Of a stretch of DNA of 64,000 bases, positions 1 to 64,000 are shown piece by piece. Origin of the DNA: Prevotella sp. GTDB lineage: Bacteria; Bacteroidota; Bacteroidia; Bacteroidales; Bacteroidaceae. Position 1 is the first letter of the stretch. Every line of letters begins with the position of its first letter. The notes below the pieces were generated by a model. The model was not told where the DNA came from. It made no database searches and saw only the letters and a list, made by a program, of their open reading frames with translations. The DNA lies in contig JAFQQY010000047.1 in assembly GCA_017410365.1 (NCBI GenBank), positions 62,001 to 126,000 of the forward strand. The letters are read 5' to 3'. The position numbers and the translations under genes are program-made.

Positions 1-835
1 CTACAAGCACTTTCTTTTCGTCAAGCATCTTGTTGTTGCCCTGAGTCATCGGCATAGCACCGAATGGCTGGTATGTTATTCTTCCGGCATAAAGCAATGA
101 CGGAATATGAATGTCGTCGCTCAGAGTCTTTGTTGCATTGTTTACGGCAGCGCCCGTGCCGTTGAAGATGCCGACCTGATAACCCCATTTGTCTTTTATC
201 ATACCATGCATCTGAACACCGAGATCAAAGCCAGTACCGACATTTGGTGTCAGCGCATTAAGCGAGTGGGGCAGTATTACGGCTGCTGTAAGCGATGTAG
301 GCAGGGTGGGGAAGAGAGTCTCTCCGAGGGTTGTCATATAGGCATGACTGAACGGTGTCTTGAATTTTCCCACTCTGAAACGCATTTCCTTGCTTGCAGC
401 ATAGTCAATCCATGCCTGTTGCAGAATGTTGCCTCCAGAAGCAGCCGCATTTATACTCACGTTGTAGTCAATCTTTCCGAATGCCCTGCCAGTGAAACCA
501 ATGATTGCGTATGGCATAGAGAAACCGGAGTTGGCCACATTGTCCTGATTGTAGGCCTTGTCCAATCCGCAGTCGTCGTAATAGTTATAGTTGCCGGTTG
601 TCTGTATATACATATATGGCTTGAACACGAAGTCGCCCTTCTGCGACTGCAATGTAAATCCGCGGTTGTCGGCAATCGGTATCACGCCGTTGTCCATGTT
701 CAGCGTTGTCTGTTCTGTTTCCTTTTCCTGTGCCATGGCAGTTGCCGAAGCCATTGCGACTAAAGAAAGTGCCAATGCCTTGTTCTTAAAGCAAGATGCA
801 AAATGCTTGATGCCTAATGAATTATCGTTCTTCAT
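1..835 (-). CDS. Phosphate-selective porin O/P-like outer-membrane protein (3' end cut by window)
   Basis: Read from the reverse complement: ATG at 835 opens a frame that stays open to base 1, giving 278 residues without a stop. The N-terminus is a signal peptide (MKNDNSLGIKH..., ending near ATAMAQ). The motif MRFRVGKFKTPF and the aromatic, Gly-rich strands around it (FKPYMYIQTTGNYNYY, GKIDYNVSINAA) are typical of the OprO/OprP porin family of Bacteroidetes, outer-membrane barrels for anions or small solutes. It starts 14 nt after the stop of the di-haem lipoprotein gene, so it is probably the last known gene of the 4991-to-1 operon, which then has a porin at each end. The natural substrate cannot be read from the sequence. 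Family call fairly secure; phosphate specificity is not implied. Confidence 0.8.
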   Translation of the reverse strand, partial: MKNDNSLGIKHFASCFKNKALALSLVAMASATAMAQEKETEQTTLNMDNGVIPIADNRGFTLQSQKGDFVFKPYMYIQTTGNYNYYDDCGLDKAYNQDNVANSGFSMPYAIIGFTGRAFGKIDYNVSINAAASGGNILQQAWIDYAASKEMRFRVGKFKTPFSHAYMTTLGETLFPTLPTSLTAAVILPHSLNALTPNVGTGFDLGVQMHGMIKDKWGYQVGIFNGTGAAVNNATKTLSDDIHIPSLLYAGRITYQPFGAMPMTQGNNKMLDEKKVLV

Positions 836-849
836 TTTTCTTTTTCGTT

Positions 850-2304
850 TTAAAGTGATTCTACGAATTTTATCAGTTGTCTGCGTTGTTCCTTGTTCAT
901 GTTCTTAAACTTGTTCTTCGAAGCCTCTCCCTCTCCGCCGTGCCACATGATGGCCTCTGTAAGGTTGCGTGCGCGTCCGTCGTGCAGGAAATAGGTGTGT
1001 CCGTTGACAATCTGTTGCAGACCTATGCCCCACAGCGGTGTGGTGCGCCATTCGTTGCCCATGGCAAGGCCGCTCTTGAAGTTGTCGTTGAGTCCCACTC
1101 CCATTATCTCCGAACCCATGTCGTGCAGCAGGAAGTCGGAGTAGGGGTGAACCGTTTGTCCGCCCAGCCATGGCAGTTGTGTGCCAGCCAGCAGCACCGA
1201 ACCTCTTGGTTGTGTATGCAGTGTAGGCGTATGACAGAGGTGGCATCCTGCCTGATAGAACAGCTGTTGGCCAGCCTTTACGTCAGGGTCGTTGACATTG
1301 CGTCGTGCAGGAACAGCCAATGCCTGCATATAGAGGTCAACATCTTCCATGTCCTCGGTTGACACATCCAGTTGGTCGTAACACAGTCCCATCATGCTGC
1401 CCTGACTCATCTGCAACTGTCCTTCGCATATCTCCTCTGGATAACGGCTGTTGGTCATGCCCATGTCGCTTGAGAATCCCAACTCAACGGTAAGGTCGAA
1501 ATGCTGTGCCTTGTTGCCCGATAGTCCCAAACGCTTCTTGCCTCGCTCTGTGATATAGTTGCAGCGTCCGCTGATGCCCCATTCAGGGTAGTTGCTCTTG
1601 CGAGCCAAAGCCTCAATCTCATTATGGTCTAAGGCCATCATCTGTCCCATGCCCACATGGCGCAGCGGTATGCGCACGGTGCAGAACAGATCGTCGGCAC
1701 TGACGCTGTCGGCATACCATTCGGTTATCGACCACCTTGGCACGCAGAGCGAATATCTTTCGCCGTCGGGAAATTTAAATTCCATGCTGTCAAGCGCCAC
1801 CTTCAACTTGCCTTCTGCCTTCACGCCATAGATGGCCTGATCGTGAATCACGCGACCATAGTCCTGAAATAACTCGCCGTTCTTCTTTGTTATGTAGATA
1901 AGCATCGACGTAAATCCATAGTCGCCCGATGCCATGTCGCTGCCGTTGCGCAACGCACTCCAATAGGTCGGTTCCGTTCTGCCTGCATTGCGGTGACAAC
2001 TGCCGCAAGAGAATCCTGCATATGCAGGACCCAGTCCGCCGTTGTTGCCGTTCTCGTTGATGGTCTTCACGTTGTCGTATAGTCGGTCGCCGCTGTTGAA
2101 TCTCGAATCATAGGCACCTGCTATCCAACTTGCCGGTTGGTCGTAGGCCAGTGGCGAGTTGAAGAATATGGTAGATGTGCCAGCCGACAGTTCATATCCC
2201 TCCGGCACCTCAATCTCCTCTACCGTAATGCCTTCCACCTCGTCGCATGCTGTTATGGCCATTGCAGCGAGAACCGTCATTGCGTATGAAAATATCTTGT
2301 TCAT
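850..2304 (-). CDS. Di-haem oxidoreductase-like lipoprotein (DUF1111/DHOR family)
   Basis: 484 residues. A lipoprotein signal (MNKIFSYAMT... with lipobox AITAC, Cys20) places it at the periplasmic membrane face. Two CxxCH haem c sites are visible: C100-x-x-C103-H104 (CGSCH, followed by RNAGRTEP) and C354-x-x-C357-H358 (CHLCH, followed by TPTL). The latter sits in the DUF1111 'putative thiol/di-haem oxidoreductase' context, with late HDGRARNLTEAIMWHGGE, related to MauG and CcpA peroxidases. In proteobacteria this family pairs with imelysin in iron-regulated operons, and here it lies 106 nt behind an imelysin-like gene, which supports a joint role in iron handling. The inter-gene spacer holds a small GC hairpin (gccgg/ccggc, 2359-2373). 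Redox partner and substrate unknown. Full length for the family. Confidence 0.85.
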   Translation of the reverse strand: MNKIFSYAMTVLAAMAITACDEVEGITVEEIEVPEGYELSAGTSTIFFNSPLAYDQPASWIAGAYDSRFNSGDRLYDNVKTINENGNNGGLGPAYAGFSCGSCHRNAGRTEPTYWSALRNGSDMASGDYGFTSMLIYITKKNGELFQDYGRVIHDQAIYGVKAEGKLKVALDSMEFKFPDGERYSLCVPRWSITEWYADSVSADDLFCTVRIPLRHVGMGQMMALDHNEIEALARKSNYPEWGISGRCNYITERGKKRLGLSGNKAQHFDLTVELGFSSDMGMTNSRYPEEICEGQLQMSQGSMMGLCYDQLDVSTEDMEDVDLYMQALAVPARRNVNDPDVKAGQQLFYQAGCHLCHTPTLHTQPRGSVLLAGTQLPWLGGQTVHPYSDFLLHDMGSEIMGVGLNDNFKSGLAMGNEWRTTPLWGIGLQQIVNGHTYFLHDGRARNLTEAIMWHGGEGEASKNKFKNMNKEQRRQLIKFVESL

Positions 2305-2410
2305 TAGTAAGTCTTTTTATGATTGCTTTCTTTTTTATGTCTATAGCGAAGACGGTCGGCCGGTACTTCCGGCGTTCCATCTCCGCTAAGAATGGCTCAG
2401 AAATTTATGT

Positions 2411-3571
2411 TTATTTAATTGTGCGTGCCTTGCCGTCCTTAAAGATAAGGAACTCCAATGTGTGGAATCCGCGAACATTCTGCGCCTCGCCAATCTTGTC
2501 GTCGCTGTCGCCCTCGCTCCAGTCTATGTTTCCCCATGACTCAGATGTGAGGATATTGTAGATGGCAACCTGGTCGAGCGGCCAACTGTCCATGTTCGGG
2601 TCCAGTTGCTTTGTGTCAACAGGTCCGAAGAGGAACGCCTCGCTCTCTTCCCATGGTTCACGAGCACTCAGCCATGCAGTGGCACATGTCTTGAAACCAT
2701 TGTCAGACGGTGATGCAGCAAAAGCCTTTACTGCGTTGTTGAGTGCTGTGTTGCGGTCCATCAGGTCTTTATATGTAGGCAGAATGACACCATCGACATA
2801 CTGATTCACTATTGGGTCGAGCACCACGTCTGTGAATGTTGCGCTGTTAGACTCCAGATAGTTCTTTATGTTCACGTCGAAGAGTTCTGTAAGTGCTGCG
2901 CACTCGTTCATGGCATTGACAGTCTCGTCGGATGCGATGTTGTTGCGGAACGGGTTAGGGATGTCCAAGATGGCGTTATATGTTTTCTCTATCTGCTCTT
3001 TTACTTTTGCATCCAGTTCAGGGTTGTGCTGTGCGAGCAGTGCGGAAATGGAGTTGGCATCAACCTTTCCGTTGCGACTGCCGTAGTATGCGTTCTGAAT
3101 GGAGATGATGTTGTTTGAATAGTCTTCGCGTGAGTGCCAGCTGTACCATGACTCCACCATATAGAGAGCAGCTGTCTTGTCGCCGTTGACATACTCGTTG
3201 TATGGGTCGCCGATTTTTGCCGTTCCCACCTCGTTGGCTATAACGCCGCAGAATTCGATGATGGTTTGTACGCACTGCAAAGCAGAGTTGTAGCCTTCTG
3301 TTCCGTTGTGTGCCTTGAATATCTCGGCATAGCTCTTGCCGCCGTTGTAGTTCTCTGCCCAATCGTTGTAAAGGGTTGTCGCATCGTTTTGCAAGCGTGT
3401 AGAAACAGCCACCATGTAGTTGCCCCATTGCTTGGCATTGGTTGCGGTGTAGTCGGCCAGTGCGGCATTCACCTCACCGCCGTTGTCGTTGTTCTCGTCA
3501 TCGTCGCTGCTGCACGATGCCAATGACATTCCCATTGCGAGAATAGCCATGATAAATAATTGCTTCTTCAT
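2411..3571 (-). CDS. Imelysin-like (peptidase M75 family) lipoprotein, putative iron-binding
   Basis: 386 residues, starting MKKQLFIMAILAMG with lipobox SLASC followed by an acidic/Asn linker (SSDDDENNDNGG), so a periplasmic or surface lipoprotein. The imelysin hallmark GxHxxE is present at the C-terminus as G368-F-H370-T-L-E373, and the rest is the expected helical protein with FLFGPVDTKQLDPNMDSW and 'SWGNIDW'. Imelysins (IrpA/EfeO-like) are associated with iron uptake; the peptidase name is historical and protease activity is doubtful. It lies between a porin (79 nt upstream) and the di-haem lipoprotein (106 nt downstream), all leftward, consistent with one transcript from the promoter at 5026-5056. 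Confidence 0.88.
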   Translation of the reverse strand: MKKQLFIMAILAMGMSLASCSSDDDENNDNGGEVNAALADYTATNAKQWGNYMVAVSTRLQNDATTLYNDWAENYNGGKSYAEIFKAHNGTEGYNSALQCVQTIIEFCGVIANEVGTAKIGDPYNEYVNGDKTAALYMVESWYSWHSREDYSNNIISIQNAYYGSRNGKVDANSISALLAQHNPELDAKVKEQIEKTYNAILDIPNPFRNNIASDETVNAMNECAALTELFDVNIKNYLESNSATFTDVVLDPIVNQYVDGVILPTYKDLMDRNTALNNAVKAFAASPSDNGFKTCATAWLSAREPWEESEAFLFGPVDTKQLDPNMDSWPLDQVAIYNILTSESWGNIDWSEGDSDDKIGEAQNVRGFHTLEFLIFKDGKARTIK

Positions 3572-3650
3572 AAAAACGTTACTAATTTTTGGTTTGTATT
3601 AATTTGATTATTATGCATATATCTTCTTGACATGAGAAACTTGAGATGTT

Positions 3651-4991
3651 TTATTTCTTGAAAAACCAACCGGTGTATGCCAGACACACGGCAAACTCAT
3701 TCTCGCTGTTGAATTTTCCAGTACCGAAAATCTTGTCCGTGCCAATCTGTCGGGTGGTGTAATCTGCCTTTACCACGAGGTTGGGTAGCGGTTTCCAGTT
3801 TAGTCCGACGGTCCACATGCTCACCTCGCAACGCTTGTCCATCACCTGTGTGCCAACGCCCTTGAACTGTGGATTGTAATATTCGTAATGGGCAAAGGGA
3901 TAGACAACAGGAAAATTCTTCACACCGCTGAACACGCTCTTCAAGTTGATGCCAGCCTCAATGCTATAGGTCGTTGCCCGCTTTGCTATCGGTCCTTGAA
4001 GACTATAGGGTGAGAGCTTTGAGTAACGGCTGTTTATCTCCGACAGCTCTTTCGATGCCGATACGCTGCCGTTAAGATAGTTGGCCTGCGCCGTCACAAA
4101 GCGGTTCTGATACTTGGCGTCAATCGAGTATATGAACACGTTTATGTCGTCAATGTTATCATACCAGTTCAGCTTGTCCGAGTTCTTGCCGGCATTAGGA
4201 CAGTAATACACCGAACCGCCCAGTCTTAATCCCTTCACTCCCGTCCAGTTAATGCGTGCAACGTATGCAGGACTGGTGAAGTTGTCTGTTTCAAATGCTC
4301 CTTGCTTTCCGCCTTTCACCCAGTTGTACATGTCGAAGCCGTTTGGATTAAGTCCTGTGACTATCATTGCCTCATAGTCGAATGAGGCCAGTCCCTTGCC
4401 AAACTCTCCGAACACCTCGATACCCGTTTCGTGCCATGTGCAGGGGATGATGCTTGTCTCACCTTCCGGTCTGGAACTGCCGAAGAAGTTTATCGGTTCA
4501 TGATGGGCGTTGGTCAGTCCCACCGGCACTATCATGTGACCGGCTCTGATGTTGAACTCAGGTGTTATCAGTCTGGTGATGTGAAACTGTTCCAGTGCCA
4601 CCTCTCCGCCTTTTTCCACCTCTGTCTCATATTCTCCGTTCTCGCTGCCTGCCCCGCTTTCCATCTCAAACGTCTGTCCTGTGCCGCCAGCTTCAATCTC
4701 TACCTCAGCCCCTAATATCCATTTTGAATTGAACTTGTAGTCAAGGGCCAGTACAAAACGAGGAATTGAAATCTCACTATGGTTTTTCTTCGTGTTGCCT
4801 GATGGCGAACCATTAAAGCGGTTAAGACCATAGTCTTTCCAGTTGCCAAGTATCTCTCCATAGCCGCCAACGCGTACCTTATTATAGTTGTCAGCGCCGG
4901 TTGCCGTATCCTTGTTCTGCAGTCCTTCGGCAACCATAGGCATTGTGCCTAACAATATGCTAATAGCTGCAATATTCAGTGCTTTCTTCAT
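3651..4991 (-). CDS. Outer-membrane porin-like beta-barrel protein, first gene of the imelysin operon
   Basis: 446 residues with a signal peptide (MKKALNIAAISILLGTMPMVAEG). Alternating aromatic/polar strands (YKFNSKWILGAEVEIEAGG, LNWKPLPNLVVKADYTTRQIG) and an aromatic C-terminus (LAYTGWFFKK) indicate an outer-membrane barrel. 'EFNIRAGHMIVPVGLTNAHHEP' and 'PRFVLALDYKF' resemble porins that sit with imelysin and DUF1111 genes in Bacteroidetes. It is the promoter-proximal gene of the leftward operon and is transcribed away from the hemerythrin-LuxR regulator at 5240. It may admit a substrate (perhaps an iron or copper complex) for the two lipoproteins; this is inferred from position only. Confidence 0.75.
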   Translation of the reverse strand: MKKALNIAAISILLGTMPMVAEGLQNKDTATGADNYNKVRVGGYGEILGNWKDYGLNRFNGSPSGNTKKNHSEISIPRFVLALDYKFNSKWILGAEVEIEAGGTGQTFEMESGAGSENGEYETEVEKGGEVALEQFHITRLITPEFNIRAGHMIVPVGLTNAHHEPINFFGSSRPEGETSIIPCTWHETGIEVFGEFGKGLASFDYEAMIVTGLNPNGFDMYNWVKGGKQGAFETDNFTSPAYVARINWTGVKGLRLGGSVYYCPNAGKNSDKLNWYDNIDDINVFIYSIDAKYQNRFVTAQANYLNGSVSASKELSEINSRYSKLSPYSLQGPIAKRATTYSIEAGINLKSVFSGVKNFPVVYPFAHYEYYNPQFKGVGTQVMDKRCEVSMWTVGLNWKPLPNLVVKADYTTRQIGTDKIFGTGKFNSENEFAVCLAYTGWFFKK

Positions 4992-5025
4992 ATTTATTAT
5001 ATTTATATCGTCGTTTTTTACGATG

Positions 5026-5056
5026 CAAAATTACTCTAAAACTACAGCTTGTGCAA
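5026..5056 (-). promoter_or_regulatory. Bacteroidetes-type promoter of the porin/imelysin operon
   Basis: On the minus strand TTG(CAC) at 5056-5054 is followed after 20 bp by TAATTTTG at 5033-5026, an exact match to the -33/-7 consensus of the phylum. It lies 35 bp upstream of the ATG at 4991. Confidence 0.7.
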
Positions 5057-5105
5057 TACCTAAAATATAGTAATCTACTTGTAATGCTTTGATAATCAGT
5101 GTTGT

Positions 5106-5122
5106 GGTATTTTGAAAATACC
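5106..5122. promoter_or_regulatory. Perfect 17-nt palindrome, candidate operator between divergent promoters
   Basis: GGTATTTTGAAAATACC has two perfect 8-bp arms about a central G. It sits roughly midway between the leftward porin promoter (-33 near 5055) and the rightward regulator promoter (-33 near 5179), about 50 bp from each. Further AATACC half-sites occur at about 5056 and 5160. Placement and symmetry suit a dimeric regulator; the hemerythrin-LuxR protein next door is the obvious candidate, by inference. Confidence 0.5.
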
Positions 5123-5177
5123 GAGTAGTTATTATCTCGCTTTTTTGATAAAATTAATAAATACCGAAAAATAATTA

Positions 5178-5208
5178 TTGCATAAATGAATAATAATGTA
5201 TAATTTTG
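5178..5208 (+). promoter_or_regulatory. Bacteroidetes-type promoter of the hemerythrin-LuxR regulator
   Basis: TTG at 5178-5180, 20-bp spacer, TAATTTTG at 5201-5208, then ATG at 5240. Exact -7 consensus. Confidence 0.7.
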
Positions 5209-5239
5209 CAGCGTCAAAACCTAAAATATACAGAAGGCA

Positions 5240-6199
5240 ATGAAGAATCACAAGATGTATGAGGCAGGCGACAAGATGATTTCGCTCATTGCAGACAACT
5301 ACAGTCTGTTGCAGTCGCTAAGCAGTTTTGGTATTAATCTTGGATTTGGCGACAAGACCGTGGAAGAGACTTGCCGCGATAATGGTGTAGATACCTATAC
5401 CTTTCTTGCTGTGGTCAATTTTACCATCAACGGTCATATAAGTTTTGACGACGAAGACCGCCTCAGTGTGCCAACGCTGCTTCATTATCTTGAAGCTTCA
5501 CATGTATATTACCTTGACTTCCAACTGCCTTTTATACGTAAGGAACTGACGGATGCCATAAACAAAGACGACAGTCTGGGCATGCTCATCATGAACTTCT
5601 ACGATGAGTATGCACGCGAAATACAAAAACACATGATGTACGAAGAGCGGACGCTCTTTCCATACGTGAAGTCGCTAATGGAAGGCACGTTGCCCGACAA
5701 CTATAGCATCGACACCTTCTCAAAGCATCATAGTGCTGCTGACCATAAACTGAAGGAACTGAAAAACATCATCATAAAATATCTGCCCAGCGACATGCTG
5801 CGCAACAACATGCTGACGGCTGCCCTTCATGACATTTACAACAACGAAGAATGGCTCAATCTGCATGCACAGGTAGAGGACAAGATTTTCACCCCCGCCA
5901 TACGTCGCCTAGAGCAGCGCCTGAAGCAGAACGACGTTACTCGCAATATCTCGACGATGGTATTTAAAGGAAAGACAGAGGCAACGGAACCGCTGTCCGA
6001 CCGTGAAAAGGAGGTCATCGTGGCACTTGTACAGGGCATGTCGAACAAGGAGATAGCCGAACATCTGTTTATAGCAGTGAACACCGTTATCACCCATCGT
6101 CGCAATATTGTTCGCAAGCTTCAGATTCACTCCCCTGCAGGTCTCACCATCTACGCTATCGTCAACGGCTTGGTTGACATTTCTAGCGTAAAATTATAA
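5240..6199 (+). CDS. Hemerythrin-like (RIC/YtfE-type) domain fused to a LuxR-type helix-turn-helix
   Basis: 319 residues, no signal peptide, so cytoplasmic. Residues ~15-65 resemble the small ScdA_N domain of iron-centre repair proteins, but its usual Cys-Cys pair is replaced (LGFGDKT). Residues ~80-230 are a four-helix hemerythrin with the expected di-iron ligands: H88, H131-xxx-E135 (HMMYE), H163/H164 (SKHH), H209-xxx-E213 (HAQVE), at spacings close to E. coli YtfE. Residues ~250-319 are a LuxR/GerE DNA-binding domain (LSDREKEVIVALVQGMSNKEIA, NTVITHRRNIVRKL). This architecture predicts a transcription factor that senses O2, NO or iron through a di-iron site. It is divergent from the imelysin/di-haem/porin operon and probably controls it and itself. 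Its HTH tail (LTIYAIVNGLVDI) closely matches that of the regulator at 16672 (LTIYAVMNGYVDI). Confidence 0.85.
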   Translation: MKNHKMYEAGDKMISLIADNYSLLQSLSSFGINLGFGDKTVEETCRDNGVDTYTFLAVVNFTINGHISFDDEDRLSVPTLLHYLEASHVYYLDFQLPFIRKELTDAINKDDSLGMLIMNFYDEYAREIQKHMMYEERTLFPYVKSLMEGTLPDNYSIDTFSKHHSAADHKLKELKNIIIKYLPSDMLRNNMLTAALHDIYNNEEWLNLHAQVEDKIFTPAIRRLEQRLKQNDVTRNISTMVFKGKTEATEPLSDREKEVIVALVQGMSNKEIAEHLFIAVNTVITHRRNIVRKLQIHSPAGLTIYAIVNGLVDISSVKL

Positions 6200-6216
6200 A
6201 GCAAGTACTAACTTTA

Positions 6217-6342
6217 GGAGTTCAGGAGTGTAGGAGTGTTGACAATAGTTTTGGGAGTGTAGGAGTGAAGGAGTGTTGGAGTGTAGACAATACTTCAAGT
6301 GCAAATAACTCGTCAACTCGTCAACTCGTCAACTCGTCAACT
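6217..6342. repeat. Short tandem repeats: GGAGTG-rich block then (AACTCGTC)x4
   Basis: This spacer between the regulator and the alkaline phosphatase holds about ten imperfect copies of 'ggagtgtagg/ggagtgaa' (6217-6290), then four exact copies of AACTCGTC (6307-6338). The 41 nt from 6301 to 6341 recur exactly inside ilvD at 33436-33476. No gene is seen in 6200-6378. Confidence 0.9.
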
Positions 6343-6378
6343 AATACATCCAACTCATCAACTCACAACCTCATACCC

Positions 6379-7818
6379 TCATTCTTTCAAATATCCGGCT
6401 ATACGAGCAATCTTCATTGGGATTGAAGCATTGTCGTTGTGCCCCATGAACTCTTCAGCACCTACGCCACAGGCATAAACAGGTACAAGACCGGCAGAGT
6501 GGCCGCCTGTTGCCCAACTTATCTGTGCCTTGGCATTTATTATGCGTACAGCCTCTGCTGCCATTGGCTCGCTACTGCTGTAGAGATTGTCTTCGTTAGG
6601 CATCTTGCCCTCGAACGAACGGCGATGGATATCTTTCAGCTTCTTTTCTTCTCGCTCATTAAGTTTTACAGCATCCCAGAAGCCAAGGTTTTCACGTAAA
6701 GCCTCTTTCACCTGCTCCCAAGTTACATTGTTGTTGGTCTGGCTTCTAAGTTTCTGGAAAACCCTTGTAAGGCCGTCTTGGCTGCACTTCTGATTGGCAA
6801 GAACCTTCATGTTAAGACGGTTGCCACTGCCGTCCTTTGCAAGTACCAGACCGCCTGTTTCGTGGTCAGAAGTGAACACGATAAGCGTCTCGTCGGGATG
6901 CTGCTTGTAAAATTCGTAGGCTATTCTTGCGCAACTATCCATGGCTGCAACTTCGCGAAATGCAGTGGCTCCGTCATTGTTATGGCAAGCCATGTCAACC
7001 TTACCGCCAATCTCATTTACCAGTAAGAATCCTTTTGACAGGTCTTTGGCAAGGAAGTCCAGTTGTGCTCGCATAACCTGTGGAATAGTCATATCGCCCG
7101 GTTTCGCATCGATGTAGTAAGGCAGGCTATACGGGTCAACCTTTGCCCATGGTTCCGGTTGGAACAATATCATGCGTTCAGCTTTCTTTGCTTTCTTCAG
7201 GTAGTCGTCGTAGCCGCGTGCTATGGTGTAGCCAGCCTTCTCTGCTATCTCGTATGCTGATGGTGCTTCAGGGTTCTTTTTGTCTGTTGGCTTATGAAAG
7301 TCGGAGCCGCCATAGAAGTCGAAGCCGGTCTGTGCAGCCTGTGCTGCTATCTCGTAGTAATTGTTGCGTGAGTCGTTGTGTGCATAGAATGCCGCTGGTG
7401 TAGCATGGTTCACGTTTACGCTTGTTGCCACACCCACGCGTCTTCCTGCTTGTTTTGCCCATACTGCAATGCTGTAGACATTTGTAGAGTCGGGACCCTC
7501 GCCAATCATTCCGTTGCGTGTCTTCTTGCCAGTGGCAAGTGCTGTGCCTGAGGCGGCAGAGTCGGTAATGCCATGGCTGAAACTATGGGTTGAGGCTATG
7601 CTGGTTACGGGGAACTGCGATACGCATAGCGGTACTCTGCCTATAAAGCCTTGAAGTTCTGCCTGCATCATTTCTGCACCCAGTAGTGTATTTACTCCAG
7701 TGCCATCGGTTATCAGATAAAACACATACTTAGGTTGTTTACCCTCTGCTTTTGTCTCTGTGCTTAGAGCAAATGCGCATATTGCACATATAAATAATGT
7801 AATTAGTCGTAGTCTCAT
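6379..7818 (-). CDS. Alkaline phosphatase (PhoA superfamily), secreted
   Basis: 479 residues with a signal peptide (MRLRLITLFICAICAFALSTETKA), so periplasmic or outer-surface phosphomonoesterase releasing phosphate. The catalytic motif TDSAASGTALATG places the nucleophile at S87, with D38 in LITDGTG as a metal ligand. Further metal/active-site segments are NHATPAAFYAHND, NEIGGKVDMACHNND, TSDHETGGLVL and the C-terminal GGHSAGLVPVYA. Length fits the Bacteroidetes branch, which lacks a crown insert. A TATCTTTG -7 element (minus strand, 7854-7847) precedes it but the -33 is weak. Single-gene transcript: the next leftward gene is 1.4 kb away and the mut terminator lies upstream. Confidence 0.92.
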   Translation of the reverse strand: MRLRLITLFICAICAFALSTETKAEGKQPKYVFYLITDGTGVNTLLGAEMMQAELQGFIGRVPLCVSQFPVTSIASTHSFSHGITDSAASGTALATGKKTRNGMIGEGPDSTNVYSIAVWAKQAGRRVGVATSVNVNHATPAAFYAHNDSRNNYYEIAAQAAQTGFDFYGGSDFHKPTDKKNPEAPSAYEIAEKAGYTIARGYDDYLKKAKKAERMILFQPEPWAKVDPYSLPYYIDAKPGDMTIPQVMRAQLDFLAKDLSKGFLLVNEIGGKVDMACHNNDGATAFREVAAMDSCARIAYEFYKQHPDETLIVFTSDHETGGLVLAKDGSGNRLNMKVLANQKCSQDGLTRVFQKLRSQTNNNVTWEQVKEALRENLGFWDAVKLNEREEKKLKDIHRRSFEGKMPNEDNLYSSSEPMAAEAVRIINAKAQISWATGGHSAGLVPVYACGVGAEEFMGHNDNASIPMKIARIAGYLKE

Positions 7819-7975
7819 TGTTTCAATAGTTTTCTTTTCTATCTTGCAAAGATATGAAAAAAATGAATAATGAAGAATGTAAACAGAATACTTTTTAAAA
7901 AAATGTAGTCTTTCTCTGTCAAAAAGTTATGTCAGTACAGGTGGCATACGTTCCTGAATAATAAATACATAAGAC

Positions 7976-8009
7976 ATAAAAAAGAGACGCTCTCTAGTAA
8001 GAGAACGCC
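7976..8009 (-). terminator. Rho-independent terminator of the mutBA transcript
   Basis: Arms 7986-7995 and 8000-8009 pair over 10 bp (two G-U pairs on the minus strand) with a short loop, followed on the minus strand by a T-rich run (A-tract at 7976-7983 on plus). It lies 45 nt downstream of the mutB stop. Confidence 0.8.
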
Positions 8010-8053
8010 CCTTTGTAAATCATGAAAACTATATAGTTTCGCTTTTCTTGTGT

Positions 8054-10201
8054 TTACTCTTTGTCGAGCAAAATCTTCATCATTTCAACGGCTGCCTTGG
8101 CAACAGAAGTACCAGGACCGAAGATTGCAGCTACGCCAGCCTTGTAGAGGTAGTCATAGTCTTGCGCTGGAATAACACCACCGGCAATAACCATGATATC
8201 TTCACGACCAAGTTTCTTCAACTCCTCAATGAGCTGAGGAACAAGAGTCTTGTGACCAGCAGCAAGAGAAGAAACGCCGACAATGTGAACATCGTTCTCA
8301 ACAGCCTCGCGTGCAGCCTCTGCCGGTGTCTGGAACAATGGTCCCATATCTACGTCGAAACCGCAATCGGCATAACCTGTTGCTACAACTTTTGCACCAC
8401 GGTCATGACCGTCCTGACCCATCTTGGCAACGAATACACGTGGACGGCGACCTTCCTGCTTAGCAAACTCTTCTGTCAACTGACAAGCCAACTCGAAGTC
8501 GTTGTCATTCTTGCTTTCTGATGAATACACGCCTGAAATAGTTCTAATTACTGCTTTATAACGGCCAACGATTTCCTCGCAGGCATCACTGATTTCTCCA
8601 AGAGTACAACGGAGCTTAGCACACTCGATGGCATGTGCCAAGAGGTTGCCTTCGCCTGTGCGTACACATTCTGTAAGTGCGGCAAGTGCCTTCTTGCATG
8701 CTTCCTCGTCGCGGGCAGCGCGAACCTTTGCGAGGTTCTCTTCCTGCTGGATGCGAACGGCTGTGTTGTCAACCTCAAGGATATCGATTGGATCTTCGTG
8801 CTCCAGACGATACTTGTTAGTACCGACGATTGTCTGAACGCCAGAATCGATGCGAGCCTGTGTGCGGGCTGCAGCCTCTTCGATACGCATCTTTGGTACA
8901 CCAGTTTCGATAGCCTTAGCCATACCGCCAAGCTTCTCGATTTCCTGAATGTGTGCCCATGCCTTATGTACGAGTTCGTTGGTAAGGCTCTCTACATAAT
9001 AAGAACCTGCCCATGGGTCGATGTGCTTGCACACCTTTGTTTCGTTCTGGATGTATATCTGTGTGTTACGTGCAATACGTGCAGAGAAGTCGGTTGGCAG
9101 TGCGATAGCCTCGTCGAGGGCGTTGGTATGCAGTGACTGTGTGTGACCGAGCACTGATGCCATAGCCTCGATACATGTACGGCCAACATTGTTGAATGGG
9201 TCTTGCTCTGTGAGTGACCATCCTGATGTCTGTGAGTGGGTACGCAGTGCCATTGACTTCGGATCCTTTGCACCGAAGCTCTTGACAATCTTTGCCCAAA
9301 GCAGACGACCGGCACGCATCTTTGCAATCTCCATGAAGTGGTTCATGCCGATAGCCCAGAAGAATGACAGACGTGGAGCGAAAGCGTCGATGTCGATACC
9401 AGCGTTAACACCGGCACGGATATAGTCCATACCGTCTGCAAGGGTATAAGCCAACTCGATGTCTGCTGTAGCACCTGCTTCCTGCATGTGATAACCAGAG
9501 ATAGAGATTGAGTTGAACTTAGGCATGTTCTGAGATGTGAACTCGAAGATATCAGCAATAATCTTCATTGAGAATGCCGGTGGGTAGATGTAAGTGTTAC
9601 GCACCATGAACTCCTTGAGAATATCGTTCTGGATAGTACCAGCCATTTCTTCCATCTTTGCACCTTGCTCAAGACCTGCTACGATATAGAAGGCGAGGAT
9701 AGGGAGAACGGCACCGTTCATGGTCATTGATACTGACATCTTGTTCAATGGAATACCATCGAAAAGCACCTTCATGTTCTCTTCGTTACAGATAGAAACA
9801 CCAGCCTTACCAACATCGCCAACCACGCGCTCGTTATCTGGGTCGTAACCGCGGTGAGTAGGAAGGTCGAATGCTACAGAAAGACCTTTCTGACCGCTGG
9901 CAAGATTACGGCGATAGAATGCGTTTGACTCTTCCGCTGTAGAGAATCCGGCATACTGACGGATGGTCCATGGGCGGAAAGGATACATCATTGAATAAGG
10001 ACCACGCAGGAATGGAGGCAGACCAGCTGTATAGTCGAGGTGTTCCATGCCTTCAAGGTCTTCTTTTGTATATACAGGCTTAACATCAATGTGCTCTGGA
10101 GTATTCCAATTAGGAGCAATGCCGTTAGCCTTCTGCCATTCAGCACCGTTCTGTGACTGAATACCGGCATAAATGTCTATATCATTAAAATTCTTTCTCA
10201 T
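8054..10201 (-). CDS. mutB: Methylmalonyl-CoA mutase large subunit
   Basis: 715 residues. Adenosylcobalamin-dependent isomerisation of succinyl-CoA and methylmalonyl-CoA; in Bacteroidales this runs towards propionate. The catalytic (beta/alpha)8 half contains [30 protein letters not shown] and [13 protein letters not shown]. The C-terminal B12-binding domain carries the lower-ligand motif D597-x-H599-x-x-G602 ([11 protein letters not shown]) and [14 protein letters not shown]. Typical length and intact active site. It lies 19 nt behind mutA, with which it forms the alpha/beta heterodimer; a strong terminator follows. The CoA thioester product links to the decarboxylase subunits encoded at 14-16.7 kb. 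Confidence 0.97.
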
Positions 10202-10220
10202 GATTAATTCCTCCTAAATA

Positions 10221-12074
10221 TTAGATACCCAATTTTGCATTATATTCTTTCAGAGTCTCAAGCACATTGCACTTAACGTGGATGAAGTTCTCGATGCCGG
10301 CAGCCTTAAGGTCGTCCATGCATGCAGGAGCACCTGCCACGATGAACATTGCACGTCCGTCGAGATACTTATATGCAGGAATTGCATATTCTGCATACTC
10401 ATCGTCGCTAGAACATATAACAATAATGTTAGCACCGGCGTTCAATGCAGCATCAACACCCTCCTCAACGGTCTTGAAACCGAGGTTGTCTATTACATTG
10501 TAGCCTGCACAAGCCAAGAAGTTTGAACTGAACTGTGCACGTGCCTGACGCATAGCAAGATTACCAATGGTAAGCATGAATGCTGTTGGAACCTTACCGC
10601 TGTTCTCTGTCTGCATACGGAGGTTCTCGAAATCTGCAGCCAAACGTGTTGAGTTGATTGCCTTGAATGTTGGTTCGTCATTAGAACCGCAACCGCAGCA
10701 GCATGAAACAGGAGCCTTGCCGTCAGCCTTCTCTGTGAAGTTAGGGAACTGGTTGGTTCCAAGGATGAACTCCTTACGCTTAGCGGCGTCAGCATGACGC
10801 TTTGTATTTGTAGCATTGATGTCGTCCTGAACAGAACCAGCCTTTGCTGCCTCGAGGAAACCACCTTCGTTTTCAACCTTGAGGAACAGCTTCCATGCTA
10901 CGTCGGCAAGTGAAGATGTAAGTTCTTCGATGAAGTAAGAACCTGCAGAAGGGTCTACAACCTTGTCGAAGTGACTTTCTTCCTTAAGCAACAGCTGCTG
11001 GTTGCGAGCGATGCGCTCTGAGAAGTCTGTCGGTTGCTCGTAAACAACGTCGAACGGATTGACAACGATAGAATGAACACCAGCAAGGGCTGCACTCATA
11101 GCTTCTGTCTGTGTGCGGAGCAGGTTGACATAGCTATCGAACATTGTCATGTTGTATGTTGTAGTAGTAGCATTTACGCACATCTTGCATGCGCAGTTGC
11201 ACTTTGGCTCATATTGCTTTACAATCTCAGCCCAAAGCATACGTGCTGCACGGAACTTGGCAATCTCCATAAAGTAGTTTTCTGAAACGCCAAGATTGAA
11301 CTTGATTTTGCTTGCAGCAAGTGTTGGTTCTACGCCTGCCTCAACAAGCTGATTGAGATATTCGTTACCCCAAGCCAAAGCATAACCAAGTTCCTGAACG
11401 ATATAAGCACCGGCATTGTTCAACGCACCAGCATTAACAGCAATGCAGCGGAATTTTGGATAGTCCTTCAATGCATTGATAAGTTCTGGAGCTACGGCTA
11501 TAAGGCCTGTGGCATCCTTGCCCTTCATTACAATCTTCTCGATTGGGTCCCACTCGATAGAACCAACGAGCTTTTCCTTGTCATAACCCTTCTTGTCGAA
11601 ATAGGCAGTAAGATACTTTGCCAATTCTACACTCTTGCGCTGACAGGTCTTGATGTTCACTTCAACGCATTCGCACTGGATGCCTTCCAATACGGTTTCT
11701 ACAACTTCTGCAGAAAGAATCTTGCCAGGAATATGGAATCCGATAGAGTCAATGCCCTTGTTAAGTATGTCGAGAGCCTTGGCGTTAGCAGCCTTGGCGT
11801 CTTCAACCTTGATATTCTGACGAACATACCATGAGTTGTCGTCCTTTTTGTTACCACGTACAAAAGGGAACTCGCCAGGCAGAGCGTCTGGTGTTTTCAG
11901 TTTTAATACGTCTTCTCTGCGATAGAAAGGCTGTACATTAAAGCCTTCGTTTGTTCTCCATACCAGTTTCTTGTCAAAGTCAGCACCTTTCAAATCCACC
12001 TGAATCTTGTCCAGCCAGTCTTGGGCTGTAGGTGCTTGAAACTCGGTAAAGAGTTTTTCTTTGTTGCTTGACAT
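10221..12074 (-). CDS. mutA: Methylmalonyl-CoA mutase small subunit
   Basis: 617 residues from ATG at 12074 (MSSNKEKLF). An upstream ATG at 12140 would run through the -7 element at 12134-12127, so the shorter start is preferred. Non-catalytic partner of MutB: it has the barrel half (FMEIAKFRAARMLWAEIVKQ, NPFDVVYEQPTDFSERIARNQQLLL) and a B12-type domain lacking the DxHxxG ligand, as expected of the small subunit. Odd points are two cysteine clusters, KCNCACKMC in the middle and SCCCGCGS (Cys at 458-463) in the linker before the B12-like domain. These could bind a metal; whether they are conserved in the family was not checked. Confidence 0.95.
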   Translation of the reverse strand: MSSNKEKLFTEFQAPTAQDWLDKIQVDLKGADFDKKLVWRTNEGFNVQPFYRREDVLKLKTPDALPGEFPFVRGNKKDDNSWYVRQNIKVEDAKAANAKALDILNKGIDSIGFHIPGKILSAEVVETVLEGIQCECVEVNIKTCQRKSVELAKYLTAYFDKKGYDKEKLVGSIEWDPIEKIVMKGKDATGLIAVAPELINALKDYPKFRCIAVNAGALNNAGAYIVQELGYALAWGNEYLNQLVEAGVEPTLAASKIKFNLGVSENYFMEIAKFRAARMLWAEIVKQYEPKCNCACKMCVNATTTTYNMTMFDSYVNLLRTQTEAMSAALAGVHSIVVNPFDVVYEQPTDFSERIARNQQLLLKEESHFDKVVDPSAGSYFIEELTSSLADVAWKLFLKVENEGGFLEAAKAGSVQDDINATNTKRHADAAKRKEFILGTNQFPNFTEKADGKAPVSCCCGCGSNDEPTFKAINSTRLAADFENLRMQTENSGKVPTAFMLTIGNLAMRQARAQFSSNFLACAGYNVIDNLGFKTVEEGVDAALNAGANIIVICSSDDEYAEYAIPAYKYLDGRAMFIVAGAPACMDDLKAAGIENFIHVKCNVLETLKEYNAKLGI

Positions 12075-12126
12075 AGTTATTCTTTTTATATTAATATATG
12101 TAGTTTTGACTTTCCCAAAAGCAATG

Positions 12127-12134
12127 CAAAGATA
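12127..12134 (-). promoter_or_regulatory. -7 element of the mutAB promoter
   Basis: TATCTTTG on the minus strand, 53 bp before the mutA ATG. No convincing -33 TTTG at the right distance. Confidence 0.45.
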
Positions 12135-12241
12135 GTGCATTTTTCTGAATTCTTGAAAAATATATTGTCTTTTTAATATTTAAACGTAAAAAATTCATAA
12201 AGTTAGCAGTAGCCTTAAAAAATGTTGCACAAAAATTATCT

Positions 12242-12267
12242 TTTGAGCAATTTTTTGTCTAATTTTG
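12242..12267 (+). promoter_or_regulatory. Possible promoter of the transporter/decarboxylase operon
   Basis: TAATTTTG at 12260-12267 is an exact -7 match 28 bp before ATG 12296. A TTTG at 12242-12245 is only 14 bp away, shorter than usual, so the -33 part is doubtful. Confidence 0.45.
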
Positions 12268-12295
12268 CAGAAGATTAGTAAATGTTATTTATGTT

Positions 12296-13984
12296 ATGGA
12301 TTGGTTGATAAACTTATTTACTTCAACGAACTCGGTGGCGCATATTGCATTGCTCTATGCTATAGTCATTGCAGTGGGCGTACTGCTGGGAAAGATAAAG
12401 TTTTTTGGCATTTCACTAGGTGTTACTTTTGTGCTGTTTGCAGGAATTGTAGCAGGACACATTGGTCTGACTGGACCTATTGACATTCTTACTTTTGTTC
12501 AGGATTTTGGACTTATCCTGTTTGTCTTTATGATAGGTATGCAGGTAGGCCCAGGTTTCTTTGAAAGTTTCAGAAAGGGCGGAGTGACGCTGAATCTGTT
12601 GGCGGTGGCAGCTATTATGCTTAACATAGCTGTGATGTTTGCTTGTTATTTCATTTTCTTCGACACCTCCAATCCATACAATCTGCCTATGATGGTGGGA
12701 ACTCTTTACGGAGCCGTGACCAATACTCCAGGTCTTGGTGCTGCGAATGAGGCTTTGGCTAGTGTGTTTGGTGATGGAAATATACCGCAGATAGCATCAG
12801 GATATGCTTGTGCCTATCCATTGGGTGTTGTAGGTATTATTGGAGCAACTATAGCTGTAAGATACATCTGTAGAGTTAAACTCGAGAAAGAAGAGGAGGC
12901 ACTGAACGATAGTGCAAACGAGAACATGAAGGTTAAACCGCACATGATGCATCTGAAGGTGACAAACCAAAACCTTGCCGGTCATAACCTTATAGAAATC
13001 CACGATTTTCTGAAGCGTGACTTCGTCTGCTCAAGAATATTGCACGATGGACATGTCAGCATACCAAACCGTAACACCATCTTCGAAATGGGCGACCAAG
13101 TGTTCATCGTATGCGCAGAGGCTGATGCGAAAGCCATTGCGGCCTTTATCGGAGAAGAAATAGAGGTTGCATGGGAAAAGCAAGACCAACCGCTTATATC
13201 AAAGCGTATTCGCGTGACAAGGTCTTCTATAAATGGAAAGACATTGGGACAGATGCATTTCTCTTCCCTTTATGGTGTTAACGTGACTCGTGTTACACGT
13301 CAGGGCATGGACATCTTTGCCAGCAGTAACCTTGCATTGCAGGTGGGCGACAAGGTGATGGTAGTAGGTCCTGAGGATGCCGTTGACCATGTGGCAGAAG
13401 TGCTTGGTAATTCGATAAAGCGCCTGCAGGCTCCTAACATTGCAACTATATTCCTTGGCATTATCGCCGGTATAATCTTCGGAAGCATTCCGTTTGCCAT
13501 TCCAGGAATGCCTGTGGCAATGAAATTGGGTATTGCCGGAGGTCCGCTTATCATAGCAATCTTGATAGGACGATATGGTTATAAAGCTCACCTTGTTACA
13601 TATACAACAACAAGTGCCAATATGATGTTGCGTGAAATCGGTCTTGTGCTGTTCCTTGCCAGCGTAGGCATTAAAGCCGGTGCTGGATTCTGGGACACTG
13701 TGGTAGAAGGTGACGGTTTGAAATACGTGTATACAGGTTTCTTGATAACCATTATACCTATTTTAATAATTGGTACGATAGCACGCCTGAAGTATAAGTT
13801 CAATTACTTCACAATTATGGGTATGCTTGCCGGTACATATACAGACCCGCCAGCATTGGCATATGCAAATCAGATATGTTCAAAGGAAGCACCAGCGGTA
13901 GGATACTCAACAGTTTATCCTCTGTCAATGTTCCTTCGTATCTTTACAGCACAATTGATAATATTATTGTGTTGCGGAATGTAA
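12296..13984 (+). CDS. AspT/YidE-type transporter with central TrkA_C domains (possible dicarboxylate exchanger)
   Basis: 562 residues: two blocks of membrane helices (residues ~5-190 and ~385-560) around a cytoplasmic region with two TrkA_C-like domains ([34 protein letters not shown]). The duplicated motif is visible as '[22 protein letters not shown]' and '[20 protein letters not shown]'. This is the AspT/AAEx family, which includes aspartate:alanine exchangers and the corynebacterial succinate exporter SucE. It is 45 nt ahead of the lamin-tail/OadG gene, so likely cotranscribed with the decarboxylase subunits, and succinate or a related C4 acid is a reasonable guess at its substrate. That guess rests on context alone. 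Confidence 0.85.
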
Positions 13985-14028
13985 GATAAAAACTTAAAAC
14001 AAACAATATTATAACTTTTAAAACAAAA

Positions 14029-14997
14029 ATGAAGAAATTCGGATTACTGTTGTGCGGTATGTTCTTCGCCGGTTCTTCGATGATGTTCGGTCAGGTAGAG
14101 AACAGCATCAAGATTAACGAGGTGATGACAGACAATACCGCTAATGTACAGGACGAATACGGACAATGTAAGGCGTGGATTGAGATAGCCAACATATCTC
14201 ATACCACCTACAATATCCGTGGTATGTATCTGACTACCAATCGTGCTGTGCTAAACAAGGAGTTAAGTGTTCCTGAACGCGTAAAGATGATGAGCGTCAT
14301 TCCAAATGGTGAAACGCGAACAAACTTAGGCGGTCATCAGCACTTGTTGTTCTATTGTAATGGCAACCCAGCACAGGGTGCTTTGCATCTTACGGTTCCT
14401 GTAGAGCCCGGCAAAGAAACGTGGATAGCATTGTATAATGGAAATGGAGTAAACTTGATAGATTCAGTAACTGTTCCTGCGTTGGAACCTAACCAATCTT
14501 ATGCCTTAGTTCATAACAAAGACGGCAATGTTTGGGAAGTGCGTCAGGCAGAAGCTGTTACTCCTTGGATTTCCAATGAAGTATCAGAAAAGGAATCTAA
14601 GATAGCAAAACTGAAGCGTGAAGACCCCCACGGTTTTGGTATAACTATTCTTGCTATGGGTATTGTTTTCTTCTGTCTTGCTCTGCTTTGGATATTCTTC
14701 ACATTGTTCGGAATATTCATGAAGCATCGTGAGAAGATGGCGAAGATTCAACCTGTTAAGGCTGGTGTCAAGACTGTTGAGAAGACAAAGGAGGTCGGTC
14801 ATAAGACAAGTACAATTCTTCAGGACGGTTTGAAGACCAAGGGTATAGACAAAGAAGTTTATATTGCTGTTATCTCTATGGCATTAAAGCAGTATCAGGA
14901 TGATGTTCATGATGTTGAAAGTGGTATTATCACTATCAAGCCAAAAGATACTGACTGGTCAAATGAGTACTTGCAGATGACTCATTTCCATGAATAA
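14029..14997 (+). CDS. Lamin-tail domain fused to OadG-type gamma subunit of a Na+-pumping decarboxylase
   Basis: 322 residues. A signal peptide (MKKFGLLLCGMFFAGSSMMFGQ) leads into an extracytoplasmic lamin-tail-like beta domain (residues ~25-185: IKINEVMTDNTANVQDEYGQ, AWIEIANISH, NIRGMYLTTN, IALYNGNGVNLIDSV). One membrane helix follows at ~200-228 (FGITILAMGIVFFCLALLWI), then a charged cytoplasmic tail. The helix and position match the OadG/MmdD gamma subunit, which anchors the decarboxylase complex. The C-terminal tail (EVYIAVISMALKQYQDDVHDVESG) resembles a segment seen in other Bacteroidetes gamma subunits. It precedes the biotin carrier and beta subunit in a tight operon. The lamin-tail part may bind envelope material; its role is unknown. 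Confidence 0.8.
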   Translation: MKKFGLLLCGMFFAGSSMMFGQVENSIKINEVMTDNTANVQDEYGQCKAWIEIANISHTTYNIRGMYLTTNRAVLNKELSVPERVKMMSVIPNGETRTNLGGHQHLLFYCNGNPAQGALHLTVPVEPGKETWIALYNGNGVNLIDSVTVPALEPNQSYALVHNKDGNVWEVRQAEAVTPWISNEVSEKESKIAKLKREDPHGFGITILAMGIVFFCLALLWIFFTLFGIFMKHREKMAKIQPVKAGVKTVEKTKEVGHKTSTILQDGLKTKGIDKEVYIAVISMALKQYQDDVHDVESGIITIKPKDTDWSNEYLQMTHFHE

Positions 14998-15051
14998 TTA
15001 ATCTGCGACATTATTAGAAAACAATAAGTAAAAGATTTAAGCATTATAACT

Positions 15052-15501
15052 ATGAATAAGTATCAATATAAAGTACAGGGTGTCGATTACGACGTAGAAA
15101 TAGAAGAAGTAGAAGGCAACCTTGCCAAGGTAAATGTTAATGGTATTTCATTTGAGGTAGAATTGCAGCAGCCAATAAATCCTGCTCATGCAATAACAAA
15201 GCCTAAGGTTGTCGCTCCACAGCCAGCAGCTCCACGTCCTGTAGCAGCAGCTCCTGTACAGCCTCAGCCAGCAGCACCAGCAGGTGCAGGAATGCCAACA
15301 AAGTCACCATTGCCAGGAACAGTGACCTCAATCAATGTAGTTGTCGGTCAGAAAGTTAACGAAGGTGATCCTATCTTGGTGCTTGAGGCAATGAAGATGC
15401 AGAACAACATTGAGGCTGAGTGTTCAGGTACAATTACATCAGTTTTAGTAAAACCAGGCGATACAGTAATGGAAGGTTCTGTATTGGTAACAATAGGTTA
15501 A
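15052..15501 (+). CDS. mmdC: Biotin carboxyl carrier subunit of methylmalonyl-CoA/oxaloacetate decarboxylase
   Basis: 149 residues. N-terminal ~40 residues form a small beta domain. An Ala/Pro-rich flexible linker (~44-80) leads to a biotinyl domain with the attachment motif EAMKM, biotinyl lysine K115. It carries CO2 from the carboxyltransferase to the membrane beta subunit, where decarboxylation drives Na+ export. Its stop nearly touches the next gene (mmdB starts 7 nt later). Which acyl-CoA is used depends on the alpha subunit, which is not in this window; methylmalonyl-CoA is inferred from the adjoining mutase genes. Confidence 0.92.
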   Translation: MNKYQYKVQGVDYDVEIEEVEGNLAKVNVNGISFEVELQQPINPAHAITKPKVVAPQPAAPRPVAAAPVQPQPAAPAGAGMPTKSPLPGTVTSINVVVGQKVNEGDPILVLEAMKMQNNIEAECSGTITSVLVKPGDTVMEGSVLVTIG

Positions 15502-15507
15502 TGAGAG

Positions 15508-16659
15508 ATGGGAGAGTTTATTATAAATAATTTCAATGAGTTTCTTACCTATACGGGCTTTGCAAATGCTACGGCAGGTAACCTCATTATGATTGTCGTT
15601 GGTGCAATCCTTATTTATCTTGCGATAAAGAAAGATTTCGAACCGTTGTTGCTCATTCCTATTGGTCTTGGTATCATTCTCGGTAATATTCCTTTCCGTG
15701 CTGATGCTGGTTTGGAGATAGGTCTATATGAGGACAACTCCGTGTTGAACATATTCTATCAAGGTGTGCGCATGGGATGGTACCCGCCATTGGTGTTCCT
15801 TGGCATCGGTGCCATGACTGATTTCTCTGCACTTATTGCTAACCCCAAGCTCGTGCTTATCGGTGCTGCTGCCCAGTTTGGTATCTTCAGTGCTTATATG
15901 GTTGCTTTGGCATTAGGTTTTGAACCTAATCAGGCTGCCGGTATTGCAATTATCGGTGGTGCAGACGGCCCTACCGCCATCTTCTTATCATCTAAGCTTT
16001 GTCCGAACTTGATGGGTGCTATTGCTGTATGTGCTTATTCATACATGGCGCTCGTACCACTGATTCAGCCAATGGTAATGCGTGCTCTTACCACTAAGAA
16101 GGAGCGACTTATCCGTATGAAGCCAGCTCGTCAGGTTAGTCAGACAGAGCGCATTCTTTTCCCTGTAATTGGTTTGTTGCTTACAACATTCATAGTTCCT
16201 TCAGGTCTGCCATTGTTGGGTATGCTTTTCTTCGGAAACTTGCTTAAGGAGTCAGGAAAAACAACACGTCTTGCTAAGACAGCAGGTTCTGCACTTAATG
16301 ACGTAGTAGTCGTATTGCTCGGTCTTACAGTTGGATGTTCAACACAGGCAAGCGAATTCCTTACACTAAATACATTGTTTATCTTTGTTGTAGGTGCTTG
16401 CGCATTTGTTGTTGCAACAGCAAGTGGAGTATTGTTTGTCAAAGGTATGAACCTTTTCTTGCCAGAAGGCAAGAAACTGAATCCGCTTATCGGAAACGCA
16501 GGCGTTTCAGCTGTGCCTATGAGTGCTCGTATCAGCCATAACATAGGTTTGGAATACGACCGTAAGAACTTCCTTTTGATGCATGCTATGGGTCCAAACG
16601 TAGCTGGTGTTATCGGTTCTGCCGTTGCTGCCGGTGCGTTGCTTGGATTCCTTTCATAA
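15508..16659 (+). CDS. mmdB: Na+-translocating decarboxylase beta subunit
   Basis: 383 residues, about ten membrane helices. The conserved membrane aspartate segment is present (IAIIGGADGPTAIF), as is the glycine-rich C-terminal motif (GNAGVSAVPMSARI). This subunit decarboxylates carboxybiotin and exports Na+. Start at ATG 15508 is preferred over the ATG at 15501 that overlaps the mmdC stop in another frame. Followed after 12 nt by a LuxR regulator. Together with MutAB it supports succinate-to-propionate energy conservation. Near-certain family call; substrate as for mmdC. Confidence 0.95.
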   Translation: MGEFIINNFNEFLTYTGFANATAGNLIMIVVGAILIYLAIKKDFEPLLLIPIGLGIILGNIPFRADAGLEIGLYEDNSVLNIFYQGVRMGWYPPLVFLGIGAMTDFSALIANPKLVLIGAAAQFGIFSAYMVALALGFEPNQAAGIAIIGGADGPTAIFLSSKLCPNLMGAIAVCAYSYMALVPLIQPMVMRALTTKKERLIRMKPARQVSQTERILFPVIGLLLTTFIVPSGLPLLGMLFFGNLLKESGKTTRLAKTAGSALNDVVVVLLGLTVGCSTQASEFLTLNTLFIFVVGACAFVVATASGVLFVKGMNLFLPEGKKLNPLIGNAGVSAVPMSARISHNIGLEYDRKNFLLMHAMGPNVAGVIGSAVAAGALLGFLS

Positions 16660-16671
16660 TACTCTTTTCTT

Positions 16672-17265
16672 ATGCAGCAACACAAAGGCATGCCTAAGAT
16701 AGCGATTGTTGACCCTAATACCCTTGCGGTATTAGGGTTAAAATCTTTATTACAGAACGTCATGCCTATAGCTACTGTCGATTGTTTCGGTTCTTTTGCA
16801 GAGTTGCAAGCGAACGCCCCAGAGCAATATTTCCATTATTTTGTTTCTATGAATATTGTTCTGCAAAACCGTAGCTTCTTTACAGACAACCGCCACAAGA
16901 CAATTGTCCTTACCTTATCTCTTGATTCTACAACACAGTTGAACGGTTTCCATTGCCTTTGCATCAATGTGCCGGAGAATATGCTTATTAAGTCGCTGTT
17001 GGCATTGCAACAGAGCGCCCATGCTCATGGCAAGCACCTGCCTCCTATGTCTCAGCCTAAAATCCTTTCTGACCGTGAGATAGAGGTGATGACGCTAATA
17101 GTTCAAGGGTTTATCAATAAGGAGATAGCAGACAAGCTAAACATAGGACTTGCTACGGTTGTTACCCACAGAAAGAATATAATGGAGAAGCTGAAAATGA
17201 AGAGCGTTTCTGCTTTGACTATTTATGCTGTGATGAACGGCTATGTAGATATCAACAAGATATAG
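16672..17265 (+). CDS. LuxR-type regulator with degenerate receiver domain
   Basis: 197 residues. Residues ~8-125 resemble a response-regulator receiver (PKIAIVDPNTLAVLGLKSLL) but the phosphoacceptor region (FHYFVSMNIVLQNRS) has no aspartate at the expected strand end and the acidic pair is reduced to one Asp, so ordinary phosphorylation is unlikely. Residues ~130-197 are a LuxR/GerE HTH (LSDREIEVMTLIVQGFINKEIADKL). It is 12 nt behind mmdB and ends at a terminator, so it is cotranscribed with the decarboxylase. The HTH and the tail are strikingly like those of the hemerythrin-LuxR protein at 5240, suggesting one regulator subfamily with exchangeable sensor domains. Target genes unknown. Confidence 0.8.
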   Translation: MQQHKGMPKIAIVDPNTLAVLGLKSLLQNVMPIATVDCFGSFAELQANAPEQYFHYFVSMNIVLQNRSFFTDNRHKTIVLTLSLDSTTQLNGFHCLCINVPENMLIKSLLALQQSAHAHGKHLPPMSQPKILSDREIEVMTLIVQGFINKEIADKLNIGLATVVTHRKNIMEKLKMKSVSALTIYAVMNGYVDINKI

Positions 17266-17289
17266 AACTTGTTGGATAGTATAAAAAAG

Positions 17290-17325
17290 AAGTGCCCTAA
17301 AAGTCTTTTGGCTTTTAGGGCACTT
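17290..17325. terminator. Bidirectional terminator between the regulator and galK
   Basis: Perfect 14-bp arms (17290-17303 and 17312-17325, core agtgccctaaaag/cttttagggcact) with an A-run before it, serving the convergent galK best on the minus strand. Confidence 0.85.
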
Positions 17326-17348
17326 TCATATTAATTGATTTGTTTTGA

Positions 17349-18509
17349 TTAACAGATTTTGCGTGAGCCATCACTTATTACAACATTGTAAACCTTTGGC
17401 TCATGGCCGAATTTAGCAGCAAACTTCTCCTTGGCATCCTTGATGAAGTTGTCGTATACTTCGTCTTTAACCAGATTGATAGTACATCCGCCAAATCCAC
17501 CGCCCATTATACGGCTTCCTGTTACGCCATTCTCCTTGGCAATGTCATTGAGATAGTCAAGTTCCTCACAAGAAACCTCATATTCCTTAGAAAGCCCGTA
17601 ATGTGTTTCATACATCTTCTGTCCTACTGTCTCATAGTCGCCATTGTTCAAGGCATCGCAAACAGCCAATACGCGGTCTTTCTCGCCAAGAACAAACTTA
17701 GCTCGCTTGTAATCCTCTTCGCCTACAGCGTCTTTAACTTCTTCGAGCTGCTCCCATGTGCAGTCGCGTAGAGTCTCAAATGTAGCTTCTGGATGCTTCT
17801 CTGCAATGTGCTTAACAACATTCTCGCAAGAATTGCGGCGGTCGTTATATGGTGAACCAGACAGTTCATGCTTAACAACAGAATCAAGAAGCACCAGCTT
17901 ATATCCCTCAAGCTTGAATGGGAAGTACTCAAACTCACGGCTACGACAGTCAAGACGCATCAGGCATCCCTCTTTGCCAAACACAGATGCAAACTGATCC
18001 ATGATACCACATTTTACTCCGCAGTAATTGTGCTCTGTTGCTTGTCCTGCAAGAACCAAATCCCATTTGCTTACTTTGTTGTCGCCAAACAAGTCGTTGA
18101 GTGCAAATGCATAGCAACTTTCAAGTGCAGCAGAAGAAGACATGCCTGCTCCCAGAGGAACGTCACCAGCGAAAGCCGTATTGAAACCCTTTACGTCAAC
18201 GCCCAGCTTCTTCATTTCCTGAACAACGCCATAAATATAGCGTGCCCAGCTTGTGCGCGGTCCTTGTGGATCATCAACCTTAAACTCAACGCGGTCTTTA
18301 AGGTCAATAGAGTAGCACATGATAGTGTTTGTGCCATTAGGGCGAATTTCGCACATTATACCCTTGTCTACTGCTCCTGGGAATACGAATCCCCCATTAT
18401 AATCTGTGTGTTCTCCAATTAAGTTAATGCGTCCCGGAGATGCATAGATGTTTCCTTCCTTTCCGTCAAAATGCTTAATAAAGCGGCTTCTTACAAATTC
18501 TATATCCAT
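17349..18509 (-). CDS. galK: Galactokinase
   Basis: 386 residues, the normal length. ATP-dependent phosphorylation of alpha-galactose at C1, first committed step of the Leloir pathway. All three GHMP/galactokinase signatures are visible: the galactose motif GRINLIGEHTDYNGG, the phosphate loop PLGAGMSSSAALES, and the C-terminal GGGFGGCTINLV. Lies 69 nt downstream of galM in the same direction, so the pair is probably one transcript. No galactose transporter, galT or galE is present in the window. Confidence 0.97.
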   Translation of the reverse strand: MDIEFVRSRFIKHFDGKEGNIYASPGRINLIGEHTDYNGGFVFPGAVDKGIMCEIRPNGTNTIMCYSIDLKDRVEFKVDDPQGPRTSWARYIYGVVQEMKKLGVDVKGFNTAFAGDVPLGAGMSSSAALESCYAFALNDLFGDNKVSKWDLVLAGQATEHNYCGVKCGIMDQFASVFGKEGCLMRLDCRSREFEYFPFKLEGYKLVLLDSVVKHELSGSPYNDRRNSCENVVKHIAEKHPEATFETLRDCTWEQLEEVKDAVGEEDYKRAKFVLGEKDRVLAVCDALNNGDYETVGQKMYETHYGLSKEYEVSCEELDYLNDIAKENGVTGSRIMGGGFGGCTINLVKDEVYDNFIKDAKEKFAAKFGHEPKVYNVVISDGSRKIC

Positions 18510-18542
18510 AGTAATTAATTTTAGTTCTTTATATATTCAGAA

Positions 18543-18569
18543 ATAGGGCGAACAGAAAGTCCGCCCTAT
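18543..18569 (-). terminator. Hairpin in the galM-galK spacer (partial terminator or RNA stabiliser)
   Basis: Arms atagggcg (18543-18550) and cgccctat (18562-18569) pair perfectly but no clear T-run follows on the minus strand, so it is more likely an attenuating or 3'-end-protecting element than a full stop. Confidence 0.4.
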
Positions 18570-18578
18570 ATTGTGGGT

Positions 18579-19667
18579 TTATTCTACGCCAAATTTATAA
18601 ATTGTCTTCTGCTTGTACTGCTGACCAGGATTAAGTACAGAAGAAGGGAAATACGGATGGTTAGGTGTGTCTGGGAAATGCTGGCATTCGAAGCATATCG
18701 CTGAGCGGCGTCCGAAAGTAGCACCATGATAACCTTTATAACCATCAGCCCAATTGTCGCTATATACCTGTACGCCTGGCTCTGTTGTGTAAACCTCCAT
18801 TGTTCTTCCGCTCACAGGGTCTTTAATCTTTGCAGCAAAGCTCAGCTCGCCTTCTTCTTTCTTGTTAAGCACGAAGCAATGGTCGTAACCGTTACCATTC
18901 TTTATTTGTTCGTTGTCGGCGTTAATGTCTTGTCCTACCGGTTTGGTTGTGCGGAAATCAAATGGAGTGTCCTTTACGAATCTGATTTCGCCTGTAGGAA
19001 TGCAAGTGTCGTCTATTGGCAAATAGTAGTCAGCATTAATCTCGCACTCAAGGTTGTCGATGGTTGGGGTAGGGTTGGCAACACCGGCAAGGCTGAAATA
19101 ACCATGGTGTGTAAGGTTCATCACGGTCTTCTTGTTTGTTGTTGCCATATATTCGATAATCAGTTCGTTTGCATCGGTGAATGTAAACTCTACTGTTACT
19201 CTGAATTCGCCTGTAAAACCTTCTTCTCCGTATGATGAAACATAGTTCAGCGCCAATGTGCGTGGACCCATCTGACGTGCATCCCATACGCGTGTGTGGA
19301 AACCTGTAGGACCGCCATGCAGAGCGTTAGGTCCGTTGTTTATTGCCAGCTGATATTCCTTTCCGTTAAGTGTAAACTGTCCGCGGCAGATGCGGTTGCC
19401 GTATCTGCCTATAAGAGTAGAAAGAAATGGTTCTGGGCTATTGATAACATCCTGAATGTTATCATGACCTTGTATTACGTTTGCTACGTTGCCATCTTTA
19501 TCAGGCACCATAATGGCGCAGATAGCACCACCATAGTTTGTTATTGCGACTTCGTATCCTTTACGGTTTCTGAGTATATATAAATCAGTTTTTTTACCTT
19601 GTATCGTGGCTTGGAAATCTTTACGGTTCAAGCCACATAATGCCACGTTTTCTGTTGTGTTTGTCAT
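18579..19667 (-). CDS. galM: Aldose 1-epimerase (galactose mutarotase)
   Basis: 362 residues, no signal peptide. Interconverts beta- and alpha-galactose to supply GalK. Family motifs: ALHGGPTGFHTRVWD (catalytic His region), NLTHHGYFSLAG (second His), and GVQVYSDNWADGYKG. The expected acid/base residues appear present, including the late 'ECQHFPDTPNHPYFPSSVL' sugar-binding segment. Upstream 19668-19771 is an A+T-rich spacer facing the folC 3' end. Unusually for Bacteroidetes there is no galP between galM and galK. Confidence 0.95.
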   Translation of the reverse strand: MTNTTENVALCGLNRKDFQATIQGKKTDLYILRNRKGYEVAITNYGGAICAIMVPDKDGNVANVIQGHDNIQDVINSPEPFLSTLIGRYGNRICRGQFTLNGKEYQLAINNGPNALHGGPTGFHTRVWDARQMGPRTLALNYVSSYGEEGFTGEFRVTVEFTFTDANELIIEYMATTNKKTVMNLTHHGYFSLAGVANPTPTIDNLECEINADYYLPIDDTCIPTGEIRFVKDTPFDFRTTKPVGQDINADNEQIKNGNGYDHCFVLNKKEEGELSFAAKIKDPVSGRTMEVYTTEPGVQVYSDNWADGYKGYHGATFGRRSAICFECQHFPDTPNHPYFPSSVLNPGQQYKQKTIYKFGVE

Positions 19668-19771
19668 ATTCTCGTTGTTTTAAGTTACATTATATTTGCA
19701 AAGTAACCGAAAAAAAACGAAATTAACAAACGAAATACTAAAAAAAACAATCTGTTAAATGTTAAAAACAA

Positions 19772-21085
19772 CTAAACGCACTCTTTTAGGAAGTCTGCCA
19801 CAATGTATGTGCTGCCGCCAACGAATATGAAGTCATCGTGTGAAGCATTGTGCGACGCAGCTTTATATGCTTCTTTGACAGACTTATAGCATTGGCCGTT
19901 CAGTCCTTTTTGCTTTGCCAGTTCCTCGATTATATCCTCGTCGACGCCTCGTTTGTTGTCTGGTTTGGTAAAATAGTATATAGCATCGAGAGGTAACTGT
20001 TCTATCACGCCTTCGCAATCCTTGTCGTCAACCATACCGAACACGATGTGCATCTGCTTGCACTTCACTGTAGCTAGCTGTTTAGAGATGTATTTCCAAC
20101 CGGCAGGATTGTGGCCGGTGTCGCAAACCACCAACGGAACATCCTTTATTTTCTGCCAGCGTCCCATCAAGCCTGTTAATTCTGCCACGCACTTGAACGC
20201 CTGCTTTATCTCCTTTGTGTTCTTTGCAGCGCTTTCATTGTCGGCAAATTCAGCAACATACCCTAACTTGGCAAGCTCGTTCATTGCTGCCAATATTGTG
20301 TTGGCGTTTTTCTCTTGGTAGATGCCTTTCAGGTCGCCAACCATCTTTCCCATATTCCTTGTAGTGTAAATCAGCCCTTCTTCTGTGGTTTCAGCCTCAA
20401 GTATAAATGGGTTGTCTTCGGCAAATACTATTCTTGTATTACATTCTCTAGCCTTCTTTTCGAAGACGTGGCGTGTCTCTTCCGTTGCTTCGCCGATGAC
20501 AACGGGCACGCCTCTCTTTATGATACCCGCTTTCTCTGCAGCAATCTTTTCAAGAGTGTCGCCCAAGAACTGAGTGTGGTCGTAGCTGATATTGGTAATG
20601 ACAGACACCAGCGGCGAGATAATGTTCGTGCAATCCAGATTTCCGCCCAATCCCACTTCGATGACGGCAATGTCAACCTGCATGTCTTTGAAATATTTAA
20701 GAGCCATGGCCGTTGTCACTTCAAAGAATGAAGGGCTCATCTTCTCAAAGAACGTGCGTTCGTGCTCGACAAACTCTACTACGTATTCCTCGCTGATAGG
20801 TTGTCCGTTTATTCTTATTCGCTCTCTGAAGTCGAGGATATGAGGTGAGGTATAGAGACCAACCTTATATCCGCAACATTGCAGTATTGCGGATATAGTG
20901 TGCGAACATGACCCCTTGCCGTTCGTGCCTCCTATATGTATGGTGTGGTACGAGCGGTGCGGATGGCCGAAGTGAGTATCCAGCGCCAGCGTGTTTTCCA
21001 GTCCTTCCTTATATCCGCTTGCTCCTTGGCGTTCAAACATCGGCATCTGATTGAACAGATAGTCAGTGGTCTCTTTGTATGTCAT
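19772..21085 (-). CDS. folC: Folylpolyglutamate synthase / dihydrofolate synthase
   Basis: 437 residues from ATG 21085 (MTYKETTDYLF); a TTG two codons earlier would overlap the dnaJ stop and is not preferred. ATP-dependent ligase adding glutamate to dihydropteroate and tetrahydrofolates. P-loop GGTNGKGSCSH, the Mur-ligase-like central region IAVIEVGLGGNLDCTN and ISYDHTQFLGDTLEKIAAEKAGI, and a C-terminal domain with VVCDTGHNPAGWKYI. Begins 2 nt after dnaJ ends, so translation may be coupled. This dnaJ-folC pairing has no obvious functional logic. Confidence 0.95.
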   Translation of the reverse strand: MTYKETTDYLFNQMPMFERQGASGYKEGLENTLALDTHFGHPHRSYHTIHIGGTNGKGSCSHTISAILQCCGYKVGLYTSPHILDFRERIRINGQPISEEYVVEFVEHERTFFEKMSPSFFEVTTAMALKYFKDMQVDIAVIEVGLGGNLDCTNIISPLVSVITNISYDHTQFLGDTLEKIAAEKAGIIKRGVPVVIGEATEETRHVFEKKARECNTRIVFAEDNPFILEAETTEEGLIYTTRNMGKMVGDLKGIYQEKNANTILAAMNELAKLGYVAEFADNESAAKNTKEIKQAFKCVAELTGLMGRWQKIKDVPLVVCDTGHNPAGWKYISKQLATVKCKQMHIVFGMVDDKDCEGVIEQLPLDAIYYFTKPDNKRGVDEDIIEELAKQKGLNGQCYKSVKEAYKAASHNASHDDFIFVGGSTYIVADFLKECV

Positions 21086-21087
21086 AA

Positions 21088-22245
21088 TCAACTAAAATAA
21101 TTCATGAATCTCTGGAAAATAGTGCGCTTGGTGGCTGCATCGCCTTTGAAGTTGTCGCTGCTCTTGAACTTCTTAAGCGCTTCCTTTTCGTCTTTGCTGA
21201 GTGTCTTTGGCACGTAAACGCTAACCTGCACAATCAGGTCGCCCTTGCCGTGTCCGTAGCCTTGCACCGACGGCAGTCCTTTGCCTCTCAGTCGCAGTGT
21301 CTTGCCTGGCTGTGTGCCTGCCTCCAGCTTTACTTTCAGCTTTGTTCCTTCTATTGTAGGAATCTCAACGTCGTCTCCAAGTGCAGCAGTAGGGAAGTCC
21401 AGCAACAAGTTGTATATCAAATCGTTGCCGTCGCGAACGAATGTGTCGTTCTCTTCCTCTTCTATGAACACCTGTATGTCGCCGTTTATGCCGTTGTGCT
21501 GTCCGGCATTGCCTTTGCCTGGCACGTTGACAACCATTCCCTCTGCTACGCCAGCCGGAATGTTTATCTCTACAACCTCTTCACCTTTTTCAACACCTGT
21601 GCCTCCGCAATGCTTACACTTGTTCTTGATTACCTTGCCTTCGCCGTTGCAGGTAGGGCATACGCCCTGTGTCTGCATCATGCCAAAGATGCTTTGTGTG
21701 GTATGGGTGATAACACCAGAGCCGTGGCATGTCGGACATGTCTCAGTGGCACTGCCAGCTTCTGCTCCGCTACCGTGGCAATGAGAGCAGGTCATGTCTT
21801 TTCTTACCTTGAACTTCTTTGTTACTCCTGTTGCCACTTCGCTGAGCGAAAGCTTTACTTTCAGTCGCAGGTCGCTGCCGCGGTGTTGCTGAGGACGGCG
21901 CTGTCCGCCACCGCCAAAGCCTCCGAAGCCTCCTGCACGGCCGCCGAAGATGTCGCCGAACATAGAGAATATGTCATCCATGTTCATGCTGGCGCCGCTG
22001 AATCCGCCGAAGCCGCCCGCACCAGGTCCGTTGAATCCGAACTGGTCGTACTGCTGGCGCTTCTGAGCGTCGTGAAGCACATCGTATGCCTCAGCTGCCT
22101 CCTTGAACTTCTCCTCGGCTTCTTTGTTGCCAGGGTTGCGGTCAGGGTGGTACTTGATGGCAATCTTGCGGTATGCCTTCTTTATTTCGTCTTCTGAAGC
22201 ATCTTTGCTTACGCCAAGCACTTCGTAATAATCTCTCTTTGCCAT
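21088..22245 (-). CDS. dnaJ: Chaperone DnaJ (Hsp40)
   Basis: 385 residues. J domain with the HPD tripeptide (YHPDRNPG) that stimulates DnaK ATPase, a Gly/Phe-rich segment (~70-120, [27 protein letters not shown]), and four CxxCxGxG zinc repeats ([32 protein letters not shown]). The C-terminal substrate-binding domains complete a type I DnaJ. It follows grpE in the same direction with a repeat-filled 71-nt spacer. dnaK is not in the window. Confidence 0.98.
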
Positions 22246-22250
22246 TTAAT

Positions 22251-22316
22251 TTAAGAATTATGCATTAAGAATTATGCATTAAGCATTAAGAATTAAGCAT
22301 TAAGAATTAAGCATTA
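22251..22316. repeat. Tandem ATTAAGCATTAAGAATT-type repeat between grpE and dnaJ
   Basis: Six or so imperfect copies of 'ttaagcattaagaa/ttatgcattaagaa' fill the whole spacer. Related copies lie at 54926-54943, 58707-58743 and 23013-23023. Confidence 0.85.
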
Positions 22317-22895
22317 TTATTGTCCCACAGCCACTTTGGCATGTCTGATGACTTTCTCGTTGAGCTTATAGCCTGTTTGCACGCAGTCGAGCACCTTGCC
22401 TTTCTTGTCGTCGCCCATACCCGGCACCATAGCTATGGCTTCATGAATATCTGTGTCGAAATCGGCATTCTCGGTAGCAATCTTGCTTACGCCAAGACCC
22501 TCAAGCGTTTTGTTGAACTTTGTGAAAATCAGTTCCATGCCCTCTCTAAGCACGGCTGGGTCGTCGGTCTTCTGTCCGTTGGCAATGGCGCGCTCCATGT
22601 CGTCGAGAATTGGCAGGATGGCTGTTATGGCTTTCTCGCCTCCGTTCAGTATCAGCTCTGCCTTTTCCTTTAGTGTGCGCTTGCGATAGTTGTCAAATTC
22701 AGCCACAGAACGCAGATACTTGTCTTTCAGTTCTTCTATCTGCTCGTTTGCCAGTTCCAGCGGGTCTTTCTCTTCCTCTGGCTGCTGTTCTTCTGTATTC
22801 TCTTCGTTGGCAGTTTCTGTTGCTTCTGCCTTATTGTCAGTTTCTTGCTCTTCCTTGTTGAGCAGTTCCTCGTCTTTTATTTCTTTTTCTTCCAT
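22317..22895 (-). CDS. grpE: GrpE nucleotide exchange factor of the DnaK system
   Basis: 192 residues. A long, strongly acidic N-terminus (MEEKEIKDEELLNKEEQETD...) is followed by the coiled-coil 'LANEQIEELKDKYLRSVAEFDNYRKR' and the C-terminal beta domain ending EKVIRHAKVAVGQ. These are standard GrpE landmarks. Releases ADP from DnaK. First gene of the grpE-dnaJ-folC run. The N-terminal ~50 residues are low-complexity and probably disordered. Confidence 0.97.
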   Translation of the reverse strand: MEEKEIKDEELLNKEEQETDNKAEATETANEENTEEQQPEEEKDPLELANEQIEELKDKYLRSVAEFDNYRKRTLKEKAELILNGGEKAITAILPILDDMERAIANGQKTDDPAVLREGMELIFTKFNKTLEGLGVSKIATENADFDTDIHEAIAMVPGMGDDKKGKVLDCVQTGYKLNEKVIRHAKVAVGQ

Positions 22896-22943
22896 GATTC
22901 AATTAATGTTTGTTGTTGCCTAACATGCAAAAACCATGCCATA

Positions 22944-23016
22944 AGAGTTAGGAGTTAGGAGTTAGGAGTTATGAGTTAGGAGTTAGGAGTTATGAATTAG
23001 GAATTATGAGTTACGC
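22944..23016. repeat. Tandem AGGAGTT repeat running to the ABC-F stop codon
   Basis: About nine copies of 'gagttagga/gagttatga' in the 122-nt spacer between grpE and the ABC-F gene, abutting the latter's stop at 23018. A close relative is found in frame in the surface-protein gene at 31569-31614. Confidence 0.85.
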
Positions 23017-23017
23017 A

Positions 23018-24637
<1,620 letters not shown>

Positions 24638-24700
24638 TTATACCTTATTAATATATCCTTTTTTGATTTTGACTGCAAAGTTACTACAAGTTGAGCGGAG

Positions 24701-24989
24701 AACAAAATAAATCTATTTATTTTTTATCCCGAAACGCAGCGTAACTTATTAAAAGTTACTACAAAATTTCGATTAAGCGAGTACAATGAAATGATTTCAT
24801 TGTCGAACGTGAGAAATTTATATAAGTTGAGCGGAGACGGGTTGTTGAGCGAAGGCGACGGGTTGATGAGTGCAACGAATAAAAACAAAATAAATTATTT
24901 ATTTTTTATCCCGAAACGCAGCGTAACTTATTAAAAGTTACTACAAAATTTCGATTAAGCGAGTACAATAAAATGTTTTCATTGTCGAA
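24701..24989. repeat. Direct repeat of ~107 bp in two copies, each with internal palindromes
   Basis: Copy 1 is 24701-24807, copy 2 is 24884-24989, near-identical. Each contains gtaactt-attaa-aagttac (24741-24759 in copy 1). Copy 1 also has a perfect caatgaaat-g-atttcattg palindrome (24784-24802), which is imperfect in copy 2. The 10-mer ttgagcggag flanks at 24691 and 24827. No gene is seen in 24632-25172; the rest is A+T-rich. Confidence 0.85.
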
Positions 24990-25035
24990 TGATGGAAAGT
25001 ATATACAAGGCAAAACTGCATCGCTTACGAGTCAA

Positions 25036-25070
25036 AACCGCACCACTTTTGTGAAAGAAGTGATGCGGTT
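25036..25070. other. Imperfect hairpin (13-bp arms, one mismatch)
   Basis: aaccgcaccactt at 25036-25048 pairs with aagtgatgcggtt at 25058-25070 except one position. No T-run on either side. It may be a second 3'-end structure for the leftward secreted-protein pair. Confidence 0.45.
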
Positions 25071-25110
25071 ATAAATCTGATTTTAACTTTATAAATTATT
25101 ATAAAATATA

Positions 25111-25155
25111 CCTGTTGGAGAATTAAGTACGCTCAAAATTAATTCCACCAACAGG
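25111..25155 (-). terminator. Terminator of the secreted-protein pair
   Basis: cctgttgg (25111-25118) pairs with ccaacagg (25148-25155) and the stem extends through gaattaa/ttaattc with a small bulge. A U-rich stretch follows on the minus strand. Ends 18 nt downstream of the 25173 stop. Confidence 0.65.
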
Positions 25156-25172
25156 TTTTAAAATAACTATTA

Positions 25173-25610
25173 TTACATGATTTTGTATGTCTTGTTTATA
25201 TTTAAGCCATAAACTTTCATTATAATAGGAACTTTTCGCTTTGTAATATCAAAACAATGTGCTCTAGAATCTTCATAAATCCCAATGATTTCACCTTTTA
25301 AATTGTATAGATAGACAGAAACTTTTGTTTTTTCAGAATAAATGTTTATATATCCATCTTTTGTTCGATATATAGATATATTATCTGTTGTTTCTGTATG
25401 TATTTTTGTTGAAATACAATAGTTACCATATAATGGATATCCGCCAATAGCATTATTCTCAGATATAATAGGCACATCGGAAAGAAGCCCTAAAACATTG
25501 TTATTCTTAATGATACATGGTGAGTATGTATAATCATAATGTAAACATTGGGGAAATGTATCAATAGAAATAATCAATAAGAAAGTTACTAATGTTATAA
25601 TTTTATTCAT
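25173..25610 (-). CDS. Small secreted protein with sorting-domain-like C-terminus, function unknown
   Basis: 145 residues; signal peptide MNKIITLVTFLLIISIDTFPQ. The last ~70 residues (ISIYRTKDGYINIYSEKTK, VSVYLYNLKGEIIGIYEDSR, VPIIMKVYGLNINKTYKI) have the strand pattern of Bacteroidetes C-terminal secretion domains ('V.LYN..G..I' then 'G.Y...'), suggesting type IX export or a degenerate form of it. It lies 1 nt after the stop of the 25612 gene and ends at a terminator. Strikingly A+T-rich compared with neighbouring housekeeping genes, consistent with transfer. No function recognised. Confidence 0.65.
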   Translation of the reverse strand: MNKIITLVTFLLIISIDTFPQCLHYDYTYSPCIIKNNNVLGLLSDVPIISENNAIGGYPLYGNYCISTKIHTETTDNISIYRTKDGYINIYSEKTKVSVYLYNLKGEIIGIYEDSRAHCFDITKRKVPIIMKVYGLNINKTYKIM

Positions 25611-25611
25611 C

Positions 25612-26244
25612 TTATTGTTTTTTTAAAAGACAACCATCTGTATCTCCTATAACAATCTCGTTTTCGGAAACCATGAAAATGCTATATGCTTGATAATACG
25701 TTCCGTCTTTATCTGTTATTTCTTTAAGAAGCAGATGTCCTGCATTATTTAGTTTCCATTCAAAAGGATTCGTTCTATGTTTCCCTGAACCGTCAGGATT
25801 GAATATCCAACTTGTTGTGTCGCCCCAATCATCTTTTCCAATCCATGTACCAATTAGTTCGTTTCGAGTTATGTTACCTTCAATTGAAGCTGATGTGAAA
25901 GAGTAAGGAACGGAAAGTAATGGTGAAGAACCAATACTGTCACCGTCTGCATACAGCTTCATAAAGTACGGACCTTTATTCCAATTAAAATCATCAGGGA
26001 ATGATAGTGTTAAGTTGCAAAGACCTCTATCATCAGTCTTTGTATCATAATTTTGCGACCAAATTAAATCTCCATTTCCATGGTCTTTATGGAGCTCTAT
26101 TTGCAATTTGACCTCGCAATTTTGTTTAATTAATCCTGATGTTGGATTTGTTAACATGATGGTATAGTTCATTTTATTTGGAACTTGTGAAATGGCCGTA
26201 ATAAAAAATGATATAAAAAAATACGATAAAACAATTCTTTTCAT
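25612..26244 (-). CDS. Secreted protein with lipocalin-like C-terminal half, function unknown
   Basis: 210 residues with signal peptide MKRIVLSYFFISFFITAISQ. Residues ~22-115 form a beta-rich region (NPTSGLIKQNCEVKLQIELH, LPGDF-like 'SFPDDFNWNKGPYFMKLYAD'). Residues ~125-210 (NELIGTWIGKDDWGDTTSWIF, NPDGSGKHRT, FEWKLNNAGHLLL) resemble the 'GTW...F..DG.G' lipocalin-like proteins of Bacteroidetes. A+T-rich, with no readable Shine-Dalgarno. Its ATG is only about 15 nt downstream of a terminator that closes the structured RNA at 26258-26601, so expression probably depends on read-through or on control of that terminator. Cotranscribed with 25173. Confidence 0.65.
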   Translation of the reverse strand: MKRIVLSYFFISFFITAISQVPNKMNYTIMLTNPTSGLIKQNCEVKLQIELHKDHGNGDLIWSQNYDTKTDDRGLCNLTLSFPDDFNWNKGPYFMKLYADGDSIGSSPLLSVPYSFTSASIEGNITRNELIGTWIGKDDWGDTTSWIFNPDGSGKHRTNPFEWKLNNAGHLLLKEITDKDGTYYQAYSIFMVSENEIVIGDTDGCLLKKQ

Positions 26245-26257
26245 TTATGATGACGAC

Positions 26258-26601
26258 GTAAAAAGGCGCGAAACCATCCGTTACTCGCCTTCCTATTTGG
26301 TTACCGCCAAGTGACCATGTATACTAACAAGTACAGAACAGCTCACGCCTAAACAGCGTGAACCTTCAGTCTACCTGATCTCAGTATACGGAATATTGGC
26401 GGTATTCAATAGGAAGAGAACAAGAGCTAAAAGCTCAATATTTTTAAAAGTACGAATGAGACTACGCCGAGTGTTAATAATAACTTTGGTTAATTAGTCT
26501 CTTGCGGAGCGATGTGCATCATGGCGCAAACAATCTCCTTTATATTAATTCGTTTCTGTCTGTTTCTTGTATTGCGGTTTTAAAGTTACACATTGGTTTG
26601 T
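26258..26601 (-). ncRNA. Candidate structured RNA or leader (~344 nt) with own promoter and terminator
   Basis: Minus-strand transcript predicted from a consensus promoter (26638-26608) to a terminator (arms 26263-26268 and 26286-26291, T-run 26264-26260). In between are: hairpin 26502-26506/26525-26529 with inner gatg/catc; hairpin 26458-26464/26495-26501; and a long rod with paired segments 26292-26297/26408-26413, 26302-26310/26396-26404 (9 bp), 26319-26325/26383-26389 (7 bp), 26328-26333/26372-26377, and apical tcacgc/gcgtga (26343-26361). The fourth helix needs a G-U pair on the minus strand but is an A-C mismatch on plus, supporting minus transcription. No RNase P, tmRNA or SRP signature was recognised. 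It could be a 6S-like RNA or a riboswitch/attenuator for the 26244 gene. Confidence 0.6.
26489..26521 (-). CDS. Possible 10-residue leader peptide (MMHIAPQETN) within the structured RNA
   Basis: ATG ATG ... TAA on the minus strand encodes MMHIAPQETN. AAAGGAG at 26541-26535 lies 13 nt upstream, a Shine-Dalgarno unusually good for this phylum. The stop lies inside the following hairpin (26458-26501), the arrangement of a translational attenuator. No conservation data. Confidence 0.35.
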
Positions 26602-26607
26602 CAAATG

Positions 26608-26638
26608 CAAAAATAATTAAAAGAGTTTATTCTGCAAA
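26608..26638 (-). promoter_or_regulatory. Promoter of the structured RNA
   Basis: Minus strand: TTTG at 26638-26635, 19-bp spacer, TATTTTTG at 26615-26608. Good match to the phylum consensus. Confidence 0.65.
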
Positions 26639-26736
26639 ATAAATCCGCATGAATTTTTGTAGGCACAAGCGACATTGCTTTCCTTAGCCTTGTTTTTTTA
26701 TGAAAATTACGGTTCTCGGAGCAAAAAAAGGTGAAT

Positions 26737-26768
26737 TAGCCAAGAAATGCCAGTTCTTGATGAGGGAT
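26737..26768. repeat. Repeat copy upstream of the AlbA_2 gene
   Basis: 32 bp (tagccaagaaatgccagttc...) matching 28655-28686 with four differences. Together the copies flank the 26968-28449 gene. Confidence 0.8.
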
Positions 26769-26792
26769 TTGTCATTTTTTTTCAATCAACCC

Positions 26793-26822
26793 TTTGATTT
26801 GTACTTAAAAGTTGTATCTTTG
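26793..26822 (+). promoter_or_regulatory. Promoter of the AlbA_2-domain gene
   Basis: TTTG at 26793-26796, 18-bp spacer, TATCTTTG at 26815-26822. The start codon is at 26968, so the 5' leader would be about 140 nt. No hairpin stands out in it. Confidence 0.6.
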
Positions 26823-26967
26823 CGGTAACCAATAATGCGAAGAGCAGCACCGCACCATCTGGGTCTGCATCGCAAATTTGGAGGCTCAGCCAAAGGAGCG
26901 TGAAAATCCATGTGGATATTATCGCAACAATTGTTGACGTTTGAATAAGATGAAATAATTAAGTAAT

Positions 26968-28449
26968 ATGACTATTGATGAATTAAACAATATCATAGCT
27001 TCAGATGAAGACTACCGCATAGAGCGAACCATATCGACTGGAGATATGGACAAGTTTCAGGAAGCGATATGTGCTTTTGCCAATGATATGCCAGGTTCTC
27101 GACAAAAGGGCTATTTGCTTATAGGAGTAAAGGACAATGGTGATATTGCAGGATTGCAAGTTACCGACACGCTGATGAAAAGAATAAGCGGCATACGTTC
27201 TGATGGAAATATACTTCCTTTGCCGATGATGACCACAGAGAAAGTAACAACAGAACAAGGGGATGTGTTGGTTGTAGAAGTAACTCCCTCGTTCGATACC
27301 CCAGTACGCTACCGTGGCAGAACATTTATTCGCATAGGCCCTCGCAGGGATATTGCTACGGTTGATGAAGAACGCATCCTTTCTGAACGATGCGCTTCAA
27401 GTCTGCCTACGTTCGATACTCGTCCTTGCCGTGAGGCAACGATTGATGATATACATACGGATATTATTATTGCTGAATATTTACCCAAGGCAATAGATCC
27501 CGATGTGCTGGTTGACGACCATCGCTCTTTGAAAGAACAATTGGCTTCTCTACGATTGTATAATCTGACATACGACAGCCCTACCTATGCGGCAATGATA
27601 ATGTTTGGTCGTAATCCTAAATATTTTATCCCTGGAGCCTATATCCAGTTTGTACGCTTCAATGGCGACAACAATGGAGGGAGCATTCTCAATGAACGCC
27701 GTTTTGCAGGTTGCTTGTATAAGATTTTGCCAGAACTGGAGAACTTTATTCGTGACGGTATCGTTACCCAGCGTCCGGTATCCATCAGCATTCTTCGGGA
27801 AAAGAATGTATTGAACTACCCATATAAGGCATTGCGCGAATTGTTAATGAATGCGGTAATGCATCGTGACTATCAGTCGAATATGCCAACACGCCTTTAC
27901 CAATACGACAATCATATTGAGATAATGAATCCTGGTGGCTTGTATGGGCAAGCCCGTCCGGAAAACTTCCCTAATGTGAACGATTACCGCAATAGCGTCA
28001 TCGCCGAAATGATGCGTACGCTTAACTACGTGAACATGTTCAATCATGGTGTGGGCGAAGTTTTTGAATTGCTTGAAAAGAACGGAAGTCCTAAAGCCAT
28101 TTTCAATGTAGGTCTTCTGACTGCTTTCAGTGTTGTAGTAAATGAACCCGAAGAACCGAACTTGTCACAAGCTTGTCACCAACTTGTCACCAACTTGTCA
28201 CCACAGGTAAAATCGTTGATAATCAGTTTGGAAGACAAAAAAATGTCAGCATCCGAGCTTCAGCTTGTCACCAACTTGTCACCTCTTAGCAAGCGCTTGT
28301 TCAGGAAGCAATACATCACCCCAGGCGTGGAAGCAGGGTTGATAAATCTGACCAATCCAGACACCCCTCGTCATCCTAAACAAAAGTATTACCTGACAGA
28401 ACAGGGGATGAAAGTTCTGGATATGCTTTTGAATGAGAAACAGAAGTAA
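26968..28449 (+). CDS. AlbA_2 (Schlafen-like) domain protein with RecG-like/HATPase_4 region, putative regulator
   Basis: 493 residues, cytoplasmic. Residues ~12-130 are an AlbA_2 domain (RIERTISTGDMDKFQEAICAFAND, KGYLLIGVKDNGDIAGL, VRYRGRTFIRIGPRRDIA). Residues ~275-370 are the 'RecG-like' ATP-binding segment (PYKALRELLMNAVMHRDYQ, YDNHIEIMNPGGLYG, MMRTLNYVNMFNHGVGE). A winged-helix-like end follows. Such proteins are common, poorly understood accessory genes, often called transcriptional regulators or helicases; related Schlafen proteins act in RNA cleavage and defence. The stretch 28161-28283 encodes repeats of 'QLVTNLSP', from 11-bp units (cttgtcaccaa), an apparent in-frame expansion. Flanked by copies of a palindromic repeat, suggesting acquisition or local rearrangement. 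Confidence 0.8.
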   Translation: MTIDELNNIIASDEDYRIERTISTGDMDKFQEAICAFANDMPGSRQKGYLLIGVKDNGDIAGLQVTDTLMKRISGIRSDGNILPLPMMTTEKVTTEQGDVLVVEVTPSFDTPVRYRGRTFIRIGPRRDIATVDEERILSERCASSLPTFDTRPCREATIDDIHTDIIIAEYLPKAIDPDVLVDDHRSLKEQLASLRLYNLTYDSPTYAAMIMFGRNPKYFIPGAYIQFVRFNGDNNGGSILNERRFAGCLYKILPELENFIRDGIVTQRPVSISILREKNVLNYPYKALRELLMNAVMHRDYQSNMPTRLYQYDNHIEIMNPGGLYGQARPENFPNVNDYRNSVIAEMMRTLNYVNMFNHGVGEVFELLEKNGSPKAIFNVGLLTAFSVVVNEPEEPNLSQACHQLVTNLSPQVKSLIISLEDKKMSASELQLVTNLSPLSKRLFRKQYITPGVEAGLINLTNPDTPRHPKQKYYLTEQGMKVLDMLLNEKQK

Positions 28450-28654
28450 CTGGCAAAGTATTCACATTCACATACATCTCAAAAGGAAGACCGAAATCAG
28501 TGAAAACTCTGTAACTCTCTCTGAGGATGGAAAGTACCCCTTTCGTCTTGCTTATATGTAAAAATACCGTCGTCATGTAAGTTGTTTGCAAACTGGAATC
28601 GTGTATAAATATGCATTTACCGGGTGCTCTGTTTATCAAGAACGGTTAGTTCTT

Positions 28655-28720
28655 TAGCCAAGAAGTGCCAGTTCTCGATGAGAGATCTGGCACTTCTTGC
28701 ATCGAGATCTGGCATTTCTT
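28655..28720. repeat. Palindromic repeat downstream of the AlbA_2 gene
   Basis: 28655-28686 repeats the element at 26737. Perfect 13-bp inverted arms caagaagtgccag (28659-28671) and ctggcacttcttg (28687-28699) are followed by a third, partial unit (ctggcatttctttg) ending near 28722. A 66-codon minus-strand frame across it is judged fortuitous. The rest of 28450-29030 is a non-coding spacer with a pyrimidine-rich stretch near 28830-28880. Confidence 0.75.
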
Positions 28721-28898
28721 TGCGTGGCTTTTGTAATCCTTTGGTTTCTAATAGGTTATAAAGGTGGATATATATGCAGTGTTTTTGTATATGTATGCTA
28801 AGAGTGGAGGCTTGCAAAGCATTCGGCTTAACTACTTAACTTCTTAATTACTTCTACTTCTTTACTCCTTAACAACCCCAAAAATAAGCATCAAAAAA

Positions 28899-28930
28899 TT
28901 TGTTAGTTTTAAGAAAAATCTCTATATTTG
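28899..28930 (+). promoter_or_regulatory. Promoter of the large surface-protein gene
   Basis: TTTG at 28899-28902, exact 20-bp spacer, TATATTTG at 28923-28930. Leader of about 95 nt before ATG 29031. Confidence 0.75.
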
Positions 28931-29030
28931 CAAAGTCAGTTACGAGTAAATGCCAAACTGCTCGTTTGCAAGACCTTAACACCTTTCTCACTCTCGATTC
29001 CAACATAATAATTAAAAACAATAGAAGCTT

Positions 29031-31697
29031 ATGAAAAAGACCTTACAAGCAATGCTCATCGCCCTCGTGGCGATAATGATGCCCATTGGAGCGTGGGCGG
29101 GAGGAACTATTACACTTTCTTTGACAATCCCTTCAACCGGACACACTACATTGTATTTAGCTTTTAACGTAGTAATCCCTGAAGGCATTACTGCCTACAT
29201 CGTGACGGAAGTGAGTATGAGTGGTGGCATTAAACTTGAACAAATCGAAGGCACCGTTATTCCTGCTAATACAGGGGTTGTGATAGAAGGAGATGAGGGT
29301 ACATATAATTTCATCTCTACAAGTAGCGCAGATGTAAATCCTGTCAATAATAATCTTCTTACAGGAAGTCCTTATGAAAAAACATTGGAAGAAGGAGATA
29401 ATGTATATTATATATTGGAGGAAAAAGATGGTGTAAATATATGGGAAAGAGCAACCGTAATACCTGCCAATAATGCTTATCTAGAATTGCCTGCATCTGA
29501 ATATGGCAATCAGGCTTCTTTATGCTTTAGTGCTCATTCATTCGATAATGGTGTGTGTAGCGTATGTGAAGCAGTTTGCACTCATCCATCTATAGAAAAT
29601 GACAAGTGTACAACATGCGAAATGACAATAGAAGCCAAGTGGGGCGCATCGAAAGATGCGTTGACCGAGTATGGTACGCTCCAAGATGCTTTCAATGCTG
29701 CCAGTGCAGAGAACAGCACAGTTGGCTATATCCAGTTGCAGAATGATATTAGTTCAGATGTAAGTTATACCATACGGGGAGGCACCTTCACCCTTGACCT
29801 TAATGGCAAGGAGTTGGTAAGCAATACTCATACTCTTGATCTCCGAGCTTGCACGGTTACACTGACGGATAATTCTGCTGGTGGTGGCGGCAAAGTGGTT
29901 TCAACGGATGGAGGTTGTTATTCAATATGGTTAGATAATGCCGAAGTCGCAAACCTCACCATAGAAAATGGTAGATATGAAGGTGCTGGTTCAGCTGTAA
30001 TCTCTGTTGAAGGTGGACAGCTAACAATCAACGGAGGTGAATTTGCTGCTTATGAAACCTCAGAGATAACAACAGTGATTGTCCGTTGTTCTGAAGAAGC
30101 TTATCTTACCATCACAGGCGGTAGTTTTGATGCAGAACGTTCTAATTATGCTATATATACATATGGCACTACAACCATTTCGGGAGGAACCTTTACCAAT
30201 AGCAAGTTTGCTACTATTGAATATAATGGTGGCTCACTACAGCTCGAAGGAAATGTTACAGGTATGACTGTTAATTATTATTCTGAAGACAGAAATATTA
30301 CTCTGCCCGAAGGCTATATTTTTTACAACACCGATGGTGAGCTGAAGGGAATAGGAGAACTGGAATCTGACAACATCTACACCATCTCAAAGCTGTTTAA
30401 GATAAGCTTTGCTGCAGGCGAGGGCGCTTCTGGCGAGATGGCAGAGGAGGAAGGTGCAGAGCTCTACACTCTGCCAGAGTGCGGTTTTACCGCACCTGAA
30501 GGCAAGATGTTTGAAGCATGGAAGGTGGGCGACGGAGAAACTACTTATCAGCCATATGAAAGGATTATGCTGACAAGCGACATTACGCTGACAGCTCTGT
30601 GGACAGATTATAAGCCGCAAATCATAATCCGCATGTTTGACAGCTATGGTGACGGATGGACAGGCAATGCAATCGTCGTGCGTAATAGCAATATGGACGA
30701 AGGCACCAAGTACACTATTGATGACGGCAGAGTAAGCATCATAAAGATAGACTATGACAAGACTAAAGATTACCTCTTCTATTGGAGCAATAATGAAGAT
30801 GAATCTGATCCTAGAGAATGTTCTTTCCAAATTTTAGTAGATGGCGAAGAGGTATATAGCGCGGCAGATAGAGATAGTGAAGACGCTACGAATTATTGTA
30901 CTGATTTCCAGGACGGCCAGTTTGTTTATGGCATAATGGCTCCTTTGACAGAGAAGGTTATCAACGATGGCGAAGTAACAGAGTTTGAAGTGTTGGGAGA
31001 CACTAAGGTAGGAACCCTTACCTACAACCGCACGCTGCCAAACCTGACATGGAACGCCCTGTATGTGCCTTTCGAGATTCCTATGACAGCTTTGGAAAAC
31101 TACGACGTGGCATACATAAACGATGTTCACAGCTATGATACAGATGGCAACGGCACCATAGATGCCATGGACATGGAGGTGATAAAGATTATGAGCGGCA
31201 CGCTCAATGCCAACTATCCTTATCTGATACGTGCTAAGAACGAAAGTGCAAAGTCGATGAATATCAATCTTACAGACGCTACGCTCTATAAGACAGAGCA
31301 TAATGGTGTATTTTTATTCACAGAGTTTAATGTATATGGCACCTATGAGCTGAAGAATCAGGAAGACAATCCGAATATCCTTGCCATTGGCGGCGATGGC
31401 TCTTGGCATAAGCTTGCTGAGGGTACAACACTCAACCCATTCCGCTTGTATCTGGAGATGCAGAACCTTGAAGGAAGTCCTGTAAAGGTGGAAGAAAGTG
31501 CTGCATCAAAGATACGCATCAAGGTGTGGGGCGAGGATAGCGATGCTACTGGCATAGAAGACAATTGTGAGTTAGGAGTTACGAGTGAGGAGTTAGGAGT
31601 TAGGAGTGAAGAGTATTATGACCTGCAGGGCCGCCGTGTGAAGAACCCTACAAAGGGCTTGTATATTGTTAATGGCAAAAAGGTGAACCTCCCCTAA
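29031..31697 (+). CDS. Large secreted repeat protein (beta-helix, Listeria-Bacteroides repeat, DSYGDGW motif), function unknown
   Basis: 888 residues. Signal peptide MKKTLQAMLIALVAIMMPIGAWA. A domain with 'VIPANTGVVIEGDEGTYNF' is followed by a Cys-rich stretch (CSVCEAVCTHPS, DKCTTCEM) and then a right-handed beta-helix-like block, ~205-440 (TIRGGTFTLDLNGKEL, LTINGGEF, LTITGGSF, TTISGGTF). Next come a Listeria-Bacteroides repeat unit (~470-530, FTAPEGKMFEAWKVGDGE), the motif MFDSYGDGWTGNAI (~545), and a tail YYDLQGRRVKNP...GLYIVNGKKV typical of Prevotella secreted proteins. Likely cell-surface or exported; ligand unknown. Bases 31569-31614 are AGGAGTT-type repeats coding ELGVTSEELGVRSEE just before the tail. 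Followed by a 58-residue gene. Confidence 0.75.
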   Translation: MKKTLQAMLIALVAIMMPIGAWAGGTITLSLTIPSTGHTTLYLAFNVVIPEGITAYIVTEVSMSGGIKLEQIEGTVIPANTGVVIEGDEGTYNFISTSSADVNPVNNNLLTGSPYEKTLEEGDNVYYILEEKDGVNIWERATVIPANNAYLELPASEYGNQASLCFSAHSFDNGVCSVCEAVCTHPSIENDKCTTCEMTIEAKWGASKDALTEYGTLQDAFNAASAENSTVGYIQLQNDISSDVSYTIRGGTFTLDLNGKELVSNTHTLDLRACTVTLTDNSAGGGGKVVSTDGGCYSIWLDNAEVANLTIENGRYEGAGSAVISVEGGQLTINGGEFAAYETSEITTVIVRCSEEAYLTITGGSFDAERSNYAIYTYGTTTISGGTFTNSKFATIEYNGGSLQLEGNVTGMTVNYYSEDRNITLPEGYIFYNTDGELKGIGELESDNIYTISKLFKISFAAGEGASGEMAEEEGAELYTLPECGFTAPEGKMFEAWKVGDGETTYQPYERIMLTSDITLTALWTDYKPQIIIRMFDSYGDGWTGNAIVVRNSNMDEGTKYTIDDGRVSIIKIDYDKTKDYLFYWSNNEDESDPRECSFQILVDGEEVYSAADRDSEDATNYCTDFQDGQFVYGIMAPLTEKVINDGEVTEFEVLGDTKVGTLTYNRTLPNLTWNALYVPFEIPMTALENYDVAYINDVHSYDTDGNGTIDAMDMEVIKIMSGTLNANYPYLIRAKNESAKSMNINLTDATLYKTEHNGVFLFTEFNVYGTYELKNQEDNPNILAIGGDGSWHKLAEGTTLNPFRLYLEMQNLEGSPVKVEESAASKIRIKVWGEDSDATGIEDNCELGVTSEELGVRSEEYYDLQGRRVKNPTKGLYIVNGKKVNLP

Positions 31698-31800
31698 CCC
31701 CTCCAAAGGAGGGGGACTTTGTCCCTTGTAATTAAAATTTTACTGAATGCCCTAATAACCGACTCTTACCTTCGGTGAGGTTAAATGGGTCTTAAACATA
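31698..31800. other. Spacer with ggagggg-type hairpin between surface protein and small gene
   Basis: cccctcc-aaa-ggagggg near 31705-31722 forms a tight hairpin but with a poor T-run. The same C-rich wording (cccctaacccctcc) resembles the element at 52340-52370. Confidence 0.5.
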
Positions 31801-31806
31801 GAATAT

Positions 31807-31983
31807 ATGAAAAAGAATTATATAAAACCAGAAATTGATATTGTGGTGCTGGCTACTGACAGCATGCTGCTGGCAGCATCAGGTTTTGAGAATGCGAATA
31901 GCGAGAAAATACCTATTGATCCAAATGAAACTGCTACCCCTACAGCCAAGGAACATGGCGGCAGCTGGGACGTTTGGGAATAA
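31807..31983 (+). CDS. 58-residue small protein, 'MKKNYIKPEI...LLAAS' type, function unknown
   Basis: Short frame not reached by a usual length cut-off: ATG 31807 to TAA 31983. It starts MKKNYIKPEIDIVVL, has a hydrophobic-to-small switch (DSMLLAASGFEN), then an acidic, Pro/Thr-rich tail ending GGSWDVWE. Small proteins beginning MKK-x-Y-x-x-P and switching at an LLA(A/G)S-like site are familiar next to large surface proteins in Prevotella and Bacteroides; their role is not established. Coding status is supported by codon pattern, position 110 nt after the surface-protein gene, and the terminator at 32049 that would end both. A secreted or processed peptide is possible. Confidence 0.65.
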   Translation: MKKNYIKPEIDIVVLATDSMLLAASGFENANSEKIPIDPNETATPTAKEHGGSWDVWE

Positions 31984-32048
31984 TAATAGCCCAATGAACC
32001 CCATGAGGCCAATTAGATCAATGAGCCTTATGAGGCCTAAACCTCCAA

Positions 32049-32077
32049 CCCCTCTCCAAAAGAGAGGGGCTTTTTTG
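32049..32077 (+). terminator. Strong rho-independent terminator after the surface-protein pair
   Basis: cccctctc (32049-32056), loop caaaa, gagagggg (32062-32069), then ctttttt (32070-32076). Confidence 0.9.
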
Positions 32078-32186
32078 TTTTCTCACAAATTGTAACGAAT
32101 TGCGGTGCTTGTGGTTTTATTTTGTCGCAAATCTGCGGGTAATTCTTACAATTTTCAAACGGAAAATAATTTTATGCAGCAATTTA

Positions 32187-32217
32187 TTGGCAGTTACAGA
32201 AAAAGAAAGTACCTTTG
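32187..32217 (+). promoter_or_regulatory. Promoter of the ilv operon
   Basis: TTG at 32187-32189, 20-bp spacer, TACCTTTG at 32210-32217; ATG of ilvD at 32263. Confidence 0.7.
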
Positions 32218-32262
32218 CACCTAATTTTCAAATATACGACACACATTATATATAATATAGGT

Positions 32263-34167
32263 ATGAAACATCAATTGAGAAGTGCTGTTTGCACAGAAGG
32301 TAGAAGGATGGCAGGAGCCCGCGCTTTGTGGGTTGCCACAGGTATGAAACGAGAGCAATTTGGCAAGCCGATTATTGCCGTCGTCAATTCTTTTACACAG
32401 TTCGTGCCAGGTCACACTCATTTGCATGAGATAGGACAGATTGTTAAGCAGGAAATAGAAGCAATGGGATGCTATGCCGCCGAGTTCAATACTATTGCCA
32501 TTGACGACGGTATAGCCATGGGGCATGACGGCATGCTTTATTCGTTGCCTTCACGCGACATAATAGCCGATTCCGTTGAATATATGGTTAATGCCCATAA
32601 GGCAGATGCCATGATTTGCATATCCAACTGCGACAAGGTTACGCCGGGTATGCTCATGGCTTCTATGCGCCTGAACATACCGACCGTGTTCTGTTCGGGA
32701 GGACCAATGGAAGCTGGCAGATGGCGCGGAGAGAATGCCGACCTTATAACGGCAATGGTGAAAGGTGCCGACCCTTCTGTAAGCGATGAGGATATGGCAG
32801 AGATAGAAAACTGCTCATGCCCTGGTTGCGGCAGCTGCTCAGGCATGTTCACCGCCAATTCCATGAACTCTCTGACCGAAGCCATCGGACTTTCTCTGCC
32901 GGGCAACGGAACGGTACTTGCCACACACACCAACCGCATAGAACTCTTCAAGGCCGCTGCCCGTCAGGTAGTAAAGAACGCCTTCGCCTATTATGAAGAC
33001 GGCGATGAGAGCGTATTGCCTCGCAATATAGCAACACGCAAGGCGTTTATGAATGCCATGGCTCTTGACATTGCCATGGGCGGAAGCACAAACACCGTGC
33101 TCCATCTGCTTGCTGTGGCACAAGAGGCTGGGGCTGAGTTCTGCATGAAAGATATTGACGAGCTGAGCCGTCGCGTGCCTTGCCTTTGCAAGTTGGCACC
33201 AAACACTCAGAAGTATAGCGTTCAGGAGTGCAACCGTGCCGGAGGTATTCTCGGCATCATGAGCGAATTGGCAAAGGGAGGTCTCATAGATGGCAGCGCC
33301 GTGCGTGTTGACGGAATGACAACGGCAGAGGCAATGGCAAAGTATGATATTACTTTGGGAGTAGACGAGTTGACAAGTAAACAAGTTGACAAGTTGACAA
33401 GTAGACAAGTAGACAAGTTAATGCCTGAAACAGATGCAAATAACTCGTCAACTCGTCAACTCGTCAACTCGTCAACCATATACTATAGTGCTCCGGGCTA
33501 CAGGTTCTCTACGAAGATGGGAAGCCAGAGCGAAGAGTGGGAGACACTCGATACCGACCGCGCCAACGGATGCATACGCGACCTTGAGCATGCATATACC
33601 AAAGACGGAGGATTGGCGGTATTGTTCGGCAACATAGCACAAGACGGTTGTGTGGTAAAGACAGCCGGCGTAGACGAAAGCATCTGGAAGTTCACAGGTC
33701 CTGCAAAGGTGTTCGATTCTCAGGAAGCCGCTTGCGAGGGCATATTGGGAGGAAAGGTTGTAAGCGGCGATTGTGTCGTGATAACCAACGAAGGTCCTAA
33801 GGGAGGTCCTGGCATGCAGGAAATGCTCTATCCTACATCGTATATCAAGAGCATGCACTTAGGAAAAGAGTGTGCCCTGATAACCGACGGCCGTTTCTCT
33901 GGCGGTACCAGCGGCTTGAGCATCGGTCATATTTCACCGGAAGCAGCATCAGGCGGCAATATCGGAAAGATAAAGGATGGCGACATCATTGAGATAGACA
34001 TTCCTAACCGCACCATAAACGTGCGCCTGTCTGACGAAGAACTGGCAGCACGTCCACAACAGCCGCTCACCCGCGACCGTAAAGTGTCAAAGGCTTTGCG
34101 CTATTATGCACAGAGCGTTTCAAGTGCCGATAAGGGTGGTGTAAGAGTGATAAATGAAGAATTTTAA
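32263..34167 (+). CDS. ilvD: Dihydroxy-acid dehydratase, with in-frame repeat insertion
   Basis: 634 residues from ATG 32263 ([21 protein letters not shown]); the frame's earlier ATG at 32215 lies inside the -7 promoter element and is rejected. Dehydrates dihydroxy-isovalerate and -methylvalerate to the 2-keto acids of valine/leucine and isoleucine. Fe-S and Mg-binding motifs are intact: [57 protein letters not shown]. Unusual: ~38 residues coded by 33361-33476 ([19 protein letters not shown]..., [12 protein letters not shown]) come from short tandem repeats and are absent from the family as I know it. They sit between the two main lobes, just before YYSAPGYRF, where a surface loop would be tolerated. 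Confidence 0.95.
33361..33476. repeat. In-frame short tandem repeats inside ilvD, arms complementary
   Basis: Left part (33362-33420) is built of 'gttgacaagt/agacaagt' units. The right part (33442-33473) is (AACTCGTC)x4. The strands are complementary in sense (gacgagttgac versus gtcaactcgtc), so the RNA can fold into a long hairpin. 33436-33476 is identical to 6301-6341. The reading frame stays open. Confidence 0.9.
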
Positions 34168-34169
34168 GA

Positions 34170-35885
34170 ATGAAGAATGATATGATAACAGGTGCGGAAG
34201 CACTTATGAGAGCATTGAAGAACGAAGGAGTGACCACGATATTCGGTTACCCCGGCGGTGCCATAATGCCCGTGTTCGATGCGCTCTATGATTATACAAG
34301 AGGAGAGAATAAGGCTTTTAACCATATACTTGTTCGCCACGAGCAGGCGGCCGCTCATGCCGCTGAAGGCTATGCCCGTGTAAGTGGCGAGGTGGGCGTG
34401 TGCCTGGTTACAAGTGGCCCTGGTGCAACAAACACGTTGACAGGTGTGGCAGATGCCATGATGGATTCTACGCCGCTGGTGGTGATAGCCGGTCAGGTGG
34501 GCGTCGGTGCGCTTGGTACAGATGCCTTTCAGGAGGTTGACCTCGTAGGTTTGGCTCAGCCAATATCAAAGTGGAGCTATCAGATACGCCGTCCGGAAGA
34601 CATAGCATGGGCGGTAAGCCGTGCTTTCTACATTGCCCGTAGCGGTCGTCCAGGTCCTGTGGTGCTTGACTTCCCAAAGAATGCTCAGGTAAGCAAGACT
34701 GAGTGGATTCCGGCAAAGGTAGATTTCATCCGTAGCTACATGCCTTGTCCGAAACCAGACGAGTCGGCCATAGCAGCTGCTGCCGAACTCATAAACAATG
34801 CAGAAAAGCCATTGGTGCTTGTGGGTCAGGGCGTGGAGCTCGGCAATGCCCATAATGAACTGATAGAGTTCATAGAGAAAGCCGACCTGCCTGCTGCCCG
34901 CACTATCTTGGGCTTGTCGGCATTGCCTACTGGTCATCCGCTTAATGTAGGTATGCTGGGCATGCATGGCAACTATGCCCCTAATGTCAAGCAACAGGAG
35001 TGCGATGTGCTTATTGCCGTAGGCATGCGCTTCTCTGACCGCGTGACAGGTCCTATATCTACATACGCAAGGCAGGCAAAGGTGATACACCTTGATATAG
35101 ACAACTCGGAGATAAACAAGTGTGTGCATGCCGATGTTCCGGTGGTAGGTGATTGTAAGGTTACTCTGCCAGCCATAACACGTTTGCTCAAGAAAAACAA
35201 CCACAAGGAGTGGCGTGATAGTTTCATAGAATATAACGAGCAGGAGCTGAAGCGCGTGGTAGAACCTGCCATACACCCTACGGAAGGTCCGCTGCTCATG
35301 GGCGAGATAGTGAATGTGGTGGCAGAAGCAACCAAGGGCGATGCGATATTGGTCAACGATGTCGGTCAGAACCAGATGTTCTCAAGCCGCTATTTCAAGT
35401 ACAACAAGAAGCGCTCTATCGTTACGAGCGGCGGATTGGGTACTATGGGCTTCGGAATGCCGGCTGCCATCGGTGCCACGTTTGGTGCGCCAGAGCGTAC
35501 CGTATGCATGTTCTGCGGCGACGGCGGATTCCAGATGAACATTCAGGAACTGGGAACCATTATGGAGCAGCAGGCACCTGTAAAGATGATAATGATGAAC
35601 AACAACTATCTGGGCAACGTGCGCCAATGGCAGGATATGTTCTTCGGTCAGCGCAAGTCGTTCACACGAATGCTTAATCCGAAATACTCTCTGATAGCAG
35701 AAGCCTACGGCATACCATACGCCTTGGTAAGCGAGCGCGACCAACTGGCAGAAGCCGTAGAGAAGATGCTGAGCACCGACGGCCCTTATATCCTGGAGTG
35801 TGTCATCAAGGAAGACGATAACGTTCGCCCGATGATTCCGCCGGGAAACAGTGTAGAAGAGATGTTGCTTGAAATAGAGATATAA
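34170..35885 (+). CDS. ilvB: Acetolactate synthase, catalytic subunit
   Basis: 571 residues, 2 nt after ilvD. ThDP-dependent condensation of pyruvates to acetolactate (or acetohydroxybutyrate). Motifs: FGYPGGAIMPVFDAL, the catalytic Glu region RHEQAAAHAAEGYAR, FAD/central domain GMLGMHGNYAPNVK, and ThDP motif GDGGFQMNIQELGT...NNNYLGNVRQWQD. Full length. ATG 34170 is used (MKNDMITGAEAL); the ATG at 34182 is an alternative. Confidence 0.97.
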   Translation: MKNDMITGAEALMRALKNEGVTTIFGYPGGAIMPVFDALYDYTRGENKAFNHILVRHEQAAAHAAEGYARVSGEVGVCLVTSGPGATNTLTGVADAMMDSTPLVVIAGQVGVGALGTDAFQEVDLVGLAQPISKWSYQIRRPEDIAWAVSRAFYIARSGRPGPVVLDFPKNAQVSKTEWIPAKVDFIRSYMPCPKPDESAIAAAAELINNAEKPLVLVGQGVELGNAHNELIEFIEKADLPAARTILGLSALPTGHPLNVGMLGMHGNYAPNVKQQECDVLIAVGMRFSDRVTGPISTYARQAKVIHLDIDNSEINKCVHADVPVVGDCKVTLPAITRLLKKNNHKEWRDSFIEYNEQELKRVVEPAIHPTEGPLLMGEIVNVVAEATKGDAILVNDVGQNQMFSSRYFKYNKKRSIVTSGGLGTMGFGMPAAIGATFGAPERTVCMFCGDGGFQMNIQELGTIMEQQAPVKMIMMNNNYLGNVRQWQDMFFGQRKSFTRMLNPKYSLIAEAYGIPYALVSERDQLAEAVEKMLSTDGPYILECVIKEDDNVRPMIPPGNSVEEMLLEIEI

Positions 35886-35888
35886 GTT

Positions 35889-36428
35889 ATGGAAGGAAAG
35901 ACATTATATACATTGCTGGTTTATTCAGAAAATATAGCCGGTATATTGAATCAGATAACAGCCGTGTTCACACGCCGACAGGTGAACATCGAGAGCCTTA
36001 ACGTTTCGGCTTCAAGCATCAAGGGCGTTCATAAATACACTATCACAGCATGGAGCGACCATGACCAGATAGAGAAAATAACACGCCAGATAGAAAAGAA
36101 GATAGACGTGATAAAGGCTACGTTCTATACTGATGCCGAACTGTTTATACGTGAAACAGGTATGTACAAGCTGGCTACCGAGATCGTGATGGAGAATCCT
36201 ATGATATCAAAGATTATCCGTAAGCACGAAGCCATTATCATGGAGGTAAACCCAACCTACGTGCTTGCCATGAAGAACGGCATGACGGAAGACATCATGA
36301 GCCTCTATTATGCCCTCAACGAGTTCGGTTGCGTGTTGCAGTACACACGTTCCGGCCGTATAGCCGTAACACGTTCTACACAGGAAGAAGTGAGCGAGTA
36401 TCTGGAACAAAGAGAAAAAGACATCTGA
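35889..36428 (+). CDS. ilvN: Acetolactate synthase, regulatory subunit
   Basis: 179 residues, starting 4 nt after ilvB. N-terminal ACT domain (YTLLVYSENIAGILNQITAVFTRRQVNIESLNVS) that binds valine for feedback inhibition, and a C-terminal regulatory half (TAYVLAMK-type 'NPTYVLAMKNGMTEDIMSLYYAL'). Somewhat divergent, as is usual in Bacteroidetes, but the operon position makes the call firm. Confidence 0.93.
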   Translation: MEGKTLYTLLVYSENIAGILNQITAVFTRRQVNIESLNVSASSIKGVHKYTITAWSDHDQIEKITRQIEKKIDVIKATFYTDAELFIRETGMYKLATEIVMENPMISKIIRKHEAIIMEVNPTYVLAMKNGMTEDIMSLYYALNEFGCVLQYTRSGRIAVTRSTQEEVSEYLEQREKDI

Positions 36429-36432
36429 TTTT

Positions 36433-37194
36433 ATGGATAAGGTAGGTAAGTATCTGTTTATGTCGGAGCCGTTTCATTGCGACTTCTCCCACCGTCTGTT
36501 CATGGGACATCTGGGCAATCATCTGCTGAATGCTGCCGATTTCCATTCTACCGACCGTGACTTCGGAATGACGTATCTCAATCCGATACACAAGACATGG
36601 GTGCTTTCAAGGCTTGCGGTCGAGATGGACGAGATGCCGTTGCAATATACGAAGTTCTTTGTTGAAACATGGGTTGAGAGCGCCATGAAGTATTTCACCA
36701 ACCGCAATTTCCGCATCGTTGGTGAAGACGGCAAGGTGTTCGGCTATGGCCGTAGCGTATGGGCAATGATTGACACGCAGACACGTCAGCCGCAGGATAT
36801 ACTTGAGATTCATGATGGCGACATAGCAAACTGGATTGAGGCAGACAAGGAATGTCCGATAGAGAAGAGCTCGCGCGTGAAGATGACCGACAAGGTTGAG
36901 TTTGTGCGTGAAATAGATACATATTATAATGATGTGGACGTGAACGGCCATGTCAACTCAATCAAGTATATTGAGCATATCCTTGACCTCTTCGGCATAG
37001 ATTATTATCGTGAGCATAATATCAAAAGGTTCGAGATAGCCTACGTCGCCGAGAGCTATTGTGGCGATAAGCTGAGCTTCTGGCGCGAACAGACAGGCGA
37101 CAACGAATATTGCATACGCATAACAAAAAAGCCTGAAAACGAGGAAAAAACTATCGAAGTGTGCAGATGTAAGGTTGTTTTCGTAAAAAAATGA
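36433..37194 (+). CDS. Acyl-ACP thioesterase (FatA/FatB-like)
   Basis: 253 residues: two hot-dog halves. The first has GHLGNHLLNAADFHSTDRDFGM and KTWVLSRLAVEMDEMP. The second has DVDVNGHVNSIKYIEHILD, where the N-x-H pair (NGHVN) corresponds to the catalytic Asn/His of plant-type acyl-ACP thioesterases. Releases free fatty acids from acyl carrier protein. It is 4 nt behind ilvN and ahead of ilvC, a placement shared by many Bacteroidetes to my knowledge. A link between branched-chain keto acids and branched fatty acid supply is plausible but inferred. Confidence 0.88.
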   Translation: MDKVGKYLFMSEPFHCDFSHRLFMGHLGNHLLNAADFHSTDRDFGMTYLNPIHKTWVLSRLAVEMDEMPLQYTKFFVETWVESAMKYFTNRNFRIVGEDGKVFGYGRSVWAMIDTQTRQPQDILEIHDGDIANWIEADKECPIEKSSRVKMTDKVEFVREIDTYYNDVDVNGHVNSIKYIEHILDLFGIDYYREHNIKRFEIAYVAESYCGDKLSFWREQTGDNEYCIRITKKPENEEKTIEVCRCKVVFVKK

Positions 37195-37201
37195 AAGTAA
37201 A

Positions 37202-37233
37202 TTTGGTTCTTTCGTAATAATTTTATACTTTTG
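37202..37233 (+). promoter_or_regulatory. Internal promoter before ilvC
   Basis: TTTG at 37202-37205, 20-bp spacer, TACTTTTG at 37226-37233; ATG at 37310. ilvC can therefore be expressed apart from the rest of the operon. Confidence 0.75.
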
Positions 37234-37309
37234 CACTTCAATTACAAATAGCAGAATAATTAATAATAATTGACCTTATACAGGTCGAACTTTTTAAATA
37301 TAAAACATT

Positions 37310-38359
37310 ATGGCAGAAATGAATTTTGGTGGCGTTATCGAGACAGTTGTCACCAACAAAGAATTTTCTTTAGAGAAAGCACGTGAAGTATTGAAGAACG
37401 AAACAATTGCGGTTATTGGCTATGGTATTCAGGGACCTGGTCAGGCTTGCAACCTGCGCGACAACGGTTTCAACGTCATCGTTGGCCAGCGTCAGGGAAA
37501 GACATACGAAAAGGCTGTTGCTGATGGCTGGGTGCCAGGCGAGACACTTTTCTCAATCGAAGAGGCTGCTCAGAAGGGTACAATCATCTGTATGCTTCTT
37601 TCAGATGCCGGACAGATTCAGGCATGGCCAACAATCAAGGAATATCTTACACCTGGCAAGACATTGTATTACTCACATGGTTTTGCCATCAACTGGAGCG
37701 ATCGCACAGGCGTAGTTCCTCCAACAGACATCGATGTTATTCTTGTTGCTCCTAAGGGTTCAGGTACATCATTGCGTACTATGTTCCTCGAGGGTCGTGG
37801 CTTGAACTGCTCATACGCCGTATATCAGGATGCATCAGGCAAGGCTGAGGAGAAGACAATAGCCTTTGGTATCGGTATCGGTGCCGGTTATATGTTCAAG
37901 ACAACATTCCAGCGCGAGGCAACATCTGACCTCACTGGTGAGCGTGGTTCACTGATGGGTGCCATCGAAGGTTTGCTCGAGGCTCAGTATGAGGTTCTCC
38001 GCGAAAACGGTCACTCTCCATCTGAGGCTTTCAATGAGACAGTTGAAGAGTTGACACAGAGCTTGATGCCTCTGTTCGCTCAGAAGGGTATGGATTGGAT
38101 GTATGCCAACTGTTCTACAACAGCACAGCGTGGTGCTCTCGATTGGGCTCCTCGCTTCCGTGAGGCTATCAAGCCAGTTATGCAATGGCTCTACTACTCT
38201 GTAAAGACAGGTAACGAGGCTCAGATTTCTATCGATGCCAACTCTAAGGCCGACTATCGCGATGGCTTGAACAAGGAACTTGAAGCTATGCGCAACATGG
38301 AAATGTGGCGTGCTGCAGAAACCGTTCGTAGCCTCCGTCCAGAGAATGCCGAGGATTAA
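37310..38359 (+). CDS. ilvC: Ketol-acid reductoisomerase
   Basis: 349 residues, class I length. NAD(P)-dependent isomerisation and reduction of acetolactate. Rossmann motif IAVIGYGIQGPGQACNLRDNG followed by VGQRQGKTYEKA, the cofactor-specificity loop, with Arg and Thr suggesting NADPH. Catalytic region: LLSDAGQIQAWP, VAPKGSGTSLR, then ERGSLMGAIEGLLEAQYEVL with Mg ligands. Separated from the thioesterase gene by a promoter-bearing 115-nt spacer and followed by a terminator. Confidence 0.97.
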   Translation: MAEMNFGGVIETVVTNKEFSLEKAREVLKNETIAVIGYGIQGPGQACNLRDNGFNVIVGQRQGKTYEKAVADGWVPGETLFSIEEAAQKGTIICMLLSDAGQIQAWPTIKEYLTPGKTLYYSHGFAINWSDRTGVVPPTDIDVILVAPKGSGTSLRTMFLEGRGLNCSYAVYQDASGKAEEKTIAFGIGIGAGYMFKTTFQREATSDLTGERGSLMGAIEGLLEAQYEVLRENGHSPSEAFNETVEELTQSLMPLFAQKGMDWMYANCSTTAQRGALDWAPRFREAIKPVMQWLYYSVKTGNEAQISIDANSKADYRDGLNKELEAMRNMEMWRAAETVRSLRPENAED

Positions 38360-38398
38360 TAATAGAACAAGAGATTTCGTAAAACATTTATAATAAGG

Positions 38399-38440
38399 AA
38401 GATAGAGGACATAGGCATTGCCAAAGTCCTCTATCTTTTC
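38399..38440. terminator. Terminator between convergent ilvC and recQ
   Basis: Perfect 11-bp arms aagatagagga (38399-38409) and tcctctatctt (38427-38437) followed by tttcttttat on plus; it also lies just beyond the recQ stop at 38448. Confidence 0.85.
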
Positions 38441-38447
38441 TTTTATC

Positions 38448-40376
38448 TCACTCTATCTTCTTTTGCCTCCTTCTATCTTCCTCTATAAAAACAAATCCGT
38501 CTTGCTGGCATACGGTTTCTTCTTGCATCATATCGGCTAATGCCACATTTATTGTAGCGGCAGGTATCAGTAGTTTGTGAAGTTCCGTGATGTGATGCCT
38601 CTTGCCGTCGCCTATCAGTTCTTTTATCTTCTTCTTGGCATCATCTATTTCATTGCCGTTGTCTTCGCCCGATTTCGACTGGCACACATCGCATTGTCCG
38701 CAACGGTGAGCAGCCTTCTCTCCGAAGTAGGCAAGCAGCATAATGCTCCTGCATTCCGTGTCGCGCTGGATGTATTGCTTCATCGTCTCTATGCGCTCGC
38801 AGAACTGCTCCTTGCGCCTGTCGTACACCTCAGGCATTATTCTTATGTGCTGCATCTCTTCGCGGCGCTGGGTGTATTTGATGAAAGGTATATGCTTTCT
38901 TGGAATGAAGTTCAGTATCCGCTTGTTGTTCAGAGACTTCAGCGTCTCGTATACCTCGTGCGAGGTGAACCCTGTTTCAGAAGCCAAGAAGCCCTCGTCG
39001 ATGAAGGCATAGTCGCTGAACAACCCGCTATAGTTGCGCAATAGAGCAATAATCACCTTGTCCTCTGTGGGCGTATTGTTGTTAAGCCTGTATAGCTCGT
39101 CTCTGCTTGTCAGGAACATTACCCTTGCACTATTGTCACGCTCTTCCGTATATTCTATGTAACCAGCCCGCTCTAGTATCTTCAGGGCGGAATCAACCTG
39201 TACAGGGAAGTGCTTGAATATCTTGCAGAACTTTTCGATGTTAAACTCAAACGTCTTGTTGTAACCCGAACCCATGCCTATTTGGTAGAAGTATGCCAGA
39301 TGCTCGTAAACCTGTTTGATATAGTCTTTTTCAGGGAAGTTGTCGCTTATGCGCCTGCTCAGCTTGGCAAAGTCGTTGTTGTTGTATAGCAGTACGGCGT
39401 ATGATTTCTTGCCGTCGCGTCCGCCACGTCCTGCTTCTTGGAAATAAGCCTCAATGCTATCAGGGCTATCAATATGTATTACAAGTCGCACGTCGGGCTT
39501 GTCTATACCCATGCCGAAGGCATTCGTAGCCACCATAATACGTATTTTATCCTGCGTCCACGCTTTTTGTCTCTCGTCCTTTACGTTTGTCTCAAGGCCG
39601 GCATGATAGAACGTTGCCGACATGCCCTCGCCGTTAAGCAGTTCCGCCACCTCTTTCGTGCGTTGCCTGCTTCTTGCGTACACAATGGCCGAGCCTCCGA
39701 CCCTGCTTAGAATATGTATCAGTTCCTGGTATTTGTTTTCTGTCTTGCGGACAACGTATGCAAGGTTCTTTCGCTCAAAACTCATGCGAAAGACGTTCTT
39801 CTCTCTGAACTCCAGCTTCTCCTGTATGTCGTTTACCACGGTAGGCGTGGCCGTGGCCGTAAGAGCCAGTATCGGCACTTCCGGCTTGAGCTTGCGTATA
39901 AGAGAAATGTTCAGGTAAGAAGGTCGGAAATCATATCCCCACTGGCTTATGCAATGAGCTTCGTCGATAGTTATGAAGCTGATTCGCATGTGCCTCATTT
40001 TCGTTTGAAACAATTCAGATGACAGGCGCTCGGGCGATATGTATAGGAATTTTGTCTTGCCGAAGATGCAGTTTTCGAGAGTCGTCAGTGTCTCGTCGTG
40101 CGACAATCCCGAATATATGGCCTTTGCCATGATGCCCTTCTTTCGCAGGTTCATTACCTGGTCTTTCATCAGGGCAATGAGAGGCGTGATAACTATGCAG
40201 ACACCCTCTGTAGCGAGTGCGGGCACCTGGAACGTGATTGACTTTCCTCCTCCCGTAGGCATCAGCCCTAGCGTGTCTCTGCCTTGTCCGATGCTTTCTA
40301 TAATGCTTCGCTGAATGCCTCTGAAGCTGTCGTAACCCCAGTGCTTTTTCAGTATCTCACTATATTTGTCCGTCAT
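38448..40376 (-). CDS. recQ: RecQ-family DNA helicase
   Basis: 642 residues. SF2 helicase with motif I LMPTGGGKSITFQVPA, motif II DEAHCISQWGYDFRPSYL (including the RecQ aromatic-rich loop), motif III LALTATATPTVV, motif VI QEAGRGGRDG. A zinc-binding RQC part follows (CRSIMLLAYFG, HRCGQCDVCQ). No clear HRDC domain; the C-terminus holds a short Lys-rich winged region. Unwinds DNA for recombination repair. The ATG lies 17 nt inside the recJ 3' end, so the two are translationally coupled, matching the known RecQ/RecJ partnership. Confidence 0.94.
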   Translation of the reverse strand: MTDKYSEILKKHWGYDSFRGIQRSIIESIGQGRDTLGLMPTGGGKSITFQVPALATEGVCIVITPLIALMKDQVMNLRKKGIMAKAIYSGLSHDETLTTLENCIFGKTKFLYISPERLSSELFQTKMRHMRISFITIDEAHCISQWGYDFRPSYLNISLIRKLKPEVPILALTATATPTVVNDIQEKLEFREKNVFRMSFERKNLAYVVRKTENKYQELIHILSRVGGSAIVYARSRQRTKEVAELLNGEGMSATFYHAGLETNVKDERQKAWTQDKIRIMVATNAFGMGIDKPDVRLVIHIDSPDSIEAYFQEAGRGGRDGKKSYAVLLYNNNDFAKLSRRISDNFPEKDYIKQVYEHLAYFYQIGMGSGYNKTFEFNIEKFCKIFKHFPVQVDSALKILERAGYIEYTEERDNSARVMFLTSRDELYRLNNNTPTEDKVIIALLRNYSGLFSDYAFIDEGFLASETGFTSHEVYETLKSLNNKRILNFIPRKHIPFIKYTQRREEMQHIRIMPEVYDRRKEQFCERIETMKQYIQRDTECRSIMLLAYFGEKAAHRCGQCDVCQSKSGEDNGNEIDDAKKKIKELIGDGKRHHITELHKLLIPAATINVALADMMQEETVCQQDGFVFIEEDRRRQKKIE

Positions 40377-42120
40377 CGTCTGAGGGCTTGATGTCTTCTA
40401 TCTGCAACTGTATCTCGCCACGTTTGTATATGTTTTCCTCTATGGTGTAGACAATGTCGAAGCTGCGTTTGCTCTTTATGTATCTGGCCGCTGCACTTTG
40501 TCCGAATGCTATGCCGTTCATGACATTGCTTGACTTGCTGTCTACGAGCTCGAGCTTGATGTGCTCCTGATGCTTGCCCACCACCTTGCTGGTGCCGTAG
40601 TCATAGACGTTGCGTGTACAGAATATCGGTTTTGTGTTGAAAGGACCGTGAGGAGCAAACTTCTTCAGGTCATTAAGCAGTTTCTTGTTGATGTCCTTGA
40701 AGTCGATGACCTCTTCCACGTCTAGTATCGCCTGTGTCTGCTCTGGCAGTATGTGCTCGCTTACATAGTCTTGGAAGCGTTTCTTGAACTCCTTCAGGTT
40801 TTCTACCTTCATCGACAAGCCCACGGCATAGGTGTGGCCGCCGAAGTTCTCTAGCAAGTCTCTGCAACTCTTTATGGCATTATAGATGTCGAAGCCGGCA
40901 ACGCTACGTGCCGACCCCGTGGCCATGCCGTCGATTATGGTCAGAACTACCGTAGGGCGTATGTATATTTCCGTCAGACGCGAAGCCACGATGCCTATGA
41001 CACCCTTCTTCCAGTTCTCGTCGTAGAGCACGATAGAAGCCTGGTGCTGCTGGTTTTCAAGCTTTGCCACAATCTGGTTGGCCTCCTCGGTCATCTGCTT
41101 GTCGATGTCTTTTCTCTGCTCGTTGTATTCGTTGATATGAGTAGCGGCACAAAGGGCTTTCGTTATGTCTTTTTCAACCAACAGGTCAACGGCTTCCTTG
41201 CCGTTCTGCATTCTTCCCGATGCGTTGATTCGTGGCCCTAGCTTGAACACGATGTCGTTCATGGTCAGTTCGCGATTGCTAAGTCCGCAAATCTCGATGA
41301 TGGCCTTTAATCCCACCGACGGATTCTGGTTAAGTTGCTTGAGGCCGTGGAAAGCAAGTATGCGGTTCTCGCCAGAAACGGGCACGATGTCTGCCGCAAT
41401 GCTCACCACGCACAAGTCGAGTAGGGGGATGAGGCGTGAAAACGGTATACCGTTGTTCTTTGTAAAAGCTTGCATGAACTTGAAGCCCACTCCGCATCCG
41501 GAGAGGTGGCGGAATGGATAAGTGGAATCATCGCGTTTCGGATTCAGTATCGCCACGGCCGGCGGCATCTCGTCGTCTGGCTCATGATGGTCGCAGATAA
41601 TGAAATCGATACCTAGGCTCTTGGCGTATGCAATCTCTTTGGTGGCCTTAATACCGCAGTCGAGCACGATTATAAGCTTTACGTCGTGCTCCTTGGCATA
41701 GTCAATTCCCTTTAGGCTCACTCCATATCCCTCTTCATATCGGTCGGGAATGTAGTACTCGATGTTTGAGTAGAATTGCAGGATGAATTTATAAACCAAT
41801 GTAACGGCAGTACACCCGTCAACATCATAGTCGCCATAAACCATGATACGCTCTTTGCGGCCGATAGCATCGTTCAGTCGGTCGACGGCTACATCCATGT
41901 CGTTCATCAGGAATGGGTCAATCAGTTCGTTGAGCATAGGGCGGAAGAATCTTTTTGCGGCCGATTCCGTCTTAATGCCTCTGTTTATAAGGAGTCCTGC
42001 GAGAACAGGGCTCATGCCTATTTTCTCGCTAAGTTCCTTGACGGCAGCCTCCCTTTCCGGCGATGTCTGGATATAGTTCCATTTTACTTGTTGTTGAGAG
42101 TCTTTCTCAAAAAATTGCAT
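40360..42120 (-). CDS. recJ: Single-stranded-DNA exonuclease RecJ
   Basis: 586 residues. DHH phosphoesterase motifs are intact: VYGDYDVDGCTAV, LIIVLDCGIK, ICDHHEPDDEMPPAVAILNPKR, HLSGCGVGFKFMQ; the DHHA1 part carries FGGHTYAVGLSMK, and an OB-like C-terminal domain follows. 5'-to-3' degradation of ssDNA in repair, working with RecQ, whose gene overlaps it. Length normal. Confidence 0.96.
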   Translation of the reverse strand: MQFFEKDSQQQVKWNYIQTSPEREAAVKELSEKIGMSPVLAGLLINRGIKTESAAKRFFRPMLNELIDPFLMNDMDVAVDRLNDAIGRKERIMVYGDYDVDGCTAVTLVYKFILQFYSNIEYYIPDRYEEGYGVSLKGIDYAKEHDVKLIIVLDCGIKATKEIAYAKSLGIDFIICDHHEPDDEMPPAVAILNPKRDDSTYPFRHLSGCGVGFKFMQAFTKNNGIPFSRLIPLLDLCVVSIAADIVPVSGENRILAFHGLKQLNQNPSVGLKAIIEICGLSNRELTMNDIVFKLGPRINASGRMQNGKEAVDLLVEKDITKALCAATHINEYNEQRKDIDKQMTEEANQIVAKLENQQHQASIVLYDENWKKGVIGIVASRLTEIYIRPTVVLTIIDGMATGSARSVAGFDIYNAIKSCRDLLENFGGHTYAVGLSMKVENLKEFKKRFQDYVSEHILPEQTQAILDVEEVIDFKDINKKLLNDLKKFAPHGPFNTKPIFCTRNVYDYGTSKVVGKHQEHIKLELVDSKSSNVMNGIAFGQSAAARYIKSKRSFDIVYTIEENIYKRGEIQLQIEDIKPSDDDGQI

Positions 42121-42270
42121 TATATAGTTTTATTTGTTTTCAGTATTAATGTGCTTCCTGTCTTTTAAAAAGACAATTAGCATGTAAAGTTACAAATAAT
42201 TAACCATATAAAGAAATAAAGCTTAATAAGTTTTTGTTTTTTTAACCCGAACGGGTTTGGCGGTTAGGAG

Positions 42271-42308
42271 TAAAAAAAGAGACCGGCATGATGTTATGCC
42301 GATCTCTT
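42271..42308 (-). terminator. Rho-independent terminator of rpsA
   Basis: Arms 42277-42289 and 42296-42308 pair over 13 bp (one G-U), followed on the minus strand by seven T (42278-42272). It lies 27 nt after the rpsA stop. A smaller aacccg/cgggtt hairpin is at 42244-42257. Confidence 0.88.
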
Positions 42309-42334
42309 TGATATTTTGTGAAGTGCAAGTGAGA

Positions 42335-44122
42335 TTACTCACCCTTCTCCATCTTAGCCTTCAACTCAGCAAGAATGTCGATGTCGCCGAGTGTTGTAGA
42401 AGCTGGCTGGTTGTCAATCTTGACAGCCTCTTCCTTCTTAGCGCGTGGCTTCTTGGCAGCAGCTGCAGCAGCCTTCTTCTCTTCGCGCTGAACATCCTCG
42501 AATGTACGGCTGTGAGAAAGGATAATGCGCTTGCTGTCCTTGTTGAACTCGATTACCTTGAACTCGAGCTCTTCGCCGTTGGCAGCCTGTGTGCCATCTT
42601 CCTTAACGAGGTGCTTTGGAGTAGCGAAACCTTCAACACCCTTCTCGAGAGATACTACAGCACCCTTCTCAAGTGTCTCGATAATCTTGCCTGTGTGAAC
42701 AGAACCTACTGTATAGATTGTCTCGAAAACGTCCCATGGGTTCTCCTCAAGCTGCTTGTGGCCGAGAGAGAGACGACGGTTCTCCTTGTCGATGTCAAGA
42801 ACCATAACGTCGATTTCTGCGCCAACCTGTGTGAACTCTGATGGGTGCTTAACCTTCTTTGTCCAAGAGAGGTCGCTGATGTGGATAAGACCGTCAACAC
42901 CTTCCTCAAGCTCAACAAATACACCGAAGTTGGTGAAGTTGCGAACCTTAGCTGTGTGCTTGCTGTCAACTGGGTACTTAACGTCGATTGTCTCCCATGG
43001 ATCTTCCTTAAGCTGCTTGATACCAAGGCTCATCTTGCGCTCGTCGCGGTCGAGTGTCAGGATAACTGCCTCTACATCGTCGCCAACCTTCAGGAAGTCC
43101 TGAGCTGAACGCAAGTGCTGGCTCCAAGACATCTCTGATACGTGGATAAGACCCTCAACGCCTGGCTGAATCTCAACGAATGCACCGTAGTCAGCGATAA
43201 CAACAACCTTACCGTTAACGTGGTCGCCAACCTTGAGCTCTGCATCGAGAGCATCCCATGGGTGTGGAGTGAGCTGCTTCAAGCCGAGAGCGATGCGCTT
43301 CTTCTCGTCGTCGAAGTCGAGGATAACAACATTGATCTTCTGGTCGAGCTCAACAACCTTGTGAGGATCGTCTACGCGGCCCCAAGAGAGGTCTGTGATG
43401 TGGATGAGACCGTCAACACCGCCGAGGTCAACGAATACACCGTAAGAAGTGATGTTCTTAACTGTACCCTCGAGAATCTGACCCTTTTCAAGCTTGCCGA
43501 TAATTTCTTTCTTCTGTGCTTCCAACTCAGCCTCGATAAGAGCCTTGTGAGAAACAACAACATTGCGGAATTCTTGGTTGATCTTTACGATCTTGAATTC
43601 CATTGTCTTGCCTACGAACTGATCGTAGTCGCGTATTGGATGAACGTCGATCTGGCTTCCTGGGAGGAATGCTTCGATACCGAAAACGTCAACAATCATA
43701 CCGCCCTTAGTACGGCACTTGATGTAACCCTGTGTGATTTCGTCGTTGTCAAGAGCAGCGTTAACACGATCCCAGCTCTTGCTCAGGCGAGCCTTCTTGT
43801 GAGAGAGGATCAGCTGACCCTTCTTGTCTTCCTGGTTCTCAACGTAAACTTCTACTACGTCGCCAACCTTCAGTTCTGGATTGTAGCGGAACTCAGATGC
43901 TGAGATGATACCGTCGCTCTTGTAACCGATGTTTACGATAACCTCTTTCTTGTCTACTGAGATTACTGTTCCGTCAACAACCTGATGCTCACTAACCTTG
44001 TTAAGGGTTTCATTGTAAGCCTTGTCAAGCTCTTCCTTGCTGACATTTGCATGTGTGCCATTCTCAAACTCCTCCCAATTGAAGTCCTGCAATGGCTGCA
44101 CGTTCTTTGTTAATTCTGACAT
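42335..44122 (-). CDS. rpsA: 30S ribosomal protein S1
   Basis: 595 residues with six S1 RNA-binding repeats. Repeats 3-6 are especially clear (GVFVDLGGVDGLIHITDLSWGRV, GAFVEIQPGVEGLIHVSEMSW, GVFVELEEGVDGLIHISDLSWTKK, GAVVSLEKGVEGFATPKHL). The C-terminus has an Ala/Lys-rich stretch (KKAAAAAAKKPRAKKEE). Binds mRNA on the 30S subunit, important in a phylum with few Shine-Dalgarno sites. A TACCTTTG -7 element (minus, 44195-44188) lies about 65 nt upstream. Monocistronic with a strong terminator. Confidence 0.97.
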   Translation of the reverse strand: MSELTKNVQPLQDFNWEEFENGTHANVSKEELDKAYNETLNKVSEHQVVDGTVISVDKKEVIVNIGYKSDGIISASEFRYNPELKVGDVVEVYVENQEDKKGQLILSHKKARLSKSWDRVNAALDNDEITQGYIKCRTKGGMIVDVFGIEAFLPGSQIDVHPIRDYDQFVGKTMEFKIVKINQEFRNVVVSHKALIEAELEAQKKEIIGKLEKGQILEGTVKNITSYGVFVDLGGVDGLIHITDLSWGRVDDPHKVVELDQKINVVILDFDDEKKRIALGLKQLTPHPWDALDAELKVGDHVNGKVVVIADYGAFVEIQPGVEGLIHVSEMSWSQHLRSAQDFLKVGDDVEAVILTLDRDERKMSLGIKQLKEDPWETIDVKYPVDSKHTAKVRNFTNFGVFVELEEGVDGLIHISDLSWTKKVKHPSEFTQVGAEIDVMVLDIDKENRRLSLGHKQLEENPWDVFETIYTVGSVHTGKIIETLEKGAVVSLEKGVEGFATPKHLVKEDGTQAANGEELEFKVIEFNKDSKRIILSHSRTFEDVQREEKKAAAAAAKKPRAKKEEAVKIDNQPASTTLGDIDILAELKAKMEKGE

Positions 44123-44334
44123 AAAAATTTAATTAAGTTTTTAAATAATAAAGTTAGACTTTATGTTAATTGTAAAAAAATCGGCTGCAAAGGTACACAT
44201 TTTATATTACAATGAAGAATGCGGCGGGAGGGTTGTTAAACGAAATGCTGAATTTTTAAGATTTTTTATCATTTGGTTTTTCGCATTTCTTAGTTTTAAA
44301 GTTTCTTGTTTTTGAATTTCTAGGGCGCACCAAC

Positions 44335-46323
44335 TTATTTTAAGTTGTATCCATATCTGACACTCAGGTATTTTGCCAATTCGGAATACTTGCCGGATTG
44401 ATTTAAAATGCTGACAATATCTTCAGGTGTGATACACTTGTATTTTCTCTCATCTAATAGTTGAGAGCGCCATGTCTCTTCAAGTCCCTTTTTAGAATAT
44501 CTGTATTTCCGATGCAAAAGTTGGGTGTTTTCTTTTGGAATAACATGAATATGGACGAAATCTTCTGCTTTAATTAATTCCACTTCTTTGTGGGCTATGA
44601 TTTGTTCAGCCCATAGTGTCTGGCGCATCAGTTGGTAAAAGGGCTCGACAAAATAGATAGTATTAAGATAGCCATTTGCGATAGAACGTAATTGACAAGA
44701 GTTGTCAATTAACCCAGAGTATCTGCGTAGTCGCTCCTTTCCGCTACCCTCTGTTCCAGACTTGTCTATGTTATACTCATTTCCTTCTGTATATTTCCAT
44801 TCGATGGGTATTAGTATTCTTGTGCCATCTTTCGTGATTGCCACCATGGCAGCGTCCACAGATGTGCAGTTTGCACCTCTTTTCACGATTCTCTCGTTCA
44901 GATAGTCTCTACTGCTTGTTACTTCAAATGAAATATATGAGTGACTCATGTCGCATTTCATGGTTTCCAAGTCGACAACTTTTTCTCCGATCATCATCTT
45001 GGCTAATTGTAGCGCAATGTCCTTGTCCTGCCTGATGGCAAAGAGGTGGTTTAGGCATGCCACTTGAGATGACAGGATGTGGTTTGGAATGCCTTCACTT
45101 CTCCAAAACACAATGTTTTCGCGGAGGAAGTAATCAACACAATCCTTGACAATGCCTTTATAGACATTCTTTTCAGATTCGTTGTTCTTTATACAGAACT
45201 CCCAGTTGCGATTGTTGAGTGTGCCACCGCCTTGAGCACCATAGAAAACCTCAGAGCCTTGTCGCATGAGCTGCAGTTGGCGGCATTTTTCTTTTTCTCT
45301 ATAATTTGTGGCTTTTCTTTCCTCAATTCGAGAAACAATCTTAGCTTGGTTTGGGGGGTCGATGTGATTGCTTGGCTGCTTGTATAAGGATGTTTCTATT
45401 ATGTCGAATCCTTGCATATTTCTTAGTTCGTCCAGTGTTGCGGGAGAAAAGAGGAATCTTGCAAATACCTTGTCGTTATTAGGGTCAGTTACATCTCCAA
45501 ATGCCGATTCTATTGTGTGACCAGATACTCTGTGGCTATTCCAACGGGATGCGTCGTTGAAGAGGTATCCCCCAACTGTTTGCTTAGGAGTGCTCTGTTT
45601 CCCATAAGCATTATTGTCAAGCGTTATGACATAAAACTCTGGCTGGCAAGCGATTTGTTCTAACTTTAATTGGCTTAGCTCATCGGGAAAGACGGGATCG
45701 GTCTCACTGAGATTCTGCAGAATAGATATTGTTTCAAGCTTGAAAGACTCGTAATATCCATATTTGCCGAACAGGTAGAAATCTGTTATGTGTTTCATCA
45801 AGCCGCTACTGCCGCTGACGGCATCACGTCCATATTTCAGTTCGATTATAGCTATACGGTGCGGAGCTCTCTTTGATATGGCGACAATATCGAATCGTGC
45901 GTTGAAGTCTGGATGGCTCTTATCCTTTGTTTTGCACCATTCCACATCGGTACAATACCACGCAGAATCTTTGTTCATGTTGTTCTTTATGAATAACTGT
46001 GCCTGTGCTTTTTTCTCTTCATTGGTTTTCTTGTCACTGTACTTTTTTATGGTTTCATAGTTTGCTATAATTTGCTCGTATATCTCGTGTTCTGAGCACA
46101 ATGTCAATATGGGTGAGTTGCTGATTCCTGTGAAATAATATTGGTTTATCTCGCACCTAACCTGTTCCCTTTGAGTGTAGTAAACCTTTGCAATGCTGAT
46201 GCTGTTGTAGTAGATGTTAAGGTAGCCGTTTCTTATGGCAATGAAAAGTTCGTCTCTGTTGTTAAGATATAACTTATACAAACAACTTTTCTTGAAATTT
46301 TCAACAAAAGTAATCCCTCTCAT
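44335..46323 (-). CDS. Protein with two apparent PD-(D/E)XK nuclease-like sites, candidate defence or restriction protein
   Basis: 662 residues, no signal or membrane segment. Two nuclease-like cores are visible: N-terminal D145...E161-x-K163 (FDIVAIS, then IAIIELKYGRDAV) and C-terminal D490...E508-x-K510 (SVDAAMVAI, then ILIPIEWKYTEGNEY). Both have the hydrophobic strand followed by (E)xK of the PD-(D/E)XK fold. The C-terminal half resembles the PGN_0703-like group named after a Porphyromonas protein. Stands alone between rpsA and tamB, two housekeeping genes, with A+T-rich spacers (44123-44334 and 46324-46449) and visibly lower G+C than tamB, which suggests insertion by transfer. No methylase or helicase partner. 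Function not established; a DNA-cleaving defence role is a hypothesis. Confidence 0.6.
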   Translation of the reverse strand: MRGITFVENFKKSCLYKLYLNNRDELFIAIRNGYLNIYYNSISIAKVYYTQREQVRCEINQYYFTGISNSPILTLCSEHEIYEQIIANYETIKKYSDKKTNEEKKAQAQLFIKNNMNKDSAWYCTDVEWCKTKDKSHPDFNARFDIVAISKRAPHRIAIIELKYGRDAVSGSSGLMKHITDFYLFGKYGYYESFKLETISILQNLSETDPVFPDELSQLKLEQIACQPEFYVITLDNNAYGKQSTPKQTVGGYLFNDASRWNSHRVSGHTIESAFGDVTDPNNDKVFARFLFSPATLDELRNMQGFDIIETSLYKQPSNHIDPPNQAKIVSRIEERKATNYREKEKCRQLQLMRQGSEVFYGAQGGGTLNNRNWEFCIKNNESEKNVYKGIVKDCVDYFLRENIVFWRSEGIPNHILSSQVACLNHLFAIRQDKDIALQLAKMMIGEKVVDLETMKCDMSHSYISFEVTSSRDYLNERIVKRGANCTSVDAAMVAITKDGTRILIPIEWKYTEGNEYNIDKSGTEGSGKERLRRYSGLIDNSCQLRSIANGYLNTIYFVEPFYQLMRQTLWAEQIIAHKEVELIKAEDFVHIHVIPKENTQLLHRKYRYSKKGLEETWRSQLLDERKYKCITPEDIVSILNQSGKYSELAKYLSVRYGYNLK

Positions 46324-46449
46324 TAATATATGTGCTTTAATATTTTATAGTAATAAAAAAATGGTGACAAAGTCAAGTAAAATAACTGATATTGTTTTTG
46401 ATGATTTGTATTTATGTTTTTCGTTGTTGATTTTAAGCTTCCCTAGGAG

Positions 46450-49400
46450 CTACTTCTTTTTCTTTTTCCTTCCAAACAAATCCCCGAGGTTGGTGAAGTC
46501 CTTCTTAATGATGATGCCGATGCCTTGAGTGTTAAGGCTTGACTTGGTGAAATATCGGTCGTTTGTCTGGTTGTAAACCCTGAGCGCCAGATTGCCGTTC
46601 GGCACGAGCATGTATCTCACGTCGAAGTCGCCGATGAAGCTGGAGTTTGCCGTTTTCACGTTGTCGCGATAGCCGAACTGACCGTTTATGATCAGACGGT
46701 TGTTCAGCAGACGGCCGTTGAGAAGTCCCTCGTACTCAGCATTATGCCATCCCTCGTCGCCCGTAGAAATGTTTGCGCCGAAGTTCCAGTTGTTGTTGTT
46801 AATCGCCGAACTGAGCAGGTTGTTTATCTGCGTCGATATTGTTCCGCTCAGCAATCCCTGCATGGCTTGCGTGGTTTGGCTCAGCTTGTCCGGGTCTTGA
46901 TAAGCCTCGTTGTTGTTTGTCTGCGGCATGAATCGCCCGAAGCCCAGTAGGTATATCACCTGTTGCTTCATGCCCTCTTCGCCCTGAATCACCGAGCGTA
47001 TGTTCCTTTCCTGGTCGCTGCTGGCGGTAGGCAGTTCGATGCCGTAGTCGAGTCGCAGGTCGAAAGGCTCGCCGGTTATGTTTAGCAGGCAGTTTACGCG
47101 TGTGGTATTGTCGGAATAGCTGTTGCCCACGTTGAGGTCAGATAGCGACACGCCGTTTACGGTGTGCACGGCTTGCAGGTTGAGTTGCGCCTTTGCCGGG
47201 TCGCCTCCGAACTTCAGGTATCCTCCCTCCTTGAACGTGAAGTTCTTCTTTATGATGTCCTGTATGGTCATGCCGTACGTGCCGCGCTCCACGTTGTATG
47301 TGCCGTACATGTTGAATCCCGTCTTGTTGTGGTATGCTGCATTCAGCAGAGCCGTTCCGTGAAGCGATATGCGGTCGTTTGTCCTGCTGTCCATCAGGAA
47401 GTTTACGGTGGCGTCAGGAGTGCAGTTTATCTTGAAGTTGATATATGTGTCGCTCGCCATGCTTATAGGCTTCTCGGCGGCCTTATTGGGGCTCGTTGGC
47501 AGCTCTGCCGTCGCCTTCGTATTCCATTTGATGAACTTCTGGTCGATTATGGCGTCGGGCGTAGATACATTATATGTAAAAGTGGAGTTTGGCCGCGTGG
47601 TCAGGTCGACCTCCATCCTCAGTTCCTTGCTCTTGCCGTGTATCTCTACGTTGCCCGCGCCGAACACGGTTCCGCAGAACACCTCGTCGCCGAAATCCTT
47701 GAAGTCGTACACCAGCAAGTTGTCGGTGTCCACGTAAAGGTCGTATGTCAGCTTTGTCAGGTGCTTGTGTCGTATGTACCCCCTTAGAGTGGCGTTATTG
47801 CCGTAGATGTCGCTTATGGCAGACGGCTTCAGCTCTATCTCGTCGGGTATGAGCTTCAGGGTGTCGTTCTTGAGATAATATTTCGTGTTCAGCGGTTTTA
47901 TGTTCATCTCGCCGTTCACTATCAGGTCGCCCACGAGATTAATCTTGCTGAGCGGTCCTATGAGGTTGGCATTACCGTGGACATGGCCCTTCACGCCCTC
48001 GGTAAAGCTGCTTGTAAACGACTCGAGGAAATCGAGGTGCATGCCCGCCGCCTTGATTTTCAAGTCGATAAATCCTGGCGATGGCGACACGTAGCCGTCA
48101 ATATATGTCAAGGCATCAGGACCGTCGTCAGCCACGGCGTTGATGTTGATGGTCTTTTGCGTGTTGTCCCAGTTCACGTTGGCATCGAGTACTCCCATCC
48201 TGCCGTCCTGGAAGGTGAATTCGTTTACCATCAGCTTGGCCTTTGCCTCCATGTTGCCGAACGGAGCCTTGATGTAGGCGCGCCCTGTGGCCTTGCCTCC
48301 GAAGCGCACCGAACGGAAGTTCACGAGGTTCAGTATGTAGTCGACATCAATGTTCCTCAGACTTACGGTCATCTGCTCTTTGTGTGAGTCGGAAGCCACG
48401 CCGTTTATCGTTATGCTCTCGTTGCCGTGCGATAGCATGAAGCGGCTTACGTTGATGTTTTTGTCGTTATAGACGATTCTTGCCTGGCTTATGTTCCATT
48501 TGTCGTCGTTGATGGTAAGTGTCGACGGCATTACGTTTATTTCTGCCGATGTGGCGCCGTTGTCTCTGCCGAAGATGGTAGAGATGGTTATCTCGCCAAT
48601 GAGTCGCTTATCGGCATTATTGTCGAAGTTTACCGATGTGGCCAGGCGGCTGTTTGCCGCCTTGTTGCTCATGTTCAGCTGGAACGGAATGCCGTTGTTC
48701 ATTATTTTCACTATCGAGAGGTCGCACGATAGCGTGTCGTTGGGCGATGTTATGGCTATGGTGGCATTCTGGTACTCCTGATTGTTGTAATAGAACTGAG
48801 GAACGAGGCAGTTGGCATACATCTCTTTTTTCGCGTCGTCTATCTTTGCCACGAACGTGGTGCGCCTGTTCAGTTGGAGCGGTATGCCGAGCAATGCCTC
48901 CATCCAGTCGGTGCGGTCGAGCACGCAATAAACCTGTATCTTGTTGTTGGTCTTCTTGTTGTGCTCGGGCAGGTTGGCTATGGTAGGCATTTTCTCTCTC
49001 ACCATATTTATTATGCTGTTCGGCAACGAGGCATAATCGAAAGAGCCGTTGATGCGCATGTGTCCGAAATCGCTGTTCAGGGTTATTGTCTGCTCGTTGT
49101 TTTCCCTTCTGGCGTCAAGCAACAGGTTTTCGAGCGTATAGCTGCGTTCGGGCGATTCCAGCGCCATGTCGCTCACCCTTATCTGGCCTTCTATGTCTTC
49201 CAGTCGTCTGCCCTTTAGCGACAGGTCTATTTTTCCGCAGAAGGCGGCATCTTGCCATTTCTGGCTTAGGTTCGTGGCCATAGGTGCGAGGTTGCCCACC
49301 TCAGAATTTATGTCAACCTGATATTTGCCGTTGCTCTTAGCCAATGCTCCGTCAACCTTTAGCATCGCGTTGGGGTCGTTGCTGCTGATAGAACCCTTGA

Positions 49401-50730
49401 AGTGGTCGTGCGCATATGTGCCTTCGAAGGCTATTTCCCTATATCGGTAGCTGTTGTAGTCGAAGGCAGGAACGGCTCCGCAGAAGGTTGTCGTTTGCGG
49501 CTTGAGGTCCTTGTCCAGAACGGCCTCAAACTGCGTCTGTAGCTTTATTATGCCCAGTCTGGTGTCGTCTAATAACTTGCCCAGCAGTATGCTGTCCGTC
49601 TGTATCTGCCCCGTCAAGATGCTCTTGTCTTCGAGCGATGCATTGAGCATTACGTTGCCCACGCCAGACGTAAGGTTGAAGCCTAGGTTGCCGTATCCCA
49701 GCGTGTCAATCTCGCAAGCCGCGTCAATCTCTATGCCGGCATTGGCTTGTGGCGATTTTGCTCCTGCCAGTTGCGACACCATGTTCAGCGATGTCTCGGC
49801 ATGCAGATTGGTGATGCGCATCATCGCCGCCGAACCTTCAAAGTCGGAGTGTAGTACTATGCTGTCATTGATGTCGGCCAGCGACGGACTTAAGAAAGCG
49901 AAATCGCGGGCGTTGATTATTGACTTGTCTATGGCGCCGTGGAACTTAAGCGAACCGAAGTCTATCTTGTCGTTTTTCGCGTTGTATGAAGCTGCAATGG
50001 TGTCTACCCTCAAGTGCGAATTAGGCATTCGGATGTTAAGGCCGCTAAGCAGGCATCCCTGCTTGCTGCCCTTGAACGCCACCGACATTCTGTTGACCTT
50101 TATGCCCGAGTGTTCGTTGAACGCAAGACGCTTGATGTTCAGGTTCACGCTATCGCTGTCCAAGGCCTTCAGCACGATATGGGCGCTGATGTCTTCTATA
50201 CATAGGTGAGAGGGGTTCAGTTTGCCCGGTGTGCGTGCGGCGAAATACCTGTCGTAGGTTACGCTTCCCTGACGCATGATGAGTGAATTGATGCGCAGGT
50301 CAAGAGGATTGGAACTGGTGGTGTCTTTCGATGCCAGCGAGTCGAGTACAAACTGGAAGTTGTGGTCGGCGCCTATGCTGTCTTGATAAAGATGCAGGTG
50401 AGTGGCAAAAATCTGTGCCGAAGAGATGGAAATCCTGCCCTTTATCAGCGAGGGCAAACTGATTTTCACGGCCAGGCGTCGTGACTTGACCATTTCCTTG
50501 TCTTGCTGGTCGTAGATGGTGGCTCCGTCGATGATGATGCGGTTCAGCATGCCCAAGTTAATCCTGTCTATCAACACCTTGGTGCCTAAGCGTTTCGACA
50601 ATACCTTTTCCACCTCAGAGCCGATGCGGTTTTGCACGGCTGGTATCTGAAGCAGCACAATAGGAAACACATACAATCCGATGGCTAACCAGATTATAGT
50701 GCCTGTAAGTATCTTAAAGAATTGTCTCAA
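46450..50730 (-). CDS. tamB: TamB-like translocation and assembly module protein
   Basis: 1426 residues. N-terminal membrane anchor (FFKILTGTIIWLAIGLYVFPIVLL) and AsmA-like start. A long beta-rich bridge follows with repeated 'G...LxxxxxxNLxG/GxxxxxG' strands (GNMEAKAKLMVNEFTFQDGR, GPLSKINLVGDLIVNGEM), and then the conserved C-terminal DUF490 domain (FEIHGK-type stretches, NLQAVHTVNGVSL, GEPFDLRLDYGIELPTA, NWNFGANISTGDEG), ending Lys-rich. Spans the periplasm and moves lipids or helps outer-membrane assembly. The start codon appears to be TTG at 50730: a TAA lies three codons upstream and the next ATG would remove the membrane anchor. TAAATTTG (minus, 50756-50749) is a possible -7 element very close to the start. 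Confidence 0.9.
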   Translation of the reverse strand: MRQFFKILTGTIIWLAIGLYVFPIVLLQIPAVQNRIGSEVEKVLSKRLGTKVLIDRINLGMLNRIIIDGATIYDQQDKEMVKSRRLAVKISLPSLIKGRISISSAQIFATHLHLYQDSIGADHNFQFVLDSLASKDTTSSNPLDLRINSLIMRQGSVTYDRYFAARTPGKLNPSHLCIEDISAHIVLKALDSDSVNLNIKRLAFNEHSGIKVNRMSVAFKGSKQGCLLSGLNIRMPNSHLRVDTIAASYNAKNDKIDFGSLKFHGAIDKSIINARDFAFLSPSLADINDSIVLHSDFEGSAAMMRITNLHAETSLNMVSQLAGAKSPQANAGIEIDAACEIDTLGYGNLGFNLTSGVGNVMLNASLEDKSILTGQIQTDSILLGKLLDDTRLGIIKLQTQFEAVLDKDLKPQTTTFCGAVPAFDYNSYRYREIAFEGTYAHDHFKGSISSNDPNAMLKVDGALAKSNGKYQVDINSEVGNLAPMATNLSQKWQDAAFCGKIDLSLKGRRLEDIEGQIRVSDMALESPERSYTLENLLLDARRENNEQTITLNSDFGHMRINGSFDYASLPNSIINMVREKMPTIANLPEHNKKTNNKIQVYCVLDRTDWMEALLGIPLQLNRRTTFVAKIDDAKKEMYANCLVPQFYYNNQEYQNATIAITSPNDTLSCDLSIVKIMNNGIPFQLNMSNKAANSRLATSVNFDNNADKRLIGEITISTIFGRDNGATSAEINVMPSTLTINDDKWNISQARIVYNDKNINVSRFMLSHGNESITINGVASDSHKEQMTVSLRNIDVDYILNLVNFRSVRFGGKATGRAYIKAPFGNMEAKAKLMVNEFTFQDGRMGVLDANVNWDNTQKTININAVADDGPDALTYIDGYVSPSPGFIDLKIKAAGMHLDFLESFTSSFTEGVKGHVHGNANLIGPLSKINLVGDLIVNGEMNIKPLNTKYYLKNDTLKLIPDEIELKPSAISDIYGNNATLRGYIRHKHLTKLTYDLYVDTDNLLVYDFKDFGDEVFCGTVFGAGNVEIHGKSKELRMEVDLTTRPNSTFTYNVSTPDAIIDQKFIKWNTKATAELPTSPNKAAEKPISMASDTYINFKINCTPDATVNFLMDSRTNDRISLHGTALLNAAYHNKTGFNMYGTYNVERGTYGMTIQDIIKKNFTFKEGGYLKFGGDPAKAQLNLQAVHTVNGVSLSDLNVGNSYSDNTTRVNCLLNITGEPFDLRLDYGIELPTASSDQERNIRSVIQGEEGMKQQVIYLLGFGRFMPQTNNNEAYQDPDKLSQTTQAMQGLLSGTISTQINNLLSSAINNNNWNFGANISTGDEGWHNAEYEGLLNGRLLNNRLIINGQFGYRDNVKTANSSFIGDFDVRYMLVPNGNLALRVYNQTNDRYFTKSSLNTQGIGIIIKKDFTNLGDLFGRKKKKK

Positions 50731-50797
50731 TTTCTTTTATTTATTATGCAAATTTACATTAAAAAGTTGGAACGGGAAATTTTTTCAACTTTTTTCT

Positions 50798-50827
50798 TTT
50801 GGGTAATTATATTTTTGTGTAATTTTG
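50798..50827 (+). promoter_or_regulatory. Promoter of the nqr operon
   Basis: TTTG at 50798-50801, 18-bp spacer, TAATTTTG at 50820-50827; ATG of nqrA at 50871. Divergent from tamB. Confidence 0.7.
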
Positions 50828-50870
50828 CGCATCAACATTTTACGATTTTATTAATTCATAAACCCAAATC

Positions 50871-52217
50871 ATGGTGAAAACAATTAAGTTGAAAAGAGGT
50901 TTGGACATTAATCTGGCAGGTGTGGCTGCCCGCAACAAGAAGCTGGCGCCCTCTGCTGACAGGTATGCCCTCATGCCTTCTTCGTTCACGGGCGTCGTGC
51001 CGAAGGTGGTTGTGAAAGAAGGCGACGAGGTAAAGGCTGGCACCTGTCTGTTTGTCAACAAAAACTATCCTGAGGTAGGTTTCTCGTCGCCCGTCAGCGG
51101 TGTCGTAGAGGCCATTGTAAGGGGCGATAGACGAAAGGTGTTGGCAGTAGTGGTTAAGTCCGACAGAAAGCAGGATAGCGTTGACTATGGTAAGAAAAAC
51201 GTCTCGAAAATGAGTGGCGAGGAAGTGGTGGACAGCTTGCTCAAGGCTGGTTTGTTCGGCTATGTCAACCAGCGCCCGTTCGACATCTCGGCCAATCCTT
51301 CGGGCACGCCAAGGGCGATATTCGTTTCCGCCTTGCGCGACATGCCGTTGGCGGCTGACTTCGAATACGAGTTGGAGGGTCAGGAGCATTATTTCCAGGC
51401 AGGTTTGACGGCTCTGTCGAAGATTGCGCCCACATATCTGGGCATCGGCAAGAAGCATACCTCCAAGGCCTTGCATGAGATGGCAGACGTTACCACGACG
51501 ATATTCGACGGTCCTTGTCCGGCAGGAAACGTAGGTGTTCAGATTAATAATATCTCGCCAATAAACAAGGGCGAAATAGTGTGGACGGTAGAACCTACGG
51601 CGGTGTTGTTCTTCGGTCGTCTGTTCCTCGACGGAGTGGTAGATTTGCGCCGTACCGTGGCGGTGGCGGGTAGTCAGGTAAAGTCGCCGTCATACATGGA
51701 TGTTCTCGTAGGCACACCTATTTCAACCATCCTTAAGGATAATGTGATAGAAGGGAACAACAGAATAATTAACGGCAATCCGCTTACCGGCACGCCTGTG
51801 ACCGATGATGCCACAGCATATATCGGTGCACACACCTCAGAGGTGACGGTGATACCTGAGGGCGACGATGCCGATGAGTTCGTGGGGTGGATAATGCCGC
51901 GCGTGAGCCAGTTCTCCGTAAGCAGAAGCTACTTCTCATGGTTGTTGGGAAAGCGTGCCTATACCATCGATGCCAGAGTGAAAGGCGGTGAGCGTCACAT
52001 GATAATGAGCGGCGAGTATGACAAGGTGTTGCCGATGGACATCCTGCCTGAATATCTTATCAAGGCAATCATCACAAACGACATCGACAAGATGGAGCAG
52101 TTGGGGATATATGAGGTTGCACCTGAGGACTTTGCGCTCGCTGAGTTCGTGTGCAGCTCTAAGCTTGAATTGCAGAAAATTGTGAGAGAGGGAATTGATT
52201 TAATGCTTAATGCATAA
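50871..52217 (+). CDS. nqrA: Na+-translocating NADH:quinone reductase subunit A
   Basis: 448 residues, soluble, peripheral on the cytoplasmic face; involved in quinone binding. Opens with the family start IKLKRGLDINLAGVA and a lipoyl-like fold (VVKEGDEVKAGTCLFVNKNYPEVGFSSPVSGVVEAIVRG). The C-terminal region has LDGVVDLRRTVAVAGSQVKSP and ISRSYFSWLLGKR-type 'VSRSYFSWLLGKRAY'. First gene of nqrABCDEF, which oxidises NADH, reduces quinone and exports Na+. Confidence 0.96.
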   Translation: MVKTIKLKRGLDINLAGVAARNKKLAPSADRYALMPSSFTGVVPKVVVKEGDEVKAGTCLFVNKNYPEVGFSSPVSGVVEAIVRGDRRKVLAVVVKSDRKQDSVDYGKKNVSKMSGEEVVDSLLKAGLFGYVNQRPFDISANPSGTPRAIFVSALRDMPLAADFEYELEGQEHYFQAGLTALSKIAPTYLGIGKKHTSKALHEMADVTTTIFDGPCPAGNVGVQINNISPINKGEIVWTVEPTAVLFFGRLFLDGVVDLRRTVAVAGSQVKSPSYMDVLVGTPISTILKDNVIEGNNRIINGNPLTGTPVTDDATAYIGAHTSEVTVIPEGDDADEFVGWIMPRVSQFSVSRSYFSWLLGKRAYTIDARVKGGERHMIMSGEYDKVLPMDILPEYLIKAIITNDIDKMEQLGIYEVAPEDFALAEFVCSSKLELQKIVREGIDLMLNA

Positions 52218-52397
52218 GGTTTTCTTTTACTGGAGTTATAGGGAGTTATAGGAAGATACCGCTTCGCTTATGAGTTAAAAGTCATTAGCTTCAAGCACAA
52301 GCAATCCTTAATCTCTCATCCCTCATCTGATTATTCCCTTCTCATTATGGAGAGGGGCAGGGGTGAGGCCTTTTCAACTCTTCAATTATAAATAAGT
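52218..52397. repeat. 180-nt non-coding spacer inside the nqr operon with degenerate repeats
   Basis: Contains 'ggagttatagggagttatagg', a 'gcttcgcttatgagt' string like 25018-25032, and a C/G-rich 'ggagaggggcaggggtgagg' string (52350-52370). The other nqr spacers are 4-19 nt. No gene or strong terminator is seen. Confidence 0.7.
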
Positions 52398-53555
52398 ATG
52401 AGATTTTTACGAAATTATTTAAATACAATAAAGCCCAACTTCGAGAAGGGTGGGCGATTCAGTGCACTAAGGAGTGTGTTCGATGGTTTTGAAACATTCC
52501 TTTACGTGCCCAACACGACATCGAAAAGCGGTGTCAGCATACACGACTCTATCGACTCCAAGCGAATAATGACCATGGTGGTGATAGCACTCATGCCGGC
52601 ATTGTTTTTCGGTATGTATAATGTTGGCTATCAGAACTATCTGGCTGCCGGAACGCTCGGCGATTCGTCGTTCATGGAACTGATGACATACGGTTTTTTA
52701 GCCGTATTGCCGAAGATTCTGGTAAGCTATATAGTAGGTCTCTCCATAGAGTTCGCATGGGCGCAATGGAAGGGCGAGGAGATTCAGGAAGGCTTTCTGG
52801 TGTCGGGAATGATTATCCCTCTGATTATCCCCGTCAACTGTCCCCTTTGGATACTCGCTATTGCCGTGGCTTTTGCCGTGGTCTTTGCCAAGGAAATATT
52901 CGGCGGAACAGGCATGAATATTTTCAATGTGGCACTTGTAACGCGTGCGTTCCTCTTCTTCTCTTATCCTACGGAGATGAGCGGTGATACCGTGTGGGTG
53001 GCAAATGAAAGCATCTTCGGCCTTGGCAACGATTTGCCTGATGCCTTCACCTGTGCCACACCATTGGCATTGGTTGGTCAGACGGGTGCGGCCGGTTATC
53101 CGTTGTGCGACATCATAACCGGTTTGATACCGGGAAGCATCGGCGAGACAAGTGTCATAGCCATAGCGATAGGTGCCGCTATACTGCTCTGGACAGGCAT
53201 AGCCAGTTGGAAGATTATGCTTAGCGTCTTTGCCGGAGGTGCCGTCATGGCATTGGTGTTCACTGCCACCGGTTCTACGCCAATCCAATGGTACGAGCAT
53301 CTGCTTTTGGGCGGCTTTGCCTTCGGTGCCGTGTTCATGGCCACCGACCCCGTGACGGCTGCCCGCACCGAAACAGGAAAGTATTTCTACGGATTCATCA
53401 TCGGTAGCGTTGCGGTCATCATACGCGTCATGAACCCAGGTTATCCTGAGGGCATGATGCTGGCCATATTGCTCATGAACATGTTTGCGCCGCTCATCGA
53501 CTATTGCGTGGTACAAGCCAATATTTCAAAGAGAATGAAACGTCTAAACAAATAA
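52398..53555 (+). CDS. nqrB: Na+-translocating NADH:quinone reductase subunit B
   Basis: 385 residues with about ten membrane helices; carries covalent FMN and riboflavin and forms part of the Na+ path. Family signatures: KEIFGGTGMNIFNVALVTRAFLFFSYP, GSIGETSVIAIAIGAAILL and GGFAFGAVFMATDPVTAARTE. FTCATPLAL corresponds to the flavin-attachment segment, with the Thr of CATPL as likely FMN site (inferred by alignment from memory). Confidence 0.95.
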   Translation: MRFLRNYLNTIKPNFEKGGRFSALRSVFDGFETFLYVPNTTSKSGVSIHDSIDSKRIMTMVVIALMPALFFGMYNVGYQNYLAAGTLGDSSFMELMTYGFLAVLPKILVSYIVGLSIEFAWAQWKGEEIQEGFLVSGMIIPLIIPVNCPLWILAIAVAFAVVFAKEIFGGTGMNIFNVALVTRAFLFFSYPTEMSGDTVWVANESIFGLGNDLPDAFTCATPLALVGQTGAAGYPLCDIITGLIPGSIGETSVIAIAIGAAILLWTGIASWKIMLSVFAGGAVMALVFTATGSTPIQWYEHLLLGGFAFGAVFMATDPVTAARTETGKYFYGFIIGSVAVIIRVMNPGYPEGMMLAILLMNMFAPLIDYCVVQANISKRMKRLNK

Positions 53556-53568
53556 ACGATTGACCACT

Positions 53569-54303
53569 ATGTCTGAGAAAAACAAGAAACGTTTGAATAC
53601 TAATTCAAATTCATATATCATTATATATAGTACGATATTGGTACTGGTGGTGGCTTTTATGCTGGCTTTCGTGTTTACGGCCTTGAAACCCATGCAGGAT
53701 GCCAATGTGTCGCTTGACAAGAAAAAACAGATTCTGGCCGCTCTGAACATCCGTAATCTTAGTGATGCTGAGGCAACTCAGAAGTATGTAGATGTTGTAG
53801 TGGCAGATGCCGTTATTGACGCGACAGGCAAGATTGTGGCGGAAGGCGAGAAGGGTGGCGAGAAGACCGCCTTTGTGCTCAACAGTTCCGACTTCAAGGC
53901 GGGAAAGTTGGCGGTATATTTCTGCGAGGTTGACGGACAGAAGAAATACGTGTTGCCGGTATATGGCATGGGATTGTGGGGACCTATCTGGGGCTATCTG
54001 GCACTTGATGACGACCGCAACACCGTGTTCGGAGTATATTTCAACCACGAGAGCGAAACGGCAGGTCTTGGAGCTGAAATAAAGGATAGCGAGCAATGGC
54101 AGCAACAGTTCCGTGGCAAGAAGATATTCAAGGCTGGAACCCAAGATATTGGCTTGTCGGTGGTTAAGAAGGTTACCGATGCCGCTACACAATGCGACGG
54201 CATCACGGGAGCCACTCTGACTATGGACGGTGTGACAGCCATGTTTGCCGATTGTCTGAAGGAGTACAAGGTTTTCTTAACAAACGAAATGCAGGAGGAA
54301 TAA
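53569..54303 (+). CDS. nqrC: Na+-translocating NADH:quinone reductase subunit C
   Basis: 244 residues from ATG 53569 (MSEKNKKRLNT); an in-frame TTG at 53560 is less likely. One N-terminal membrane helix (YIIIYSTILVLVVAFMLAFVFTAL) and a periplasmic flavodomain with the S/T-G-A-T flavinylation motif CDGITGATLT; FMN attachment predicted at Thr216. Residues MGLWGPIWGYLALD and HESETAGLGAEI are typical. Passes electrons between NqrB and the D/E pair. Confidence 0.95.
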   Translation: MSEKNKKRLNTNSNSYIIIYSTILVLVVAFMLAFVFTALKPMQDANVSLDKKKQILAALNIRNLSDAEATQKYVDVVVADAVIDATGKIVAEGEKGGEKTAFVLNSSDFKAGKLAVYFCEVDGQKKYVLPVYGMGLWGPIWGYLALDDDRNTVFGVYFNHESETAGLGAEIKDSEQWQQQFRGKKIFKAGTQDIGLSVVKKVTDAATQCDGITGATLTMDGVTAMFADCLKEYKVFLTNEMQEE

Positions 54304-54307
54304 AATT

Positions 54308-54928
54308 ATGAGTAAGTTATTATCAAAAGACAATAAGGAAGCACTGGTAAATCCGCTAAGCAAGGACAATCCGGTGCTGGTACAGGTACTTGGCATCTGT
54401 TCGGCTCTTGCCGTAACGGCACAGCTGAAGCCCGCCATCGTCATGGGGCTTGCCGTAACGGTAATCACGGCATTCTCAAATCTCATAATCTCACTTCTGA
54501 GAAACACCATTCCTACGCGCATCAGAATAATCGTGCAACTGGTGGTTGTGGCAGCTCTGGTAACGGTGGTTAGTCAGATACTCAAGGCCTTCGCCTACGA
54601 TGTTAGCGTTCAGTTGTCTGTGTATGTGGGTCTTATCATCACCAACTGTATTCTTATGGGTCGTCTTGAGGCGTTTGCGCTTACCAACAAGCCTTGGCCG
54701 AGTTTCCTCGATGGCATCGGCAATGGTCTTGGCTACGCCTTGATTCTGGTTATTGTTGGTGCGGTGCGCGAATTACTTGGCAGAGGTTCTCTGCTCGGTT
54801 TCCAGATAATACCCGATGCCATGTACGAAGCCGGCTACATCAACAACGGTATGATGACCATGCCTGCCATGGCCATGATTATCGTGGGATGCGTGATTTG
54901 GGTACATAGGGCGATGAATAAGGATTAA
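54308..54928 (+). CDS. nqrD: Na+-translocating NADH:quinone reductase subunit D
   Basis: 206 residues, six membrane helices. Conserved ICSALAVTAQLKPAIVMG, LIITNCILMGRLEAFAL and DGIGNGLGYALILVIVGAVRELLG. Pairs with NqrE around a membrane-embedded Fe-S centre, with Cys in the two symmetric motifs (GICSAL and TNCILMG). 4 nt after nqrC. Confidence 0.96.
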   Translation: MSKLLSKDNKEALVNPLSKDNPVLVQVLGICSALAVTAQLKPAIVMGLAVTVITAFSNLIISLLRNTIPTRIRIIVQLVVVAALVTVVSQILKAFAYDVSVQLSVYVGLIITNCILMGRLEAFALTNKPWPSFLDGIGNGLGYALILVIVGAVRELLGRGSLLGFQIIPDAMYEAGYINNGMMTMPAMAMIIVGCVIWVHRAMNKD

Positions 54929-54947
54929 TAATTAAGCATTAAAAAGC

Positions 54948-55574
54948 ATGGAACATATAATAAGTCTTTTAGTCAGATCAATATTCGTAGATAATATGAT
55001 CTTCGCATTCTTCCTGGGAATGTGTTCTTATCTGGCCGTTTCAAAAAACGTAAAGACATCGTTGGGATTGGGTGTTGCCGTAACCTTCGTGCTTATGGTA
55101 ACAGTACCCGTTGACTACTTTCTGCTGACCAAGGTTTTAGGACCTGATTGTCTGGTTGAGGGCGTCGATTTGTCATACCTCAGTTTTATCCTCTTCATTG
55201 CCGTCATAGCAGGCATCGTTCAACTGGTGGAGATGGTTGTAGAGCGCTATTCTCCTTCGCTATACGCGTCGTTGGGCATCTTCCTGCCCCTGATAGCTGT
55301 CAACTGCGCCATCATGGGAGCGTCTCTCTTTGTTCAGCAGAGAGTGAATCTCGACCCTGCCAGCACTCAGTATATAGGCAACGTGTGGGACGCCCTTGCC
55401 TATGCCACTGGAAGCGGTATCGGTTGGACCCTTGCCATCGTTGCTATGGGAGCCATCAGAGAGAAGATGCAATATTGCGACGTGCCACGCCCTCTGCAAG
55501 GATTGGGCATCACGTTCATAACGGTAGGTCTCATGGCTATGGCCATGATGTGTTTCAGCGGATTGAAGATTTAA
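54948..55574 (+). CDS. nqrE: Na+-translocating NADH:quinone reductase subunit E
   Basis: 208 residues, six membrane helices. Conserved [45 protein letters not shown] and [21 protein letters not shown]. The Cys of GMCSYL and VNCAIMG match the partner pair in NqrD. Preceded by a short 'aataattaagcatt' repeat. 19 nt after nqrD. Confidence 0.96.
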
Positions 55575-55586
55575 GCATAAGAAGAC

Positions 55587-56852
55587 ATGATACAGTTTAT
55601 AGCATATAGCATAGGAGTCTTTCTCATAGTGATACTCCTTTTGGTTGTCATCCTGCTTGTGGCTAAGAAATATCTCAGCCCTAGCGGAAATGTAACCATA
55701 ACCATTAATGGCGACAACAAGATAACGGTACCACAAGGCGCAAGTCTTATGGCCACTCTTAGCGAAAACGGCATCTATCTGCCTTCGGCATGCGGCGGAA
55801 AGTCGTCGTGCGGCCAGTGCAAGGTTCAGGTGTTGCAGGGTGGGGGAGAGATACTCGACTCCGAGAAGCCCCATTTCTCACGCAAGGAAATAAAGGAAGG
55901 CTGGCGACTGGGTTGCCAGTGCAAGGTGAAGGGTGACCTCGACATCAAGGTACCAGAGAGCGTGCTCGGCGTTAAGGAATACGAATGTACCGTAATCTCC
56001 AACAAGAACGTAGCAACGTTCATCAAGGAGTTCAAGGTGCAGTTGCCTCCGGGTGCCCACATGGACTTCATACCGGGTTCTTACGCCCAGATAAAGATAC
56101 CAACGTTCTCTATCGACTACGACAAGGATATAGACAAATCGCTCATTGGCGACGAGTATCTGCCATCGTGGGAGAAGTTCGGTCTTTTCCCTCTCAAGTG
56201 CATCAACACCGAACCAACGGTAAGGGCATACTCCATGGCAAACTATCCTGCAGAAGGCGACGTGTTCATGCTCACCGTGCGCATAGCCACACCGCCGATG
56301 AAGGCAGACAAGAGTGGCTTTATGGACGTGAATCCGGGTATCGCATCAAGCTATATCTTCACTCTCAAGCCGGGCGACAAGGTTATGATGAGCGGACCTT
56401 ACGGCGACTTCCATCCGCACTTCGACTCTAAGCGCGAAATGATATGGGTGGGAGGAGGAGCCGGAATGGCACCACTCAGGGCGCAAATCATGCACATGAC
56501 AAAGACCTTGCGCACCACCGACCGACAGATGCACTACTTTTATGGCGCACGTGCACTGAACGAGGTGTTCTATCTCGACGATTTCCTCGGGTTGGAGAAA
56601 GAGTTTGACAACTTCCATTTCCACCTCGCTCTCGACCGTCCCGACCCGGTGGCTGATGCCGCAGGCGTGAAATACACTCCGGGCTTCGTTCATCAGGTGA
56701 TGTACGAGACATACCTTAAAGACCACGAGGCACCGGAAGACATCGAGTACTACATGTGCGGTCCTGGTCCTATGTCGCAAGCCGTTGTAGGCATGCTCGA
56801 CAGCTTAGGCGTAGAACCTCAGTCGATTATGTACGATAACTTCGGCGGATAG
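55587..56852 (+). CDS. nqrF: Na+-translocating NADH:quinone reductase subunit F
   Basis: 421 residues: one N-terminal membrane helix, a plant-type 2Fe-2S domain (Cys69, Cys75, Cys78 in ACGGKSSCGQC; fourth Cys in LGCQC at 110/112), an FAD domain (VRAYSMANYPAEG) and an NADH-binding domain (MIWVGGGAGMAPLRAQI; YYMCGPGPM). It is the NADH entry point of Nqr. Ends YDNFGG, as usual. Followed by a terminator. Confidence 0.97.
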   Translation: MIQFIAYSIGVFLIVILLLVVILLVAKKYLSPSGNVTITINGDNKITVPQGASLMATLSENGIYLPSACGGKSSCGQCKVQVLQGGGEILDSEKPHFSRKEIKEGWRLGCQCKVKGDLDIKVPESVLGVKEYECTVISNKNVATFIKEFKVQLPPGAHMDFIPGSYAQIKIPTFSIDYDKDIDKSLIGDEYLPSWEKFGLFPLKCINTEPTVRAYSMANYPAEGDVFMLTVRIATPPMKADKSGFMDVNPGIASSYIFTLKPGDKVMMSGPYGDFHPHFDSKREMIWVGGGAGMAPLRAQIMHMTKTLRTTDRQMHYFYGARALNEVFYLDDFLGLEKEFDNFHFHLALDRPDPVADAAGVKYTPGFVHQVMYETYLKDHEAPEDIEYYMCGPGPMSQAVVGMLDSLGVEPQSIMYDNFGG

Positions 56853-56887
56853 CAAGGGTTTTCTAAGTGAAAATAGTTATATCAAAA

Positions 56888-56925
56888 GGCAAAATGTATG
56901 AAAAACTGCATTTTGTCTTTTTTTA
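56888..56925 (+). terminator. Terminator of the nqr operon
   Basis: gcaaaatg (56889-56896) and cattttgt (56909-56916) pair, followed by a run of seven T (56918-56924). Confidence 0.75.
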
Positions 56926-57014
56926 TTTCCCAACCATTACGTCACACTAAAACCCCAATATTGTCTTTTTTATCTTAAAATCTGCCAAATGCGGAAATTT
57001 TGTGGCGGATAATG

Positions 57015-57045
57015 TTGACTATTAACCAAAAGATTATTACCTTTG
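57015..57045 (+). promoter_or_regulatory. Promoter of nhaD, decides its start codon
   Basis: TTG at 57015-57017, exact 20-bp spacer, TACCTTTG at 57038-57045. Transcription should begin near 57052, beyond the TTG (57000) and ATG (57012) possible starts of the open frame, so the gene must start at ATG 57072. Confidence 0.8.
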
Positions 57046-57071
57046 TAGCAAAATATATTTTTCTGAACGAT

Positions 57072-58484
57072 ATGACGCTGTTGATAGTTATCCTTCTGCT
57101 GTTCGGCTATTTGCTCATAGGCACTTCTCACCTTACAAACGTGAACAAGGCTGCCATTGCCATGTTCATTGGTGCCGTGAGCTGGGTGCTCTATATTTGC
57201 TTTGGTACAGATTTCGTGATGGCGCAACATCCTCACGAGTTTCTGGAGTTCATGGCAGGTACTGATGCTTCGGCCAATAGCGTGAAGGAATTTATCTACG
57301 ACAATATTTTCTTGAAATACGTAGGTAAGGCGGCAGCCATTGTGATGTTCCTGTTGGCAACGATGACCATCATCGAGATTCTCAACAACAACGGGTGCTT
57401 TGATTTTGTGACCGGATGGGTGCGCACGCGTAGTTCAAAGCGCTTCTTGTGGATTATAACCATCGTAACATTCGTTGTATCGGCAAACCTTGACAATCTT
57501 ACTACAACGGCGATGATGCTCGTCATCATGCACAATCTGATAGGCAACCGCAAGCAACGCATGCTGATAGGTTGTGCCATTGTGCTGGCTGCCAATACAG
57601 GTGGATGTTTTACGGTGATAGGCGAACCTACGGGAGTGGCGATGTGGGGCGACGGACTTGTTACAGCCACCAACTTCTCCATGTATCTGGCTTTGCCAGC
57701 CATGGCGGCATGGGCATTGCCCACATATCTTATCAGCAGGGAACTGCCAGAAAGGCTTGATGTGGCATGGTCGGTGCCTACCTTCCGCGGCGATGACACG
57801 ACGCTGAGCCGCTTGCAACGTTTTGCGATGTTCATAATCGGTATAGGCGGCTTGTGGTTCATACCTACGTTCCATAGCTTGACAAAGCTGAGCCCTTTCC
57901 TCGGTGCGTTGTGTGTGCTGGCGGTTTTGTGGGTGGCTCACGAGATATTCAACCGCAAGCAGATGGATGCCGACCTTATGGCTACTCAGAAGAAGATGCC
58001 TTTGTCTATCCAGTATGGCAGCATTCAGCAGATATTGTTCGTAATGGGTATTATGCTCGGATTGGGAGTGGTGAGCGAGACGGGGGCTTTCAGCGACGTT
58101 TCGAAATGGTTTGACTACAACATACATAATGTTTGGGTGTTGGGCGCCATCAACGGTTTGCTGAGTAGCATGGTAGACTCTTTTACGGTGGCCATGACCA
58201 ACCTCTCGATGTATAGCGTGGTTGAAGACTTCCAGTTGGGCCAGTGGGTTGACTCCGACTATATGGCTAACTTCGTTCAGAACGGTGCCTACTGGAAGAT
58301 TCTTGCATACACCACAGCTGTGGGCAGTTGTCTGATGTGCTTTGCCAATCCTAGCGGCATTGCTCTGATGAAGATGGAACACATAAAAGTGGGTTGGTAT
58401 ATCAAGAACTGTACGCTAAAGGTGCTTCTGGGATGGATGGCAGGCTTCGCCATTCTGTGGGCGGAAGTTTGCCTGCTAAGTTAG
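57072..58484 (+). CDS. nhaD: Na+/H+ antiporter, NhaD type
   Basis: 470 residues from ATG 57072 (MTLLIVILLLFGYLLIG), chosen because the promoter overlaps the earlier in-frame starts. About 12 membrane helices. NhaD/ArsB-fold landmarks: NKAAIAMFIGAVSWVLY, VSANLDNLTTTAMMLVIMHNLIG, GCFTVIGEPTGVAMWGDG and NGLLSSMVDSFTVAMTNLSMY. Exchanges cytoplasmic Na+ for H+, which couples with Nqr upstream to turn a Na+ gradient into a proton gradient, or the reverse. Own promoter; separated from pfkA by a repeat-rich spacer. Confidence 0.92.
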   Translation: MTLLIVILLLFGYLLIGTSHLTNVNKAAIAMFIGAVSWVLYICFGTDFVMAQHPHEFLEFMAGTDASANSVKEFIYDNIFLKYVGKAAAIVMFLLATMTIIEILNNNGCFDFVTGWVRTRSSKRFLWIITIVTFVVSANLDNLTTTAMMLVIMHNLIGNRKQRMLIGCAIVLAANTGGCFTVIGEPTGVAMWGDGLVTATNFSMYLALPAMAAWALPTYLISRELPERLDVAWSVPTFRGDDTTLSRLQRFAMFIIGIGGLWFIPTFHSLTKLSPFLGALCVLAVLWVAHEIFNRKQMDADLMATQKKMPLSIQYGSIQQILFVMGIMLGLGVVSETGAFSDVSKWFDYNIHNVWVLGAINGLLSSMVDSFTVAMTNLSMYSVVEDFQLGQWVDSDYMANFVQNGAYWKILAYTTAVGSCLMCFANPSGIALMKMEHIKVGWYIKNCTLKVLLGWMAGFAILWAEVCLLS

Positions 58485-58489
58485 ATTAA

Positions 58490-58745
58490 GGATTGAAAAA
58501 TTGAAGGATTGAAAAATTGAAGAGCTAAAGAATTGAAGGATTGAAAAATTGAAGGATTGAAGAAGATATAAGGAGGTAAAAGAAGATAGAAGGATATAGA
58601 AGGAGATAAAAGACATTAGTACTCCTTCTTAAGTCCTTTTAAAAAAGTATCGTCCTTTATCTTCGCCGCTGAAGCGGCATATCTTCCTTTAACTTCCTCT
58701 AACTTCATAATTAAGCATTAAGCATTAATAATTAAGCATTAAAAA
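58490..58745. repeat. Purine-rich tandem repeats, hairpin and ATTAAGCATT repeats between nhaD and pfkA
   Basis: 58490-58562: about seven copies of 'ggattgaaaaattgaa'. 58563-58612: 'aagatagaaggatata' variants that are roughly complementary to the T/C-rich 58680-58705 on the other side of a gccgc-tgaa-gcggc hairpin (58665-58678). 58707-58743: 'aattaagcatt' repeats. Any nhaD terminator must be the hairpin or the long inverted region. Confidence 0.8.
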
Positions 58746-58746
58746 C

Positions 58747-59727
58747 ATGGCAAGAAAAATAAAGACAATAGGAATTCTTACATCTGGAGGCGATGCCCCA
58801 GGTATGAACGCTGCTATCAGAGCCGTCACCAGAGCGGGAATCTGCAACGGCTTTAACATTAAGGGTATCTACAGAGGTTTCGACGGCCTTATAAATGGCG
58901 AGATAAAGTCGTTTACAACAGAGAACGTCAGCGGCATAATAATGCAGGGTGGAACGATTCTGAAGACTGCCCGCAGCAAGGAGTTCATGACTCCGGAAGG
59001 CATGAAGAAGGCATACGACAATCTGGTGAAGGAAGAGATAGACGCACTGGTTGTGGTAGGAGGCAACGGCTCGCTTACGGGTGCCAAGATTTTCGCACAA
59101 GAGTACGACTTCCCATGCGTAGGACTTCCGGGCACAATAGACAACGACCTGTACGGCACTGACTCTACCATAGGTTACGACACTACCATGAACACCATCA
59201 TGGATTGTGTTGACCGCATACGCGACACGGCACAGAGCCACGAGCGAATATTCTTTGTCGAGGTGATGGGGCGCGATGCCGGATTCCTGGCACAGAATTC
59301 AGCCATTGCATGTGGAGCCGAGGCTGCCATCATTCCTGAAGACTCAACCGATGTTGACCAGTTGGCACGCTTCATGGAGCGTGGAATCAGAAAGTCGAAG
59401 AAATCTTGCATCGTAATCGTGTCGGAAAGTCCTAAGTGTGGCGCTCTCTATTATGCCGACCGTGTAAAGAAGGAGTTCCCCGAGTTCGACGTGAGGGTTT
59501 CGATATTAGGACATCTCCAACGTGGAGGCCGTCCGACGGCTCACGACCGCATTCTTGCCAGCCGTACTGGTGTGGGGGCGATAGAAGCCATCATGCAAGG
59601 GCAGCGCAATGTGATGATTGGTGTTCGAAACAACGAGATCGTATATGTGCCGTTCAGCGATGCCATCCGCACCGACAAACCGCTCGACATGAAGCTTATC
59701 AAGGTGCTAGATGAATTGAGCATTTAG
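58747..59727 (+). CDS. pfkA: 6-phosphofructokinase, ATP-type
   Basis: 326 residues. Phosphorylates fructose 6-phosphate in glycolysis. ATP motif [27 protein letters not shown] and the catalytic loop [20 protein letters not shown]. Gly (not Asp) after GGN and Gly (not Lys) in PGTIDND mark an ATP- rather than pyrophosphate-dependent enzyme by the usual rule. Substrate-binding [11 protein letters not shown] and [15 protein letters not shown] are intact. No close cotranscribed partner. Confidence 0.96.
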
Positions 59728-59828
59728 CATTGACAGATAGTTTTCGGCGGCAAAACTGCAGAAATTGTGCATAAAATTGTACTTTATTTCGATTATTGTA
59801 AAGTTTATCGTCAATTATAACAAATTAA

Positions 59829-61418
<1,590 letters not shown>

Positions 61419-61432
61419 AAACATATATAGCT

Positions 61433-61675
61433 ATGGCTTTAACTCTAAAGATTGTTTCCCCCGAAAAAGTTGAGTTCTCAGGCGAGATAAAGAGTGTTAT
61501 CGTGCCTGGTTGCAGCGGCGAGTTTCAGATTCTTGAAAACCACGCCCCGCTCATCTCTTTGCTCGAAACGGGCAAGGTTGTCTATGAAGATGCTTCTGGC
61601 AAGCATCAGCTGATGATTGAGAGCGGCTTTGTGGAGATTCAGAAGAATGAGGTTAGCCTTTGTGTGGAATTGTAA
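61433..61675 (+). CDS. atpC: F1 ATP synthase epsilon subunit
   Basis: 80 residues, about 60 shorter than E. coli epsilon. It consists of the N-terminal beta-sandwich only (LKIVSPEKVEFSGEIKSVIVPGCSGEFQILENHAPLIS), lacking the C-terminal helical hairpin that inhibits ATP hydrolysis. That short form is usual in Bacteroidales as far as I know. 14 nt after atpD. Confidence 0.92.
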   Translation: MALTLKIVSPEKVEFSGEIKSVIVPGCSGEFQILENHAPLISLLETGKVVYEDASGKHQLMIESGFVEIQKNEVSLCVEL

Positions 61676-61709
61676 GTCATTTTATTGAGCGAACAGACAT
61701 CATCTTGTT

Positions 61710-62105
61710 ATGGCAGACATTGACAAATTGACCAAGCGTTTTATCACGCAGAGCGTAATCATCACAGCTGTGCTTTGGATTATTGGCTTTGTGGTTACGC
61801 AGTTCGTGCCTGCTGCTGACTCGCAGTTGGCATTGCTGGTAAGCGCTGTTTTCTCGCTTGTCTTTGCTGTTGCTGATGGATTGTTGTGGCGCTTTGCGGC
61901 CAAAAAGGGTGCCGAGGCACTGACCACCTTCTATACGGCGGTGTCGGGTTTCCGCTTGCTGCTTGCGCTTGCAACGATGTTCGTCTACTATCTTTCAGTG
62001 GGAAGTGACTCCATGCTGGTGTTCTTTTTGGTGTTCATGGTTTTCTACTTTGTTCACTTGGCTCACCACACGCTTTTCTTCTCAAGAGTGTCTAACCGCT
62101 CATAG
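61710..62105 (+). CDS. Small four-helix membrane protein of the atp operon (AtpI-like position)
   Basis: 131 residues with four membrane helices (SVIITAVLWIIGFVVTQFV, LALLVSAVFSLVFAVADGLL, FRLLLALATMFVYYL, MLVFFLVFMVFYFVHLAHHTLFF). It occupies the place of atpI/atpZ ahead of atpB; AtpI-type proteins help c-ring assembly or Mg2+ supply, but sequence likeness is weak. Its TAG ends 23 nt before the atpB ATG. Confidence 0.65.
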   Translation: MADIDKLTKRFITQSVIITAVLWIIGFVVTQFVPAADSQLALLVSAVFSLVFAVADGLLWRFAAKKGAEALTTFYTAVSGFRLLLALATMFVYYLSVGSDSMLVFFLVFMVFYFVHLAHHTLFFSRVSNRS

Positions 62106-62128
62106 TGGCAACAAATACAAATTCTATA

Positions 62129-63283
62129 ATGAAAAAAATAAAGTTTAAAAATATTTTGCCGGCAATAGGCAGATGGTTTGTACGCAAAATGATTAAAGCA
62201 AAAAAAATGTTGCTGTCATTTTGCTGTTGGGTGATGCGCAACAAGTACATATTGCTGGTGGCGTGTTTTCTGCTGGCATTGCTTTTCCTTGTTCATGTCG
62301 ATATCAACAAGCGTACTGATGGTAAGGGTGTTCAAGTAGACATCCCTCATGAGGTGATGCACCATCTTGCAGATTCTTACGACTGGCATTTCACAACCTT
62401 TGGCGAGACTCATGTGACCTTGCATCTGCCTATCATCGTAAAGAGCTGCGTTGATGGCGAGTGGCATGTCTTCACGTCGCATGACGTTCCCGACGGATTC
62501 TATTTTGACGAGAATCATCATGGCAAGGTATATGAGCGTGCTGCTGACGGCACACCTGTCAAGCCTTGGGATTTCAGTATAACGAAGCTCGTGGCACAGC
62601 TTATAATTGTGGTAGTGCTACTGCTCTGCATATTCCTCAGTTGTGCTCGTTGGTACAAGAAACGCGACGAAACAAGTCCTGCACCACGGGGCTTTGTAGG
62701 CACAATCGAGATGCTTGTCATGTACATCCATGACGATGTGATACGCCCATGCGTAGGCGAACATCAGTATAAGAAGTATGCCAACTATCTGCTTACGATG
62801 TTCTTCTTCATCTTCACCACCAATCTTGTTGGTTTGATACCAGGAGCAGCCAATGTAACCGGTAATATCAATGTTACATTGTTCCTTGCCTTCTGTACCA
62901 TGTTGGCAATCAATGTCTTTGCCAATAAGATATACTGGAAGGAAATCCTTTGGCCGGATGTGCCATGGTGGTTGAAGTTCCCGATTCCTCTGATGCCAGC
63001 CATCGAGATATTCGGTATCATAAGCAAGCCTTTCGCGTTGATGATCCGTCTCTTTGCCAACATGATGGCAGGTCATGCCGTGATGCTCAGCTTCACCTGT
63101 GTGATATTCTTTGGTACCACTTTAGGCTTGGGTGCAGGTATGGGACTTAACCTCTTCAGTGTTATCATGCTTCTGTTCATGTATGCCCTTGAGGTGCTTG
63201 TAGCCTTTGTACAGGCCTACGTGTTCACGCTTCTCAGTTCGGTATTCATCGGCTTGGCACATGTGGAGCATCACGGAGAGTAA
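62129..63283 (+). CDS. atpB: F0 ATP synthase subunit a
   Basis: 384 residues from ATG 62129 (MKKIKFKN); the GTG at 62105 overlaps the preceding stop and is rejected. The C-terminal half is the usual subunit a, with the essential Arg in PFALMIRLFANMMAGHAVML and the last helix YALEVLVAFVQAYVFTLLSSVFI. The N-terminal ~165 residues are an extension: a basic start, a membrane helix (YILLVACFLLALLFLVHV), an extracytoplasmic domain (GVQVDIPHEVMHHLADSYDW, YFDENHHGKVYERAADG) and another helix. Such extensions occur in Bacteroidetes; their role is unknown. Confidence 0.93.
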   Translation: MKKIKFKNILPAIGRWFVRKMIKAKKMLLSFCCWVMRNKYILLVACFLLALLFLVHVDINKRTDGKGVQVDIPHEVMHHLADSYDWHFTTFGETHVTLHLPIIVKSCVDGEWHVFTSHDVPDGFYFDENHHGKVYERAADGTPVKPWDFSITKLVAQLIIVVVLLLCIFLSCARWYKKRDETSPAPRGFVGTIEMLVMYIHDDVIRPCVGEHQYKKYANYLLTMFFFIFTTNLVGLIPGAANVTGNINVTLFLAFCTMLAINVFANKIYWKEILWPDVPWWLKFPIPLMPAIEIFGIISKPFALMIRLFANMMAGHAVMLSFTCVIFFGTTLGLGAGMGLNLFSVIMLLFMYALEVLVAFVQAYVFTLLSSVFIGLAHVEHHGE

Positions 63284-63337
63284 CATATTTATAATATAGT
63301 AAACAACATAGAACAATAAACATATTAATAACAATAA

Positions 63338-63595
<258 letters not shown>

Positions 63596-63622
63596 TAAGA
63601 GTAGATAATTAAACAACAGCAA

Positions 63623-64000
63623 ATGGATTCACTTAATTTGCCATCAATACTAACGCCCGATCTAGGACTTCTCTTCTGGATGGTGCTGGCATTTGGTGTA
63701 GTCTTTTTTGTGCTTTCAAAGTATGGTTTCCCTGCCATCACTGATATGGTAGAGAAGCGTAAACAGTATATAGACGACAGTCTTCGCAAGGCACATGAGG
63801 CTTCCGAACGCCTGACCAACATCAAAGAAGAAGGCGAGGCGATACTGTTGGAGGCACGTCAGAAGCAGGCAGAGATACTCAAGGATGCCGCTGCCACCCG
63901 CGATGCCATGGTAGAGCAGGCACAGCACAAGGCCCTTGAGGAGAGCGCCCGCCTGATAAGCGATGCACGCGCTGAGATAGAGAGCGAGAAGCAGGCTGCC
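63623..64000 (+). CDS. atpF: F0 ATP synthase subunit b (3' end cut by window)
   Basis: 126 codons from ATG 63623 (MDSLNLPSILTPDLGLLFWMV) to the window edge with no stop. One N-terminal membrane helix (LLFWMVLAFGVVFFVLSKYGF) and then a long charged coiled coil (RKQYIDDSLRKAHEASERL, AEILKDAAATRDAMVEQA) that forms the peripheral stalk. 27 nt after atpE. atpH, atpA and atpG would be expected next. Confidence 0.95.
   Translation, partial: MDSLNLPSILTPDLGLLFWMVLAFGVVFFVLSKYGFPAITDMVEKRKQYIDDSLRKAHEASERLTNIKEEGEAILLEARQKQAEILKDAAATRDAMVEQAQHKALEESARLISDARAEIESEKQAA

Follow-up and report, generated by a model that had tools for sequence, protein, structure and literature searches.

A leader RNA of about 344 nt, encoded on the minus strand from about 26601 to 26258, very probably acts as a two-state transcription attenuator of the operon that begins at ATG 26244. 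Coordinates refer to the window, the whole stretch of 64,000 nt of Prevotella sp. DNA that was analysed. Two mutually exclusive predicted folds, one of them an intrinsic terminator, are conserved at the sequence level, so the leader probably controls the reading of the downstream gene. This reading is built on sequence analysis, which provides a family of copies, complementarity for both putative folds, their mutual exclusion and their place before genes. Termination at the long hairpin in the cell, and a signal that selects one fold or the other, are our inferences. The leader RNA family is absent from Rfam 15.

The leader extends from its predicted start to the end of a U-tract (26264-26260, read from the sequence). 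Upstream lie TTTTG (26639-26635), a spacer of 19 nt and TATTTTTG (26615-26608), which we take to be a Bacteroidota-type promoter on the minus strand (26639-26608). Its position places the transcription start near 26601. A sigma-70 promoter scan did not include it among its predictions. The element TAnnTTTG is found no more than 330 nt upstream of helix P1 in 87 of 130 copies (median 228 nt), compared with 240 of 1225 random windows, which agrees with the promoter claimed in a preliminary description of this DNA. The coordinates, strand and anatomy given there for a structured RNA of about 344 nt also hold. The minus strand folds with z = -4.1 and the plus strand with z = -2.7 (0 of 100 shuffles as good on either strand); as this favours minus only mildly, it is gene orientation and the U-tract that settle the strand. 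Recurring motifs, AAGAAACAGACAG and GCCAATGAAATAG, are seen in the 5' part of the leader (26601-26460) and in the upstream parts of other copies; GCCAATGAAATAG is a two-codon ORF pattern present in 39 of 130 copies.

A gap of 15 nt separates the U-tract from ATG 26244 in the window copy. The first gene (26244-25612, minus strand, 210 aa) has a signal peptide by a crude rule and the second (25610-25173, minus strand, 145 aa) has one by eye. Neither protein matched a Pfam or NCBIfam family, and a DNA search with the operon in 59 further genomes of the genus gave no match at E <= 0.001.

BLAST of the leader against 60 relatives' genomes gave a match in 12, including its own genome, where two further copies lie. 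The copy C10 is 89% identical over 416 positions. This match begins at window position 26675, upstream of the promoter, and stops at 26260, where the U-tract ends; the gene that follows C10 is an unrelated one. A search of named genomes with a DNA pattern for P1 returned at least 118 stretches, three of which (L047, L058 and L097) were judged by eye to be chance matches. From 157 pattern rows we removed the four rows of these three loci and 16 that were identical from P1 to P1, leaving 137 close copies; L044, L062 and L098 were kept. The U-tract was missed by the search word in 25 of the 157 rows and was set there at 40 nt behind P1.

The first of the two folds, the rod, is made up of s1:s4, s2:s3 and helices P1a, P1, P3 and P5. 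In order along the minus strand, s1 (CUUGUUCUC, 26424-26416) is followed by the 5' strands of P1a (26415-26408, partner 26297-26290), P1 (ACCGCCAA, 26403-26396) and P3 (26389-26383, partner 26325-26319). Next come s2 (GAGAUCAGGUAGA, 26382-26370), the P5 hairpin (26365-26341), s3 (UACUUGUU, 26333-26326), the P1 3' strand (UUGGCGGU, 26310-26303) and s4 (GGCGAGUAA, 26289-26281). A separate hairpin, P0 (GAGC-UUUUA-GCUC, 26436-26424), is 98-99% paired in the 137 copies.

The rod, a long interrupted version of which had been described beforehand, is supported by covariation. The nine best column pairs in the 137 aligned copies all belong to it and lie 20-47 sd above background, where the highest column pair incapable of base pairing reaches 13.3 sd. 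P1a covaries most strongly of all helices, with z up to 47, and 7 of its 7 pairs have changed on both sides among 48 diverse copies; six column pairs of P3 have z of 10-40. At the one free position of P1, 12 of the 137 copies carry G:C in place of C:G, with zero mismatches. Pairing of P1 in close copies is partly a matter of selection, since the P1 pattern was used to collect and filter them; in distant copies P1 has different sequences and its complementarity is kept. RNAalifold closes the rod with s1 (CUUGUU) and s4 (RRYAAG). This closing helix is 96-99% complementary, and as none of its pairs exceeds shuffles it is complementarity alone that speaks for it.

The same alignments were compared with shuffles that keep relatedness, with both structures drawn from the tested sequences themselves. 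For the 44 pairs of the rod in the 48 diverse copies, 93.8% of 2091 cells are paired, compared with 84.8% after shuffling, and the covariation score is 0.355 compared with 0.201; 0 of 500 shuffles reach either value. Pairing drops to 33-44% when the register is slid. By a weaker measure, 18 pairs have changed on both sides (15.2 in shuffles), a number reached by 21 of 500 shuffles.

A further helix, PA, joins UCAUUCG (26459-26453) to 26280-26274, can thereby hold part of t3, and was examined in close copies, where column pair 27:201 has z = 11.9 and is 81% paired, and 22:206 and 25:203 exceed shuffles; by eye, PA was not seen in distant copies. Small hairpins flanking both P1 strands, GAAU/AUUC and GGU/ACC, were considered and set aside: they are 89-99% complementary and nearly invariant, and because they hardly vary, covariation gives no decision on them.

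The second fold uses the same strands differently. Strands s1 and s2 form a hairpin of 9 bp, and s3:s4 is extended by pairing of the P5 3' strand with t3 (CGGAUGGUUUCGCGCC, 26280-26265), giving a predicted stem of about 22 bp that runs up to the U-tract. Positions 26349-26341 serve both as the 3' half of P5 and as the 5' end of the terminator stem, and the conserved terminator is a long hairpin (26349-26265) built from the 3' half of the rod. The preliminary description had placed a terminator about 15 nt before ATG 26244, where the U-tract ends; the short AAGGC/GCCTT hairpin just before this tract gives way to the long one, as the 5' strand of the short hairpin is missing by eye in many copies. 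The P1 3' strand (GGCGG) was also tried as the 5' strand of the terminator and rejected: t3 can be read in 11 of the 12 copies whose P1 has swapped to G:C, and all 11 give C-C. Likewise, the three successive hairpins first described are part of the picture, to which must be added that s1:s4 can close the rod and that a second, exclusive fold exists.

Covariation is weaker in size for s2:s3 of the rod and for the pairings of the second fold. In the 137 copies, column pairs 68:100 (s1:s2), 109:150 (s2:s3), 150:198 and 154:194 (s3:s4), and 143:205 and 145:203 (terminator stem) stand above every one of 300 shuffles. Their z values are modest, from 1.9 to 6.9 (68:100, 6.9; 109:150, 6.4; 150:198, 4.0), and 68:100, 109:150 and 150:198, as well as 27:201 of PA, lie below the 13.3 of the column pair unable to base-pair. 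Over the 25 pairs of the terminator fold in the 48 diverse copies, 95.1% of 1195 cells are paired (92.2% in shuffles) and 14 of 25 pairs have changed on both sides (6.8 in shuffles), neither value being reached in 500 shuffles; sliding the fold lowers pairing to 38-49%. In 73 of 95 copies the P5 strand is matched better by the t3 of the same copy than, on average, by the t3 strands of other copies (p = 4.6e-12), with 22 of 95 lacking a better fit; the comparison took in 95 of 100 copies, some anchored at the wrong T-run. Another cut of the strands gave 74 of 99. In distant copies the terminator stem is often nearly unbroken (for example L180, L188 and L199). Among the close copies, the 3' half has been lost from L009 and the U-tract from L098; no convincing same-strand gene is seen behind the truncated L009. 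The covariation check on an alignment that had been called for thus finds covarying helices in both the 137 close and the 48 diverse copies.

A covariance model built from the 48 diverse copies, with rough E-values, was used to find further copies. It does not score the terminator pairs as pairs, while the consensus letters there are scored. In the window's own genome it gave seven sense matches, three at 172-200 bits and four at 35-49 bits, and one antisense match. The four weak relatives (G000 C24:16567, C50:31793, C47:29426 and C18:57749; L166-L169) all stand before secreted-looking proteins; three are much alike, and a second subfamily is possible. Model matches were found in 88 of 295 genomes and 58 of 177 genera at the order level (E <= 0.001), in 80 of 199 genomes and 15 of 22 genera at the family level (E <= 1e-6), and in 15 of 345 genomes, own genome included, and 8 of 161 genera at the phylum level (E <= 1e-6). 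Since the larger runs used stricter filters and scored 6-12 candidates per genome, copy numbers are lower bounds. A genus sample had matches in 95 of 249 genomes at E <= 0.01, the weakest of which are short and may be chance.

Among 80 of the P1-pattern stretches that were listed with titles, most are Prevotella, Prevotellaceae, Bacteroidaceae and Bacteroidales MAGs, with one Muribaculaceae MAG and one Alistipes MAG. Isolates among the matches listed are Paraprevotella clara, Leyella stercorea, Xylanibacter caecicola, Palleniella intestinalis and P. muris. Two genuine-looking copies (L050 and L079) come from one MAG titled Bacillota, where mis-binning is likely. A plasmid record of Phocaeicola massiliensis carries a copy (143 bits) directly before a gene for a helix-turn-helix (HTH) protein, identified by eye. 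In this record (L270, 121500-125300) the leader and HTH gene are followed by a small membrane-like protein and a radical-SAM-looking protein (CxxxCxxC), and an ORF similar to the latter also follows the HTH gene at L216. Phage records had no leader match at E <= 0.001, and one match in viral contigs (L162) is a chance repeat by eye. At the neighbouring ABC-F gene, 0 of 15 loci (14 relatives and the own genome) contained the leader. These loci reach 1.5 kb and the leader lies 1.6-2.0 kb away here; because of this short reach and a differing gene order, the empty-site comparison says nothing.

Copies of the leader stand close before genes. Of 133 close copies (those of the 137 distinct ones with at least 300 nt behind, four not being counted), 128 have an ORF of at least 55 aa that starts no more than 90 nt after the U-tract, at a median of 19 nt. 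Among the five without one, L006 and L030 have a secreted ORF further on and L153 an HTH ORF. The crude signal-peptide rule is passed by 111 of the 128 downstream ORFs and by 128 of 374 control ORFs from the same loci (at least 150 aa, non-overlapping); controls cut otherwise gave 87 of 235 (at least 250 aa) and 145 of 492 (at least 150 aa, overlapping frames included). A scan of 107 of the 128 downstream proteins found 47 Pfam families, the commonest being BspA-type LRR_5 with 14 members.

The genes behind distant copies include other kinds. We considered 69 such copies, the best copy of each of 29 genomes and 40 regions picked from the order-level listing, which remained from 40 and 40 model matches after removal of five antisense matches and six of the own genome. 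An HTH protein of about 70 aa follows 31 of the 69 (26 by pattern; L177, L184, L208, L210 and L235 by eye), and in about 18 of these 31 its coding sequence begins right where the U-tract ends. Three of the HTH proteins were scanned without a Pfam family, and two of these three without an NCBIfam family. The HTH family, HIGxxIxxELxxQGRSxxWLA..., is seen at L200, L203, L213, L214, L224, L229 and others, and the own genome has one copy of it with an in-frame TAA (C48). The crude signal-peptide rule is passed by 16 of the 69 genes, among them a membrane acyltransferase (L176). From the remaining first genes, ten that were defence-like or of unknown kind were chosen, and eight match PADLOC restriction-modification models (L197 and L219 match none). 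By Pfam, the gene at L174 encodes an EcoRI-type methylase, and those at L182, L185, L193, L211 and L215 encode DNA methylases or restriction helicases.

How such a leader could work is suggested by the two folds and their energies. In the rod state, with s1:s4, s2:s3, P1a, P1, P3 and P5 formed, t3 would be free, or held by PA in close copies; no terminator would form and RNA polymerase would read into the gene. In the other state, s1:s2 would form, s3:s4 and the P5 3' half with t3 would build the terminator stem of about 22 bp ahead of the U-tract, ending transcription. The leader would thus resemble a trp-leader-like attenuator with a large antiterminator. In the window copy the best fold is the rod with PA (-96.5 kcal/mol), the rod with t3 unpaired has -91.0 and the terminator-constrained fold -84.1 kcal/mol. 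The rod lies below the terminator-side fold in 137 of 137 copies, by a median of 13 kcal/mol. Before s3 is made, the nascent window RNA is predicted to form the s1:s2 hairpin, and when the P5 and P1 5' strands are blocked, 127 of 137 copies adopt the terminator fold, with 10 or more pairs in the stem.

Left to itself, the switch would rest in the 'read' state, as the rod is by calculation far the more stable fold. Read-through by default is expected for this reason and since the rod is complete before t3 is made; a stop would follow when some factor (small molecule, protein or other RNA) keeps s1:s2 paired or masks the 5' strands of the rod. We lean slightly towards this direction, with read-through as the default and a factor-induced stop, and regard it as the least certain step; the switch may also run the opposite way, with a ligand-stabilised rod. 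An attenuator for the gene at 26244 had been put forward as one option beforehand, and covariation, two folds and the nearby gene found behind 128 of 133 close copies now speak for it.

What might set the switch is a narrower question. A common trans-acting factor, protein or RNA, could bind the leaders and join accessory genes in one regulon, a reading that we find plausible, at slightly under even odds. It fits the several leaders per genome before unrelated genes and the HTH gene directly behind the leader in 31 of the 69 distant copies. The factor itself is putative, and the HTH protein is no obligate partner. The HTH family was found in 9 of 40 order-level genomes, own genome included, with a leader match in five of the nine and none in four, and it is these four that argue against an obligate pairing. 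From the protein side, 14 of 16 HTH loci fetched by protein had no RNA match; the weak matches in the other two (E 2e-4 and 5e-4) lie immediately in front of the HTH gene.

It is possible, and we would put it at somewhat under even, that the leader is a true riboswitch, with a small metabolite binding the rod and stabilising read-through, or binding the 5' hairpin and causing a stop. A terminator platform is present, and 31 columns are invariant in 48 sequences, though 16 of them fall inside the P1 collecting pattern. Against this, the genes behind (orphan secreted, HTH, restriction-modification) have no evident common pathway.

That the RNA is a free-standing sRNA with the gene behind it incidental seems improbable to us. 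It has its own promoter and a strong predicted terminator, as a free sRNA should, but in 128 of 133 copies the ORF follows the U-tract closely (median 19 nt), which leaves hardly any space for another promoter, and a two-state design would be superfluous for such an RNA. The specific suggestion of a 6S-type free RNA is not supported, given seven sense matches in the own genome, copies tied to genes and no match to a 6S family at gathering level in the window or in 18 related loci. A mobile palindromic DNA element of MITE or REP type, landing upstream of genes, would account for dispersed copies, several per genome and patchy among relatives, but is very improbable in view of the compensatory changes, the constant orientation and distance to genes, the U-tract, and a match between the window and C10 that spans from upstream of the promoter to the U-tract and no further.

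A broader idea, which we consider speculative and rather unlikely as it stands, is that one widespread class of RNA switch joins many horizontally exchanged Bacteroidales 'arms' (surface and secreted proteins, restriction-modification genes, small HTH regulators) in a common regulon. They would be released or silenced together on one cell signal, for example phage attack or a new host, and promoter and leader would form an exchangeable expression module with changing cargo. To our knowledge, few leader RNAs are known for gut Bacteroidales, and we know of no common control for orphan secreted proteins, BspA-type repeats and restriction-modification genes. For a many-copy on/off leader, finding the signal once would make a hidden accessory-gene regulon readable. 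The four-strand design also makes sharp predictions, testable by swaps of 6-9 bases.

That no known family was recognised at the outset is borne out by searches. Rfam 15 has no family at gathering level in the window, and in 18 related loci none except a tRNA; this holds for described riboswitch classes as well. At E <= 5, the stretch 26150-26800 has four Rfam matches, all below the family cut-off, the best being rliB on the plus strand (E = 0.0025). The literature searched, mostly outside subscription papers, contained no description of this leader RNA, and we call it undescribed with respect to these sources.

The closest parallel in design is the trp-type leader attenuator of enteric bacteria, in which strands 1:2 and 3:4 (the terminator) compete with 2:3 (the antiterminator). 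Four strands, exclusive pairings and a U-tract just before the gene are common to both. They differ in that s1 here can also pair with s4, that a large and elaborate rod is the putative antiterminator, and that the target genes are not biosynthetic. A leader peptide with runs of regulatory codons was not seen by eye in the part of the upstream regions inspected; 39 of 130 copies carry a mini-ORF of the form ATG-A.R-TAR. Orphan riboswitch candidates, cis-acting structured RNAs with a terminator platform, share the complex conserved fold, the exclusive terminator and the leader position, whereas the targets here are accessory genes of unrelated kinds, with several copies per genome. Type III toxin-antitoxin leaders (ToxI-ToxN) also combine promoter, structured RNA, terminator and protein gene, but in the present family tandem repeats were not seen and no common protein family stands behind the RNA.

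FopS of Bacteroides thetaiotaomicron has a single-stranded 5' stretch and one terminator hairpin and acts on susC mRNAs in trans; its deposition in Rfam is reported (PMC11697453). It resembles the leader in belonging to Bacteroidales, in its many paralogues per genome and in its terminator; the leader differs in its long rod and its place in front of genes (PMC11697453). Membership in FopS was rejected on this anatomy, a short single-stranded 5' seed and one terminator hairpin (PMC11697453). Finally, a survey of human microbiomes reports 3161 candidate structured RNAs, 15 of them in the potential 5' UTR of HTH_XRE genes, and fragments of the present family may be among those 3161 candidates (PMC8040213).
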